A stretch of 64,000 nucleotides of DNA from an uncultured Hellea sp. (GTDB lineage Bacteria > Pseudomonadota > Alphaproteobacteria > Caulobacterales > Maricaulaceae). Numbering within the stretch: the stretch's first letter is position 1; every line of letters starts with the position of its first letter. Both the position numbers and the translations under genes were made by a program. Shown here piece by piece: positions 1-64,000 of this stretch. The stretch covers positions 41,303 through 105,302 of the forward strand of contig CAJQGR010000010.1 of assembly GCA_905477785.1 (NCBI GenBank), in the 5' to 3' direction. A model generated the notes under the pieces. That model made no database searches. It saw only the letters and a program-made list of their open reading frames with translations, and was not told where the DNA came from.

Positions 1-239
1 GTCAAAAAGATATGGGTAACTTTTTTTTCTGTAAGTGCTTTTTTGAGCGCTTTCTTGTGTTCAGATGTATTTGGTCCAGGATCTATAACGGCTACGTTTT
101 TATTTCCAACAATATAGACACCTGTTCCTGTAAAAGTAAAAGGACCTGGATTATTGGCAATAACTCTTTTAACGAGAGGGCTCATGACAGAACATTCGCC
201 GTATTTAAAATCAAAGTCTTTTATAAATGGAATGCTCAT
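1..239 (-). CDS. MBL-fold metallo-hydrolase, N-terminal part (truncated by window edge)
   Basis: Reverse-strand reading from ATG at 239: MSIPFIKDFDFKYGECSVMSPLVKRVIANNPGPFTFTGTGVYIVGNKNVAVIDPGPNTSEHKKALKKALTEKKVTHIFLT, open to the window edge; NNPGPFTFTGT..VYIVG..AVIDPGP resembles the start of beta-lactamase-superfamily hydrolases. Not in the ORF track because it is truncated. Confidence 0.8.
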   Translation of the reverse strand, partial: MSIPFIKDFDFKYGECSVMSPLVKRVIANNPGPFTFTGTGVYIVGNKNVAVIDPGPNTSEHKKALKKALTEKKVTHIFL

Positions 240-276
240 TATTTGAATATCATATGAAATTCTAGTTTAAACATTT

Positions 277-924
277 TTATCTTACACGTCTTACACGTAT
301 AGCAACCCCACGTGAGTTAATTCTCAGGAAGAAACTGCCTAAAGCCCCCTTGGATATTAATGCAGTATTTTTTTCCTGGTTTTTTGTTTTTGGTAATTTA
401 AAGCGTGTAGTATCGATTTGTTCCCAAACCTGTCCGTTTGTCATAAAGAACCTAGTTTTTTTATAGCCAAACTCTGTCGTTTTTTTGATATTTAAAACAA
501 CTTCATCAATATTTTTTACTTTAATATTTTGCTTTTTATCTTTTTTCTTATCTGATTTTTTTACAGGTGATATCAGATCATTTGTTTCTGTAACATTCTC
601 TGCGCTGGCTACACCTTCAGGCTTTTCTTTTAATCCAAATATGCGATTGATAGATAAAGAAGGAATATTAAAACCAAAGGCTTCGCGTTCAACATTTTCA
701 ATTTTTGATTTACTTACGGTCACTAATTCCCCGTCATTATTGGCCTTTTCAAAGCGTTCTACGGCGTTATCATAGCATTCAAGCCTTGTTTTTGGATTTT
801 TTAGAGACTTACATTTATATATAGCTAACAATTCATCTGGGGTATCTCTGTCTTGTGCGAAAGATATATTTATCGCGAATATGCCAATCACAGCTGATAT
901 TATCAGAAAGTTTGCTTTAATCAT
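277..924 (-). CDS. Hypothetical secreted protein
   Basis: 215 aa ORF with N-terminal signal peptide (MIKANFLIISAVIGIFAINISFAQ) and a C..L..CYD motif near the mature N-terminus. Confidence 0.75.
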   Translation of the reverse strand: MIKANFLIISAVIGIFAINISFAQDRDTPDELLAIYKCKSLKNPKTRLECYDNAVERFEKANNDGELVTVSKSKIENVEREAFGFNIPSLSINRIFGLKEKPEGVASAENVTETNDLISPVKKSDKKKDKKQNIKVKNIDEVVLNIKKTTEFGYKKTRFFMTNGQVWEQIDTTRFKLPKTKNQEKNTALISKGALGSFFLRINSRGVAIRVRRVR

Positions 925-1186
925 TTGCTGCTCATTTGTATTAAAAAATTAATTTATTAACTAAATTCTTACCCGTCTATCCTTGAGTTATATATAGAAA
1001 TTCAAAAAGAACAATATTGAGATTAAGGTGGGTGGCAAATTTGCAACTATGCGATAAAAATATTTTTTTTATTAAATTTTAGTAATTTTTTTCTTGTGAC
1101 TCATCCTTTTATAGGATTTAAGCATAGATTACACACGGAATGAATCCGTCAAAATTAATATGAAACCAGTTCGAAGGGGTTCCTTT

Positions 1187-4100
1187 ATGAATATTTTAGA
1201 CAAAACACGTTTGCTTCAAACTTCTATTTTATCAAGTTTGATGATGGGACTGGGAGGAGTTGCTTACGCACAAGTTGATACAACCCCAGCTGAGGTAGAA
1301 CAAGTTGAAGCAGAAGCAGAAGAAGATGATTTTGCAGAGGAGAAAGGTGAAATAGTTGTTACTGGTTCACGTCTTCGTAGGAATGAATTTACATCCGCTT
1401 CGCCATTACAGGTTATCGATGGGGAGCTTGCTCGAGACCTAGGTTTAGTTGATGCTTCAGATTTACTAGGACAAACAACTGTTGTTCAAGGTCAGCAAAT
1501 TACTACTGGTTTATCAACATCAGCTGGTAATTTATCAGCTAACGGGCCTGGTTCTGCTACTGCATCTCTTCGTGGTTTGAATCCTGGACGTACATTAGTT
1601 TTAGTTAATGGTCGACGCTTAGCTCCTGCTGGTGTTCGTGGCGCTCCAAGTGCGCCGGACCTTAACCTTATCCCAGGCTCGCTTGTACAGCGCGTTGACG
1701 TACTTCTTGATGGTGCTTCATCGGTTTATGGTTCAGATGCTGTTGCGGGTGTTGTTAACTATCAGTTACAAAGAGAGTTCGAAGGTATTGAAATTGATGC
1801 ATACGCTACAATACCTGAGCTACCGGGTAATGCTGGTCACAGAGAAGTCTTTTCTCTTAAGACAGGTGTATCTAACGATAAAGGTTTCTTAACGTTCGCA
1901 GCTGAGCACAGCCGTGTGGCAGGATATCCTGAAAGTGCGTTGTCTGATTTTTATTCTCCATATAGCAATGGGTGCTTAAGTTATGTTACTCAGGGTGCTA
2001 GTGGTGAAATTTATGACCCAGACCGATGTGCTGGTTCTTTCGGTGCTGGCTCTGCTATTACTGGCATCGGGTATCTAGGTTATCAAGAAGGTAACGTAGG
2101 CGAGGTTTATCGAGGCTTTGCTTTACCAGATAACTTCACTGGAATTGGAATCACTGGAAACCTGATTCAGCCTGACGATCCAGATGGACAAAGATTGTTA
2201 ATATTCCCTGAAGAACTGGATGCAGCTTTTGCGCCAGACTTTAACCGTACATCAATGTTCACGTTTGGTGAGTATGACACGGGTCTCTATGGTAATATGA
2301 CAGCTTATTTTGAAGCTTCGTATGCTACCCGTGAGACAAAAACTAACACAGCTGGTCAGGGCGCCATTAATTTATCTGGTGACTATCCTCTTAATCAGTT
2401 CGATTTTGCTGGTACTAGCTCAACGCTTTTTTTCCAATCAACTTTTATTAACGACACAAATGTTGCGCAAACACGCTTCATCTCTGGTCTGAAGGGTGAC
2501 CTTCCTTTTCTTGAGGAAGCTGGTTTAAATAATTGGGCTTATGATGTTAATGTGAGTTATTCTCGTTCAAGTGGTCAAGATGCCGTAAAGGGTATCCCAT
2601 ACTTTCCGCGCCTAGCCCAAACACTTAACAATACAGTGGTTGATGCTACAACAGGTGAAATATCTTGTACGCCTGTAACTGTAGCAGGGGCGGATCAAGA
2701 CGTGCCTTGTCGTCCTTTAAACTTCTTTGAGCCAACTTTCTTGTTTGGCGGAGAATTTGAAGACCCAGAAGATACTGAATACCTTTTCCCGAATCGTTTA
2801 ACTGATACCATTGTTAAGCAAAACATGATTCAGGGTTATGTTTCTGGTGATCTTTTTGATATTCCCACAGGTGGTACAGTGATTGCTGGATTTGGTGGTG
2901 AATATCGTGAAGATATTATTGAAACACGCACCTCCTTAGCGGGTGATTTTGAAGGTTTCTTCAATGATCCAGGCTCAAATGGTAGAAGAACTTTACATGA
3001 AGTCTTCGGTGAGATTGAAGTGCCATTGGTTAAAGATCAGTATGGTATTCATGAGTTGAGTGTTAACCTCGCTGGACGTTATACCGATGAAAGTAACTTT
3101 GGTTCAGCTGAAACTTATAGTGTTAAGGGCGTGTTTGCTCCAACTGATTGGTTGAGCTTACGTGCCACATATGGCACATCATTCCGTGCTCCTAATTTAG
3201 GAGAGCAGTTTGGTGGACGCGTAACAGGATTTGCTAACCCAAGCGACCCATGTCGTGTTCCAGGTGTGGCTGTTCCGTTCCAAGATACTGATGGTGACGG
3301 AGAAGATGATAGACGTATCTATGATGCAAACTTAGACCCACGTGATGCTGACATTATTGCAAACTGCCAAAATGGCGGTGGCCCATTTGGTCTTGCTGCT
3401 ACGGACCCATTCAATTTAGGAGCCAATGGTATAGGTACAAGTCCAACCCCATTCTTCTATGGGTCACCAACAAGAGTGGCAACTGGTTCAAATCCTGATC
3501 TCAAGCCAGAAACTTCAACTGCGATCTCAGTAGGGGGGTCATTCGATCAGCCTTGGTTTGAAGATTTTGACTTACGTTTTGCAGTTAACTATTTTGAGAT
3601 AGAGATCAATGATGAGGTTAACCAGTTAACAGCTGGTACAATTGTTAATCGTTGCTATAACTCAACAGGGTTAACGGATCCAACATGTGAGTTTATAACA
3701 CGTGCTCCGCGTACAACTGATCCTACATCTGGTGAAGTGACATTTGTGTCAGCTTTAAATCAGAACTTAGGTGCCCAGTACGTTGAAGGTATCGACTACA
3801 ACGCTGAATTTGGTTTTGATTTCAAAGCACCTTTCTCAGATGACCAATTTGATTACAATTTAATCTTCCGTGCTACGCAGTCGCTCAGACAGGATATAGA
3901 GGAAGCTATTGTTACTGGTGTTAGAGTTAATGACAATTTGGGTGAATATGGTAATCCAAAGTGGCGCTTGAACTTTACACAGCAGCTAACTTGGAAAGAT
4001 TTTGGTTTCTTATTCCAGTCACGTTATCTTGATAGTATGGTTGAAAGTGTGATTGAATCAGAAAGAAATGATCCTGTTACTACTTTCTTCTCACGTTGTG

Positions 4101-4348
4101 TTCAAGCTGAGGGCGCTGGTACTCCAGAAAACCGTAATTGTCGTCAATATGATGATTTGGCTAGTTATTGGTTACATAGCGCATCAATATCATATTCGAA
4201 AGATACATATGTACTACGTGCAGGTGTAAACAACGTATTTGATACTGCTCCTCCTTTGACTGATAATAACAATTTAGGTAGCCTTGCGGGTATCGGCTAT
4301 GATATTGGCGGACGTACTTTCTTTGTAAACGCGACTAAAAAGTTTTAA
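1187..4348 (+). CDS. TonB-dependent outer membrane receptor
   Basis: Signal peptide (MNILDKTRLLQTSILSSLMMGLGGVAYAQ), plug motifs EIVVTGSRLRR / RGLNPGRTLVLVNGRR / VDVLLDGASSVYGSDAVAGVVN, C-terminal F (FVNATKKF). Start moved from 1160 to the ATG at 1187, which is preceded by AAGGGG. Confidence 0.92.
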   Translation: MNILDKTRLLQTSILSSLMMGLGGVAYAQVDTTPAEVEQVEAEAEEDDFAEEKGEIVVTGSRLRRNEFTSASPLQVIDGELARDLGLVDASDLLGQTTVVQGQQITTGLSTSAGNLSANGPGSATASLRGLNPGRTLVLVNGRRLAPAGVRGAPSAPDLNLIPGSLVQRVDVLLDGASSVYGSDAVAGVVNYQLQREFEGIEIDAYATIPELPGNAGHREVFSLKTGVSNDKGFLTFAAEHSRVAGYPESALSDFYSPYSNGCLSYVTQGASGEIYDPDRCAGSFGAGSAITGIGYLGYQEGNVGEVYRGFALPDNFTGIGITGNLIQPDDPDGQRLLIFPEELDAAFAPDFNRTSMFTFGEYDTGLYGNMTAYFEASYATRETKTNTAGQGAINLSGDYPLNQFDFAGTSSTLFFQSTFINDTNVAQTRFISGLKGDLPFLEEAGLNNWAYDVNVSYSRSSGQDAVKGIPYFPRLAQTLNNTVVDATTGEISCTPVTVAGADQDVPCRPLNFFEPTFLFGGEFEDPEDTEYLFPNRLTDTIVKQNMIQGYVSGDLFDIPTGGTVIAGFGGEYREDIIETRTSLAGDFEGFFNDPGSNGRRTLHEVFGEIEVPLVKDQYGIHELSVNLAGRYTDESNFGSAETYSVKGVFAPTDWLSLRATYGTSFRAPNLGEQFGGRVTGFANPSDPCRVPGVAVPFQDTDGDGEDDRRIYDANLDPRDADIIANCQNGGGPFGLAATDPFNLGANGIGTSPTPFFYGSPTRVATGSNPDLKPETSTAISVGGSFDQPWFEDFDLRFAVNYFEIEINDEVNQLTAGTIVNRCYNSTGLTDPTCEFITRAPRTTDPTSGEVTFVSALNQNLGAQYVEGIDYNAEFGFDFKAPFSDDQFDYNLIFRATQSLRQDIEEAIVTGVRVNDNLGEYGNPKWRLNFTQQLTWKDFGFLFQSRYLDSMVESVIESERNDPVTTFFSRCVQAEGAGTPENRNCRQYDDLASYWLHSASISYSKDTYVLRAGVNNVFDTAPPLTDNNNLGSLAGIGYDIGGRTFFVNATKKF

Positions 4349-4373
4349 ATTACTCAGTAATTTGAATTTAATT

Positions 4374-4400
4374 AATCCCGCTTAATGCGGGATTTTTTTT
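4374..4400 (+). terminator. Rho-independent terminator after the TonB-dependent receptor
   Basis: AATCCCGC-TTAAT-GCGGGATT stem-loop followed by T run. Confidence 0.9.
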
Positions 4401-4572
4401 GTTGTAAACATATGTCATCCAGATTGTTAGGTAATTTTATTGTATTCTATAAGATAGAAATCATAGGTTGTAAGTTTTTTAAAAATCAGAACGATTTGAG
4501 TTAAAAACGAATTGCAATTATAAATTTGAGCAGATAGAAGCCGCATTTATAAAGTTGACTCTGTAGTGTTTT

Positions 4573-4646
4573 TGGGGCGTAGCCAAGCGGTAAGGCATCG
4601 GGTTTTGATCCCGTGATCGTTGGTTCGAATCCAGCCGCCCCAACCA
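4573..4646 (+). tRNA. tRNA-Gln (TTG)
   Basis: TGGGGCG/CGCCCCA acceptor, GGTTCGAATCC T-arm, anticodon TTG in loop TTTTGAT, encoded CCA. Confidence 0.93.
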
Positions 4647-4873
4647 CAGTCTTTGCAAATAATAACTTAAATACTATAAATGGTTAATTTTAACTGCCAA
4701 ATTTAAAATTGGACTGATATTTTATTAGAAACATTAATTTTCAGCATTAATCCCAAAAAAAATCCACAGATATGCATCCTAGCGATTGATTTAATATTTT
4801 TGGACGTGTAAGCGAATTCATATAATGATATAAAACTCTGTTCAATGAGCCTAAATTATTTTGGAGGGAAGTC

Positions 4874-5689
4874 TTGGTGAATTTACGTATCGCCACTAAA
4901 TCAATATTATTAGGGGTTGCAGCCTTAGTTGTTTCCGCGGGTAACAATGCTTATGCGCAGAGTTCATCCTTGGAAACCTACAAGAGTATACTACAGCAAA
5001 TATCTGACCTAAAATTATCTACAGCTCAGAAGGAAGTTTTTGTTCAAACTCAAAATGATAAAATTTCTAACCTTCAAGGACAGATTGAAGGAATTCCGGC
5101 CACAACAGTAACTGTTGGTCCATTGCTTCAAAAAATGGCAGCAGCTATCGAAAGTGAAATATATTCTGATTATCCTTTTAAAATTGAAGAGCGTTTAATT
5201 CGTCTTGATAAGTTTAAAGAAACGCTAGATGATCCTGAGGCATCACCGGGTCAAAAAATGAGACAGGCATTAAATATATACGATATAGAGGTGGGTTATG
5301 GTAATTCAGTTTCTTCATATACTGGTAATAACCCTATAAACCCTGGTGTTAGATATGCTGCTTGTCAAGAAGATCAGGATAGTCGCGCTTGTGGTTTAAC
5401 GGATGACCATAAAAAGAAAATGGCTTATAATAATGGTAAGCCAACAGGAAATGGGGCTTCAATTGAGGATCTAAAACCTGAGCTTATGGACGGCGCATAT
5501 CTTCATTATGGTCGACTTTCTTTTGTATATCTAGAATTTGATAGCTCAGAAGCTTGGCGATATGATTTAGACACTAAGAGTTGGGTTGAGTTATCGGGCT
5601 CTGATGTATTGGATGTTAGGAGAGCAGTTAGAATTGCACGTGGACAATCAGCACCAGGTGTTTTATCTGCTCCTGTACATTTGAATTAA
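4874..5689 (+). CDS. DUF3450-family periplasmic protein (paralogue 1)
   Basis: Signal peptide; similar to the next ORF (LLQKMAAAIESEI..DYPFKIEERLIRLDKFKETLDDPEASPGQKMRQALNIYDIEVGYG), contains an extra Cys-bearing insertion. Confidence 0.75.
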   Translation: MVNLRIATKSILLGVAALVVSAGNNAYAQSSSLETYKSILQQISDLKLSTAQKEVFVQTQNDKISNLQGQIEGIPATTVTVGPLLQKMAAAIESEIYSDYPFKIEERLIRLDKFKETLDDPEASPGQKMRQALNIYDIEVGYGNSVSSYTGNNPINPGVRYAACQEDQDSRACGLTDDHKKKMAYNNGKPTGNGASIEDLKPELMDGAYLHYGRLSFVYLEFDSSEAWRYDLDTKSWVELSGSDVLDVRRAVRIARGQSAPGVLSAPVHLN

Positions 5690-5763
5690 TAAAAATGGGT
5701 ACAGAAATGCTTTAGGGTATTTCTGAAGTAAATAAACAACGAAAGCAAACTTGGAAGGAAACC

Positions 5764-6525
5764 ATGTTAAAATCTTCAATTGCAAAGCGCTTTTTGATGC
5801 TAGGGGCTGCCGGGCTTATGATGTCTGGCCCTGCTTACGCTCAGCTTGAGAGTGCGTTAAATACGGCTAAAGCATCATCATCGGCAAGCGCAGCATCTCA
5901 ACAACGAATAGAGGGCCTTGATGACGAGGCTGATCAAGCGGTTCGAGAATTTCGTGCCGTTCTTCAGCAGAAAGATAATATAGCTCTCTTTATAGCTCAG
6001 CAGGACGTATTTTTGCAGTCGCAAAAGTCTGAAATAGCTAGTTTGGGGCGGCAATTGGGAACTGTTGAGCAGATTAAGCAAGGCATGTCACCCATGATGC
6101 TTAAAATGGCTGCAGAGATTGAAGATACCATTAAGGCTGATATTCCTTTTAACTTAACTGAGAGACTTTCTAGAGTTGAAAGAATGAAAAATGTTTTGGC
6201 TGATCCCGATGTATCGCCTGCAGAGCAATACAGACAGGTGTTAAATGCTTTTAAAATAGAAGTATCATATGGTCAGGGTATAGATAGTTATGAGGGTATG
6301 CACCCGACTCGACCAGGAAACGTCGTTAACTTCTTACGTTTTGGACGAGTATCTCTTGTTTATATGACAAAAGATGAGTCAGAGGTTGGTAGATATAATC
6401 TAGAAAATCGCTCATGGGATATACTTAAAGGTGCTGATGCTTTGGCTTTACGTAAAGCAATACGTATTTCCAAGGGTGAAGCAGCCCCAGATGTGGTCTT
6501 CGCGCCAGTCACAGTTAGCAATTAG
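5764..6525 (+). CDS. DUF3450-family periplasmic protein (paralogue 2)
   Basis: Signal peptide, coiled-coil N-terminal half, MMLKMAAEIEDTIKADIPFNLTERLSRVERMKNVLADPDVSPAEQYRQVLNAFKIEVSYG; upstream of exbB-like genes. Confidence 0.82.
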   Translation: MLKSSIAKRFLMLGAAGLMMSGPAYAQLESALNTAKASSSASAASQQRIEGLDDEADQAVREFRAVLQQKDNIALFIAQQDVFLQSQKSEIASLGRQLGTVEQIKQGMSPMMLKMAAEIEDTIKADIPFNLTERLSRVERMKNVLADPDVSPAEQYRQVLNAFKIEVSYGQGIDSYEGMHPTRPGNVVNFLRFGRVSLVYMTKDESEVGRYNLENRSWDILKGADALALRKAIRISKGEAAPDVVFAPVTVSN

Positions 6526-6553
6526 GTTTGAGGGAAAAAAAGTGAGTAACAAA

Positions 6554-7927
6554 ATGAAATTCTTTACTAAGACAACGGCCACTATAATGAGTGCCGCATT
6601 AATGCTTTCAGCTACTGCTGCGAGTGCTCAGATAAACTCTATAAGTGATCTTTTGAATCAGGTGCGTTCAGATTCTGCTAAAACTGCTGCAGAGAACCGT
6701 GATCGTGAAGCCAAATTTAGACAGAAACGTAATCAGCAATCTGCTCTTTTAAGGCAAGCTCGCGGCGAACTCGGGGCACTAGAGCGTAAAGCGCAAAGCG
6801 TTCAATCAACTTTTGATGCTAACGGAAGAAGAATAGCTCGTCTTGAGGGCGAACTTAGGGCAGCCCAGGGTGATTTTGGCGAAGTTTTTGGACTTGCAAG
6901 ATCTAAAGCGGGTGAGTTTAAAGCTATACTGGATAGTTCACTCATAACTGCTCAGTATCCCACCCGAACTGAGGTTCTAGGTACTGTATCAGAGTCTAAG
7001 GCTCTTCCAGACTCTGATCAGTTAAATGCAATCTGGCAGTCAATGCTTCAGGAGATTAAAGCGCAAAGACAGGTAGCTACTTTCTCAGCTCCTGTTGCTA
7101 ATGTTGATGATGGGGCAATGCAGTCAGTGACTCGTGTTGGACCATTTTCGATATTTACAGCTGAAAATGCTGACTTTTTACAATATACACCTCCTTCTGG
7201 AAGTGAAGAGAATACACTTCTTGCAAAATTACCTCGTCAGCCAGGCGGAGCAATCTCTTCTGCTGCTTCTGATGTAACTAAAACAAACTCGGGTATTGTT
7301 TATGCTCCGATTGACCCAACACGTGGAGAGCTATTAAAGTCTTTCGAACGTGTTCCGGACACTGGGGAGCGAATTGCACAAGGTGGAACTATCGGTAAGA
7401 TCATACTCTTATTATTAGCTATAGGTGTTCTATTTGGTATCCTTAACATAGTACGTCTTTCATTGGCTAAGATGGCTGTAGGTGGACAGAAGCGTAATGC
7501 CCAGCCTGATGAAAAGAATGCTTTGGGTCGTATTATGATGGCTTATGAAGGTTCAAAAAATAAGGATGCAGATACAGTCGAGCTCAAGCTTGATGAAGCT
7601 ATTCTTCGCGAGTCGCCCAAATTTGAATTTGGGTTGAACTTTTTAAAACTTGCGGCTGGTATAGCCCCTCTATTGGGATTATTGGGTACTGTTACAGGTA
7701 TGATTAAGACCTTCCAAGCTATGATGATTTACGGTACTGGTGATCCTCAGTTAATGGCTGGCGGTATTTCTGAGGCATTGGTAACTACGATGCTTGGTCT
7801 CATAGCTGCAATTCCTCTTCTAATATTGCATAGTTTCTGTTCTTCTATAGCGCGTTCTATTCAAGGAACGCTTGAGGAGCAGTCAGCTGGTATAGTTGCG
7901 CGTCATGTTGAAAGCCGTGGTGCGTAA
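6554..7927 (+). CDS. TtpC-like MotA/TolQ/ExbB-family protein with periplasmic coiled-coil extension
   Basis: Signal peptide MKFFTKTTATIMSAALMLSATAASAQ, coiled coil, then ExbB core (LKLAAGIAPLLGLLGTVTGMIKTFQAM..GDPQLMAGGISEALVTTMLGLIAAIPLLILH). Start moved from 6431; GTG 6542 also possible. Confidence 0.85.
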   Translation: MKFFTKTTATIMSAALMLSATAASAQINSISDLLNQVRSDSAKTAAENRDREAKFRQKRNQQSALLRQARGELGALERKAQSVQSTFDANGRRIARLEGELRAAQGDFGEVFGLARSKAGEFKAILDSSLITAQYPTRTEVLGTVSESKALPDSDQLNAIWQSMLQEIKAQRQVATFSAPVANVDDGAMQSVTRVGPFSIFTAENADFLQYTPPSGSEENTLLAKLPRQPGGAISSAASDVTKTNSGIVYAPIDPTRGELLKSFERVPDTGERIAQGGTIGKIILLLLAIGVLFGILNIVRLSLAKMAVGGQKRNAQPDEKNALGRIMMAYEGSKNKDADTVELKLDEAILRESPKFEFGLNFLKLAAGIAPLLGLLGTVTGMIKTFQAMMIYGTGDPQLMAGGISEALVTTMLGLIAAIPLLILHSFCSSIARSIQGTLEEQSAGIVARHVESRGA

Positions 7928-7962
7928 AATTCCAGTTATAAAGCTGTGGAAAGGTTAATCAG

Positions 7963-8484
7963 ATGAATCCCATCAATGTTTATAACGGCCTCCAAGAGTT
8001 TTTGGGAGTTGGCGGAGTTGTACTTTTTGTGATAATGTTAGTAACTTTCGCTCTTTGGACATTTATTCTTGAAAGGTTTGCGTATTATTTCTTTGCACAC
8101 AAACCTGCCATGTCTGAGTTGAAATTAGAGTGGAATGCTCGGAGCGACAAAACATCTTGGCGGGCCCATGCTGTTCGAGATGAAATGGTTTCGCAGATTA
8201 AGGAAAAAACTGATACTAATGTTGGCATTATCAAAACATTAGTTGCGTTACTTCCCTTGCTCGGTTTACTTGGTACTGTTACGGGTATGATCGAAGTTTT
8301 TGATGTGATGGCACTTTCAGGCTCATCTAATGCACGACTTATGGCTGGTGGAGTCTTTAAGGCAACAATCCCAACAATGGCGGGTATGACAGCAGCATTA
8401 TCAGGTTTATATTTTTCAACTGTATTGCCGCGTTGGAGTGCACGTGAAACTGCTCGTTTCTCTGATGAATTACAGGTAGGATAA
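7963..8484 (+). CDS. exbB: ExbB/TolQ-family biopolymer transport protein
   Basis: LLPLLGLLGTVTGMIEVFDVMALSGSSNARLMAGGVFKATIPTMAGMTAALSG. Confidence 0.9.
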   Translation: MNPINVYNGLQEFLGVGGVVLFVIMLVTFALWTFILERFAYYFFAHKPAMSELKLEWNARSDKTSWRAHAVRDEMVSQIKEKTDTNVGIIKTLVALLPLLGLLGTVTGMIEVFDVMALSGSSNARLMAGGVFKATIPTMAGMTAALSGLYFSTVLPRWSARETARFSDELQVG

Positions 8485-8488
8485 TATT

Positions 8489-8908
8489 ATGCGAAGAGGA
8501 CGCCGTAAATCAGGTGGTGATGAAGCCGAAGTAGATATGACGCCAATGCTTGACATTGTGTTTATCATGCTCATTTTCTTTATTGTGACTGCAACATTTC
8601 TGGATGAAAAGGGTGTAGACCTTACTCAGCCTCCACCGCCTCCAGACAATGATATACCAACAAAATCTACTCCTGCAATTACTGTGTATGTGGATGGTAG
8701 GGATCAGTGTTCTGTAGATGGGCAGGGTACAACTTGCGATAGAGTTTCTCTGCGTGTTGAACGATTGCTAGCTGATAAGCCAGGCGCGAGTGTTATTCTC
8801 AGATTAGACGAGGGTGCCAGGCATGAGCTTATGGTTGGCTTGAAAGATGAATTGGATACAAAAGGTTTGGCTTCGAAAATAGAAATTCTTCGAACAACTG
8901 GTTCTTAA
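8489..8908 (+). CDS. exbD: ExbD/TolR-family protein 1
   Basis: EVDMTPMLDIVFIMLIFFIVTATFLDEKGVDL. Confidence 0.9.
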   Translation: MRRGRRKSGGDEAEVDMTPMLDIVFIMLIFFIVTATFLDEKGVDLTQPPPPPDNDIPTKSTPAITVYVDGRDQCSVDGQGTTCDRVSLRVERLLADKPGASVILRLDEGARHELMVGLKDELDTKGLASKIEILRTTGS

Positions 8909-8958
8909 AAAGAATTTTTTGACGTATGCCTTCTGTGTAAATGAAATAAGGTAGTAAA

Positions 8959-9357
8959 ATGGCAAGACGAAGTCGCATTCAAATGGATGATGAGGATACA
9001 GAACTAAACATGACACCAATGCTGGATGTTGTGTTTATTTTATTAATATTTTTCATTGTTACTTCAGTTTTTGTAAAAACGCCAGGGATTGAACCTTCAA
9101 AACCTGAGGCAGTAACATCTAAAGAGTGGAAGCCTTCTATCTTGATCGCTGTAAACTCTGCTAATGAAGTGTGGATTGATAAGCGCCCATACGATGTTGA
9201 TGAAATTAGACCTGTAATTATGTCAATGCAGGCTGAAAACCCAAAAGCAGAAGCTATTATTAATGCGGATAAAGATTCTGAGGTTGGTGTTGTTATGTCT
9301 GTTCAAGAAATGATGCAAGATTTAGGAATTGTCACACGTGTTGGAACAAGTCAGTAG
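8959..9357 (+). CDS. exbD: ExbD/TolR-family protein 2
   Basis: ELNMTPMLDVVFILLIFFIVTSVFVKTPGIE. Confidence 0.9.
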   Translation: MARRSRIQMDDEDTELNMTPMLDVVFILLIFFIVTSVFVKTPGIEPSKPEAVTSKEWKPSILIAVNSANEVWIDKRPYDVDEIRPVIMSMQAENPKAEAIINADKDSEVGVVMSVQEMMQDLGIVTRVGTSQ

Positions 9358-9366
9358 GAACTAAAG

Positions 9367-9996
9367 ATGAAGAATGTAATTAGATGGATACTTGGATTTC
9401 CTGTAGCTGCTTTAGTTACTATAGGATTGTTTATATTGATGATGACTCTAATTGCGGAAGAGTTTAAACCGCAAGAGAAGTTAGCCACTGCTTCATTTGA
9501 TATTAATCCAACAGTTGAAGACATAAAAGTTATAAAAAGAGATACTAAAGTTAAGCAAGTAAAAAAAGTTGTTACACCTCCACCCCCCCCAACTATTGAG
9601 AGGCAACAGGCTGCTAAACCACAAGAACGTATTGCCTCTTTGGAAGGAGCAATTCCGGATTTTGAAGCCCCTAAGATTGATAGAAAGAACTTCAAAATTG
9701 CTGTATCAGACCGTGATGCTCAGCCACTAGTAAGAATACCTCCTATTATGCCACCACGTGCAGAAAAATCTGGGCATTGCAGGGTCAAGTTTGATGTAAG
9801 TCCTGAAGGAGCTCCATTTAATGTGACAACGACTTTTTGTACTCAAAGACTTTTTGAGCGTGCGACAATTAAGTCTGTTCAAAGGTGGAAGTATAATCCT
9901 AAGATAGTTGATGGGCGCGCTGTTGCTCGAAATGGAGTTGAGAATAAAGTAACTTATCGTCTTACTGACGAGCGTGGTCGCATTATTCCTGAATAA
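9367..9996 (+). CDS. tonB: TonB-family energy transducer
   Basis: N-terminal TM, Pro-rich linker (VVTPPPPPTIE), C-terminal TonB domain (GHCRVKFDVSPEGAPFNVTTTFCTQRLFERATIKSVQRWKYNP). Confidence 0.9.
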   Translation: MKNVIRWILGFPVAALVTIGLFILMMTLIAEEFKPQEKLATASFDINPTVEDIKVIKRDTKVKQVKKVVTPPPPPTIERQQAAKPQERIASLEGAIPDFEAPKIDRKNFKIAVSDRDAQPLVRIPPIMPPRAEKSGHCRVKFDVSPEGAPFNVTTTFCTQRLFERATIKSVQRWKYNPKIVDGRAVARNGVENKVTYRLTDERGRIIPE

Positions 9997-10007
9997 ATAA
10001 TAGTTTA

Positions 10008-10025
10008 ACTCTTCTTCTGAAGAGT
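10008..10025 (+). other. Intercistronic stem-loop between tonB and the TPR gene
   Basis: ACTCTTC-TTCT-GAAGAGT perfect 7-bp stem, no T tract. Confidence 0.5.
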
Positions 10026-10035
10026 AATTTGAAAA

Positions 10036-11547
10036 TTGGAGAAATTGATGATGGCTCTTTATCGGAAAAAGTCTTCACTTAAAAAACTTATAGCGGCAAC
10101 GGCTATAGCGCTCGTTTCAGCCACAACACTTCCTGTTTTGAGCGTATCTGGGTTTGCCTATGCGCAAGAAGTTACAGAGGGAAGGCAATTTTCTGCCAAA
10201 GCAGGCGAAGCTGTAAATGCAGCTCTTCAACTGATTAATAATGACCAGCACAAAGAGGCTTTAGTCGCTTTGAATGCTGTATTAGTTTTTCCAACACTTA
10301 ACCCATATGAGCGATCAACTATTTATCAAATGCAAGGCGCCAGCAATTATGAGTTAAATGACTATCCTGCTACAATTACCTCCTTTAGAAATGCTATTAA
10401 AGCAGGCGGTTTGTTACCCAACGAAATAAATAGTCTGCAAGTAAATATAGCTCAATTAATGATAGCTAATGGACAATATGCTGAAGGAGCTCAAGCTCTT
10501 GAGCGTTTTATTAATAGAACTGGGCAAGTTAAGCCTGCTTATATTGAAATGTTAACCCAAGCATGGGTGCAATCAGAAAACTATAAGAAAGCATTACCTT
10601 GGGCTGAGAAATGGTTCAAAGCCGCTCGCCCTAAAGAACGTAAGCATTTTGACTTAATGAACTTCTTATACAACAACTTAGGAATGCAAGCTCGCCAAGC
10701 TGATATCGTAAAGCAGATGATTAGTAGGTGGCCAGAAGACAAAAACCTTTGGGACGCTTGGGCTTCTATGCTGGCGAACGGAGGCCGAGAACAAGAAGCT
10801 TTTGAGGTTACTAAGATGTTGTATCTAGGTGGAGCACTAAATTCTGAGCAAGACTTAATGAAAGTTGTACAGTATTACTCTTTTTACGATATGCCATTTC
10901 AGGCGGCTGAGATTCTTGAAAAAGAAATGAATGCAAACCGAATATCAAGATCATCAGAAAAAATGGTTCAATTATCTTCTTTATTTCGTCAAGCACGTGA
11001 ATACAAACGAGCGATACCTATTTTAGAGAGCGCAGCTGCAAGTTCTGGTAAAGCTAAATTATATGCTGATTTGGGGGAAGCGCTTTATAATGAAGGGCAG
11101 TGTTTAAAAGCTGAAACAGCCTTTAAAAGTGCTATTAATAAAGGTTATGATGCTGGTAAATCTTGGATGTTAATTGCCACATGCCGTTATGAGGATACAC
11201 AAAAACAAGCAAGAATTAATTGTAAAATGTCTGAAGAAGAAAAGCGTTCAGCACCAATTACTAAATCACGTGAAAGCGCTATACAGGCATTTGAGCAAGT
11301 TCCAAGTTCATCACGCGAGGGAAGAAACGCTAAAAAATGGATTTCGTTCATAAAAGCAGAACGCCAAGCTGTTGAAAATCGATGTATTTTTGAAGCTAAC
11401 GTGGTTAAAGAGCTTTGCTTTGCAATTATTAAAGGTGCTTATGATAATGAGGTTTTTGTTGGAAGATTTGATCTCGATGATCCAAAGTGTGAGGCCTTTA
11501 AGGAAGAGTACGATTCCAAGTATCGTGTAAAAATAGTTGAAAGATAG
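10036..11547 (+). CDS. TPR-repeat protein of the TonB cluster
   Basis: Signal-peptide-like N-terminus and multiple TPR-like helices (YERSTIYQMQGASNYELNDYPATITSFRNAIKAG..). Confidence 0.82.
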   Translation: MEKLMMALYRKKSSLKKLIAATAIALVSATTLPVLSVSGFAYAQEVTEGRQFSAKAGEAVNAALQLINNDQHKEALVALNAVLVFPTLNPYERSTIYQMQGASNYELNDYPATITSFRNAIKAGGLLPNEINSLQVNIAQLMIANGQYAEGAQALERFINRTGQVKPAYIEMLTQAWVQSENYKKALPWAEKWFKAARPKERKHFDLMNFLYNNLGMQARQADIVKQMISRWPEDKNLWDAWASMLANGGREQEAFEVTKMLYLGGALNSEQDLMKVVQYYSFYDMPFQAAEILEKEMNANRISRSSEKMVQLSSLFRQAREYKRAIPILESAAASSGKAKLYADLGEALYNEGQCLKAETAFKSAINKGYDAGKSWMLIATCRYEDTQKQARINCKMSEEEKRSAPITKSRESAIQAFEQVPSSSREGRNAKKWISFIKAERQAVENRCIFEANVVKELCFAIIKGAYDNEVFVGRFDLDDPKCEAFKEEYDSKYRVKIVER

Positions 11548-11580
11548 TAATTAGGTATTATTTTTGTTGTTTTTTTGGTT

Positions 11581-13686
11581 CTATAAAATAGAAATTATAA
11601 AGGCATATTCTAGCGAAACTTCTTTGAGCGAATCATATCTTCCTGATTGGCCTTGATGCCCTGAATCCATATTTATTTTTAGTAGGATGGGGGAATTACC
11701 TTGCTGATTTTCACGCAGTATAGCTGCCCACTTTGCGGGCTCCCAATAAGTAACCCTGGGATCGGTTAGTCCGCCAGTAATTAGTATGGGAGGATAATCA
11801 TTTTTAACTACATTTTCGTAGGGCGAATAAGCTGCAATGCAATCATAGTCTTCGGAATTAACCAATGGATTACCCCATTCAGGCCATTCTGGCGGTGTTA
11901 ATGGAAGTTCACTATCTGACATTGTATTGAGTACGTCTACAAAAGGTACGGCTGCTACAGCTCCGGCAAACAACTCAGGAGCTTGGTTAATGGCTGCTCC
12001 TACAAGCAGACCACCAGCAGAGCCTCCATATGCGCAAATTATACCGGGTGAGGTATATTTTTTCTCACAAAGCCCTTTTCCGACATCTATATAGTCATTA
12101 AAGGTATTCTTTTTTTTCTGAAGCTTTCCATCTAGGTACCATTGATAACCCTTAGACATCCCTCCTCTAATGTGAGCAATTGCATATGTAATACCACGAT
12201 CAACTAGGGGTAGTATTGAAGTTCTAAAGCTAGCTGGTATTGTAATACCGTATGAACCATACCCGTACAGTAAAAGTGGTGAATTACCATCTTGAATAAA
12301 GCTCGAATTGTAGAGAAGAGTAACTGGAATATTAGAACCATCTCTCGCTTTTATGTCAATTCTTTCACATTTATAATCAGTCGTTGTGTGCCCACTTGGA
12401 ACTTTCTGAGTTTTCAGTAGAGCTCTTTTATGAGTCTGCATATTATAATCATATATTTGGTTGGGTGTAGTGGGTGAAGAATATGAATACCGAAGATATT
12501 GAGTTCTATATTCATACCCCGGTAAAAGACTTATACTATAAGCCTGTTCATCGAAATTGATTACTTTTTCTGAGCTATCTTCTAGGTTTCTAATTATGAT
12601 TTTTGGGAGAGCATTTTCTCTGACTAGTCTAACCAAGTAATTTGAAAAAGTTATTAATTCTAAAATCAATGTTCCAGGCTGATGAGGTATAACTATATTC
12701 CAATTTTTGCAATCTAGTTCGTTGATGCTTGTTTGCATAACTGCAAAATCTGTAGAGTTATTATAATTTGTTAGTATATATAAACTTTCATTATGATCGT
12801 GAATGCTATATTCATGACCTAGGGATCGTTTATTAATACAAACTGGCTTATCGTAAGGTTTATTTGAAGGGATTACCCATACTTCATTAGTAGTGTGGTT
12901 GTGAATATTAATTTTAATATAATTGCCACTATCTGTCTCTCCTACGGATACAAAAAAACTAGGGTCTTTTTCAAGATAAACTAACTTTGGTTTATCTGAT
13001 AAATCATGGATATTTTTGGCATAGACAGCGCAAGGTCTTTGGTTGTTATCACGCTCAACCCAAAATAGAATATTATTATCTTTAGCCCATTGAATTTCCC
13101 CGTTACTATTTATTATTTTTGTAGTGTGAGCCTCACCAAGCATAGGCTTAATAAATATTTCATAGTTTTCCGCCCCTGATCCATCAACTGCATAAGCTAA
13201 CCATTCATGATTTTTACTATGGGCTATGTCGCCAATGTCAAAATAAGATGGGTAAGATTTTGAAAGTTTTTCTGCATCAAGTATTATTTGTGGTTGATTT
13301 AATACTTCTCTAGTTGCTTGATTAATTGGAAAGCGCTGGTAGATGCCATGTTCATGATTAACTTCGTATTTGTGATTATATGCATATTTGTAATCTGGAG
13401 ATGGTACCGTTGCGGTGTTTGGCTCTAAACGACCTTTCATTTCTTGAAGTAGTTTTTCCCTAAGAGGTTTTAAGTCTTCCAGTACCTGTTCAGTATAAAG
13501 GTTTTCTTTCAATAAGTGTTTATTTATTTCAGGGTTTAATTTAGACGTATTTGTCATTACGTCTTGCCAGTTATCGTCTTTAAGCCAGCTATAATTATCA
13601 TATCTAGTTTTATTTAACTGTTTTATAGTTTTTCGGACTTTTTTTGTAATTGGTGGCGAAACATTCGTTCTTAAATTTTTTAACAT
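11581..13686 (-). CDS. ptrB: S9-family oligopeptidase B (protease II)
   Basis: beta-propeller N-domain; catalytic region GGSAGGLLVGAAINQAPELFAGAVAAVPFVDVLNTM, HIRGGMSKGYQWYLDGK; C-terminal GHQGQSGRY. Confidence 0.9.
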   Translation of the reverse strand: MLKNLRTNVSPPITKKVRKTIKQLNKTRYDNYSWLKDDNWQDVMTNTSKLNPEINKHLLKENLYTEQVLEDLKPLREKLLQEMKGRLEPNTATVPSPDYKYAYNHKYEVNHEHGIYQRFPINQATREVLNQPQIILDAEKLSKSYPSYFDIGDIAHSKNHEWLAYAVDGSGAENYEIFIKPMLGEAHTTKIINSNGEIQWAKDNNILFWVERDNNQRPCAVYAKNIHDLSDKPKLVYLEKDPSFFVSVGETDSGNYIKINIHNHTTNEVWVIPSNKPYDKPVCINKRSLGHEYSIHDHNESLYILTNYNNSTDFAVMQTSINELDCKNWNIVIPHQPGTLILELITFSNYLVRLVRENALPKIIIRNLEDSSEKVINFDEQAYSISLLPGYEYRTQYLRYSYSSPTTPNQIYDYNMQTHKRALLKTQKVPSGHTTTDYKCERIDIKARDGSNIPVTLLYNSSFIQDGNSPLLLYGYGSYGITIPASFRTSILPLVDRGITYAIAHIRGGMSKGYQWYLDGKLQKKKNTFNDYIDVGKGLCEKKYTSPGIICAYGGSAGGLLVGAAINQAPELFAGAVAAVPFVDVLNTMSDSELPLTPPEWPEWGNPLVNSEDYDCIAAYSPYENVVKNDYPPILITGGLTDPRVTYWEPAKWAAILRENQQGNSPILLKINMDSGHQGQSGRYDSLKEVSLEYAFIISIL

Positions 13687-13894
13687 TATAATGATTTAAA
13701 CTGATGCAGAAAAACAGGCAAGGATTGCTTTCAAATAAGGTTTAAAAATGTGTTAAGATAATCAATTGAACTATAATCAAGTATATGCACAAATTTTTTG
13801 GATAATTTATTTTTTTTTGTTCTATTTTACTTCCACTTGAGAGATGACATGTTTATGTAGTAAAAGTATTATTCATTTGAACGGAGCATTTTTA

Positions 13895-14383
13895 ATGCGT
13901 CATGCATCTCTTTTGACACTGGCTATGGCGGCGACTTGGCTTATGCTCTCAGGTTATTTCATTGGCATGATTTTAACTTTTGGCTTTATCTCAATAATCT
14001 TGGTGGTGTGGATGACTAAAAGATTATCTATTCTCGATAATGAAAGTGTTCCATATTTAAATATATTAAAGACATGTAAATATTACATATGGTTATTTAT
14101 AGAAATAGTTAAGGCCAATATTCAAGTAGTAAAAGCTGTGATAGGTCCTAATGCGGAAATTAGCCCTTCATTAATAAAAATACCTATGCATACTGATATT
14201 GATATAGCTCAAACAATGTTTGCAAACTCTATTACACTTACGCCGGGAACGGTAAGCGTAGATGTTCAAAAAGACCATATTTTGGTTCATGCTTTATTGA
14301 AGGAAATGAGTAAACCAGAAGATTTTTATGAAATGCATTGTCGTTCAGCAAAAGCTGTAAGCATTGACTTGAAAGACAACTAA
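13895..14383 (+). CDS. mnhE: Na+/H+ antiporter subunit E (Mrp/Mnh type)
   Basis: NSITLTPGTVSVDVQKDHILVHAL typical of MnhE; start moved from 13844 to the internal ATG. Confidence 0.85.
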   Translation: MRHASLLTLAMAATWLMLSGYFIGMILTFGFISIILVVWMTKRLSILDNESVPYLNILKTCKYYIWLFIEIVKANIQVVKAVIGPNAEISPSLIKIPMHTDIDIAQTMFANSITLTPGTVSVDVQKDHILVHALLKEMSKPEDFYEMHCRSAKAVSIDLKDN

Positions 14384-14695
14384 ATGGTCACATTTTTAGA
14401 ATACTTTAACCTAGGTGCTGCATTTTTTATTATCATATGTATGGTATTAATGTTAGGCCGTTTATTGGGTGGACCAACATTATATGATAGGTTATTGGCG
14501 GTAAACTCTTTTGGCACTAAGACTATAATATTTCTCTGTATTTTTTGTTTTATCATCAATAGGCCAGATGGCTTAGATATCGCTTTATTATATGCCCTGA
14601 TGAATTTCATAGCAACAATTGCTGTTTTGAAGTTTTTTAATTATCGTTGTCTTGGTGTTCCTTTAATAAAAGAGCAGATAGAGGCGGAGGAATGA
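14384..14695 (+). CDS. mnhF: Antiporter subunit F (Mrp/Mnh type)
   Basis: RLLGGPTLYDRLLAVNSFGTKTII..DIALLYALMNFIATIAVLKF. Confidence 0.87.
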   Translation: MVTFLEYFNLGAAFFIIICMVLMLGRLLGGPTLYDRLLAVNSFGTKTIIFLCIFCFIINRPDGLDIALLYALMNFIATIAVLKFFNYRCLGVPLIKEQIEAEE

Positions 14696-15081
14696 TAATT
14701 GCTTTTCTTTCAGCAGTTGTTCTAGATAGTAATTTAGTTTGGACCGAAATACTTCAAATTTGTCTTTCCTGCCTGGCTATAGCTTCAGGACTATTTTTTG
14801 TATTGGCTGGATCAATAGGTGTTCTTAGGTTTCCAGATTTTTATACTCGATTGCATGCTGCTGGAATGACAGATACTTTAGGAGCTGAATTAATATTAAT
14901 TGGATTAATTCTTCAATCAGGGTTTACTCAAACGAGTTTAAAGCTTTTGATGATAGGTTTCTTTCTATTATTAACAAGTCCCACTGCTACTCATGCGATA
15001 GCACATTCAGCTCATACAGCTAATCTTAAGCCCAAGCTAGGAAAGCATAGTTTTTCTAAAGTCCAGAGGGATAGATCGTGA
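14692..15081 (+). CDS. mnhG: Antiporter subunit G (Mrp/Mnh type)
   Basis: LAGSIGVLRFPDFYTRLHAAGMTDTLGAELILIGLI; start at internal ATG overlapping mnhF stop. Confidence 0.88.
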   Translation: MIIAFLSAVVLDSNLVWTEILQICLSCLAIASGLFFVLAGSIGVLRFPDFYTRLHAAGMTDTLGAELILIGLILQSGFTQTSLKLLMIGFFLLLTSPTATHAIAHSAHTANLKPKLGKHSFSKVQRDRS

Positions 15082-15818
15082 TGCTGTTATCTTATGTTGT
15101 ATCTCCAACCATAATTCTTGATGTAGCCTTAATGGCAATTTTGATAATAGTTGCTTTTTCAATAGTTAGAATGCGTAGTTTATTTGCTATAGTTATGCTT
15201 CAGGGCGTTTACTCTTTAGTTTCAGCTGCTTGGTTTGTATCTTTGGATGCAGTTGATGTTGCATTCACTGAAGCTGCAGTAGGCGCTGGGGTTTCTACTG
15301 TATTAATGTTGGCCGCAATGTTGTTGGCGAATAGAAAGTCAGACCCCGTCCCTATTTCTAAACAAATTGCCCCTTTATTGGTCGTTCTAATTGCTGGTTT
15401 AGCGATGTTTTATGCAATTGGAGATATGCCGGCTTATGGTGATGTAAATTCACCTGCTAACACAGGTGTTGGGATGGACTATATTGAGCGAACTACCAAA
15501 GAAATTCACATTCCTAATGTTGTTACCGCTGTTTTAGCAAGTTATCGAGGTTATGATACATTTGGAGAGGCAGTAGTTATTTTTTCTGCAGGATTAGGTG
15601 TCCTTTTATTACTTGGTCTTAACGGAAACGCAGGCCGGTGGACAGCAAGACCTACTGGTAGGCAGATATACCCGCCAATAGCTCCGTCTGCTAATTCACG
15701 ATTGATCGCTTCACGTGATAATATTAAATTATCAAAAGGTTCTATAATTGAAAAACCTTCTTCTGTTAACTTGAGAAAGAGTAAAAATAATCGTCTTAAA
15801 GATAAAGGTAATAATTGA
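15078..15818 (+). CDS. Mrp/Mbh-type subunit with DUF4040 (MbhD-like) region
   Basis: AFSIVRMRSLFAIVMLQGVYSLVSAAWFVSLDAVDVAFTEAAVGAGVSTVLMLAAM. Confidence 0.78.
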   Translation: MMLLSYVVSPTIILDVALMAILIIVAFSIVRMRSLFAIVMLQGVYSLVSAAWFVSLDAVDVAFTEAAVGAGVSTVLMLAAMLLANRKSDPVPISKQIAPLLVVLIAGLAMFYAIGDMPAYGDVNSPANTGVGMDYIERTTKEIHIPNVVTAVLASYRGYDTFGEAVVIFSAGLGVLLLLGLNGNAGRWTARPTGRQIYPPIAPSANSRLIASRDNIKLSKGSIIEKPSSVNLRKSKNNRLKDKGNN

Positions 15819-16258
15819 TGCACGATCCGCATGTAATTTTGAAAGTTATAAGTAAGTTTTTAGTGCCATTTATTGCATTGTTTGCTTTTTATGTTCAGTT
15901 CCATGGTGATTTCGGTCCAGGAGGAGGCTTTCAAGCTGGAGTTATACTTGCTGCTGCTGTAATATTATATGCATTAATATTTGGTCTTGATGCAGCAAAG
16001 AAAGCATTCCCGCCTAGTTGGATAAGGATAGGTATGTCATTGGGTGTTTTGCTTTATGGCGGCACTGGAGTTCTTACTTGGATTTTAGGGGGTGACTTTT
16101 TATCTTATGGAGTACTAGCCCATGATCCAACACATGGACAGCATTATGGAATAATAGCAGTAGAGCTTGGTGTTTTATGCTCTGTGACTACTGTGATGAT
16201 AGCAATTTTTTATGCATTTGGTTCGAGGCAACCTGAAGTAAATGAGGATAATTGGTAA
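15818..16258 (+). CDS. mnhB: Antiporter subunit B (Mrp/Mnh type)
   Basis: ALFAFYVQFHGDFGPGGGFQAGVILAAAVILYALIFG; HYGIIAVELGVLCSVTTVMI. Confidence 0.88.
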   Translation: MHDPHVILKVISKFLVPFIALFAFYVQFHGDFGPGGGFQAGVILAAAVILYALIFGLDAAKKAFPPSWIRIGMSLGVLLYGGTGVLTWILGGDFLSYGVLAHDPTHGQHYGIIAVELGVLCSVTTVMIAIFYAFGSRQPEVNEDNW

Positions 16259-16719
16259 TGCTTTCTACTGTACTTGATCAATATAATTATGCAGTTGTCA
16301 TAATTCTGATGATGACTGGTCTTTATGTAGTTTTTGCGAGCAGAAATTTAATAAAAAAACTTGTTGGGTTGTCTATTTTCCAAACCTCTGTTTTTTTACT
16401 TTACATAACGATTGGAAAAGTATCAGGAGGACAACCTCCTATTGTGGAAAGTCATGGCTCTGATCATGGTAATTTAGAAATTCCACTTGTTGCTTCAATC
16501 AGCGAGATTGATTCTGTAATTCAATCAAGTTCTGAAGTATTATACTCTAATCCGTTACCACATGTTTTAATTCTAACGGCAATCGTTGTAGGTGTTGCCA
16601 CATTGGCAATAGGTTTGTCACTAGTAGTTCGTATACGAGAAGTTTATGGTACTATTGAAGAAGATAAAATAGAGGAATTTGATCGAATTTATTATAAAGA
16701 AATATTGGAAGGGCAATGA
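16258..16719 (+). CDS. mnhC: Antiporter subunit C (NuoK-like)
   Basis: MMTGLYVVFASRNLIKKLVGLSIFQTSVFLLYI; PLPHVLILTAIVVGVATLAIGLSLVVRI. Confidence 0.87.
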   Translation: MLSTVLDQYNYAVVIILMMTGLYVVFASRNLIKKLVGLSIFQTSVFLLYITIGKVSGGQPPIVESHGSDHGNLEIPLVASISEIDSVIQSSSEVLYSNPLPHVLILTAIVVGVATLAIGLSLVVRIREVYGTIEEDKIEEFDRIYYKEILEGQ

Positions 16720-18254
16720 ACTTAATGTCCATATTTTCACAATGGATTATTGAACAAGGTCCTGCTTTTTTAATTGTCCTTCCACTATTAATGGGTGCAG
16801 TCACGGCGGTAATACCAAATAAAGGTATGGCATGGTGGATAACATTTTTCGTAACAATAATTTGTACATATACTGCTTTTAGTCTTTTTCAGCATGTTTA
16901 TTTTGACAGCTTTTTGCTTTATACCATGGGTGGGTGGAATCCTCCTCACGGAATATCACTAATTGTTGATGGCTTAAGTGCTCCAATTTTACTTCTGATC
17001 TCTGTGATGGCAGTATTAACTGTTATTTATGCTTTACCTGCCTCAATTTCAGAAATTGAGCCAAAAAAGAGAGCCCCTTTTTACGCAGCTTTCTTGATAT
17101 GCTTTGCAGGTTTAATGGGAATGGTAATCACTGGTGATGCTTTTAATGTTTTCGTTTTTCTTGAAGTAAGTTCTATTAGCACTTATGCTCTTGTAGCGAT
17201 GGGTGCCGCGCGTGACAGGCGTTCTTTAGCAGCAGCTTATAATTACCTTATAATGGGTTCTATTGGTGCTACATTCTTTGTTATTGGGCTGGGTTTTCTG
17301 TTTATGGAAACAGGAACCTTAAATATGGCCGAGATGTCAGATATTTTATCTGAGCTTGATGGTGGCTCTCGTGTATCTAAAGTTGGCTATGGATTTATAA
17401 TAGTAGGCTTGGGGCTTAAGATTGCAATGTTCCCGCTTCATACTTGGTTACCACGTGCTTATGCATATGCTCCAACAAAAATTACAATTTTCCTGGCTTC
17501 GACAGCTACTAAAGCGGCTATTTATTTGTTACTCAGATTTACATTTACAGTATTTGATCCAAGTTTTGATTACATTGCTATTATGCTTAAGTACTTAATT
17601 ATGGGTGTTGCTATTGTGGGAATGGCCTTCGCATCGTTTCAAGCTATTTTTCAAAGTGATGTACGCAGAGTATTAGCTTATTCATCAGTTGCACAAGTGG
17701 GTTATATTTTGCTTGGTATTGGTATTGCCACATCCTCTGGCTTAGCAGCGGGCTATTTACACTTGCTTAACCACGCAGTTATCAAGGGCTGCTTATTTAT
17801 ATCAGTTGGTGCTTTTTGGTATCGTTTTGGCATTACTCGTGTAAATGATTTTTCTGGTTTATTTAAGACAATGCCTTTAACTATGGGAGCATTTACTCTG
17901 GGTGGTTTGTCATTAATAGGCGTTCCATTTACAGCTGGTTTTGTGTCAAAAGTTAAATTAATTCTAGCTGCTGCCGAACAAGATATGTGGTGGGCTGTAT
18001 TGGTTATCGTATTTAGTTCAGTTTTAGCTATTGTTTATATAGGTAGAATAATTTTATTTGCTTATTTTGGAACCCCACCAAAAATTAATGGTAGTATTTT
18101 AGTAAAAAATGAGGCGCCCTTAATGATGCTCTTTCCAATGTGGACGCTAGGATTAATGTCGATTGCTATCGGTGTAAATGCATTTGGAATAGGAGATAGT
18201 TTCGTTTCTGCCTCAGAGATTGCTGCATCTGTATTGCTTGGAGAAAGAGGTTAG
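16716..18254 (+). CDS. mnhD: Antiporter subunit D (NuoL/M/N-like)
   Basis: proton_antipo_M core: GDAFNVFVFLEVSSISTYALVAMG..MFPLHTWLPRAYAYAPTKITIFLAST. Confidence 0.88.
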   Translation: MNLMSIFSQWIIEQGPAFLIVLPLLMGAVTAVIPNKGMAWWITFFVTIICTYTAFSLFQHVYFDSFLLYTMGGWNPPHGISLIVDGLSAPILLLISVMAVLTVIYALPASISEIEPKKRAPFYAAFLICFAGLMGMVITGDAFNVFVFLEVSSISTYALVAMGAARDRRSLAAAYNYLIMGSIGATFFVIGLGFLFMETGTLNMAEMSDILSELDGGSRVSKVGYGFIIVGLGLKIAMFPLHTWLPRAYAYAPTKITIFLASTATKAAIYLLLRFTFTVFDPSFDYIAIMLKYLIMGVAIVGMAFASFQAIFQSDVRRVLAYSSVAQVGYILLGIGIATSSGLAAGYLHLLNHAVIKGCLFISVGAFWYRFGITRVNDFSGLFKTMPLTMGAFTLGGLSLIGVPFTAGFVSKVKLILAAAEQDMWWAVLVIVFSSVLAIVYIGRIILFAYFGTPPKINGSILVKNEAPLMMLFPMWTLGLMSIAIGVNAFGIGDSFVSASEIAASVLLGERG

Positions 18255-18255
18255 C

Positions 18256-19740
18256 ATGGAGTTTACTAATGAATTGGCATTGCTTCTACTTTTGTTAATT
18301 CCACTCATTGCTGGTGTATTAATACCTTTCTTTTCTGATCGTCCTAATTTCAGAGAGGCGATTACATTTTTAGCAGGCATACTGCTACTATTTGATGTAA
18401 TATATTTATTAAGTGTTATTAGCTCAGGGGTAAAACCAGAATTGCATTTGTTCACATTTGCTGGCAACTTTGATATTAGGCTAGAGCTAGAACCATTAGG
18501 AGCAATCTTTGCAGCAATTGCAAGTTCATTATGGATTATAAACTCTGTATTTACTTTAGGTTATATGCGGGGAAATAAAGAAAAAAACCAAACACGATTT
18601 TTTGCATTAGTCGCAATTGCTATTTTTGGTACTATGGGGATAGCAGCTTCTGCTAACTTAATAACATTATTTATATTTTATGAAGCTTTAACAATCTCAA
18701 CATTTCCTTTGGTTACTCACAAGGGTGATGCGAAAGCAAAGCGTGGAGGTACAATATATGCTTTAGCTTTAATGGGATCATCATTAATGTTTTTACTTCC
18801 TGCAATACTTGGTACACATATAGTGGCGGGGCATTCGGACTTTACTATTGGTGGAATTTTTCCGACAGGTACAAGTATCTTCACTACATCTATTTTACTT
18901 TTATTATTTGTTTTTGGTATTGGTAAGGCAGCCTTAATGCCCATGCATTTTTGGTTACCTAACGCAATGGTAGCTCCTACCCCAGTTTCAGCACTTTTAC
19001 ACGCTGTAGCAGTTGTAAAGGCAGGTGTTTTTTCTGTCTTAAAAGTAATCATATTTATCTTCGGCGAGTCTGTAATGGCTGATATGAATATGAGCACTTG
19101 CCTATCTTGGGTGGCAGCCATAACAATTGTGCTTGCTTCAATTATTGCCTTAAGAAAAGATAATTTAAAAGCGAGGTTGGCTTATTCAACAGTTTCACAA
19201 CTCGCATATATTACATTTGGAGCGATGCTAGCCACGCCAGCTGCATTTATAGGTGGTGCGTTACAAATTATAATGCATGCTTGGGGTAAAATTACCCTAT
19301 TTATGTGTGCTGGTGCAATTTATACTATCTCACATAGAACAGAAATATCTAAACTGGATGGTCTAGGTAGAACCATGCCTTGGGTCTTCGGGGCTTTTCT
19401 AGTAGGCTCTATCTCAATTATAGGAATACCACCTATGGGCGGATCTTGGCCAAAATACTTTTTGATTGTAGGAGCCATTGAGAGTGGTAAGGGTATTTTG
19501 ACTGCTGCACTTGTATTGTCATCTATTCTAAATATTGTTTATCTAATCCCGATTTCTATCAGAGCTTTTATGAAGCCACCTAAAGATATTTCAATAGATA
19601 ATAGCTTAATAGAAGTACGAAAGAAAAATATTTGGGTAATAGTTCCGCCAGTGATCTCAGCTTCTGGAGCTTTCATTTTATTCTTTTATGTTGGAAGTAT
19701 TGTTGACTTCTTGCAGCCTGTAATTTCAGTAGGTGAATAG
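18256..19740 (+). CDS. Second NuoL/M/N-like proton-translocating antiporter subunit
   Basis: ANLITLFIFYEALTISTFPLVTHKGD..ALMPMHFWLPNAMVAPTPVSALLHAVAVVKAGVF. Confidence 0.86.
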   Translation: MEFTNELALLLLLLIPLIAGVLIPFFSDRPNFREAITFLAGILLLFDVIYLLSVISSGVKPELHLFTFAGNFDIRLELEPLGAIFAAIASSLWIINSVFTLGYMRGNKEKNQTRFFALVAIAIFGTMGIAASANLITLFIFYEALTISTFPLVTHKGDAKAKRGGTIYALALMGSSLMFLLPAILGTHIVAGHSDFTIGGIFPTGTSIFTTSILLLLFVFGIGKAALMPMHFWLPNAMVAPTPVSALLHAVAVVKAGVFSVLKVIIFIFGESVMADMNMSTCLSWVAAITIVLASIIALRKDNLKARLAYSTVSQLAYITFGAMLATPAAFIGGALQIIMHAWGKITLFMCAGAIYTISHRTEISKLDGLGRTMPWVFGAFLVGSISIIGIPPMGGSWPKYFLIVGAIESGKGILTAALVLSSILNIVYLIPISIRAFMKPPKDISIDNSLIEVRKKNIWVIVPPVISASGAFILFFYVGSIVDFLQPVISVGE

Positions 19741-19742
19741 TT

Positions 19743-20108
19743 ATGAGTTTAATTAAAAAATCAAGTCAGCAAGTCAAGCCTTTTGACAAAGAACGAGATA
19801 TTCACCCTTTTGCTATTCCTTTTCTTTGGTTGGGAAATAAGAAGGTAATAAAAAACTTTATATGGATACCGTTTTCCGGCTTAATATTAATGATTTTAAT
19901 CGGTCTTTTATATCCACAAAAACACCCTGCCCCTTGGGATGTAATACCAGGTTCTTGGGCTTTAATAGGATTTTTTTCTTATTGTTTAATAGTTTTATGT
20001 GCGAAACCCCTTACCTCGCTTTTGGCTCAGCCGGAGGATTATTATGGCGAAGGAGGGCTATTGGACCCTGAATTTTCTGTAGAAAATATGGTAGATGAAA
20101 ATGATTGA
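19743..20108 (+). CDS. Small membrane protein within the antiporter operon
   Basis: 121 aa, two predicted TM helices, flanked by and overlapping antiporter genes. Confidence 0.65.
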   Translation: MSLIKKSSQQVKPFDKERDIHPFAIPFLWLGNKKVIKNFIWIPFSGLILMILIGLLYPQKHPAPWDVIPGSWALIGFFSYCLIVLCAKPLTSLLAQPEDYYGEGGLLDPEFSVENMVDEND

Positions 20109-21852
20109 TTTTTTACAAATTAATCCAGGGATTTGGCTTATACTATCAGGTCTTATCTGTACAATAATTCCTCACACCCCTTTCACTCAACTATACCGTA
20201 AGTGCTTAGTTGTTTGTGCACCTATATTTACCGCCTTTATGATAACCCAAATTTTTACTTCCGACATTGCCATAGGGGGTTTGATATCGATTGCGGGTAT
20301 TGAATTGACAACCTTACGAATTGATAATTTATCAATGGTATGGGGTTATCTGTTTTGTTTAATTGGTATACTTAATGGCATATATGGATTACATGAAAAA
20401 TGTAAAATTACTGATAGTGCTGCTTTAATTTATTCAGGCGCTGCAGTTGCAGGAGTTCTCTCAGGCGACCTTTTAACTTTATTTCTTTTTTGGGAGTTAA
20501 CTGCTATTTCATCCGTTTTTTTGGTATGGCGTGGCGGAGAGCATGCATATGCAGCTGGAGTAAGGTATCTAGCTTTACATGTATTATCTGGTGTTATTTT
20601 ATTAATAGGTGCAGTTATTCATGCGAAGTTTAATGGTGGGAGTTATGCCTTTAACCACATTGGCTTACAAAACCTTGGCGGTTGGCTTATATTACTCGCC
20701 ATTGGTATTAAATGCGGTTTTCCTTTTCTACACATGTGGATGCAAGATGCATACCCTAAGGCTTCAATTACGGGCACAGTAATTTTATCTGCATTTACCA
20801 CTAAAATGGCAATCTACACATTAGCTCGAGGGTATGTTGGAACCGATATTTTAATATACATTGGGGCAGTGATGACTTGTTTCCCTGTGTTTTTTGCATT
20901 GGTTGAAAATGATCTAAGAAGAGTATTATCTTTCTCGTTAAATAATCAATTGGGCTTTATGGTTTGTGGTATTGGTATAGGTACTGAATTGGCAATTAAT
21001 GGGGTTGTGGGGCAAGTTTTTGTTCATGTAATATTTAAAAGTTTGTTATTTATGTCTATCGGTGCGGTTATCTATCGCGTTGGAACTGCGAAAGCCTCCG
21101 AATTAGGAGGTTTGTTTCGTTCAATGCCTATAACTGCATTGTTTTGTTTAATTGGTGCTGGTTCAATAGCCGCCTTCCCGTTGTTGGCAGCTTTTGTCAC
21201 AAAGGCTATGATTATAAGTTCTGTTATTTATGAGGCACATCATAATTCAGTTTTATATCTGATAGCAGCAATGTTACTTTTTGCATCAGCTGGTGTTATG
21301 GAGCATTCGGGAATAAAAGTTCCTTATTTTACATTTTTTAGCCATGATAGTGGACGCCGTGTTAAAGAAGCTCCATGGAATATGTTAGTAGCTATGGGAC
21401 TCGCAGCTTCATTATGTATATTTTTAGCTTTTCCTTGGGGGGGTTACCAAATGTTATATAACCTACTTCCTTATGAGGCTAACTACAAGCCATATACCGT
21501 AGATCATGTAGTCTTCCAACTACAATTATTATTTGCAGCAATCACAGCATTTTGTCTTCTGAAGAAATCAGGCCTATATCCAGCAGAAAAACGATCAGAA
21601 ATTTTAGACTTTGACTGGTTCTATAGAAAATGTGGATTTGATCTGCTTAAGTCGATAAACTTAGGGTGGAATACTCTTGATGCGAAAATATCAAATATCA
21701 CCCGAAGTGCATATGGCTCGGTGAATAAGTGTTTGTATGGAGTATTTAGTCCTATTGGTAGTTTTAGCAAAGCAGCCCCAAGCGGATTGGCTTCTGTTAT
21801 GACTGCAGCTATGCTCATATTGGTGCTTATTATTGTATATTTTGTAAGATAA
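20095..21852 (+). CDS. Third NuoL/M/N-like antiporter subunit
   Basis: GDLLTLFLFWELTAISSVFLVWRGGEHAYAAGVRYLALHVLSG..GFPFLHMWMQDAYPKASITGTVILSAFTTKMA. Confidence 0.85.
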   Translation: MKMIDFLQINPGIWLILSGLICTIIPHTPFTQLYRKCLVVCAPIFTAFMITQIFTSDIAIGGLISIAGIELTTLRIDNLSMVWGYLFCLIGILNGIYGLHEKCKITDSAALIYSGAAVAGVLSGDLLTLFLFWELTAISSVFLVWRGGEHAYAAGVRYLALHVLSGVILLIGAVIHAKFNGGSYAFNHIGLQNLGGWLILLAIGIKCGFPFLHMWMQDAYPKASITGTVILSAFTTKMAIYTLARGYVGTDILIYIGAVMTCFPVFFALVENDLRRVLSFSLNNQLGFMVCGIGIGTELAINGVVGQVFVHVIFKSLLFMSIGAVIYRVGTAKASELGGLFRSMPITALFCLIGAGSIAAFPLLAAFVTKAMIISSVIYEAHHNSVLYLIAAMLLFASAGVMEHSGIKVPYFTFFSHDSGRRVKEAPWNMLVAMGLAASLCIFLAFPWGGYQMLYNLLPYEANYKPYTVDHVVFQLQLLFAAITAFCLLKKSGLYPAEKRSEILDFDWFYRKCGFDLLKSINLGWNTLDAKISNITRSAYGSVNKCLYGVFSPIGSFSKAAPSGLASVMTAAMLILVLIIVYFVR

Positions 21853-22018
21853 ATATTTTTACTTATTCTATTCTTTAAATTGAATCGGTTCCGTAATAAA
21901 AAATAAGGTTAATTCCTTATTAACCTTTAAATCAATCAAACAATAGCTTGCCACACTAATATCCCTGATTCACTTATAGTTAAAGTTATTAAACTTTTAT
22001 TTTAAATGTTTATAGGGG

Positions 22019-22531
22019 TTGAAAGTGCTTTCTGATAATAATGTTCTTCAGCAAATGGTTTTGCCAGAGCAGCAAAGCTTTTATAATTATTGGTTGAGTA
22101 AATGTGATGGAGAATTTTTTCCTTCAAGGCAAGATATTTTCCCGAGTGATATCTCTAAGCAGCTTCCAATGACTAGTATTATCAATGTGGAGAACAGAGA
22201 AGTTAGAAGATTCAAGTATAGACTTGCTGGAACCGGTTTTTGGAAACTATATAAAAGTGAGATACAAGGAAAATTTATAGATGAGCTACCTATTGGTGAT
22301 CGTTCAGATTATTGGAATCGAGTGCTTGGACAAGTGGTTGATAAACGTAAACCTTATGCTGGTGTAACTCAACCTGGAACAAAGAATTCATCTAACTATG
22401 CTTTATTTTGGGTAAGATTACCTATTTCTGACAACAAAAAAGATGTTAATCTCATATTGGGTTACGATCATTTAGTAAAAATTTCTGAAGTAGAGCAAGA
22501 TCAATCAAAATCAGGTTTAATGTCAGCTTAA
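22019..22531 (+). CDS. PAS-domain (PAS_5-like) protein
   Basis: FYNYWLSKCDGEFFPSRQDIFPSDISKQLPMTSIINVENREVRRFKYRLAGTG; start codon appears to be TTG. Confidence 0.65.
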   Translation: MKVLSDNNVLQQMVLPEQQSFYNYWLSKCDGEFFPSRQDIFPSDISKQLPMTSIINVENREVRRFKYRLAGTGFWKLYKSEIQGKFIDELPIGDRSDYWNRVLGQVVDKRKPYAGVTQPGTKNSSNYALFWVRLPISDNKKDVNLILGYDHLVKISEVEQDQSKSGLMSA

Positions 22532-22613
22532 AAACAATGCTTGTTTTCAAATAGTGACAAAAGATAATTTAGTTGCCTCTTGTTATGCATATTTTTATTC
22601 TTAAATTATATTA

Positions 22614-23495
22614 ATGGCTAAAGACCCTTATAAATTATTGAATGTACCAAAGACAGCTAATGATACAGAGATTCAAAAAGCTTACAGGTTATTAGCTAAA
22701 AAATATCACCCTGATGTAAATAAAGATAAGCCACAAATGGCTGAGAAATTCAAAGAAATTTCTGCTGCTTATTCTTTATTATCCGATAAAGAGATGAGAA
22801 GGAATTACGATAAAGGCCAAATTGATGGCTCTGGACAACAAAAAAGTCCCTTTGGGCACGGAAGAAGTGGATATAGTTCTGGGTTCTCTAGTATGGGAGG
22901 GCAGGATGATATGGCAAATATGTTCTCATCTTTATTTGGAATGAATATGAGTAACATGCGTGGTGGTATGCAACAAAGATACCAGCCACCTCAAAAAGGA
23001 GCAGATCTAAGATATAAAATTAATATTTCTTTCATTGATGCTTTAAAGGGTGGATCTAAAAAACTATCATCCGGCTTAATCGTTAAAATACCTAAGGGTG
23101 TTGAAAACGGTCAGGTGTTGAGAGTAAAAAATAAGGGAAAACCAGGGGTTAACGGAGGTCCCAGTGGGGATGTCAAAGTTGAGATTTCTGTAGCTTCACA
23201 TAAAAACTTAAAAAGAAACGGTAAGAAATTACTTCTCAATCTACCTATCTCTCTTGAAGAGGCTCTCTTCGGTTGTAAAATTTCCTTATCTTTGCCAAGT
23301 GGTGAAGTTGAGTTTAAAATACCTGAAGGTTCAAATACTGGGCAAAAAATGCGATTAAATGGTAAGGGTGTAAATGGAGGTGATTTAATAATTACTCTCA
23401 AGATAACTTTGTCTGATGAAGAGATTAATGATTTAAAGAAATGGTCAGGTCTAAAAAATAATTTAGATTATAAATACCGCAAGGGACTTATCTAG
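22614..23495 (+). CDS. DnaJ/CbpA-type J-domain co-chaperone
   Basis: J domain with HPD (YRLLAKKYHPDVNKDK) and DnaJ C-terminal substrate-binding domain, no Zn-finger. Confidence 0.88.
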   Translation: MAKDPYKLLNVPKTANDTEIQKAYRLLAKKYHPDVNKDKPQMAEKFKEISAAYSLLSDKEMRRNYDKGQIDGSGQQKSPFGHGRSGYSSGFSSMGGQDDMANMFSSLFGMNMSNMRGGMQQRYQPPQKGADLRYKINISFIDALKGGSKKLSSGLIVKIPKGVENGQVLRVKNKGKPGVNGGPSGDVKVEISVASHKNLKRNGKKLLLNLPISLEEALFGCKISLSLPSGEVEFKIPEGSNTGQKMRLNGKGVNGGDLIITLKITLSDEEINDLKKWSGLKNNLDYKYRKGLI

Positions 23496-23552
23496 GAATA
23501 TTTTTTATTTGAAGCGTTATTGAAGTTATTATTTAAATTTTTTAGGTAAAAT

Positions 23553-24194
23553 ATGAATAGCGAAAATATTATTCATACTGAAGTGAGAAAGATCAAGGCA
23601 GCTAAATTAATTTCTCCTTCCGTTGAAAGAAATAAGATACCTATTGGTAATGCTTTAAATCTTTTTTTTCAAAAGAGAGCCAATATTTTTGAGGTAGCAT
23701 CAGGAACTGGCGAGCATGCTGTACATTTGTGTGGTTTAAGGCCTGATATCTATTGGCAGCCTTCTGATCCTGACAGTGAAAGTAGAAAAAGCCAGGATGA
23801 ATGGTCTCATAACTACAGAAATCAAATTAGTTTATCTTTAAATATAAGCACATTAGAGGTAAATTGGGCTGACCGTTTGAATGTATATGATATCGTGTTC
23901 TGTGCGAATATGATTCATATTGCTCCATGGACCGCAACAACCGGACTCATAAAGGGGAGTTATAAAATTTTGCCACGATTTGGTATGCTTATTTTGTATG
24001 GCCCATTTTTAGATGGAAAAAATTCGGCAATTTCAAACATTGAGTTTGATAGGAGGTTAAAAAACCAGAACTCTTGTTGGGGTGTTAGGGAGGTAAATGA
24101 TATAAGTAATATTTGTAATGTTTCCGGTTTTAAACTTTTTAAAAATATAAATATGCCAAATAATAATAAAATACTAATTTTTAAAAAGTTATAA
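23553..24194 (+). CDS. DUF938-family SAM-dependent methyltransferase
   Basis: SPSVERNKIPIGNAL..FEVASGTGEHAVHLCGLRPDIYWQPSDPD..NMIHIAPW. Confidence 0.82.
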   Translation: MNSENIIHTEVRKIKAAKLISPSVERNKIPIGNALNLFFQKRANIFEVASGTGEHAVHLCGLRPDIYWQPSDPDSESRKSQDEWSHNYRNQISLSLNISTLEVNWADRLNVYDIVFCANMIHIAPWTATTGLIKGSYKILPRFGMLILYGPFLDGKNSAISNIEFDRRLKNQNSCWGVREVNDISNICNVSGFKLFKNINMPNNNKILIFKKL

Positions 24195-24201
24195 TCACAA
24201 T

Positions 24202-24225
24202 AAATATTACATTTTTGTAATATTT
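24202..24225. repeat. AT-rich inverted repeat upstream of htrA-like gene
   Basis: AAATATTACA-TTTT-TGTAATATTT, perfect 10-bp arms. Confidence 0.55.
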
Positions 24226-24283
24226 TCGTCATAACTTGGTTATAATCATATTATCATACTGGCTTTAGTTAAGGAGGTTTTTT

Positions 24284-25378
24284 TTGAATTTCATAAAAAA
24301 AATATTAATTCAAACAATCCTGATGATTACCATATTTCCTCAGTTCTTAAGCGCTCAAGATGAAGTAACTAGCACCAGTTTTTCTGATATGAGCATAGTA
24401 AATAAAAAAATTTCATCAAATATTTCTATTGCTGACTTGGTTGAAAAAGTAAGCCCATCTGTTGTTAATATAACTGTGTCTTACGGTTCAAATTCACCAC
24501 AATTATTTGGATATGGTTCGGGTTTTATTATTTCAGCTAGAAAAGAGGTTATTACCAATTTTCACCTTATTGATAACGTTGATAAAATTGAAATTGAGCT
24601 TAGTGATGGAAAAATATACCCAGCTTCAATAATAGGTGCTGATGCGGAGACTGATTTAGCACTACTTCGTTTGGAAACCAATATATCTATTCCATATTTG
24701 AGCTTAGCTGAAAATAAAAGAAATAGAGTTGGTGATTGGGTTTTTGCAATAGGAAATCCATACGGAATGGGCCAATCGGTTAGTTTAGGTATAATTTCCG
24801 CAATTGGTAGGGCAAGAAAGGATGGTGGCTCGTATATTGATTATATTCAGACTGATACAAGCATTAATAAAGGTAACTCGGGTGGCCCATTATTCAATTT
24901 GAGGGGCGAGGTTATTGGAGTGAATTCTGCTATATATTCACCAACCGGGGCAAATATTGGGATTGCATTTGTAATACCACTAAAAGTTGTAATGAATGTA
25001 ATTACAGGACTTCGTAATGACGGCCGAATGAAACGAGGCTATATAGGAGTAATTCTTAAAACTGAAGAATTTCAGGTGGAGGATGAGAACCCTATTTATT
25101 CTTTGAATTCCGTTTATGGAGCTACAATTAAAAAAATTGTACCTAATAGTCCTTCACATTTCTATGGTTTAATGGAGAAGGATATCATACTTGATATAAA
25201 TGGAAGCACTATTCGAAACTCCACTCAAGCTACTCGCGCCATAGGTGCTCTGAAACCTGGTGAATTTGCGAATTTAATTATAAGGCGAAAAAACAAAACT
25301 TATAAATTTGAGATAATGATTGGAGAACGCCCAAATAAAGGTGAACTAGAAGTTATTAACAAAGAATTTAATGATTAG
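24284..25378 (+). CDS. HtrA/Deg-family trypsin-like serine protease with PDZ
   Basis: signal peptide; catalytic triad contexts TNFHLID, ETDLALLR, NKGNSGGPLFN; one C-terminal PDZ-like region. Confidence 0.88.
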   Translation: MNFIKKILIQTILMITIFPQFLSAQDEVTSTSFSDMSIVNKKISSNISIADLVEKVSPSVVNITVSYGSNSPQLFGYGSGFIISARKEVITNFHLIDNVDKIEIELSDGKIYPASIIGADAETDLALLRLETNISIPYLSLAENKRNRVGDWVFAIGNPYGMGQSVSLGIISAIGRARKDGGSYIDYIQTDTSINKGNSGGPLFNLRGEVIGVNSAIYSPTGANIGIAFVIPLKVVMNVITGLRNDGRMKRGYIGVILKTEEFQVEDENPIYSLNSVYGATIKKIVPNSPSHFYGLMEKDIILDINGSTIRNSTQATRAIGALKPGEFANLIIRRKNKTYKFEIMIGERPNKGELEVINKEFND

Positions 25379-25423
25379 AAATTTGTATACATTCAAATGA
25401 TAAGTTGATTTTAGGAGGTCTAA

Positions 25424-26095
25424 ATGAGAATATTAGTTATTGAGGATGACAAAGTTGCTGCTGAATATGTCCGAAAGGGCTTAATGGAGGCAGGACATGT
25501 AATTGACATAGCCAATGATGGGGATCTGGGTTTAGAAATGGCACAGGCCACAGATTATGATGTATTGGTTATCGATCGAATGCTACCAAAGATGAATGGT
25601 TTAGATGTATTAAAAGGCTTGCGGGCTAGTAAAGATACAACCCCAGTTTTAATTCTTTCCGCACTTGGCGAAGTGGATCATAGAGTTGAAGGATTGAGAG
25701 CTGGAGGTGATGATTATCTTGTTAAGCCATATTCATTTACGGAGCTTTTGGCGCGCATTGAAGCTATAGGTCGTAGAAATGACCCCTCTGGAGTAGTTGC
25801 AAATCTTAAAATAGGCGAACTTGAAATGAATCTTTTATCAAGAACTGTCAAAAGAAATGGAAAAAAAATATTACTTCAGCCTAGAGAGTTTCGTTTATTG
25901 GAATGTTTAATGAGAAATTCTGGGAGGGTTGTAACAAGAACAATGTTATTGGAAAAAGTTTGGGATTATCATTTTGACCCACAGACTAATGTTATAGACG
26001 TCCACATCTCCAGACTAAGAGCTAAAATTGATAAGGATTTTGCTGTACCATTGTTACATACCGTGAGAGGAGCTGGTTATTGCTTGCAGGAATAA
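25424..26095 (+). CDS. OmpR-family response regulator
   Basis: Receiver (LVIDRMLPKMNGLDVL) and winged-helix DNA-binding domain (VWDYHFDPQTNVIDVHISRLRAKID). Confidence 0.92.
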   Translation: MRILVIEDDKVAAEYVRKGLMEAGHVIDIANDGDLGLEMAQATDYDVLVIDRMLPKMNGLDVLKGLRASKDTTPVLILSALGEVDHRVEGLRAGGDDYLVKPYSFTELLARIEAIGRRNDPSGVVANLKIGELEMNLLSRTVKRNGKKILLQPREFRLLECLMRNSGRVVTRTMLLEKVWDYHFDPQTNVIDVHISRLRAKIDKDFAVPLLHTVRGAGYCLQE

Positions 26096-26121
26096 TAGAT
26101 TGCTAATAACTATCCTTTCTT

Positions 26122-27567
26122 ATGATTACAAACTTTAGTAAAATATATAAAAATACACTTTTCAGATATTCTTTGTTAGGTGCTTTATTGTTTGTTTTAT
26201 CCTTAATGATAGTGGCTGTTTCTGTATACTATGCAACCGTTACATCTGAGTTAAATCGAGTAGATAAACTTGTAGAAACGGAACATTCTGAAATTCAGAA
26301 AATATATGATGAAAATGGTTTTCAAGCAGTAGAGCGTGAAGTTACTTTACGTACTGCTTCTAGCGAGGGTCTTTATGGTTTAGTTAACAAACGTGTTGCT
26401 ATAGGTAATTTATTTTTTCAGGAGGTTACTAAAGAAGACGGTGAATTACCTTTGTTAACTGGCCTTGAACCTAATGAGTTTAATAAAGTAGCTTTTTTAT
26501 ATAGTAATCCACATAGTGAAGAAAATGATTTTAAGGATAGACGCGCTAGGGCATTGGTGGGGCCAATAAGAACTGAAAATGGTATAGCTGCAATTTTGGT
26601 TGTTGGTCGCGATGTTGAAGGTACTATGAGAACAGGGCTTAAGGTAAGAAATGCTATTTTTATCTCCTCACATATAGCATTGATTTTAGGTTTGATATCG
26701 AGTTGGTTTCTTTCAAAACGATTTACGCGCCGGGTTGATGCTTTTAATAAATTAGCTGATGATGTACGATTAGGAAATTTAGAAAGACGTGCGCCAAGAA
26801 ATTACTCACATGACGAAATGGATATGTTGGCTGAACATTTAAACGGTATGCTTGACCATATTGAACGTTTAATGAAGTCAATGAAATATGCTGGTGATAG
26901 TGTAGCGCATGATCTTAGAACTCCATTAACTCGATTAAGAACAAGATTGGAAAGTGCTGCTATTAAAAGGGAAAATACCGAAGACGCAGAGGTATTTTTT
27001 TCTGCCGCTGAAGATGCCAATGGCTTATTAAAAACATTTGATAGTATTTTACGAATATCTAGACTTGAAACCGGTGAGAAAAGAGAACTGTTAATTAATA
27101 TTGACCCTAAAACTCTCCTTGATGATCTTGCTGATTTATATGAACCTTCGTGTGAAAGTGCTGGTTTGGAATTTATTGCAATCACCCCTAAAGGGCATAT
27201 TATTAAAGCTGATAGAGGACTAATGTCACAAGCTGTCTCAAATTTAATTGAAAATGCGATAAAATATACACCAAAAGGTGGGAAAGTGAAACTTGAGTTG
27301 TTAAAAACAAGCAAAGGATTAGTTGAGATATCTATATGTGATAATGGACCAGGTATTCCGCTTGCAGACAGAGAACGTGTTAAAAGTCGTTTTGTAAGGT
27401 TAGATAAAAGTCGTACTCAGCCGGGTAATGGACTAGGCTTATCGCTAGTTGATGCTGTTGCTCATTTCCATAATGCTGATTTTATTTTGAGCAGCATCGA
27501 TAATCATAATACTAAAAGACCTGGCCTGAGAGCGGCAATTATTTTCCCGAAAAAGAATATTAAATAA
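26122..27567 (+). CDS. HAMP-containing sensor histidine kinase
   Basis: two TMs, H-box DSVAHDLRTPLTRLRTRLE, N-box NLIENAIKYT, G-box DNGPGIP. Confidence 0.92.
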   Translation: MITNFSKIYKNTLFRYSLLGALLFVLSLMIVAVSVYYATVTSELNRVDKLVETEHSEIQKIYDENGFQAVEREVTLRTASSEGLYGLVNKRVAIGNLFFQEVTKEDGELPLLTGLEPNEFNKVAFLYSNPHSEENDFKDRRARALVGPIRTENGIAAILVVGRDVEGTMRTGLKVRNAIFISSHIALILGLISSWFLSKRFTRRVDAFNKLADDVRLGNLERRAPRNYSHDEMDMLAEHLNGMLDHIERLMKSMKYAGDSVAHDLRTPLTRLRTRLESAAIKRENTEDAEVFFSAAEDANGLLKTFDSILRISRLETGEKRELLINIDPKTLLDDLADLYEPSCESAGLEFIAITPKGHIIKADRGLMSQAVSNLIENAIKYTPKGGKVKLELLKTSKGLVEISICDNGPGIPLADRERVKSRFVRLDKSRTQPGNGLGLSLVDAVAHFHNADFILSSIDNHNTKRPGLRAAIIFPKKNIK

Positions 27568-27610
27568 GTGGTTCAGTTCAATCGTTAAAAATTATATTAA
27601 AGTACTAATT

Positions 27611-30202
27611 TTAACCTAGTATTTTTAAAGTTATTTCTAGAATATTATTAGAGGGATTAGCATTTATTACAGTTTTAAGTAAAGATTTAATTGTATTCTG
27701 ACGGTCATTATCTAATTTTTCTACGACTTCAAAAACACCTAAAAGTCTAGATGCTATTGATGGATTTACTTTATCTAATCTTAAAATCTGATTGATAAAA
27801 AATTCATACCCACTCCCGTCTTTACTGTGAAAAATAAAAGTATTTTCGACAGAAAAACTTCCTAGCACAGCTCTTACGCGATTGGGGTTTGTTATTTGAA
27901 ATAACTCATGCTGAATTAAATTTTTGATCGCATTCAATCCGCTTCTGTGGTTTCTGCTTGCTTGTAATGAAAACCATTTATCAATTACTAAGGGGTTGTT
28001 TTTCCATTTATTATAAAACAAATTGATTGGTTCGTTTGCTAATTCTTCATCTAGGTTATTTAAGGAGATTAATGAAGAAAGTTCATCAGTCATATTATTT
28101 GCCTCATGAAATTGTTTGATTGCAAAGTCTTTAGTGACTGGGTCACGCCTTGATGCTAGTAAATACAAACAAGTATTTTTAAGTGCACGATCACTGATAG
28201 AAGAAATACCATTTTTAGTTAGATTATTCTTATTAAGCCTTTGATAGGTAGATACTAATTCTTCGCGTGATGAGTCTGCTATTTCTTTGTTTAGCCAATT
28301 ACTTGCTAATTGCACAGCAATTGGATCTAATTTCGTATTTGCATTTAAAATCTCATTTTGATTAGGTATAGTTAGTGAAAGGGATTTAAATGCATTATCT
28401 AGATTATTGTTACTCAGAATATTTTTGAGAGTAGAGGTATAACTGCCTAAAGATTTACTTTGATAAGGTCTACGGTTATCTAAGATTAGTTTTGATGCAT
28501 TACCAATAAGTATTCGTGATATAATTTGTCCAGATTCCCAACGATTAAATTCATTTTCATCGCTCTTCATAAGACGAAGAGTATCATTGATATTTTGTTT
28601 AAAATATAAATTTACTGGAGCAGAAAAATCTTGAAGAATAGATATACTAAACTCTTTATTCGGATAATCTACTACGACTGTTTTAGATAAGCTATCAAGT
28701 ATAGTTATTTTTTGTTTTAAAATTGGCCCTTCATTTCCAATAATTTGCCATTTGATAGGAATGACTTGTGGTTTTTTGTCTTTTTCGGTGTGATTAGATA
28801 GTAAAATTTGATTAAAGGTTAATTCAAGTTTATCTTTATTCTTTAAGTATGAAACATGAATTTGCGGCGTTCCAGATTGGCTATACCATAATAGGAATTG
28901 CTCAAGATTTGTATTTGAAGCTTCTTCAAAGCATTCAATAAATTCTTCAATAGTTGCAGCTCGGCCATCGAGTTTTTTAAAGTAAAGGTTGCAACCCTCG
29001 CGGAAATTATCTGGTCCTAATAATGTTTTAAGCATACGAATAATTTCAGCCCCTTTTTCATAGACCGTAGATGTATAAAAGTTATCAATTTTTATATAAC
29101 TTTCTGGTCTTACAGCATGAGCTAATGGTCCAGAATCTTCAGAAAATTGAAATTTACGTAATCTTTTAACATCTTTGATCCGTTGAACGGATGCGCCTCT
29201 CATATCTGCAGAGAACTCTTGATCACGAAAAACGGTAAAGCCCTCTTTAAGGCAAAGTTGGAACCAATCACGACAAGTTATTCTGTTTCCAGTCCAATTG
29301 TGAAAGTACTCGTGAGCAACTATTGATTCTATCCTTTCATAATTTAAATCAGTAGTAGTTTTTGCATCGGCTAATAGTAGAGATGAATTAAAGATATTTA
29401 ATCCTTTGTTTTCCATTGCTCCAAAATTAAAATCTCTAATGGCAACAATCATAAACCTATCTAAATCATATTCACGTCCAAAATTATCTTCATCCCATTT
29501 CATCGCCTTTATAAGACTTTTCATTGCGAATTCAGCTTGATGTGATAACCCAGTATCTACATATATACTCAACAGTATTTTACGATTATTCATTGTTGTA
29601 AAAGAGTTTTCTAAAACATCGAAGTTCCCAGCTATTAGTGCAAATAAATATGCAGGCTTTGGAAATGGATCTTCCCATATTGCAAAGTGTTGACCTTTAG
29701 GCAGCTCACCACTTTCAACCATATTTCCATTTGCAAGAAGATAGGGGTAATTATTTTTATTGGCAGTTATTTTAACTTTGAAAGTGGATAATATATCTGG
29801 GCGATCGAGATAGTATGTAATTCTACGAAATCCCTCTGCTTCGCACTGAGTACAGAATTTATTGTCGGATAGATATAGTCCCATTAAACCACTATTAATT
29901 GAAGGGTTAATTGTATTAATTAATTCGAGAGAAAATTCATCTGGTATATTATTAATTGTAAGTTGAGAGCTCTCTATTTTATAGAACTCTTTCTTGAGGG
30001 GTTTATTATTTACTTTTATTGATATGAGTTCAATGTCTTCACCGTCAAGAACAAGGGGACCTTTAGACACACGTGAAATTTTCATTGTATTTTTTACGAT
30101 TGTGCATGTTTGATCTAGCTGAAAGTCTAGATAAACTTTATCAACTCTAAAATTGGGGGGGGTATAATCGACTAAATTAGTTCTTTTAGGTGATAAGTTC
30201 AT
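27611..30202 (-). CDS. pepN: Aminopeptidase N (M1 family)
   Basis: GAMENKGLNIFN and VAHEYFHNWTGNRITCRDWFQLCLKEGFTVFRDQEFS. Confidence 0.95.
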   Translation of the reverse strand: MNLSPKRTNLVDYTPPNFRVDKVYLDFQLDQTCTIVKNTMKISRVSKGPLVLDGEDIELISIKVNNKPLKKEFYKIESSQLTINNIPDEFSLELINTINPSINSGLMGLYLSDNKFCTQCEAEGFRRITYYLDRPDILSTFKVKITANKNNYPYLLANGNMVESGELPKGQHFAIWEDPFPKPAYLFALIAGNFDVLENSFTTMNNRKILLSIYVDTGLSHQAEFAMKSLIKAMKWDEDNFGREYDLDRFMIVAIRDFNFGAMENKGLNIFNSSLLLADAKTTTDLNYERIESIVAHEYFHNWTGNRITCRDWFQLCLKEGFTVFRDQEFSADMRGASVQRIKDVKRLRKFQFSEDSGPLAHAVRPESYIKIDNFYTSTVYEKGAEIIRMLKTLLGPDNFREGCNLYFKKLDGRAATIEEFIECFEEASNTNLEQFLLWYSQSGTPQIHVSYLKNKDKLELTFNQILLSNHTEKDKKPQVIPIKWQIIGNEGPILKQKITILDSLSKTVVVDYPNKEFSISILQDFSAPVNLYFKQNINDTLRLMKSDENEFNRWESGQIISRILIGNASKLILDNRRPYQSKSLGSYTSTLKNILSNNNLDNAFKSLSLTIPNQNEILNANTKLDPIAVQLASNWLNKEIADSSREELVSTYQRLNKNNLTKNGISSISDRALKNTCLYLLASRRDPVTKDFAIKQFHEANNMTDELSSLISLNNLDEELANEPINLFYNKWKNNPLVIDKWFSLQASRNHRSGLNAIKNLIQHELFQITNPNRVRAVLGSFSVENTFIFHSKDGSGYEFFINQILRLDKVNPSIASRLLGVFEVVEKLDNDRQNTIKSLLKTVINANPSNNILEITLKILG

Positions 30203-30330
30203 TTGTATTTTAAATCCTTATTGAGTCTCTTTATTTGCTGAACTGAAATGTAAATACAAGAAAGATTTTATTCTTGCCTTTTGCTGACTATTCGCTACTG
30301 CCACGCGCATAGGATTAAGGTTTATAAATT

Positions 30331-32190
30331 ATGACAGATAGTATTCAAACACTACGAAATGTTGCGATTGTTGCTCATGTTGATCATGGTAAAACTACTT
30401 TGGTTGATAAGATGCTTAGACAATCAGGTACACTTGATGAACGTGGAGAACGTGAAGAAAGAGTTATGGACAGCAATGATATTGAAAAAGAACGTGGAAT
30501 TACAATACTTGCAAAAAATACAGCAATACGATGGCATAATAAAAAAGATAAAACCGATTGGCGCATTAATATTGTGGATACTCCTGGGCATGCTGATTTT
30601 GGTGGGGAAGTAGAACGAGTGCTTTCAATGGTTGATTCGGTTGTATTATTGGTTGATGCTGTTGAGGGCCCTATGCCACAAACGACCTTTGTTACAAAAA
30701 AAGCACTTGCGCAGGGCCTGAAGCCAATTGTCGTCGTTAATAAGATTGATAGGAATGGCGCTCGGCCCGATTGGGCAGTAGATCAAACATTTGATTTGTT
30801 TGACAGGTTAGGCGCTTCTGATGATCAACTAGACTTTCCAGTTGTTTATGCTTCTGCTTTAAATGGTTGGGCTTCGTATACTGCTGAAAATATTGACGGG
30901 GATATGACTGCTTTATTTGAGGCTATTATAAATCATGCACCGGTACCAGATGTTGATCCAGATGGTGACCTACAACTTCAGGTATCTGCCCTCGATTACA
31001 ATAGTTATACTGGTGTTATAGGAATTGGTAGAGTAGTTCGCGGTACATTGAAAAAAAATCAAACTGTTGTTGTCTCTAAACCTGACTCTTCAGTACGAAA
31101 GGCTAGGGTTGCATCTCTCTTTGGTTTTATGGGACTTGAAAGAGTAGAAACTGATTTTGTCTCTGCAGGTGATATTTGTTGCTTTACCGGTATAGATAAG
31201 CTTGAGATTTCAGATATGATTTGTGATCCAGAGAATATTGAAAATCTACCTCCATTGAGTGTTGATGAGCCAACAATATCTATGACTTTTCAAGTTAATG
31301 ACTCTCCATTTGCAGGGCGGGATGGTAAATACGTTACTTCAAGAAATATAAACGATCGTCTGAAAAAAGAGTTAATTCATAATGTTGCATTACGAGTTAC
31401 TCAATTAGAGGAAGCTGATAAATTCCGTGTTTCAGGTAGAGGTGAACTTCATTTATCCATTCTTATTGAAAACATGCGTAGAGAAGGATATGAGTTGGCT
31501 ATCTCTAGACCCCAAGTTATAAATAAAGAGATTGATGGTATTTTATGTGAGCCATGGGAAATACTTACTATTGATGTTGAGTTAGATCACCAAGGCTCAA
31601 TTATGGAAAAGCTCGGTGAGCGTAAGGGAATGCTTAAAGATATGATTTCTGATGGTAAAGGAAGGGTGCGTTTAGATTATGAGATTCCAACGAGAGGTTT
31701 GATAGGTTTTAGATCTGAATTTTTAACATTAACGTCAGGTACAGGTCTACTCTATCATAATTTTGATACTTATAAACCTAGAACGAATGCTGGCATAGGG
31801 CGAAGACAAAAGGGAGTTTTAGTTTCTAAGGATTCTGGGAAAGCTGCTGGCTTTGCTTTATGGAATCTACAAGAGCGCGGTAAAATGTTTATAAGCCATG
31901 CTGAAGAGGTTTATGAGGGAATGATTGTTGGGATAAATTCTCGTGATAACGATTTAGTTGTCAATCCTCTAAAAGGAAAGCAACTCACCAATGTAAGAGC
32001 TTCAGGTACAGATGAGGCAGTGGTGTTAACGACGCCGATTAATGTTACATTAGAATATGCCTTGGAGTTTATTAATGATGATGAATTGGTTGAGGTAACT
32101 CCTAACAATATAAGAATACGAAAGCGTTATTTGTTAGAGCATGAACGTAAAAAAGAGTCCCGTAGAATAGAAGGTATGTCTGAAGGTTAA
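30331..32190 (+). CDS. typA: Translational GTPase TypA/BipA
   Basis: [49 protein letters not shown]. Confidence 0.96.
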   Translation: MTDSIQTLRNVAIVAHVDHGKTTLVDKMLRQSGTLDERGEREERVMDSNDIEKERGITILAKNTAIRWHNKKDKTDWRINIVDTPGHADFGGEVERVLSMVDSVVLLVDAVEGPMPQTTFVTKKALAQGLKPIVVVNKIDRNGARPDWAVDQTFDLFDRLGASDDQLDFPVVYASALNGWASYTAENIDGDMTALFEAIINHAPVPDVDPDGDLQLQVSALDYNSYTGVIGIGRVVRGTLKKNQTVVVSKPDSSVRKARVASLFGFMGLERVETDFVSAGDICCFTGIDKLEISDMICDPENIENLPPLSVDEPTISMTFQVNDSPFAGRDGKYVTSRNINDRLKKELIHNVALRVTQLEEADKFRVSGRGELHLSILIENMRREGYELAISRPQVINKEIDGILCEPWEILTIDVELDHQGSIMEKLGERKGMLKDMISDGKGRVRLDYEIPTRGLIGFRSEFLTLTSGTGLLYHNFDTYKPRTNAGIGRRQKGVLVSKDSGKAAGFALWNLQERGKMFISHAEEVYEGMIVGINSRDNDLVVNPLKGKQLTNVRASGTDEAVVLTTPINVTLEYALEFINDDELVEVTPNNIRIRKRYLLEHERKKESRRIEGMSEG

Positions 32191-32277
32191 TTTTTTAGAT
32201 TTTTCTATATAAATGCAAACTAAGTTTGTCTAAAATCCGTATTATGATGTGAATTATTATTTAATTGCGGATTATGC

Positions 32278-32940
32278 ATGACTTTTGGAAATGAAACTGT
32301 AACTATCGGCAGTATGTCAGATAGTGAATCAAAAACATATTCAGATTCAAGACGCGCTTCTCCCAAGAGCATGAGCGCCGCTAAAAGAGATGCCCACTGG
32401 TTATATTCAATAGCAAATAAACAAGATGCAAGAGCGCTTTCTGAATTATTTGAAATTTATGGACCAAAATTGAAAGGCTGGCTTATGGCCAGAGGAGTCG
32501 GTAACGGCACTGCCGAAGATATAGTTCAAGATGTGATGATCAAAGTTTGGACTAAAGCAGGTAGTTTTGATCCTACAAAAGCGAGTTTCGCTACTTGGGT
32601 CTATCGCATGACAAGAAACCGTTGGATTGACCACAAAAGAAAGCATGGAAGAATGGATGTTAGGGATCCTGACCTAATGAAAATCATTGCCGATGATGAA
32701 GTTCAATCTGCCGAAGTCAACTTTATGGCTCAACAGAACTCCGATATTTTAAAAGAACAGATCTCTCGTTTAACCAAGGCGCAACAGATGGCAATTCGAA
32801 TGGCCTTCATGGAATATAAAACACATAAAGAGATTTCTGAGGAGACAGGTTTGCCCTTAGGGACAGTTAAAACACGTATCAGAAGTGCTATTCAAGCTTT
32901 AAAGGCGAATATGGCAAAACATATAGGTCAAATACAATGA
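32278..32940 (+). CDS. ECF-type RNA polymerase sigma factor
   Basis: region 2 (AEDIVQDVMIKVWTKAGSFDPTKASFATWVYRMTRNRWIDHKRK) and region 4 (KTHKEISEETGLPLGTVKTRIRSAIQAL). Confidence 0.9.
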   Translation: MTFGNETVTIGSMSDSESKTYSDSRRASPKSMSAAKRDAHWLYSIANKQDARALSELFEIYGPKLKGWLMARGVGNGTAEDIVQDVMIKVWTKAGSFDPTKASFATWVYRMTRNRWIDHKRKHGRMDVRDPDLMKIIADDEVQSAEVNFMAQQNSDILKEQISRLTKAQQMAIRMAFMEYKTHKEISEETGLPLGTVKTRIRSAIQALKANMAKHIGQIQ

Positions 32941-33602
32941 CATTCTCAGTTGATAAAAAAATAAAGATTTCAGAAGATATAATTACTGAATACGCAGCAG
33001 GTAATCTTAGCCCAGCTAAGCACACTGTTGTGGCATGTCAGAGCGAGATATGTGAAGAAGTTTCAAGCCGTATAATGTTTCAAGAGCAAATTGCAGCGTC
33101 TATGATTGAAGAGGTCCAAACTAAAATCCTTTCTCCCCTTTTCATGGGAAACGTTTTGGCAAATTTGCCTCCTCAAGACAAATTTTCATCTAATAATACT
33201 AATATCGAAAATAACTCTCCACGAACACTTAGCCATCTTTTAGGGTGTGGGTTAAATGAAATGAAGTGGAAATCACTAATACCTGGTGTGGCTGTTCATG
33301 ATATATTAGGTAATAGACATACTAAAGATGGTGATAGGCTATACCTTTTGAAGGCTAAAGGTGGAATGCAAATGCCTAATCATGGCCATAATGGGGAAGA
33401 GTGGACACTTATTCTAAAAGGCAGTTACAATGTTGGTGATAAAACTTTTGTCCGAGGCGATCTACACATTGAAGATGAAGATGAGATACATAGCCCCCAT
33501 ATTAACGAAGGTGAGGACTGTATTTGCTTGGTTATGACTCAAGGACCACTAAAAATGAAAGGTTGGCTTCCTCGGTTAGTTCAACCTTTAATAGGTATTT
33601 AG
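32937..33602 (+). CDS. ChrR-like anti-sigma factor (anti-sigma domain plus cupin)
   Basis: overlaps the sigma stop (ATGA); ITEYAAGNLSPAKHTVVACQSEICEEV then cupin MPNHGHNGEEWTLILKGSYNVGDKTFVRGDLHIEDEDEIHSP. Confidence 0.82.
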   Translation: MTFSVDKKIKISEDIITEYAAGNLSPAKHTVVACQSEICEEVSSRIMFQEQIAASMIEEVQTKILSPLFMGNVLANLPPQDKFSSNNTNIENNSPRTLSHLLGCGLNEMKWKSLIPGVAVHDILGNRHTKDGDRLYLLKAKGGMQMPNHGHNGEEWTLILKGSYNVGDKTFVRGDLHIEDEDEIHSPHINEGEDCICLVMTQGPLKMKGWLPRLVQPLIGI

Positions 33603-33603
33603 C

Positions 33604-36438
33604 TCAGCCATAAGCGTCATAGTGATGTGTTATGGCCACAGTTATTTGTCTTACGAGATTACCAGCTCTTTCTAGTGGTTTGATTATTGACTCAGTTATA
33701 TGAGGAAAGCCACCTGGCGGAGCTACTGGTTCGTTAGTCTTCTCCTGTAGTTGCTCTGTCCATTCCAATGCAGACCTTGTTTCCGGGTACCGATCTTTCA
33801 AATCCTTTATTATACTATCTATTTGAAATGTTTGTAGCTTTTGTAAAACATTTATTTGGGAGCTGCTTTCTTCACCAGCAGCAGGTAATTCTGTAGCTAT
33901 TATCATCATTTTCATAATAATTGATAACCTAAGTGCATGTAAGATCTCTAAATCCTCAATATTATAATCATTAGATACATTCATTTGAGTCTCAAAAAAC
34001 TTTATAGAATTATAAGTATCAATTCGTAATTGATTGGAAAGATCCATTATTTGTGATCGCCAAGAGAGTGATTTTAAAGTTGCGGCAACTTCTAAGCTCT
34101 TGCTTTCTAACCGAGGTTCATTGCTTGATATACCTCTACTAACCCAAAAACCAGGGTCAAATAGACGGCTGTAAGCACTCAATATTGACATATTTGTGCG
34201 TTCAAGTGAACTAATTACTAATGAGAAAATTGAATTTGCTCTTGGCGAATTTTTATAATGGTTTGAAAATTTTTCAATATCGATAGAAACAGCCTTACCA
34301 ATACCGTAAAAAATATTTGCCGGTATTCCAAACTGTTGTAAAATTGCATTATGCGGTATGGCACGTAGTTGCCTTGGATCAAACATACCAGATTCTGCTT
34401 TTGACCTTTTGGATGCTCTTGAGCCCGTTGGTATAAGAAGATTTTGTCCAAACCCTGAAAGCAATTTTATATAATTTGGATCATTATATAGATTTTCTTG
34501 TTGAGAGCTTATTGTTCTAAATACATCCCAAGAGAAATCAGTATCTTTGTAAAATATATCAATATCAGCTTCCTCTTTATTAGCATAACGTGCTTTTAGA
34601 AGAGAACTGATAGTGGCATTTGTTAAATCTTCAGTCTGGAACCACATAAAACCATCACCCCCTTGAAAGCTTGTTTCGTGGCAGATGGGTAATAAGCGTT
34701 TTTCGAATTGTCTCATTGCCCAAGGACTCATGACATAATTTATTCTATCTATTATAGACCCAGAATGCCCACCTCTTCCTAAACTTTCACCATGAGTATT
34801 GAATATAACTGCAGTTACATTCTTTAGGTTAAACTTCTCCATTTGCGATGCAAAATGCGAATGCAGGCGTTCTATTGCTAAGGTTGCTGGTATTTGCCCC
34901 ATAAATCTACCAGCATCAGAAAACCCTGTTTGAATTGCAAATACACCCCTATCCTTGATATACTCTCTGTATACTTCATTTTTCAACATTTTACCAATTA
35001 TACGACCTCCATTATTCAAAGCATCTGCTGTTTCAAATAATGGGGAAATATCTAAATATTTTTCAATTCCATATCTTTTAGCTAAATAGAGCATGCCCAT
35101 AGGAGTTAAGCTATCTTCACATTCAGCAATTAAGAGTCTTATGGGCGTTTCATCGTCAATATATTTGTGAATTTGTGCAGTTAGTATCATTTTTTCATGT
35201 GCTGTAGACTTTTCTAACGCCAATGAACCAAAATTTACTGGTTGTACTTTCACATTTTTTGTAAGTTTAGATGCTCTTAATAATAAAGTTCGTTTATCTG
35301 ACGTATGATCGGCTATTCCAAAAGTTGATTTTAATGCAGAAACAACATGCTGATTGTTTAAGCGAAAATGAATTCGAGCTGTACCAAGGCCAAAAGCGAC
35401 CATTTTTGACCGCAAACAAATTAAATCTCTATTAAGTTCAAATATTTCATTGTGCTCAAGTATCTTGTTTATGAGTTTAATTGGACTTTTAAGGTTTAGG
35501 AAGCGTCGGGTTGATGTTCTTGTAAGGTTATTTGCAGCTGCAACAAGATTTTCTGGATTTGTTATATCTTTTTCAAACAGAGTTAAATCTCTCTCGGCAC
35601 TTTCATGTGCGTCCGATAGTTTTTTTAAAAGTTCATCTAAATGATTATTTTCTTGTAAACTTTTTTCATATTTATCGCTTATATTTGAAACTGATTTTTT
35701 GTATCTATAGAGTTGATCTCTTTTTTCTTGAAGTCTTAGTCTTAAAGCATCCCCCCAACTTATGTCTGTTCTACCATCAATATCATACCCTACCCAACTG
35801 TATGCATTTATTAAGTGGGGCGTTATAGACTTCCAATCATCAGGAAATAACTTTCTACCTATACTGATGATGCTGCTGTTTATATTATCCAGCTCAATTT
35901 GAATTCTTTCGAGCGTTTCTTGTGTATCTTCATGTTCCTCTTTCAGTGTGGGTGCCCTTTTAGGTAAATAAGGGAAGCCTTTTAACTCTTCAACTGAACT
36001 ATTGTATTTAGTCTCCTGACTACTTGCAATTACTCCTAAACATTTACGTATATCTCGCGATAAAGAAAATGTTGGATGGGCTGTGAGAACTATACCAATA
36101 CCAGGGCTTTCAGCCCAAATTTTAAAAGCTTTAAACCCCTCATTAGCTTTTTGAAATGCTATTTTTTCTAGTGATTTCTTTGTATCACTATTACTGTAAA
36201 TACCAGCTCTTTTTCTTAATCTTCGGCTTCTTTGGATTGCTGCTTTGTCAGATATAGATTTAACTAAACTTTCTATATCTTTGAAAGCTACAGCACGGTC
36301 TTCAACATCTTTTGAAATATCGTAAGCTAATAATTTTATTGCATTAGACTGAGGATCAGAATTTTTATGGGTTCTATATTTAATTAATTTAGTTTTTAAT
36401 TGATCGTTTAGTTCTATAGATGTTTTTTTACGAGTAAT
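33604..36438 (-). CDS. ppc: Phosphoenolpyruvate carboxylase, divergent type, apparent ATT start codon
   Basis: The tracked ORF (33604..35415) is only the C-terminal part. The same frame is open with no stop up to TGA at 36469..36471 and encodes IGIVLTAHPTFSLSRDIRK, GYDIDGRTDI and, across the annotated start, LRSKMVAFGLGTARIHFRLN. No in-frame ATG/GTG/TTG upstream of 35415; ATT at 36436..36438 lies 7 nt after AAGGAG. C-terminal motifs HGESLGRGGHSG and GFSDAGRFMGQIPATLA. Confidence 0.85.
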   Translation of the reverse strand: MTRKKTSIELNDQLKTKLIKYRTHKNSDPQSNAIKLLAYDISKDVEDRAVAFKDIESLVKSISDKAAIQRSRRLRKRAGIYSNSDTKKSLEKIAFQKANEGFKAFKIWAESPGIGIVLTAHPTFSLSRDIRKCLGVIASSQETKYNSSVEELKGFPYLPKRAPTLKEEHEDTQETLERIQIELDNINSSIISIGRKLFPDDWKSITPHLINAYSWVGYDIDGRTDISWGDALRLRLQEKRDQLYRYKKSVSNISDKYEKSLQENNHLDELLKKLSDAHESAERDLTLFEKDITNPENLVAAANNLTRTSTRRFLNLKSPIKLINKILEHNEIFELNRDLICLRSKMVAFGLGTARIHFRLNNQHVVSALKSTFGIADHTSDKRTLLLRASKLTKNVKVQPVNFGSLALEKSTAHEKMILTAQIHKYIDDETPIRLLIAECEDSLTPMGMLYLAKRYGIEKYLDISPLFETADALNNGGRIIGKMLKNEVYREYIKDRGVFAIQTGFSDAGRFMGQIPATLAIERLHSHFASQMEKFNLKNVTAVIFNTHGESLGRGGHSGSIIDRINYVMSPWAMRQFEKRLLPICHETSFQGGDGFMWFQTEDLTNATISSLLKARYANKEEADIDIFYKDTDFSWDVFRTISSQQENLYNDPNYIKLLSGFGQNLLIPTGSRASKRSKAESGMFDPRQLRAIPHNAILQQFGIPANIFYGIGKAVSIDIEKFSNHYKNSPRANSIFSLVISSLERTNMSILSAYSRLFDPGFWVSRGISSNEPRLESKSLEVAATLKSLSWRSQIMDLSNQLRIDTYNSIKFFETQMNVSNDYNIEDLEILHALRLSIIMKMMIIATELPAAGEESSSQINVLQKLQTFQIDSIIKDLKDRYPETRSALEWTEQLQEKTNEPVAPPGGFPHITESIIKPLERAGNLVRQITVAITHHYDAYG

Positions 36439-36449
36439 TGTTTTACTCC

Positions 36450-37460
36450 TTAAAGAAACTTTGACATTTCAGAAGCTGTGTCTAGCATGCGGTTTGAAAA
36501 CCCCCATTCATTATCATACCAGCTTAAAACTCTAACCAAAGTGCCATCTATTACTATTGTTTCACCGGAGATAAGGTTTGATGAGTGAGGGTCATGATTA
36601 AAATCAATAGAAACTGTTTTATCATCAATTACTTGTAAAATATTTTTTAATGTTCCTTTTTCAGCATCTCTAAAGCTGTTTAAAACATCATCTATTTTTA
36701 CACTTTTTTGAAGGTTTACAGTTAAATCAACAGCAGAGACATTAGGTGTAGGTACCCGTATTGCTTTGCCATCAAGTTTTCCTTTTAACTCAGGAATTAC
36801 CAACCCTATTGCGCTAGCAACACCGGTTGATGTTGGAATCATTGACATGGCTGCTGCTCTTCCACGATTGAAATCTTTATTATGTATTGTATCAAGTGTA
36901 GGCTGATCGCCCGTGTAAGCATGTATAGTTGTCATAAAACCATTTTTTATGCCAAATGAATCATTAAGAACTTTCGCTACTGGTGCTAACGCATTCGTTG
37001 TACATGAACCGTTGGAAACAATTTTGTCAGACGCGTCTAAATTTTTATGGTTAACACCATATACAATGGTTTTATCGGCTTCAGCACCGGGTGCTGAAAT
37101 TAAGACACGTTTTGCGCCTGCCTTTATATGACTAAGAGCTTTATCCCTATGGGTAAATATTCCTGTACACTCCATAACGATATCGATGCCATCATCAGAC
37201 CAATTCAAATCCTCAAGATTACGAATTGAGGTAACATTTATTTTCTTTCCATTTACTTTTAAAATATCACCTTGGCTTTGTATTTCTCCATTGAATCGAC
37301 CATGTACAGAGTCATACTTAAATAGATGTGCTAAATTATCTGTTTTTGACAGGTCATTAACCCTAACTATCTCAATGTCTTTTTTATGGTTTTCTTCTAA
37401 GGCTCGCAAAATATTACGCCCTATACGTCCAAAACCATTTATAGCAATTCGGATGGTCAC
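36450..37460 (-). CDS. gap: Glyceraldehyde-3-phosphate dehydrogenase, type I
   Basis: MTIRIAINGFGRIGRNILRAL, SNGSCTTNALAPVAKVL, WYDNEWGFSNRMLD. Confidence 0.95.
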   Translation of the reverse strand: MTIRIAINGFGRIGRNILRALEENHKKDIEIVRVNDLSKTDNLAHLFKYDSVHGRFNGEIQSQGDILKVNGKKINVTSIRNLEDLNWSDDGIDIVMECTGIFTHRDKALSHIKAGAKRVLISAPGAEADKTIVYGVNHKNLDASDKIVSNGSCTTNALAPVAKVLNDSFGIKNGFMTTIHAYTGDQPTLDTIHNKDFNRGRAAAMSMIPTSTGVASAIGLVIPELKGKLDGKAIRVPTPNVSAVDLTVNLQKSVKIDDVLNSFRDAEKGTLKNILQVIDDKTVSIDFNHDPHSSNLISGETIVIDGTLVRVLSWYDNEWGFSNRMLDTASEMSKFL

Positions 37461-37644
37461 TAATATATCCTTATAAAATTGACAGCGCTGTCATTATAAT
37501 AAAACTTGGTTATTAAGCAAGTTAAAATAGGTACATTCAGTTTTTTTTTCTTTTTTTATAAATTTTGAAAGATAGTTTTATTGTTGTACCTTATTGCTCA
37601 ATACTCTCTCTTTACTTATGTTTTAATCCCTTTAGAGCTAAATT

Positions 37645-38622
37645 ATGAATCAAAATATAGCTATTATTGGAGCTGGCATTTCAGGTCTTTCTGTTGCCAG
37701 AAATCTTGTTGAAGGAAATAATATCATATTATTTGATAAGTCACGTGGTGTTGGTGGTCGAATGTCTACTAGATACTCTGAGGCCTATGAATTTGATCAT
37801 GGAGCCCAATATTTCACAGCAAAAGATAAACGTTTCAAAGCATTTCTGTCCTCTAAAATTTCTGAAGATGTAATTAAACCATGGGAGTCGAGAGCTTTCT
37901 ATAAAAAAGATAATAAGCTAATTCCTGATACTGGAGAGTTCAGGTACGTAAGCCAGCCCAGAATGAATAGTTTTGCGAAAAAACTTTCGAAAGATTTGAA
38001 TATTCGTCTCAATTCTAAGGTTTCTTCTATATATAGAGACTTAAAAAAATGGGTTGTTGAAACTTCGGATGGCAAAGCTTATAAAAATTTTGACATTGTT
38101 ATTTTAGCCCTACCCAATCAACAAGCACTATCTTTAATGCCTCCTGAAACTAGTTATTTTGATGAGGTTCAAAAAACTCAAATGGATCCCTGTTTTGCCC
38201 TTATGGTTGGTTTCAAAAAAAAATATGATTTTGGTTGGGATAGTTTACGATTAAATAATAATATTAATTCTTGGTTGGCAGTAAATAGTTCTAAACCAGG
38301 GCGTTCTGATGACCTGACCACTTTAGTAATTCATAGTGAGGTTGAATGGTCGAAAAAGAACAAAAGCTCGGATAAAAGTTGGATACAAAACCAAATGGCA
38401 TCAGCAGCTAGTAAAACTTGTGGAATTGATATTTCTAGAGCGCATCACAAGGTTATTCACCGTTGGATGTTCGCTTCAGTCAGTAAATCATCTAGTAAGG
38501 GGTGCTTTTACGACCATTCACTAAACATTGCTACATGTGGGGATTGGTGTAATGGAGGGAGAGTAGAGGGAGCATATATTTCAGGATTAATGGCTGCCAA
38601 TATTATTAAGGAAAAATTTTAA
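37645..38622 (+). CDS. FAD-dependent NAD(P)-binding oxidoreductase (renalase-like)
   Basis: IAIIGAGISGLSVARNL..DKSRGVGGRMSTRYSEAYEFDHGAQYFTAKD; C-terminal GDWCNGGRVEGAYISGLMAA. Confidence 0.88.
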   Translation: MNQNIAIIGAGISGLSVARNLVEGNNIILFDKSRGVGGRMSTRYSEAYEFDHGAQYFTAKDKRFKAFLSSKISEDVIKPWESRAFYKKDNKLIPDTGEFRYVSQPRMNSFAKKLSKDLNIRLNSKVSSIYRDLKKWVVETSDGKAYKNFDIVILALPNQQALSLMPPETSYFDEVQKTQMDPCFALMVGFKKKYDFGWDSLRLNNNINSWLAVNSSKPGRSDDLTTLVIHSEVEWSKKNKSSDKSWIQNQMASAASKTCGIDISRAHHKVIHRWMFASVSKSSSKGCFYDHSLNIATCGDWCNGGRVEGAYISGLMAANIIKEKF

Positions 38623-38755
38623 AGTAATATTAGTTTTTTCTGATAACTACTTTCTTGACTTAATCACGACACACGATAAAGCCCTTTCCATAAATAATTC
38701 GTGTTAAACCTGCATTGGACAGTTTATCCAATTTGCGGAAATGATGGAGAAGCTC

Positions 38756-40570
38756 ATGCACGCTTACAGAACTCATACTTGCGGTGAGATATGTTTAAAA
38801 GATGTAAATAAAATAGTACGTCTTTCTGGATGGATTCATAGGAAAAGAGAACATGCTAATGCTTTATTTATTGATCTAAGGGATCATTATGGCATTAGTC
38901 AGATAGTAGTATATCCTACGACTGAGTTTTATGAAGACCTAAAACGTTGCACTAGTGAATCTGTTGTTACTATCACTGGTAAATTGCTCAGACGTGACCA
39001 AGATGCGATTAATTCAGAAATTCCAACAGGTGAAGTTGAGTTGAGGGCAGATGAAGCTGTTATTGAGAGTGCTGCAGCTCCATTACCATTGCCAGTTTTT
39101 GGAGAACAAGACTATCCTGAAGAAATTAGATTAAAGCATCGTTATTTAGATCTTAGACGCGAAACCCTCCATAAAAATATTATAATGAGAGGAGAAGTTA
39201 TTAATTCGTTGCGTAGCCGTATGATTAAACAAGGGTTTACTGAGTTTCAAACCCCAATTCTAACAGCAAGCTCTCCCGAAGGCGCTAGAGATTTTTTAGT
39301 GCCATCAAGGTTAAACCCAGGCAAGTTTTATGCTCTACCACAAGCGCCGCAGCAGTTTAAGCAGTTGCTAATGGTAGCAGGTTTTGACAAATACTTTCAA
39401 ATAGCACCTTGTTTTCGTGATGAAGATGCCCGTGCGGATAGATCGCCGGGAGAGTTTTATCAACTTGATATAGAAATGAGTTTTGTAACTCAAGAAGATG
39501 TTTTTCAGGCTATTGAGCCAGTTATGGCCGGTGTATTTGAGGAATTTGCTGATGGCCGAAAAGTTGAAACCCCATTTCCTAGAATACCATATAAGGAGTC
39601 TATAGAAAAGTATGGGTCCGATAAGCCTGATTTGCGTATACCATTTGAAATCAAAGACGTTTCAAGTTTTTTTATTGATGAAGGAAAAACAGGTTTTGGT
39701 ATATTTTCTAAAATAACCAATGACGGTGGTAAAGTAATTGCTATACCAGCTCCTTTAGCGGCTGAAACTAAGTCACGTAAATTTTTTGATAACATGGATA
39801 AGTGGGCTAAAAAAGAAATGCAAATGCCAGGTCTTGGATACGCGCGTTTAAAAAAGAACAATGAAGGCTTAATTGATAGCCAAGATCCAGTTTTAAAAAA
39901 TTTCGTAAAAGAACATTTGGAAACACTTTTAGATGAAATTGGTCTCAAAGATGGTGACGGTGTTTTTTTTGCTGCAGGTAAAAAAAATGAAGCTTATAAG
40001 TTAGCCGGAGCAGCAAGAAATAAAATTGCATGTGATCTAGGCTTAATACCCGAAGGTGTTTTTAAGTTTGCTTGGATAGTTGATTATCCCATGTACGAGT
40101 GGGATGAGGATAATAAGAAAATTGATTTTTCTCATAATCCTTTTTCAATGCCGCAAGGAGGCATGTCAGTATTGAATGAAGCCAAGACTAACAAAGATAT
40201 TTTAAATATTCTTGCTTATCAATATGACATTGTTTGCAATGGTGTGGAATTGTCTTCAGGAGCAATCAGAAACCACAAGGCCGATGTAATGTATAAGGCT
40301 TTTGAAATAGCTGGATATGGTCCTGAAGTTGTAGAAGAGAAATTTTCAGGAATGATCAATGCTTTTAAATTTGGCGCTCCTCCTCATGGTGGTATTGCCC
40401 CAGGAGTAGATAGGATTGTAATGCTTCTTGCGGGCACTGATACAATTCGTGATGTAATTCTTTTTCCCATGAATGGGCAAGCACAGGACTTGATGATGAA
40501 TGCTCCTGCTGAGGTTGACATAAAACAGTTAAAAGAACTTTCATTAAAATTAATTCCAAAAAGTGATTAA
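38756..40570 (+). CDS. aspS: Aspartyl-tRNA synthetase
   Basis: [88 protein letters not shown]; start could be 38741/38744/38756. Confidence 0.95.
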
Positions 40571-41442
40571 CGCTGCAAAGTTCTTTTGGAGTTTAATAAG
40601 GCTTGACGAATACGGCTTAGTCTTTTGTAAAGAGCGCTATTATTAGATCTATTTGCTTTTAATAATATTTCAACATCATTAATTGCTTGATCTAGACTGT
40701 TTGAAGAATTTTGAGTTGTTACGATAGATTCTTTGCCGTTGCAGAGAGGTAATATAAGTCCGAATGGAAGCTGAGTGTTTGAATTGCCACAAGCTTTATC
40801 AAGTTGTTCTTGTTTAAGTCCAAAAGCCATAGATAGGTCAGCATTAGGAAAAACTGCATTAATCATTGATGCTTTAGATAAATTTGCATTTCCAAAGCTC
40901 ACACCCGAAAAGTTAGCATTGTTTAAATTAGCATTCGACAGAATAATATTATTTAGTTTTGCTTTTGTAAAATTTGAGTTTTCAAAGTTTGTATTTGTGG
41001 CATCAACACGCCCTAAGAATGCCATTTGGAAGTTGCCATTTATAAATTCGCCTCGTGTAAGGTCTGCCGAACGAAAATTTGTTCCTATGAAATGAGAGTT
41101 ATTAATTTTACCTTCAATAATAGTGGCATTCGTTAGATTGGCATTATTCATATTTACATTTTTGCCCTCAACCCGATAAAGTAATGCTTTACGAAATTGT
41201 GATCCAGTTAGTACCGAACCGTCAAAATTTCCGCCCGATAAATTTGAATTATTAAATATTGAACCTGAGAAATTCGCATTATTAAGTTTTAATCCATTCA
41301 GTCTTACGTTTGATAAATCACACTGGTCACAAGACCCTGAAGTTATTTGTATTCTTCTATCAACGCGTATTTGTGATTGAGCGGGAGCATTTAAGGCTAT
41401 TATTAAGCCCAAAAAAGTTATAATTTTTATATATCTCATCAT
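40567..41442 (-). CDS. Secreted pentapeptide-repeat protein
   Basis: signal peptide [24 protein letters not shown] then many A(N/D)LXX/ANFXX pentapeptides; start moved from 41574 to avoid overlap with nrdJ. Confidence 0.85.
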
Positions 41443-41521
41443 TATAGAAAACGGATATATACCATTAATATAGCCCTGGCGATTAAATTTATTGTAATGT
41501 TTCAGAAAAATGAATGAATTT

Positions 41522-44500
41522 TTATGAGCACCCTGTTGTATAGCCACAGCTATCACATTTTTGGCAAGTACCATTCCTAATTAAAGTAAAATGCCCACAT
41601 TCGTCACATGGATCACCAGTATATCCACGAAAACGAGAAATTTTTTCATTCGAGGTATTGTGTAAATTGTTAAGAGGACTCTTCATTTTCTGATTATCGG
41701 ATAGTTCAATATCCACATCGAGAATTTCTTCTTCTTTTTGCGTATCAGTAAGATCCATATTATTTGCTTTAATGAATGTAAATGGAACTATATTGTCATC
41801 ATCATCATCATTTATACCCTCGCGATTGAAACCTTTAGAGTAAACGGGAAGTGCTAATTGATTTTCTATGTTTTCCTCATTTGCATGTCGTTCATCGGCA
41901 CCAAGACCAAGTTGGTCACCTGCTCCACTATTTGGATCTACATGTGCTAAATCTTCCCATCCTAAATAGGAAATACCTAGTTCTCGAAAAATATAATCAA
42001 GAATGGAATTGGCAAATTTAATTCTATCATTACCTTGAACAGGTCCGTTTGGCTCAAAACGCGTAAAAGTATATGCTTCTACAAATTCTTCTAATGGAAC
42101 GCCGTATTGAAGACCTATCGATATTGCAATAGCAAAATTATTCATTAAACTTCTGAAAGCTGCTCCTTCTTTGTGCATGTCAATAAAAATTTCACCTAAG
42201 CTTCCATCCTCAAATTCTCCAGTATGGAGATAAACTTTATGTCCACCTACCGTGGCCTTTTGTATATATCCCGTCCGTCGATCAGGAAGGCGCTCACGTT
42301 TTATAGGTTTTTCAATAATTCTTTCTACTATTTTTTCTACAATCCTCTTTGAAGCCATAAAAGCTTGTTCATGATTTGGTTTATTTAATGTTTCATCCAA
42401 TTCTTCCATTTCATCTTGGCTAAATATTGCTGAGTTCAGTGGTTGCGATAGTTTGGATCCATCTCTATATATAGCGATAGCTTTTATTCCCAGGCCATGA
42501 GCTTGCTGATAAACTTTTGAGCATTCATCAATTGTCGAATCCGCAGGCATGTTAACTGTTTTAGAAATTGCGCCAGAGATAAAAGGCTGTGCAGCTGCCA
42601 TCATTAAGATATGACTTTCATATTGAAGTGATCTAGTCCCTATAATTCCACAAGGGGTTGCACAATCAAATATTGGAAGATGTTCTGCGAGTAGGTGAGG
42701 TGCGCCTTCAAGCGTCATTGCTCCTGAACAATAAATATTTGCTGCTGTAATATCATCCATATTGAAACCTAATGCAGGTAATAGGTCTGAGCCACTTTCT
42801 CTTAATACTTCATCTGTAAGACCCAGGACATCACGACAAAAATCATCTCCTAATGTCCAGCGACTGAATGCGTAACGTATGTCAAAAGCTTCCGGTAATA
42901 GATTTTCTATTTGATTTAACTCGTAAGCGCTAAATCCTTTCTTTTTAAGAGTATCATGATTAACTCCACTAGCCCCTTTTAATGTTCCATGCCCAAGAGC
43001 ATAAGATACAATTTCCTTTATGTTCTTTTTTGAGTAACCTAAAGAAGTTAATGCTCTTGGAACTGAATTATTAATTATTTTAAAATGACCACCGCCAGCT
43101 AATTTTTTGAACTTTACCAATGCAAAATCGGGCTCAATACCAGTGGTGTCGCAATCCATTAAAAGGCCTATTGTACCTGTGGGTGCTATAACTGAAACTT
43201 GTGCATTTCTAAATCCATATAAGGAGCCAAGTTTTTCAGCTTTTGTCCAAATTTTCACTGCTCTTTGACATAAGCCGTCAAATGGACACTCTGACCTGTT
43301 AAGTGGCATTGGTTGATATGATAATCCATCATAAGCAATGCGTCCCTCAGCAGCCCGTCGATGGTTTTGTATAACTCTAATCATCACTTCGGAGTTATGT
43401 TTAAACCTTGGAAATGGGCCCATACTTTCTGCCATTTCCGCAGAGGTTAGATAGGCTGAACCCGTGAGTATGGCTGCAATCGCTGCTGCAGCTGATCTTC
43501 CTTCATTGCTGCCGTAGGCGATTCCGCATGACATTAAGAGCCCACCTAAATTCGCGTAGCCTAACCCTAATGTTCTATATTGATAAGACCGATTGGCAAT
43601 TTCTTTTGATGGATATTGAGCCATCATTACTGATATTTCTAAAACAATAGTCCATAAACGTGATGCATACTCTAATGATATAGTATCAAATTTATTATTT
43701 TGATTGCAAAATTTAATTAAGTTTAATGATGCTAGATTACAAGCTGTATCATTCAGAAACATATACTCAGAACATGGATTTGAGGCAACGATTTCTCCAT
43801 CATTAGAACATGTATTCCATGCATTTATTGTGTCTTTATATTGAATTCCTGGATCTGCTGATGACCATGCTGCCTTAGATATCTCTTGCCATAAGGAACG
43901 AGCAGAGACACTCTTTGCAATCGCTCCATCAGTTCTTCTTATTAAGTCCCAAGTTTCATTATTTTCTAATGCTTTAAAAAAAACATCTGGTATACGAATT
44001 GAATTATTTGCATTTTGACCTGTTACAGTCCTATATGCTTCACTATCCCAGTCTGCATCAAGATCTTGTATTTCAATTACATCAATACCTTGTCTAGCAA
44101 GGTGTAATACTCTTTGTATAGCACCGTCGGGAACTCCATTACTTCGGGCATTTTTTATTTCTCTTTTTAATGAAGCATTTTCTAATACATCAAAACATTC
44201 TTCTTCAGAGCCCGAGCAATTAATACATGAGTTTAAAATGGCATTTAAATTAGTTTTTAAAACTTTTGAGCCAGCCACCAAGGCAGCTACTTTCATTTCT
44301 TCTTCAGTTTTCCAGTTAATGAATTCTTCTATGTCTGGGTGATCAATATCAACAATGACCATTTTTGCCGCTCGACGCGTAGTACCGCCTGATTTAATTG
44401 CTCCGGCTGATACATCACCGACTTTTAAAAAACTCATAAGACCAGATGACTGGCCCCCTCCTGAAAGGGTTTCACCTTTTGCTCTTATATTAGAAAAATT

Positions 44501-45193
44501 AGATCCAGTCCCTGACCCATATTTAAATAATCGAGCTTCCTTGGTCCATAAATCCATTATACCATCTTTGCCAAGTAAATCGTCATTTACGGATTGTATG
44601 AAACATGCGTGTGGCTGTGGATGCTCATAAGCATCTTTTGATGTTTCTACTTGCCCTGTTTTATAATTTATAAAACTATGCCCTTGAGGAGTTCCTTTAA
44701 TTCCATATGCCCAATGAAGACCTGTATTAAACCATTGAGGTGAATTTGGAGCTGCTATTTGTGAGGCGAGCATGTACCTAATTTCATCATAAAATACTTG
44801 AGCGTCTTGTTCTTTAGTAAAGTATCCACCTTTCCATCCCCAATATGTCCAACAACCAGCCATTCTATCAAAAACTTTTCTAGAATCAGTTTCGCCCGTT
44901 ACTATATTTTTTCTTTTTTTTAAGTTATTATTATCAGGTTCGTGTCTATATAACCAACTTGGTATTCCATCTTCTTTAATTGCTTTTAAATTTGATGATA
45001 TGCTAGCTTTACGTAAGTATTTTTGTGCGAGAATATCGCATGCTACCTGAGACCAATTTTCTGGAGCTAAAAATTCTATATCATTGGAAGATTTAATACC
45101 GCTTAAACTTCGTAGTTCACTTGTAACTTTTTTAAAGCCTATGGAACTGTAAGGACATTCACCCTGTTTTGTATAATGACGTTTAATTTTCAT
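41522..45193 (-). CDS. nrdJ: Class II (adenosylcobalamin-dependent) ribonucleotide reductase
   Basis: [87 protein letters not shown]-terminal Cys-rich [21 protein letters not shown]. Confidence 0.95.
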
Positions 45194-45260
45194 ATTTTTT
45201 CATGAATCACTTTTGATTTATACAAACTTACTTAATTGCATAAGATTTTAAAAGCGATTA

Positions 45261-45292
45261 AAAAACAAAAAAGCCGCCTATTGGCGGCTTTA
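45261..45292 (-). terminator. Rho-independent terminator downstream of glnA
   Basis: on minus strand AAAGCCGCC-AATA-GGCGGCTTT followed by TTTTGTTTTT. Confidence 0.9.
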
Positions 45293-45313
45293 ATCAAGTT
45301 ATATTTATATATG

Positions 45314-46717
45314 TTAGCACTTATAATAAAGATCGAATTCTACTGGATTCGGGTGCATAGCCACACGATGGACTTCTTCCATTTTTAAATTTATGTAGGC
45401 ATCTATTTGGTCGTCATCAAAAACATTCCCTGCCTTTAGGAAGTCACGATCTGAGTCTAGTGATTCTAACGCTTCTCGTAATGAACCACATACTTGAGGA
45501 ATATCTTTAGCTTCTTCAGGTGATAATTCATAAAGATCGATATCCATTGCTTCACCTGGATCGATTTTATTCTTTATTCCATCTAGACCAGCCATAAGAA
45601 GAGCTGTGTAAGTTAAGTATGGGTTTCCGGCTGGGTCAGGATATCTTACTTCAAGCCGCTTGCCGTTTCGGGATGCAGTCCATGGTATTCTGATTGAGGC
45701 TGACCGGTTTCGACTTGAATAAGCAAGCATTACAGGAGCTTCAAACCCTGGAACAAGTCTTTTATAAGAATTAGTTGATGCGTTTGAAAATGCATTAATT
45801 GCTTTTGAGTGCTTAATAATACCACCAATATAGTGTAAGCATGACTTTGATAGCCCTGCATATTCATCACCCGCGAAAGTTGGTTTACCATCTTTCCATA
45901 TCGACATATGGACATGCATACCTGTTCCGTTGTCATTCCACATGGGCTTTGGCATAAAAGTTGCTGTTTTACCGTAAGCATGAGCCACATTGTGAACAAT
46001 GTATTTATACAATTGCATATTGTCACCCATTTTAAGGAGAGTATCAAATTTCATTCCTAATTCATGTTGAGCAGGCGCAACCTCATGATGATGTTTCTCT
46101 GGACGAAGGTTTAGTTCTTCCATCACGGAAAGCATTTCGGAGCGCATATCTTGTAGGCTATCCACAGGTGGAACAGGAAAGTACCCGCCCTTAGGTCCAG
46201 GTCTGTGCCCCATATTTCCACCTTGATATGATCTACCTGTATTTGCTGGTAGTTCAGTTGAATCTATTTCGTAACCCGTTTTATTTGCGTTAGTATCCCA
46301 GCGGACATCGTCAAAAACAAAAAACTCAGCTTCAGGTCCAAAGAAAACATCGTCTCCCACTTTAGCTGAACGCATGTATGCTTCTGCTGCTTTCGCAGTT
46401 CCTCTTGGATCTCTGTTGTATGACTCACCAGTATCTGGTTCTAATATATCACAAAATACAGCAAGTGTGTCTTGTTGGTAGAATGGATCCATTTGAGCTG
46501 TTTCAGCATCAGGTAATAGTACCATGTCTGATTCATTAATATCTTTCCAGCCACCAATCGATGATCCGTCGAACATGGTTCCATCTTTGAACAAATCCTC
46601 ATCAACTAAATCGCTGTGAAAAGTAACATGCTGCATTTTCCCTTTGGGATCAGTAAAACGTAAATCAACAAATTTGATATCTTCGTCTTTAATCTTTTTA
46701 AGTAGTTTATCTGACAT
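45314..46717 (-). CDS. glnA: Glutamine synthetase type I
   Basis: [42 protein letters not shown], adenylylation site region [10 protein letters not shown]. Confidence 0.96.
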
Positions 46718-46780
46718 TTTATGTCCTTTCCCTTTTTTTATTGTTATACTTTAAAGAGCTTTCTTTATTGTCTGTTTTTT

Positions 46781-47128
<348 letters not shown>

Positions 47129-47382
47129 CTAAGCTTATTAAGTGGTTAGCACGTGGTTTTATTTACATTGTTCAATCTCTCACACAGAGTCGAGTCCGGT
47201 GTTTTCTATTTTTATATTTCTGTAATGAAAGGATATATTTGCACCTTTTTTATGCTTCATGATTTGACTGCGATTAAATTTTGAGCACATTTAATACTAA
47301 TAAATTTGGTTTCGCATGTCATTAAGCCTATGAACCTTTGATTTTTATGGTTAAAGAAGTCAAATAAAAATAGGAGTGCACC

Positions 47383-49674
47383 GTGGCTAAGCTTGAAGTT
47401 CGTCCACCAAATAAAACGTATATAACTGACCAGCAGGCATTAGATTTTCATTCTCTTCCTGTTCCAGGAAAGTTATCCTTGCTTCCTACTAAGCCAATGG
47501 CAACTCAAAGAGATTTATCTCTTGCATACTCCCCCGGTGTGGCAGTCCCAGTTGAAGAAATCGCTAGGGACCCAGACTTAGTATATGACTATACTTCTAA
47601 GGGAAATATGGTTGCTGTTATTTCAAATGGTACAGCAATACTAGGATTAGGTAATTTGGGTGCTATGGCATCAAAGCCCGTTATGGAAGGTAAGTCAGTT
47701 TTATTTAAAAGATTTGCCGATATTGATAGTTTCGATATCGAAATTGAAGAAGAAGATGCAGAGAAATTTATTGAATGCGTTCAAAGATTTGGAAATACTT
47801 TTGGGGGTATTAACCTTGAAGATATAGGGTCCCCAGAATGCTTTATTATTGAACAGGAGTTACGTGAAAGACTTGATATTCCAGTCTTTCATGATGATCA
47901 ACATGGAACTGCTATTATCGCAACCGCAGGACTCATAAATGCAGCGCATCTGACTGGTAGAAAATTTGAAGATATGAAGGTTGTACTCTCTGGGGCTGGT
48001 GCAGCAGGTTTATCTGTATTAGGTTTAATTAAACGCCTTGGGGTAAAGAATGAAAATGCTATCGTACTTGATAGCAAGGGGGTAATTTATCAGGGCCGTC
48101 AAGATGCTATGGACCAGTGGAAAGCTCCCCATGCAGTAGATACTAGTCTTCGCACACTAGAGGAAGCCATGTCGGGAGCTGATGTTTTTCTTGGCCTTTC
48201 TATTGCAGGCATCGTAACTCAAGATATGATTCGGTCAATGAATGACCAGCCTATTATTTTTGCAATGGCAAACCCTGACCCTGAAATTACTCCAGAACAA
48301 ATAAAAGAAGTACGAAGTGATGCAATTATTGCCACAGGAAGGTCTGATTACCCAAATCAGGTAAACAATGTTCTTGGCTTTCCATATATTTTTAGAGGCG
48401 CTCTTGATGTAAGAGCCCGTAATGTAAATGAAGAAATGAAGCTTGCTTGTGCACATGCACTTGCTGACCTTGCCAGACAGGATGTTCCTGAAGAAGTTGC
48501 TGCGGCTTATCATGGACAAAGACCTAAATATGGGCCTGAATATATTATTCCTGCGCCCTTTGACCCGCGTTTGATATCTGAGATACCTCCTTATGTTGCT
48601 CAAGCTGCTATGGATACTGGTGTTGCACGTAGACAAATTGATAACATGGATGTTTATAAAAAGTCTTTAGCACAACGACAAGATCCAACAGCGGCTATAC
48701 TTCAAGGAATTACGGGTTCTGTTGTGCAAAACCCAAAAACAATAGTTTTTGCGGAAGGTGAAGAACCAGCTGTTATTAGGGCAGCTCAATCTTTCCAACA
48801 ACGTGGTTTAGGAAAGGCAATTTTGATCGGCCGCGAAAAGCCTATCTATGATAATATGAAGCTACTGGGTATTGAAAAGCCAGAAAACTATACCATACTG
48901 AACGCAAGGCTTTTTGATAGAAATGCAGAATTTACAGAGTATCTCTATAGCCGTCTACAGCGAAAGGGTTTCCTGCGCCGTGATGCTCAGAGATTAGTAA
49001 ATAATGATAGAAATGTTTTTTCTGCTTTAATGCTTCATCACGGTTTGGCAGATGGTATGGTAACAGGTGTCACCAGAAGCTATGATATTGCTTTAAGGGA
49101 TGTTAGATTAGTACTAAATCATGTCGAAAATGAGCGTACAATGGGAGTTTCTATAGTTGTAAATAAAAGCAGAACATTGTTTATTGCAGACACTAATATA
49201 ACTGAATTTCCCTCTGCAGAAGACTTAGCAGATATCGCTGAAACAACAGCTAGTTTTGCTCTTCAATTTGGGTTCGAACCCAGAGTAGCATTTTTATCTT
49301 ACTCAACCTTTGGAAACCCAGTAGGTGAGCGCATGCTAAGAGTACGAAAGGCTGTGGAAATACTTGATGATCGTAATACTAATTTTGAATATGAAGGTGA
49401 TCTTGCGGCTGATGTTGCTTTAGACCCTTTGCACACCCTTACTTACCCTTTCTCAAGGTTAACAGGTTCAGCAAATATATTAATAATGCCTGCCATTCAT
49501 TCTGCCTCTATTTCTACCAAATTACTGGATACAGTAGGGGGTGCTACTGTTTTGGGTCCATTTTTGACGGGTCTTGAAAAGCCTGTTCAAATTTGCCCTT
49601 TAGGAGCGACTGCCTCTGAGGTAGTACAGATGGCAACTTTGGCTGCTTTTGCCCCTTCGCATCGTGATGATTAG
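47383..49674 (+). CDS. maeB: NADP-dependent malic enzyme fused to phosphotransacetylase-like domain
   Basis: KPMATQRDLSLAYSPGVAVP, FHDDQHGTAII, C-terminal PTA domain (ANILIMPAIHSASISTKLL); GTG start. Confidence 0.94.
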   Translation: MAKLEVRPPNKTYITDQQALDFHSLPVPGKLSLLPTKPMATQRDLSLAYSPGVAVPVEEIARDPDLVYDYTSKGNMVAVISNGTAILGLGNLGAMASKPVMEGKSVLFKRFADIDSFDIEIEEEDAEKFIECVQRFGNTFGGINLEDIGSPECFIIEQELRERLDIPVFHDDQHGTAIIATAGLINAAHLTGRKFEDMKVVLSGAGAAGLSVLGLIKRLGVKNENAIVLDSKGVIYQGRQDAMDQWKAPHAVDTSLRTLEEAMSGADVFLGLSIAGIVTQDMIRSMNDQPIIFAMANPDPEITPEQIKEVRSDAIIATGRSDYPNQVNNVLGFPYIFRGALDVRARNVNEEMKLACAHALADLARQDVPEEVAAAYHGQRPKYGPEYIIPAPFDPRLISEIPPYVAQAAMDTGVARRQIDNMDVYKKSLAQRQDPTAAILQGITGSVVQNPKTIVFAEGEEPAVIRAAQSFQQRGLGKAILIGREKPIYDNMKLLGIEKPENYTILNARLFDRNAEFTEYLYSRLQRKGFLRRDAQRLVNNDRNVFSALMLHHGLADGMVTGVTRSYDIALRDVRLVLNHVENERTMGVSIVVNKSRTLFIADTNITEFPSAEDLADIAETTASFALQFGFEPRVAFLSYSTFGNPVGERMLRVRKAVEILDDRNTNFEYEGDLAADVALDPLHTLTYPFSRLTGSANILIMPAIHSASISTKLLDTVGGATVLGPFLTGLEKPVQICPLGATASEVVQMATLAAFAPSHRDD

Positions 49675-51053
49675 TGGCTTCTGGCGCCATAGTTAATCTA
49701 ACAGAAGGTAGTGTATCCAAACATGTTTTACGCATGCTTGGGCCATTTTCTATTGCTGTAATAGCGCTTATTTCAACTGGTATTGTCGATACCATATATT
49801 TAGGAAATTTAATTGATGTGGAAAGACCTAATTTGGGCCGTTTTGCGTTAGCTGCTCTAGGTGTTGCATTTCCAATTACTTTTGTAGGTAATTCTGTAAA
49901 TATAGGTTTGGGGGCAGGGACAATGTCCGCTATTTCACGTGCTCTCGGTCAAGGTGATTATCAAAAAGCTAAGCGTCATGGAGCTGCAGCAATAATGTTT
50001 GGATTACTAATAATGACCTGCTTAATAAGTTTTTTATACTTATTAATGCCACTACTCCTTGGTCTTACAAATGAAAGTAGTGAAGTACTAAAAATGGCAA
50101 GGGACTACCTGGTAATATCTCTTCCTGGTTTGGCTATAGTATCAGTTGCTATGATGAGTAATAATATACTACGTGCGGGAGGAGAAGCTCTTTTACCAAG
50201 CTCTATAATGATAACCGGCGCTGTTATAAATATTATACTTGACCCATTTCTAATATTTGGCTGGGGTCCTTTTCCTCGGTTGGAGGTTCAAGGCGCTGCA
50301 TTAGCCACGGTAGTAGGAAATGTGATAGCGGCACTGTTTGGTTTATATGTTATTCTATACCATAGAAAGGCTATAACCTTTGCTAATATGACAAAGGGGT
50401 CGGTTGCAAGAGCTTGGAGTATAATTGGACGCGTTGCCATACCTGCAGCTGGTACAAATGCTATTGTACCCGTTTCAGCATGGATAGCTGTTCTAATAAT
50501 AAGCAATACATTAACTACAGCAGACTTAGCAGCCTTTACAGTAGCAAGCCGTGCTGAGTTAATATCCGTTGGTTTATTGTATGCTTTGTCTGCATGCGTT
50601 GGGGCCATAACTGGCCAAAATGGTGGTGCAGGATATACAAAACGAGTTCGCTCAGCTTTTGTTTTTTGTTATTGGATTTGTATTTTTTGGAGTACCTTTA
50701 TGGCAGTTATTCTAGCCTTATTTGCAGTAGATATTGCAAATATATTCTCTAATGATCCAGAAGTAGTATCGAAAACTATTTCTTATTTTTATATCGTTCC
50801 AATAACTATATTTGCCTACGGATTTGTTTTTATAAGTGCTGCAGGGTTTAATGCCTTGGGTCGACCAATTTATGGACTAGTTTATACAATTATCAGATCT
50901 TTAATTCTTTATGTTCTATTTATATATATTGGTGTTCATTTAGATGGTTTAAGGGGTGCATTTTTTGGCATGGCAATGGCAAATATAATTTCTGGTCTTT
51001 TTGCTGCTTCATGGTCGCTATTAAAAGCCCCAATGACAGCAAAAAAGAGCTAA
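49674..51053 (+). CDS. MATE-family efflux transporter
   Basis: 12 TM-type membrane protein with VNIILDPFLIFGWGPFP..GAALATVVGNVIA; GTG start overlapping maeB stop by 1 nt. Confidence 0.9.
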   Translation: MASGAIVNLTEGSVSKHVLRMLGPFSIAVIALISTGIVDTIYLGNLIDVERPNLGRFALAALGVAFPITFVGNSVNIGLGAGTMSAISRALGQGDYQKAKRHGAAAIMFGLLIMTCLISFLYLLMPLLLGLTNESSEVLKMARDYLVISLPGLAIVSVAMMSNNILRAGGEALLPSSIMITGAVINIILDPFLIFGWGPFPRLEVQGAALATVVGNVIAALFGLYVILYHRKAITFANMTKGSVARAWSIIGRVAIPAAGTNAIVPVSAWIAVLIISNTLTTADLAAFTVASRAELISVGLLYALSACVGAITGQNGGAGYTKRVRSAFVFCYWICIFWSTFMAVILALFAVDIANIFSNDPEVVSKTISYFYIVPITIFAYGFVFISAAGFNALGRPIYGLVYTIIRSLILYVLFIYIGVHLDGLRGAFFGMAMANIISGLFAASWSLLKAPMTAKKS

Positions 51054-51113
51054 TAATCGGCTTGATTTTTATTTAAAATCAAAGCATACGCCTCTGGAAA
51101 TTGTTACTCCTGT

Positions 51114-51198
51114 GCGGGTGTGGCGAAATTGGTAGACGCGCCAGATTTAGGTTCTGGTATCGAGAGATGTGAAGGTTCAAGTCCTTTCACCCGCACCA
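51114..51198 (+). tRNA. tRNA-Leu (TAG)
   Basis: GCGGGTG..CACCCGC acceptor, long variable arm, anticodon TAG in CCAGATTTAGGTTCTGG, encoded CCA. Confidence 0.94.
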
Positions 51199-51295
51199 CT
51201 TTCTTTTTAACTCGAAATATGAATTTACAATACATTAGTATTGCGCCAATCAGTATTATGTTGGAGTACTATAGATGCACGAAATTTGATAAAAT

Positions 51296-51931
51296 ATGAA
51301 ATTTGTAATTGGTTATGCATCATTATTATCAGAAATCAGTATAGGTAGGCTTTTTCCAAATGTGAGAAAAATTACTCAAGTTAAACTCTTTGGTTATGCA
51401 CGATGCTTTAATTCATACGGGACACTGTCAGTTGATAAAGGCTTAGTAAATGCAAAGGATAAGTGCGTATCACATGCCTCTGCTATAATTCACCCAGATA
51501 CAACTATGTATGCTTTAGCATTCCAGCTTGATGAAAAGGATTTCAATACTTTTGAAAAACATGAATTTAGATATGTATTCCACGAAGTGCAGGCTTATGT
51601 GAGGGACTCAGAAGAAGTTCTAAGCGCTATTATGTGTTTTGAGGGCTTGGATAGTAAAATAAAGCTACCGCATATGGATTATTTAGATATTCAGTCTTTA
51701 ATGGGTCATTATGGTGTCAAAACATTTTGGAATAGAAATGATTTGCCAGCTGAGGTGTACCTAAAGCACTGTATTGCTGCAGCAAAAAGCATTAGCAAAG
51801 AGTATTTGAATAATTTTTTAGACACATCTTATCTCAATGATCGAAAGGTTACGTTGAGGGAGTACTTGGCATCTACAAAAGAGTGTGCCGATTCTTACAT
51901 CAAAGAATCATGTATTTCAGAGATATTCTGA
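51296..51931 (+). CDS. Gamma-glutamylcyclotransferase-like fold protein, uncharacterised
   Basis: N-terminal FVIGYASLLS and VKLFGYARCFN resembling GGCT-fold GYGSL and R/W-R motifs. Confidence 0.5.
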   Translation: MKFVIGYASLLSEISIGRLFPNVRKITQVKLFGYARCFNSYGTLSVDKGLVNAKDKCVSHASAIIHPDTTMYALAFQLDEKDFNTFEKHEFRYVFHEVQAYVRDSEEVLSAIMCFEGLDSKIKLPHMDYLDIQSLMGHYGVKTFWNRNDLPAEVYLKHCIAAAKSISKEYLNNFLDTSYLNDRKVTLREYLASTKECADSYIKESCISEIF

Positions 51932-51957
51932 GTATTAGGAATAAAGTAAACGTATTT

Positions 51958-52329
51958 TTACTTAGGTCTTTTGGCGCCATATTTAGAACGTTTTGTTTTA
52001 CGGTCTTTTACTGGTTGAGCGTCAAGGCTACCACGGACTATTGTATATCTAACACCTGGTAAGTCGCGTGGTCCTCCGCCTCTTACGAGAACTACACTGT
52101 GTTCTTGTAAATTATGACCTTCACCTGGAATATAACTTGCAACTGTATATCCGTTGGTAAGCCGTACACGAGCAACTTTTCTTAGGGCGGAGTTAGGTTT
52201 ACGAGGAGTTGTTGTATAAACTCTTGTGCAAACGCCACGCTTTTGAGGATTAGCCTGAAGAGCAGGATTTTTTGTTCCGCGTTTTTTTGGCTGACGTGGT
52301 TTACGTATTAACTGTTGAATAGTTGGCAT
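51958..52329 (-). CDS. rpsL: 30S ribosomal protein S12
   Basis: [76 protein letters not shown]. Confidence 0.96.
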
Positions 52330-52490
52330 AGTTGGTCTTCTAGATGTAACTTAATTATTATATTAATTTGCGCTCATTTATGGATTTAAGCACTCGAAGT
52401 CAATCAATTATTTCGTTAATAACTGTATATATTTTTTTACTTTTTTGCAGGCGTGTAAAAGTTACAATTATAATAAGTTATTGAGTATCC

Positions 52491-53882
52491 TTATTCGCGT
52501 ATTCCCCACATATCATATTCATCAGTATATTTTATCTTGACGGAAACTATATCACCTACTTTTACTTCAGTATCTCCATTGAGAAATACACAGCCATCTA
52601 TTTCTGGTGCATCCGCCATTGTACGCCCAAAAGCTCCGTCCTCATCAACTTCATCAATAATTACATCATGAGTTTCCCCGATTTTTGCATTCATAAGTTC
52701 ATAACTAATTTTTTGTTGGGTTTCCATTAGCCTTTCATATCTATCATCAATTATATTCTGAGGTATTTGATTTTTAAATTCAAAAGCTTGAGCCCCATCT
52801 ACATTTTCATATTTAAAAGCACCTACGCGACCTAACCTAGCTTCTTTTAAAAAATTAATAAGTATTTCAAAGTCTTCTTCTGTTTCTCCCGGAAAGCCAA
52901 CTATAAATGAAGAACGAATCGTTATGTTTGGACATATTTTCCTCCATGACTTTATGCGTTCCATAAGTTTATGCTGGTTTGCAGGACGTTTCATTCTTTT
53001 AAGCACCGATGGGCTTGCATGTTGAAAGGGAACATCAATGTACGGAAGAATGCCTCCATCAGCCATATTTTGAATGATTTTATCTACGTGGGGATAAGGA
53101 TAAACATACTGCATCCTTACCCAAATGCCTAATTTACTGAGTGCTTGAGTTAGGTCGAACAAATTTGATTTATATGTTTCGTTTCGCCAAGTGCCTTCCT
53201 TATAATTTATATCTAGGCCATAAGCCGAGGTATCCTGGCTAATAATTATTAGTTCTTTTACCCCTGAATTAACCAATTTCTCTGCATCTTTCATAACGTT
53301 TGTAATATCTATGCTATCAAGACTTCCTCTTAGATCTGGTATAATGCAGAATGTGCATTTGTTATTGCATCCCTCGGAAATTTTTAAATATGCGTAGTGC
53401 TTAGGGGTTATTCGTGAGCGTTCATATGGAATTAAATCCCTAAATTTATTTCCTGTAATGGGTGCTGCTTTCCTTACCGCTCGAACTACATCATCGTATT
53501 GTTGAGGTCCTGTTACAGATAGAACTTTAGGAAATTGTTCTTTAATAATGGGGTCGTTGCCCATACACCCAGTTACAATTACACGTCCATTTTCATATAG
53601 TGCTTCATCAATTGCAGAGAGACTATCTGCTTTTGCCGAATTTAAGAAACCACATGTATTAACAATGATTGCATCAGAATCATTGTATGTGCTACCTATT
53701 TTGTAGCCGTCTGCCCTTAAAAGGGTGATAATTCTTTCTGAGTCAACCATTGCTTTGGGGCAGCCTAGAGATACAAAACCTATGCTTGGGCTATCAAGTT
53801 CACTGTTATCGTTATTCTTCAATTCTGAATTTTCTAGTGAAACCATTATGCTAAGCCTTTTTATCAAGAATTCAATGTTCAC
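52491..53882 (-). CDS. rimO: Ribosomal protein S12 methylthiotransferase RimO
   Basis: [17 protein letters not shown], radical-SAM [19 protein letters not shown]-terminal TRAM; true start probably the internal ATG of [10 protein letters not shown] (shortly downstream of 53882). Confidence 0.93.
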
Positions 53883-54004
53883 ATAAAAGGAATTAAGGGT
53901 ATGTCCAGTATTTATTCTTGGTTATTTAATCGTATTTTATAAAAAAAAATGACTTTTTTACTTAATTATGGTAATTTTAATAAATAACAATTATCATTAT
54001 TAAA

Positions 54005-55423
54005 ATGAAAAACCTATTTATTAATACATACATTATTTCTTTTTTTCTGTTTTCATTTGGTGTTTCGTCTCAAGAGTTGCTGTATGTTGCTCCTGGTGTA
54101 GATAAAATAGTTCCTAGTTCAAGTCTGCAAGTTGAACTGTCATATTCTCCTGTAGTAAAGTTAACTTCTCCTGCGGTTGTTAATGTTTTTACATCAAGGA
54201 CAGTATCGCGCCAAGGATCGTCGTTTTTTGATCAAATGTTTGGGATGCGAAGAGCGCCACAAGAACGCACTGAAAGCTCTTTAGGTTCAGGTGTTATAGT
54301 TCGTGGCACGGGAGTTATAGTCACTAACGCTCATGTGGTTAAGGGAGCTGAGGAATTAAAGATTGTCCTCAATGATAGACGCGAATTTCAAGCTGTTGTT
54401 TTAGCTCAAGACGAAGATATTGATCTAGCAGTTTTAAAAATAAATGTTGGTGAAGAGATTTTACCTAGCTTAGTTGTTCAAAAGGATAATAGCTTGGAAA
54501 TTGGAGATATTGTACTAGCAATTGGAAACCCTTTTGGTGTAGGCCAAACTGTTACTAGTGGTATAATATCTGCTTTGGGCCGCACAAATGTAACAGATAC
54601 ATCTTCATTTATTCAGACTGATGCTGCTGTAAATCCAGGAAATTCTGGAGGTGCACTGGTAAATTTAGCAGGTGAATTAATTGGAGTAAATACTGCAATA
54701 TTCTCACGATCAGGCGGATCTAATGGTATTGGATTTGCAATACCTGCAGAACTTGTTTCACGCGCCGTCGATAGTGCTATATCAGAGGGTAGAATTGTTC
54801 GCCCTTGGATAGGTGCAAGAACTAATGCTGTAGACTCCATTATGGCTTCAGCTTTGGGGTTAGATAGGTCCAGAGGTACTGTGATAAATGATATATACCC
54901 ATCCGGACCTGCAGATTATGCTGGTTTGGAGCGAGGAGATGTAATATTATCGATCGCTGATACCAAAATTAATGATGATAGTGGTCTTCGGTTTAAGCTT
55001 GCTACATTAAAACCCGGTCAAAAGGTTAACGTAAAATTATGGCGTGATGGTACTGAAAAATCACTCAATGTTTTAGTTGATACACCAAAAGAGCTACCTA
55101 AGAGAGATCAGAAAAATCTCAAGGGTTATCATGCTCTTGATGGAGCAATAATAGTTAATATGTCACCAGCTTTGGGTGAAGAACTTGGTTTTGATCCATT
55201 TATAAGAGGAGTTATGGTGCTGAGCGTTGAAAGAGGTTCGGTGGCGGCTTATAACAGATTTCGTACTGGAGATTTTATTGTTAGCCTAGGTAAAGAAACT
55301 GTCACATCTACTCAACAAGTTTTATCTTTGTTAAATTCTAATAAAAAACCTGGAAATTTAGAAATAATGATAGACAGGAATGGTAGAATAGGATCTTTAC
55401 CAGTTAGGTATCTTCCAAGGTAG
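54005..55423 (+). CDS. DegP/HtrA-family serine protease with two PDZ domains
   Basis: signal peptide; triad contexts VTNAHVVKG, DIDLAVLK, NPGNSGGALVN; two PDZ regions. Confidence 0.92.
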   Translation: MKNLFINTYIISFFLFSFGVSSQELLYVAPGVDKIVPSSSLQVELSYSPVVKLTSPAVVNVFTSRTVSRQGSSFFDQMFGMRRAPQERTESSLGSGVIVRGTGVIVTNAHVVKGAEELKIVLNDRREFQAVVLAQDEDIDLAVLKINVGEEILPSLVVQKDNSLEIGDIVLAIGNPFGVGQTVTSGIISALGRTNVTDTSSFIQTDAAVNPGNSGGALVNLAGELIGVNTAIFSRSGGSNGIGFAIPAELVSRAVDSAISEGRIVRPWIGARTNAVDSIMASALGLDRSRGTVINDIYPSGPADYAGLERGDVILSIADTKINDDSGLRFKLATLKPGQKVNVKLWRDGTEKSLNVLVDTPKELPKRDQKNLKGYHALDGAIIVNMSPALGEELGFDPFIRGVMVLSVERGSVAAYNRFRTGDFIVSLGKETVTSTQQVLSLLNSNKKPGNLEIMIDRNGRIGSLPVRYLPR

Positions 55424-55425
55424 AT

Positions 55426-56469
55426 TTAAAGCCTACTAAATTTCCAAGGTATATTGTTGCCACTGTGAAAAGGTACTATCGTTTTATTCATTATATCAAT
55501 TTCCGCAGGTACAGCTGTATTCGTGCGTTCCAGCATTACTTTTTCTTCATTTAGAGGCAAACCATAAAATTGCGGGCCAAATTCTGAACTAAAAGCTTCA
55601 AGTTTGTCTAAGGAGTTTTCTTCGTCAAATATTTTAGCATAAGCCTCCATTGCAAAAGGAGCGTTAAATAGACCAGCACAACCACAAGCACTTTCCTTTG
55701 CATCTTTTGAGTGGGGTGCTGAGTCAGTACCAAGAAAAAACTTAGAAGACCCAGAAACAGCTGCTTTTCTGAGTGCAACACGATGCTTTTCACGTTTAAC
55801 TATTGGTAAGCAATAATTGTGAGGGCGTATACCGCCTTCGAAAATTGCATTACGGTTTAGTTCAAGGTGGTGAGGAGTAATTGTAGCCGCTATATTATTG
55901 TTTGATTCAAAAACAAAATCTGCCGCCTCAGAGGTAGATATGTGTTCAAAAACTATTTTTAGTGACGGAAAGTCTTTTATAAGAGATTTAAGAACTTCAT
56001 CAATGAAAATAGCCTCACGGTCAAATATATCAACATGCTTTTGGGTTACTTCGCCGTGCAATAATAATGGCATTCCAATTTTTTGCATCAACTCCAGGGT
56101 AGGGTATATATTTCTAACATCCGTTACGCCCATAGAGGAATTTGTTGTTGCGTTCGCTGGATACAGTTTCGCAGCTGTAAAAATACCCTCATTATAGCCG
56201 ATTCTTACTTCATCTTTATCAATATCATCTGTTAAATAGCATACCATCAATGGAGTGAAACCCAAACTTGGATCAACGGACTTAAGTATACTTTCTCTAT
56301 ATTTCATTCCTTTTTCAGCAGTTATTACTGGAGGAGTTAGGTTCGGCATTATTATAGCTCGTTTGAATTGCTTTGCTGTAAAATTTACGATCTGAGATAA
56401 CATTGGGCCATCCCTCAAATGTACGTGCCAATCATCGGGACGCCTTATAATAATTTTATCTGTCATCAA
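55426..56469 (-). CDS. pyrC: Dihydroorotase
   Basis: IIIRRPDDWHVHLRDGPML, AATITPHHLELNRNA, LGTDSAPHSKDAKE. Confidence 0.94.
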   Translation of the reverse strand: MMTDKIIIRRPDDWHVHLRDGPMLSQIVNFTAKQFKRAIIMPNLTPPVITAEKGMKYRESILKSVDPSLGFTPLMVCYLTDDIDKDEVRIGYNEGIFTAAKLYPANATTNSSMGVTDVRNIYPTLELMQKIGMPLLLHGEVTQKHVDIFDREAIFIDEVLKSLIKDFPSLKIVFEHISTSEAADFVFESNNNIAATITPHHLELNRNAIFEGGIRPHNYCLPIVKREKHRVALRKAAVSGSSKFFLGTDSAPHSKDAKESACGCAGLFNAPFAMEAYAKIFDEENSLDKLEAFSSEFGPQFYGLPLNEEKVMLERTNTAVPAEIDIMNKTIVPFHSGNNIPWKFSRL

Positions 56470-56484
56470 TATAAACTTAGCTTT

Positions 56485-56898
56485 CTAATTTGATTGTGGC
56501 AACTGTTTGTCATTGTGTCCTGCATTAATAGTTTCCTGAGTTTTTTTCCAGAGTTTATATTTTTTAAGTTTATTAAGTTTTATAAATTTTGCATCCAATG
56601 CATCACTTCCGGGGATTGGTTTTCCTGAAACCCATACAGCTTTGTAGTTATGGAGAATGTAGTTAAAGCCTTCAAAATTCACTTCTACTTGATTTATTTT
56701 TTTCTCTATAGACGCTTTAATTCCAGTTTCTTCACTAAGTTCTCTTAACGCGGCATCTATTTCTGACTCGCCAAATTCTATTTTTCCACCTGGAATGGAC
56801 CATTCACCTTTGCGGGGTGGATTGCCTCTTTTTATAAGGAGTACTTCGTCATCTTTGAAACAAACAATACCAGTGCAGTTAATGAATTCTTTTGACAA
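56485..56898 (-). CDS. NUDIX hydrolase
   Basis: Nudix box GGKIEFGESEIDAALRELSEETGI. Confidence 0.9.
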   Translation of the reverse strand: MSKEFINCTGIVCFKDDEVLLIKRGNPPRKGEWSIPGGKIEFGESEIDAALRELSEETGIKASIEKKINQVEVNFEGFNYILHNYKAVWVSGKPIPGSDALDAKFIKLNKLKKYKLWKKTQETINAGHNDKQLPQSN

Positions 56899-56982
56899 CT
56901 CTGTCTCCGAGTTAATGCTATAATTAGCTTACTATTTCTCTAATTTAGTTAGCAAAACTTAATATTTAAGTTAATCCTGCAT

Positions 56983-57013
56983 AAAAAAACCGCACATAGT
57001 AAAATGTGCGGTT
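56983..57013 (-). terminator. Rho-independent terminator downstream of the 57036..57797 gene
   Basis: minus strand AACCGCACAT-TTTACT-ATGTGCGGTT followed by TTTTT. Confidence 0.9.
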
Positions 57014-57035
57014 AATTATTTGTTATCGTTAGGGC

Positions 57036-57797
57036 TTACTTAGGGTTTTTACCACCTACATAAGTAGACGTGTATATACGAGGCATATCACAGGTCATAA
57101 CTGAGCCGTAAGTAGCATTAAGACTTGCACCGCCATCATGTAATACCATATCATGAGCTTTACCGCGTTCTGCTAAGCTATTAGTTATATAAATGTTATA
57201 AACATCCATATCGCCATCTCTTGCACCACCCGCTTCTGGGATCCAACGGAAAATACCGCCTGGCATATCTGCCTCATCCATTTTTTTGTTCCATGCTGCA
57301 TCGGCCATCATTAAATCGCTTAGCCCTTTATCGTCATTGAACTTGCATCCATTGATTTGTACAATCGCCTTGGTTGTTTCTGCATTAAATGGACGTGCAA
57401 TAATACCTGACATCAGCTGGTGGGATCCACAGGTCTCAATTTCATCCCATTTTTTTGATAAATCAGATCCTTTACTCATCCATTCATCTTGAGCTGTTCC
57501 CATTTCTTCATGGGAGTCAGTGACACCAAGCCAAAAGTAATCAAAAGGAAAATCTTCTTTGTTACTAGTATGCGGCTCAAGTACCCAGGCATTATATTTT
57601 GCTGTTGTATTTGGACCTACCCATTCACTCCACTCTTTTGATACTGCCATCACATCGCTCATACTTTTATCATCTTTTAAATTACAGAAATAACCCTCAA
57701 GCGCTCCTATATTAGGACCTTTGTGATCAGCAGAAGTTGCAGCAGTTGATAGGCCTATTGTAAAAATTAAAGAACTTAAAATTGTAAATTTTTTCAT
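57036..57797 (-). CDS. Secreted protein of unknown function with internal tandem duplication
   Basis: signal peptide MKKFTILSSLIFTIGLSTAATSA; two related ~110 aa halves (YFCNLKDDKSMSDVMAVSKEWSEWV / NGCKFNDDKGLSDLMMADAAWNKKM). Confidence 0.85.
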   Translation of the reverse strand: MKKFTILSSLIFTIGLSTAATSADHKGPNIGALEGYFCNLKDDKSMSDVMAVSKEWSEWVGPNTTAKYNAWVLEPHTSNKEDFPFDYFWLGVTDSHEEMGTAQDEWMSKGSDLSKKWDEIETCGSHQLMSGIIARPFNAETTKAIVQINGCKFNDDKGLSDLMMADAAWNKKMDEADMPGGIFRWIPEAGGARDGDMDVYNIYITNSLAERGKAHDMVLHDGGASLNATYGSVMTCDMPRIYTSTYVGGKNPK

Positions 57798-57819
57798 ATT
57801 TCTCCCCTATGAAAAATTT

Positions 57820-57837
57820 TGTAGAATTATGTCTACA
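57820..57837. promoter_or_regulatory. Inverted repeat in the 5' region of the 57036..57797 gene
   Basis: TGTAGA-ATTATG-TCTACA. Confidence 0.35.
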
Positions 57838-57965
57838 TTTTAACATTCAAATCTGAATTAAAAAATGTCAACAAGCTTGGCTGTCAATTCATAAAAATTT
57901 CATAAATATGTTTTTATGTGCATTTTTTTATACAATTTTTAAAAAAAGCACAATTAAGAGGCAAA

Positions 57966-58745
57966 TTATTTCACTGGTTGTTGACGAGTGAACACGAATT
58001 CAAGCTCATTCGAAAGGTTTAAATCGTATTTATAGTCATCAAGATTAAATTGTTTAAGGTCTTCAACGGAATTAACCTTATTTTGTATTATCCACCGAGC
58101 CATTAATCCTCGTCCAAATTTAGCATAATACATTATGTTTTTAGCTTGACCGTCTTTAATATTCAGAAACTTAGCAGATACGACTTTAGTCTCTAATGTA
58201 TCTTTATCTATAGCTTTAAAGTATTCATTTGAAGCTAAATTGACTATCGTTTTTTCGGTGTGATTGCAAAGGTCAGCATTGAGTGAATTTGCTATTTTAT
58301 TGCCCCAAAATTCATATAGAGAATTTCCGCGTTTTGTTTTCAACTTTGTTCCCATTTCTAAACGGTAAGGCTGTATAAGGTCTAGTGGTTTTAAAATACC
58401 GTATAATCCAGATAATATCCTAAGGTGAATTTGGGCATAATTTAAATCATTTTCATTTAAGCTGTTAGCTTGCAGTCCCCAATATACATTTCCATCAAAT
58501 GTTAGGCCTGCCGGCTTTGAACTATTACTAAAACCGTCTAGGTTAAAGGCTTTAAAGCGATCTGCGTTTAGTTGTGCTAAGTTATCACTTAAATGCATAA
58601 GTTTTTTGAGGTCTTCTACTGATTGCTTTTTTACTACTTTGGTGAGCTCAATTGTTTCTAAATTAAAAATTGGCTGTGTAGTGCTTAATCCAGGTTTGGG
58701 AGAGCTGAGATTTAATTTTTTTGCAGGCGATAGCAGTGTTATCAT
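57966..58745 (-). CDS. yaaA: YaaA-family peroxide stress protein (DUF328)
   Basis: MITLLSPAKKLN..YWGLQANSLNENDLNYAQIHLRILSGLYGILKPLDLIQPYRLEMG. Confidence 0.93.
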   Translation of the reverse strand: MITLLSPAKKLNLSSPKPGLSTTQPIFNLETIELTKVVKKQSVEDLKKLMHLSDNLAQLNADRFKAFNLDGFSNSSKPAGLTFDGNVYWGLQANSLNENDLNYAQIHLRILSGLYGILKPLDLIQPYRLEMGTKLKTKRGNSLYEFWGNKIANSLNADLCNHTEKTIVNLASNEYFKAIDKDTLETKVVSAKFLNIKDGQAKNIMYYAKFGRGLMARWIIQNKVNSVEDLKQFNLDDYKYDLNLSNELEFVFTRQQPVK

Positions 58746-58862
58746 TTACTTTATCCTCATAACATCTCAGTATTTCTGAATGTATGCTTGGGTTTTAAAT
58801 TGGTTTAAAGATACTTGAAATAATTAATTTTGCAACAGAGTATTAAATTGTATTTAAAGAAA

Positions 58863-59651
58863 TTATTTATGCACTGCCTTTGCTAGAGCTTTAACTAACT
58901 CTAAAGCAGGTTCTATGCCTTTTTCATTTAACTCTTTTACAATTGCTGACCCTACTACAACACCATCAGCATCCTGTACAATTTTGTTGGCATTATCTGG
59001 AGTTTTAACTCCAAATCCAACTACAACTGGCAGCTTACTAGCTTGTCTGATTTTTTTTACTTGCTCAGGAACAGAATTAATTCTGTCGGATGATGCTCCT
59101 GTAATTCCTGTCATAGAAACATAATAAACAAACCCTTTAGTACCAGATACTACCCGAGAAAGGCGGTTTTCATCTGTATTGGGTGTTGCTAGACGAATTA
59201 ATGCAAGGTCATTTAGATTGAATGCTTCGCGTAATTCTTTGTCTTCTTCAGGCGGCAGGTCAACTATTATTGCTCCATCAATTCCGGATGCTTTAGTTTT
59301 TTCAGCAAATAAATTATACCCCATATGGTGAACTGGATTGCAATAGCCCATAATAATAATCGGGGTGGTTGTATTTATTGTACGAAATTCGCTAGCCATT
59401 TCAAAAATGGTTGATAATTTAGTACCTGCCTTGAGTGATCGAAGTCCTGCCTCTTCAATAATTGGTCCATCAGCAGCTGGATCAGTAAAAGGCATGCCTA
59501 ACTCAATTATATCAACGCCATTACCAGGCAATGCATTTAACATCCTTTGTGATACTTTTCTATTAGGGTCACCGCCCATAATATATGCTACAAAGGCTTT
59601 AGAATTTTTTTGTTTAAGGTTTTTAAACGTTTCATTTATTCTGGTGGTCAT
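58863..59651 (-). CDS. trpA: Tryptophan synthase alpha chain
   Basis: FVAYIMGGDPN, VDIIELGMPFTDPAADGPIIEEAGLRSL, VGFGVKTPDNANKI. Confidence 0.95.
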   Translation of the reverse strand: MTTRINETFKNLKQKNSKAFVAYIMGGDPNRKVSQRMLNALPGNGVDIIELGMPFTDPAADGPIIEEAGLRSLKAGTKLSTIFEMASEFRTINTTTPIIIMGYCNPVHHMGYNLFAEKTKASGIDGAIIVDLPPEEDKELREAFNLNDLALIRLATPNTDENRLSRVVSGTKGFVYYVSMTGITGASSDRINSVPEQVKKIRQASKLPVVVGFGVKTPDNANKIVQDADGVVVGSAIVKELNEKGIEPALELVKALAKAVHK

Positions 59652-59718
59652 GGTGAGCCTTGTTCATTCTATTTTAACAGTTATTTCTAAAATTTTAGGA
59701 TCTATAGTCTTTCTGAAC

Positions 59719-60945
59719 TTATCCTTCAGTGCCTTCACTTATATGCTCGCCTAATGCATCGGCTATTGTAAATACGTCTTTATCTCCACGCCCACACATA
59801 TTCATTATAATGATACCACCTTGGCCAATTTCCTTAGCTATTTCCACGGTTCGTGGAATTGCATGACTTGGCTCTAGTGCGGGCAAGATTCCCTCTAATC
59901 GTGCACACTCTTGAAACCAATGAAGTGCTTCATCATCAGTTGCCGATAAATATTCGGCTCTTCCAATATCATGCAAATAAGCGTGTTCTGGGCCAATACC
60001 GGGGTAATCTAATCCAGCTGAAATACTATGAGCATCTGTAATTTGACCATCTTTATTTTGTAGAAGGTAAGTTCTATTACCATGAAGTATTCCTGGAGAA
60101 CCTCCAGTTAATGATGCGGCATGAAGCCCGCTTTCTACACCTTTACCTGCTGCCTCTACTCCAATTAGCCGAACCGATTTTTCATTTATAAATTCATGAA
60201 ATAGCCCCATTGCGTTTGAACCTCCACCTATACACGCTATCAATGCATCAGGTAGCCGACCCTCGCGTTCAAGGATCTGTTTTTTTGCTTCTCGTCCGAT
60301 TATTGCCTGAAAGTCTCTTACCATAGCGGGGTAAGGATGAGGTCCAGCTACAGTACCTATACAGTAGAAAGTATCACCCACATTGGTAACCCAATCTCGT
60401 AGTGCCTCATTCATTGCATCTTTAAGAGTAGCTGTGCCACTTTTTACTGAGCGAACTTCTGCACCTAATAAGCGCATTCTGAATACATTTGGCTTTTGTC
60501 TGACAATGTCTGTCGCCCCCATATATATTATGCATTTAAGACCAAAGCGGGCAGCTACGGTTGCGGTAGCAACACCATGTTGTCCCGCACCTGTTTCTGC
60601 TATTATTCTTGTTTTGCCCATTCTTTTAGCGAGTAATATTTGTCCCATACAATTATTTATTTTATGAGCACCTGTGTGATTTAGTTCATCCCTTTTAAAA
60701 TAAATTTTAGCACCTTTTGTAAATTCGGTGAGACGTTCAGCATAGTAAAGCGGTGAAGGACGACCAACATAGTGATTAAAAAAACTGTCAAGCTCTGTTA
60801 AGAAATCGGGATCATTTTTAGCATCTGTATAAGCAGCTTCAAGCTCAAGTATAGGGGGCATTAAAGTTTCTGCAACATACCTGCCACCAAAATCTCCAAA
60901 CCTGCCATTTTCATCTGGTGTTATAATATTTTCAGAATTAACCAT
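59719..60945 (-). CDS. trpB: Tryptophan synthase beta chain
   Basis: [48 protein letters not shown]. Confidence 0.97.
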
Positions 60946-61579
60946 TTTTTATTTTATCCATAAATGCTTTGATTTTATTATGATCCTTTAGCCCTGCTGT
61001 TAGTTCAAGGCCAGAGCTAACATCTAATATTGGTGCTTTAGTTAAATTAACTGCATTTTCAACATTAGAAACATTTAAGCCTCCAGCTAATGCCCATGTT
61101 TTTGGTAAAGGCACATGTGATATCATGCTCCAATCAAAAGATTGGCCGTGGCCACCCCTTTGTGGCGAGTCTGAAGGTGGCCTTGAATCATAAAGCATGA
61201 TGTCAACAAGACCAGTATATTGTTCGGATGTTATGAAGTCTTTCTTACTATTTATTGAAACTGCTTTAATAATTTTAGTTTTAAAATTGTTTTTGATGAA
61301 TGAAGTACGTTCTATACTTTCATTTCCATGCAGTTGTATGTAGCTTGGGCGCATCTTTTTAATTATATTTTCTAGTAAATCATTAGTGGGGTCTACCACT
61401 ACTGCAACTGTTTGGCATGATCCGTTCCCCGTAAATGCTATTTTTGAAACTTCCGCCACAGACAATTTTCTGGAGGATTCCGCTTCCACTATGAAACCGA
61501 GATAGGAAGCTCCATACTTTACAGCGGCTTCAACATCTTTTTTACAGGTTAAACCACATATTTTAACTTTTGAAATCAT
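60938..61579 (-). CDS. trpF: Phosphoribosylanthranilate isomerase
   Basis: [60 protein letters not shown]. Confidence 0.94.
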
Positions 61580-61644
61580 AACTCACAACCTACGATATTT
61601 TTTTGTATAAACAATAGCTTTGAAGATTATGAAGAGAGATTAAA

Positions 61645-62475
61645 TTATCTTTTAGGAAACCCTGGGATAAAGCTGTTTGTTTTCTTTATGTATGTTACAT
61701 AAGCTGTTCTTTTCTTCATTTGTCGCTCAAGTAAGTCTCGACCGGATATCCGCGTTAGAAGAAGTGTCATAAGTAAGGGTGATAAAATAGTTATCCAACC
61801 AAAATTGCTGTTGCATGCAACCAACCAAATGCCCCACCAAATGCATGCGTTCCCAAAATAATTAGGGTGACGAGTATATTTCCAAAGGCCTTTACTTAAA
61901 ACGGGCTTGTCAGCCATATTTCCTTTAAAATTTTTATTTTCTTTCATGAAGGCGGATAGTTGCGCATCGCCAACAGCTTCAAATAAAAACCCTATAATCC
62001 AGACTAGAACTCCAATATAAACAAATGGACCTATCGTGAGTTCAGATGAGTTATTAGTCTGAGCCGTTGCAAGCAAAACTGGAGTGCTTACAATCATTAT
62101 TAACAAGCCTTGACCAAAAAAGATTGTAAAAAGTGTTCTAAGCCTCCAATTATTTTCTGATAGTCCTTTCTTCTCAGCTCTCTTTCTCATCGCTACGTAT
62201 CTTTTATCTTCCCCATGACCGATATTCCGTTTTGCAAGGTATATAGTTAGTCTTGCTCCCCAAATTATTGGAAGTGCAGTTATAATTTTTACATATAAGT
62301 TTTTATCTTGTGATAGCAAAAGGCAAGCTGTTGCTACTAATAAAAAACCAAAGCCCCAGAATATATCTATTAAACTCGCATCTTTAACTCTTAAACTGAT
62401 GGCCCATAATATAATGAGCGCGCCAAAAACTAAACCCGCCGCATGTAAAGAATTCATAAAGAAGCTGTTTTGCAT
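61645..62475 (-). CDS. DUF1295-family membrane protein (steroid 5-alpha reductase-like)
   Basis: SLIDIFWGFGFLLVA..GLWKYTRHPNYFGNACIWWGIWLVA. Confidence 0.88.
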   Translation of the reverse strand: MQNSFFMNSLHAAGLVFGALIILWAISLRVKDASLIDIFWGFGFLLVATACLLLSQDKNLYVKIITALPIIWGARLTIYLAKRNIGHGEDKRYVAMRKRAEKKGLSENNWRLRTLFTIFFGQGLLIMIVSTPVLLATAQTNNSSELTIGPFVYIGVLVWIIGFLFEAVGDAQLSAFMKENKNFKGNMADKPVLSKGLWKYTRHPNYFGNACIWWGIWLVACNSNFGWITILSPLLMTLLLTRISGRDLLERQMKKRTAYVTYIKKTNSFIPGFPKR

Positions 62476-62564
62476 ATTCTTACTCTAAATTTATTTAACA
62501 AATTAATTACGTTGCAATTCTAAAAAAGTTTATAACTATTTAATATAGAATTCCAGACTTCATA

Positions 62565-63482
62565 TCATCGTCGAATTTCATATAATGCAATTGCAGCGGC
62601 AGTTGCCACGTTTAAGCTCTCGGCATGTCCTGGCATAGAGTTACTTATCATGGGTATCTTTGATAACTGATCACATGTTTTTTTTACTCTTTCTCTTAAA
62701 CCTTTACCTTCTGTGCCCATTACCAATACATTTCTTTTATTACCTTTAATACTAGTTTTTAAATCCGAATTAGTTTTTCCATCTAATCCCGTTATCATCC
62801 AGTCAAATTTCTTAAGCCTTTCAAGAGTGTTTGATATGTTAACCTCTAAGCATACAGGTATCGTTTCAAGGCAACCTACTGCTACTTTAGCTGTAGCCCC
62901 TGATAATGGAGGGGCATTTCTTGTTTGCATTACAAGTGCTCTCACATCAAATGCTGAGCATAGCCGAAGCATGGCGCCGACGTTTTGTGGATCGGTAATT
63001 TGATCTAGTACTAAAATAATACCTTCTCCATCTTTTTTTGCTATGGTGTCTAAATCTTGCCACTCAAGTGGTGCAGCTTTTAAAGCTATTCCTTGGTGTA
63101 CAGCATCCCTTGGTATGTTTTTAATAAGAGCTTGAGTTAAAACAATCTTAGGTCTGCATGCTCCTTCAGGTATGTCATAGCGACTGACTGATTGTTCTGT
63201 TAGCAATATTTCGTGAACAGTACGTCTTGGGTTAGCCAAAACAGCTTTACAGGCATGTGCTCCCCAAATCCATCCAGTCCCGCCTTCATGCCCTTTGCCA
63301 TTTTTTTGTGCTCTACCATGGTCGAGTAAATTTGGAGATCTGGGTCGAGTCGTGGAGCTGTGTGTTTTTATGCCATAGGCTTTTTTTAAGCTATTTTGCC
63401 CCTTTGGCCGCATTTCATCCAATTTAATATCATTTTTATCTGATTTTCGATGAAATCTGCTATTGCGTGAATTCTTTGACAT
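62565..63482 (-). CDS. rlmB: TrmH/SpoU-family 23S rRNA 2'-O-methyltransferase
   Basis: WIWGAHACKAVLANPRR, LVLDQITDPQNVGAMLRLCSAFDV, LVMGTEGKGLRERVKKTCDQLSKIPM, ESLNVATAAAIALYE. Confidence 0.9.
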   Translation of the reverse strand: MSKNSRNSRFHRKSDKNDIKLDEMRPKGQNSLKKAYGIKTHSSTTRPRSPNLLDHGRAQKNGKGHEGGTGWIWGAHACKAVLANPRRTVHEILLTEQSVSRYDIPEGACRPKIVLTQALIKNIPRDAVHQGIALKAAPLEWQDLDTIAKKDGEGIILVLDQITDPQNVGAMLRLCSAFDVRALVMQTRNAPPLSGATAKVAVGCLETIPVCLEVNISNTLERLKKFDWMITGLDGKTNSDLKTSIKGNKRNVLVMGTEGKGLRERVKKTCDQLSKIPMISNSMPGHAESLNVATAAAIALYEIRR

Positions 63483-63626
63483 CTCTATATACCCGCTAGA
63501 ATTTTAATTAACAGCCTCTGTTCGTTACACAGTTACCACGTTAGCTTGATGACATACAGGGTCTTTTTTGTTGGAGGCAACACTTTAAAAGTTTTAGCTA
63601 AGGTCGCAGTTAAAACATATTAGATG

Positions 63627-63711
63627 GGAGAGGTGGCCGAGTGGTTAAAGGCGTCAGACTGTAAATCTGATCACTATGTGTACGTTGGTTCGAATCCAAC
63701 CCTCTCCACCA
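63627..63711 (+). tRNA. tRNA-Tyr (GTA)
   Basis: GGAGAGG..CCTCTCC acceptor, CAGACTGTAAATCTG anticodon arm, long variable arm, encoded CCA. Confidence 0.95.
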
Positions 63712-63741
63712 TTAAATAAATAGAAGACGTAAAAGTTTTCG

Positions 63742-63815
63742 GCGGATATGGTGAAATGGTATCATAAGAGCCTTCCAAGCTTAAGGTGCGGGTTCGATTC
63801 CCGCTATCCGCTCCA
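63742..63815 (+). tRNA. tRNA-Gly (TCC)
   Basis: GCGGATA..TATCCGC acceptor, anticodon TCC in GCCTTCCAAGC, GGTTCGATTCC T-arm, encoded CCA. Confidence 0.95.
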
Positions 63816-63883
63816 AATTTCTCAGAAATGAGAAAAACTTTAACCCGGTCGATCGATAATGACCACAACATGTGAGAATTAAA

Positions 63884-64000
63884 ATGGCAAAAGAAAAGTT
63901 TGAACGCAACAAGCCGCATGCGAATATAGGTACGATTGGTCACGTTGATCATGGTAAGACAACGCTGACTGCAGCTATCACTAAATACTTTGGTGATTTT
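63884..64000 (+). CDS. tuf: Elongation factor Tu, N-terminal part (truncated by window edge)
   Basis: Translation [39 protein letters not shown]. Confidence 0.97.

Follow-up and report, generated by a model that had tools for sequence, protein, structure and literature searches.

To our knowledge, well-supported and phylogenetically conserved non-NUG start codons are known in only a handful of bacterial genes. The infC gene is autoregulated by IF3, and sigR of Streptomyces has a GTC start that is repressed by IF3; this rare start is conserved in the genus (32 of 34 GTC, 2 GTT) and sets the ratio to the neighbouring gene (PMC5472188). The AUU start of pcnB of E. coli is described as keeping that gene low (Binns and Masters 2002, as cited in PMC13009471). 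The ccpN gene of S. aureus starts at AUA behind an extended Shine-Dalgarno (SD) sequence and is conserved as far as B. subtilis; in poor medium, this AUA and the AUU of cvfC1 gave about 10% of the yield from AUG (PMC13009471). The start of the ppc-like gene analyzed here joins this small class (infC, pcnB, sigR, ccpN), for which the gene is unexpected and the phylogenetic depth unusual, as it concerns a metabolic enzyme in at least seven genera. Our literature searches found no report of the start of this ppc-like gene.

Reading frame and start site of the ppc-like gene

The window, by which we mean the whole stretch of 64,000 nucleotides that was analyzed, carries gap and the ppc-like gene in the same direction, with the following features:

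36450..37460 (-): gap, type I glyceraldehyde-3-phosphate dehydrogenase, GTG start, upstream partner of ppc (TIGR01534, 422 bits)
36469..36471 (-): TGA within gap, the upstream stop in the ppc frame (window sequence)
36450..36452 (-): TAA that ends gap, 11 nt ahead of the ATT (window sequence)
36446..36452 (-): Shine-Dalgarno sequence TAAGGAG, which overlaps the stop of gap (24 of the 25 ATH ppc sites have an SD match of 5 nt or more)
36436..36438 (-): ATT, start of the ppc-like gene, spaced 7 nt from the SD (25 of 40 clade ppc copies have ATC/ATT in this alignment column, 16 of them without a plausible nearby NTG)
33604..36438 (-): predicted divergent PEPC-family protein, 944 codons with the ATT (PF00311, 67.5 bits; AlphaFold pLDDT 85.6; PEPC structure matches, E = 5e-19)
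35413..35415 (-): first canonical in-frame start, TTG, codon 342, where the truncated ORF of the ORF list begins

An earlier reading of this DNA, made from the sequence only, had proposed that the ppc frame stays open for about 1 kb further upstream with no NTG codon. This proved correct: the frame (36438..33604, minus strand) is open across 944 codons, ATT included, and no ATG, GTG or TTG was found in it between the upstream in-frame stop and codon 342, a TTG that is followed by an ATG at codon 346. The SD said to overlap the gap stop was likewise found, as TAAGGAG at 36452..36446 with a spacer of 7 nt to the ATT, and so was the catalytic motif LTAHPTFS in the upstream part. The motif holds His121, the counterpart of the catalytic His138 of E. 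coli PEPC. Since His121 sits far upstream of codon 342, no canonical start could yield an intact enzyme. The site is of the infC and pcnB kind, with an ATH codon (ATA, ATC or ATT) at normal distance from an SD and without a usable NTG start. An NTG-free run of 341 codons is particular to the AT-rich genome of the window; in other relatives a TTG, GTG or ATG occurs at codons 11-191. An ORF caller that accepts only ATG, GTG and TTG loses these 341 codons, the catalytic histidine included, and the intact gene then seems truncated.

Two observations concern the surroundings of the gene. The gap gene appears to start with GTG (GTGACCATCCGAATT), which is moderately weak for a gene of expected high expression. 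At 32278..33602 (+), convergent with the 3' end of ppc, the ORFs suggest a putative sigma-70-like factor gene followed by a putative ChrR-like cupin/anti-sigma gene.

Identity of the encoded protein

The protein had been called ppc in the sequence-only reading, and the name holds for the family and the fold. It scores 67.5 bits against PF00311 (gathering threshold 22.4), and its AlphaFold model (mean pLDDT 85.6) aligns with PEPC structures along about 1000 columns, at E = 5e-19 and 12-16% identity. In the alignments, H121, D508 and R555 match H138, D543 and R587 of E. coli PEPC. The name does not hold in the sense of a plain PEPC. The score against the NCBIfam equivalog PRK00009 was 85.8 bits, far from the cut-off of 815, and R511, N547 and H549 replace the active-site residues K546, H579 and R581 (E. 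coli numbering). These three replacements occur throughout the clade or nearly so. Among the 41 genomes searched, those of the family with a PF00311 match carry the divergent type only, and canonical PEPC (800-894 bits) was found in two other families of the order; none was found in the genome of the window. By sequence and structural model, then, the protein is a divergent member of the PEPC family, distantly related to canonical PEPC. PEPC activity is plausible on these grounds, and the reaction of the protein may also differ from that of PEPC.

Conservation of the start codon

The source genome is that of a Hellea-like alphaproteobacterium. The closest named records to the window protein come from Hellea spp. 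(71-88% identity), and 40 copies of this divergent ppc type were read within the family. Aligning the junctions of relatives, a check suggested earlier, showed that the start codon is kept as ATC or ATT in at least seven genera. The Hellea-group copies of the same clade, with that of the window, read ATT, ATT, ATC, ATC, ATC, ATC and ATC at this column; the cultured isolate Hellea balneolensis DSM 19091 is among the Hellea copies with an ATH start, and in six other genera of the family the column is likewise ATC or ATT. Strict cases, with no plausible NTG nearby, number sixteen and come from seven genus groups (g1, g2, g6, g9, g12, g18 and g19). In nine more, all from genus g9, the SD is followed after 7-8 nt by ATC AAA CGN/CAT ATG; this ATG is an unlikely start because it lies 16-17 nt from the SD. 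Over the resulting 25 copies the column holds 22 ATC and 3 ATT codons. The remaining 15 of the 40 copies use a canonical start, displaced in each by at least one codon from the ATH column, and an ATG exactly at the column was found in none of the 40.

The sequence-only reading had taken the ATT for the start codon, which this conservation supports, and had named an ATG-to-ATT sequencing or assembly error as the main alternative. The draft state of the source genome (92 contigs) would allow for such an error or for a pseudogene. However, independent genomes, including that of the isolate H. balneolensis DSM 19091, show ATC or ATT, and the N-terminus is under purifying selection; an ATG at this position in close relatives was looked for and was present in none of the same-clade Hellea copies. 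We therefore regard this explanation as refuted by the relatives. Judged from these sequences, the AUU/AUC start is a real and conserved feature, since marine bacteria of at least seven genera retain it.

Where translation begins

When the copies are aligned on the ATH column, codon 1 is an invariant Ile codon in all 25, and the preceding codons show no conservation and often hold in-frame stops at a distance of 3-5 codons (3 codons ahead of the ATC in L008, L013, L054, L064 and L066). Right after the column a protein-like pattern sets in, with A/T, then R/K, and T at codon 6. For codons 2-341, dN/dS was 0.05-0.16 in four pairs, which argues that the N-terminal region is translated and selected. 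An SD match of at least 5 nt precedes 24 of the 25 ATH ppc sites, as against about 20% of the first ATGs of long ORFs of H. balneolensis and G010. Stronger SDs at non-canonical starts have likewise been reported in S. aureus (PMC13009471). We also looked for RNA structure that could hide the start; the five junctions folded showed nothing unusual (z from -0.95 to 0.57) and so give no hint of riboswitch-like control.

In the window the ppc frame continues open ahead of the ATT for a few codons and reaches into the end of gap, so that the N-terminus could in principle come from elsewhere: by stop readthrough or frameshifting out of gap, from another near-cognate codon, or not at all, the product being a truncated protein from TTG-342. 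The distance between ppc start and gap stop varies between relatives (-8, -9, -11, -12, -19, -26) and the frame is not constant, so readthrough or frameshifting cannot be the common mechanism. A product of TTG-342 would be without His121 and one third of the fold, and the ATH column alone is invariant. Together these origins appear very improbable to us.

ATH starts of infC and scans for other cases

As a control, the start of infC was read across the order:

infC loci L082-L111 and L173-L182: starts ATA, ATC or ATT

All 40 readable genomes had an ATH start at infC (20 ATA, 16 ATC and 4 ATT), so such starts are usable by the ribosomes of these bacteria, and the anatomy of the ppc start site is the same as that of infC here. 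In Hellea the infC start is ATC, and infC and many Hellea ppc copies open with ATC, Ala and basic residues, so that the two start regions look alike.

Scans for other ATH starts covered stretches only, namely 800 kb of H. balneolensis, 400 kb of G010 and the window. A scan based on codon usage, with a low power (8-22% of genes detectable), flagged ppc, one ORF at a contig edge and one restriction-enzyme-like fragment. The last, in L112 at about 8780 (-), is an ORF beginning KSWAAPKDANGELDHITAKTG... that matched in codon usage and resembles part of a restriction enzyme without a nearby NTG start; it is probably a broken or frameshifted gene. In a homology scan of the same stretches, ppc was the sole believable ATH case, the rest being antisense shadow ORFs or conserved 5' leaders. 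A lineage-wide relaxation of start codons was rejected on these scans, which for about 1.2 Mb and the window gave ppc alone as believable, within their limited power. Because the power of the codon-usage scan is low, further genes with an ATH start may exist in these genomes.

Linkage to gap and evolution of the start

ATH starts are found in 24 of 31 gap-linked and 1 of 9 unlinked copies (Fisher p = 0.0006, phylogeny ignored). The association did not hold under phylogenetic pairing and is not established, because only one informative independent pair was available. On the protein tree the start class switched at least 8 times and the gap linkage 3 times. The weak start can be dispensed with, since in seven of the 31 gap-linked copies of the family the start is canonical.

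The one unlinked copy with an ATH start is L068 (G026:C1:652400-655300), where the codon is ATC; it is a second ppc copy. Directly upstream of it lies a short relic (IPMVMAKFL*) of the C-terminus of gap; otherwise an unrelated gene precedes. As this relic adjoins the gene, L068 was probably copied out of a gap-ppc locus, by duplication or transfer.

In the window gap and ppc are co-directional, 11 nt apart and without a terminator-like site between them, as in a termination-coupled pair. This makes re-initiation a possible main route, in which ribosomes would remain at the overlapping SD after finishing gap and begin at the nearby AUU/AUC, so that ppc translation follows that of gap. The gap stop lies within or close to the SD, the distance from it to the aligned start column is 8-36 nt in gap-linked ATH copies, no terminator-like site was found between gap and ppc, and some ATG copies overlap the gap stop directly (TAATG in L014). 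Yet the strong SDs permit independent ribosome entry, and L068 retains its ATC behind a mere relic of the gap tail, so the dependence is not absolute. Nor would this route escape from IF3, since re-initiation is itself IF3-sensitive in E. coli (PMC2268962). We regard it as a real but minority possibility for the main route.

The history of the start bears on another explanation, that the ATH codon arose once and is a tolerated relic with no regulatory role, the strong SD giving enough yield. The weak start can be lost, as several lineages have gone over to canonical ones (8 changes), and 6 of the 15 canonical copies retain an ATH codon just before the new start, against a background of about 14%. 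Such codons ahead of new NTG starts are only suggestive as fossils of an older start. Against a relic, codon 1 has stayed ATC or ATT in seven genera whose proteins are about 50-88% identical, although ATG is one base change away; neutral drift should have fixed ATG at codon 1 more often, and no copy of the clade has it there. This explanation thus seems unlikely to us.

Proposed mechanism

The reading that we prefer is a weak start with a regulatory role. The AUU (AUC in most relatives) would be read by the initiator fMet-tRNA, with a strong SD about 5-9 nt upstream that would make up for the poor pairing of codon and anticodon. Initiation complexes at non-NUG codons are destabilised by IF3, so the ppc site should be intrinsically weak and its use dependent on IF3. 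Both enzymes would be made from one transcript, on which the weak start would limit synthesis of the PEPC-like enzyme to a small fraction of that of the abundant GAPDH; ribosomes that terminate at the end of gap may contribute. The ratio of PEPC-like enzyme to GAPDH would in this way respond to the state of IF3 and ribosomes in the cell, in the manner of infC. Sensitivity to IF3 and coupling to gap, both raised in the sequence-only reading, are inferences. The parts of this mechanism that rest on sequence are the codon, the SD, their conservation, the purifying selection on the N-terminus and the lack of another usable start. From its anatomy and by analogy with the described cases, the odd start probably holds down production of the enzyme. 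That a weak, IF3-discriminated AUU/AUC start, rescued by a strong SD, keeps a carboxylase-like enzyme low relative to GAPDH is in our judgement quite likely.

A bolder and rather doubtful extension is that in this alphaproteobacterial family the carboxylase-like enzyme and infC form a tiny IF3 regulon, in which an AUC/AUU start as old as several genera would tie carbon entry into the TCA cycle to free IF3 and ribosome status. If true, the regulon would exert translational growth-rate control over a metabolic branch point. Since H. balneolensis can be grown in culture, the start is accessible to direct experiment, and the gap-ppc junction offers a natural series of ATC, ATT, ATG, GTG and TTG for asking what the benefit of a weak start is, with infC as internal control.

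Comparison with known systems

The nearest likeness is infC, which shares with ppc an ATH start with an SD, usually no NTG near, and conservation across genera. Its start is AUU in E. coli and AUA, AUC or AUU in this order, and Ala-Arg codons usually come next, as they do in many ppc copies. It differs in that infC encodes the discriminating factor itself, whereas ppc, which comes second after gap, would be a downstream target of that factor. The pcnB gene has the same AUU start and is, presumably, neither metabolic nor the distal gene of a gap operon. Like ppc, sigR combines a conserved rare start with a partner gene next to it; in contrast, its start is GTC/GTT and not ATH, it is the first gene of a sigma/anti-sigma pair and its case is experimentally proven. 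The AUA starts of ccpN and citZ of S. aureus resemble that of ppc as non-canonical starts in central carbon metabolism, but both genes belong to Firmicutes, ccpN encodes a regulator and the AUA of citZ is confined to one strain lineage (PMC13009471). As to the enzyme, canonical PEPC (1fiy, PRK00009) has the whole-length fold and several catalytic residues in common with the window protein, whereas the two share about 12-16% identity in structure alignments and K546, H579 and R581 are replaced in the window protein.
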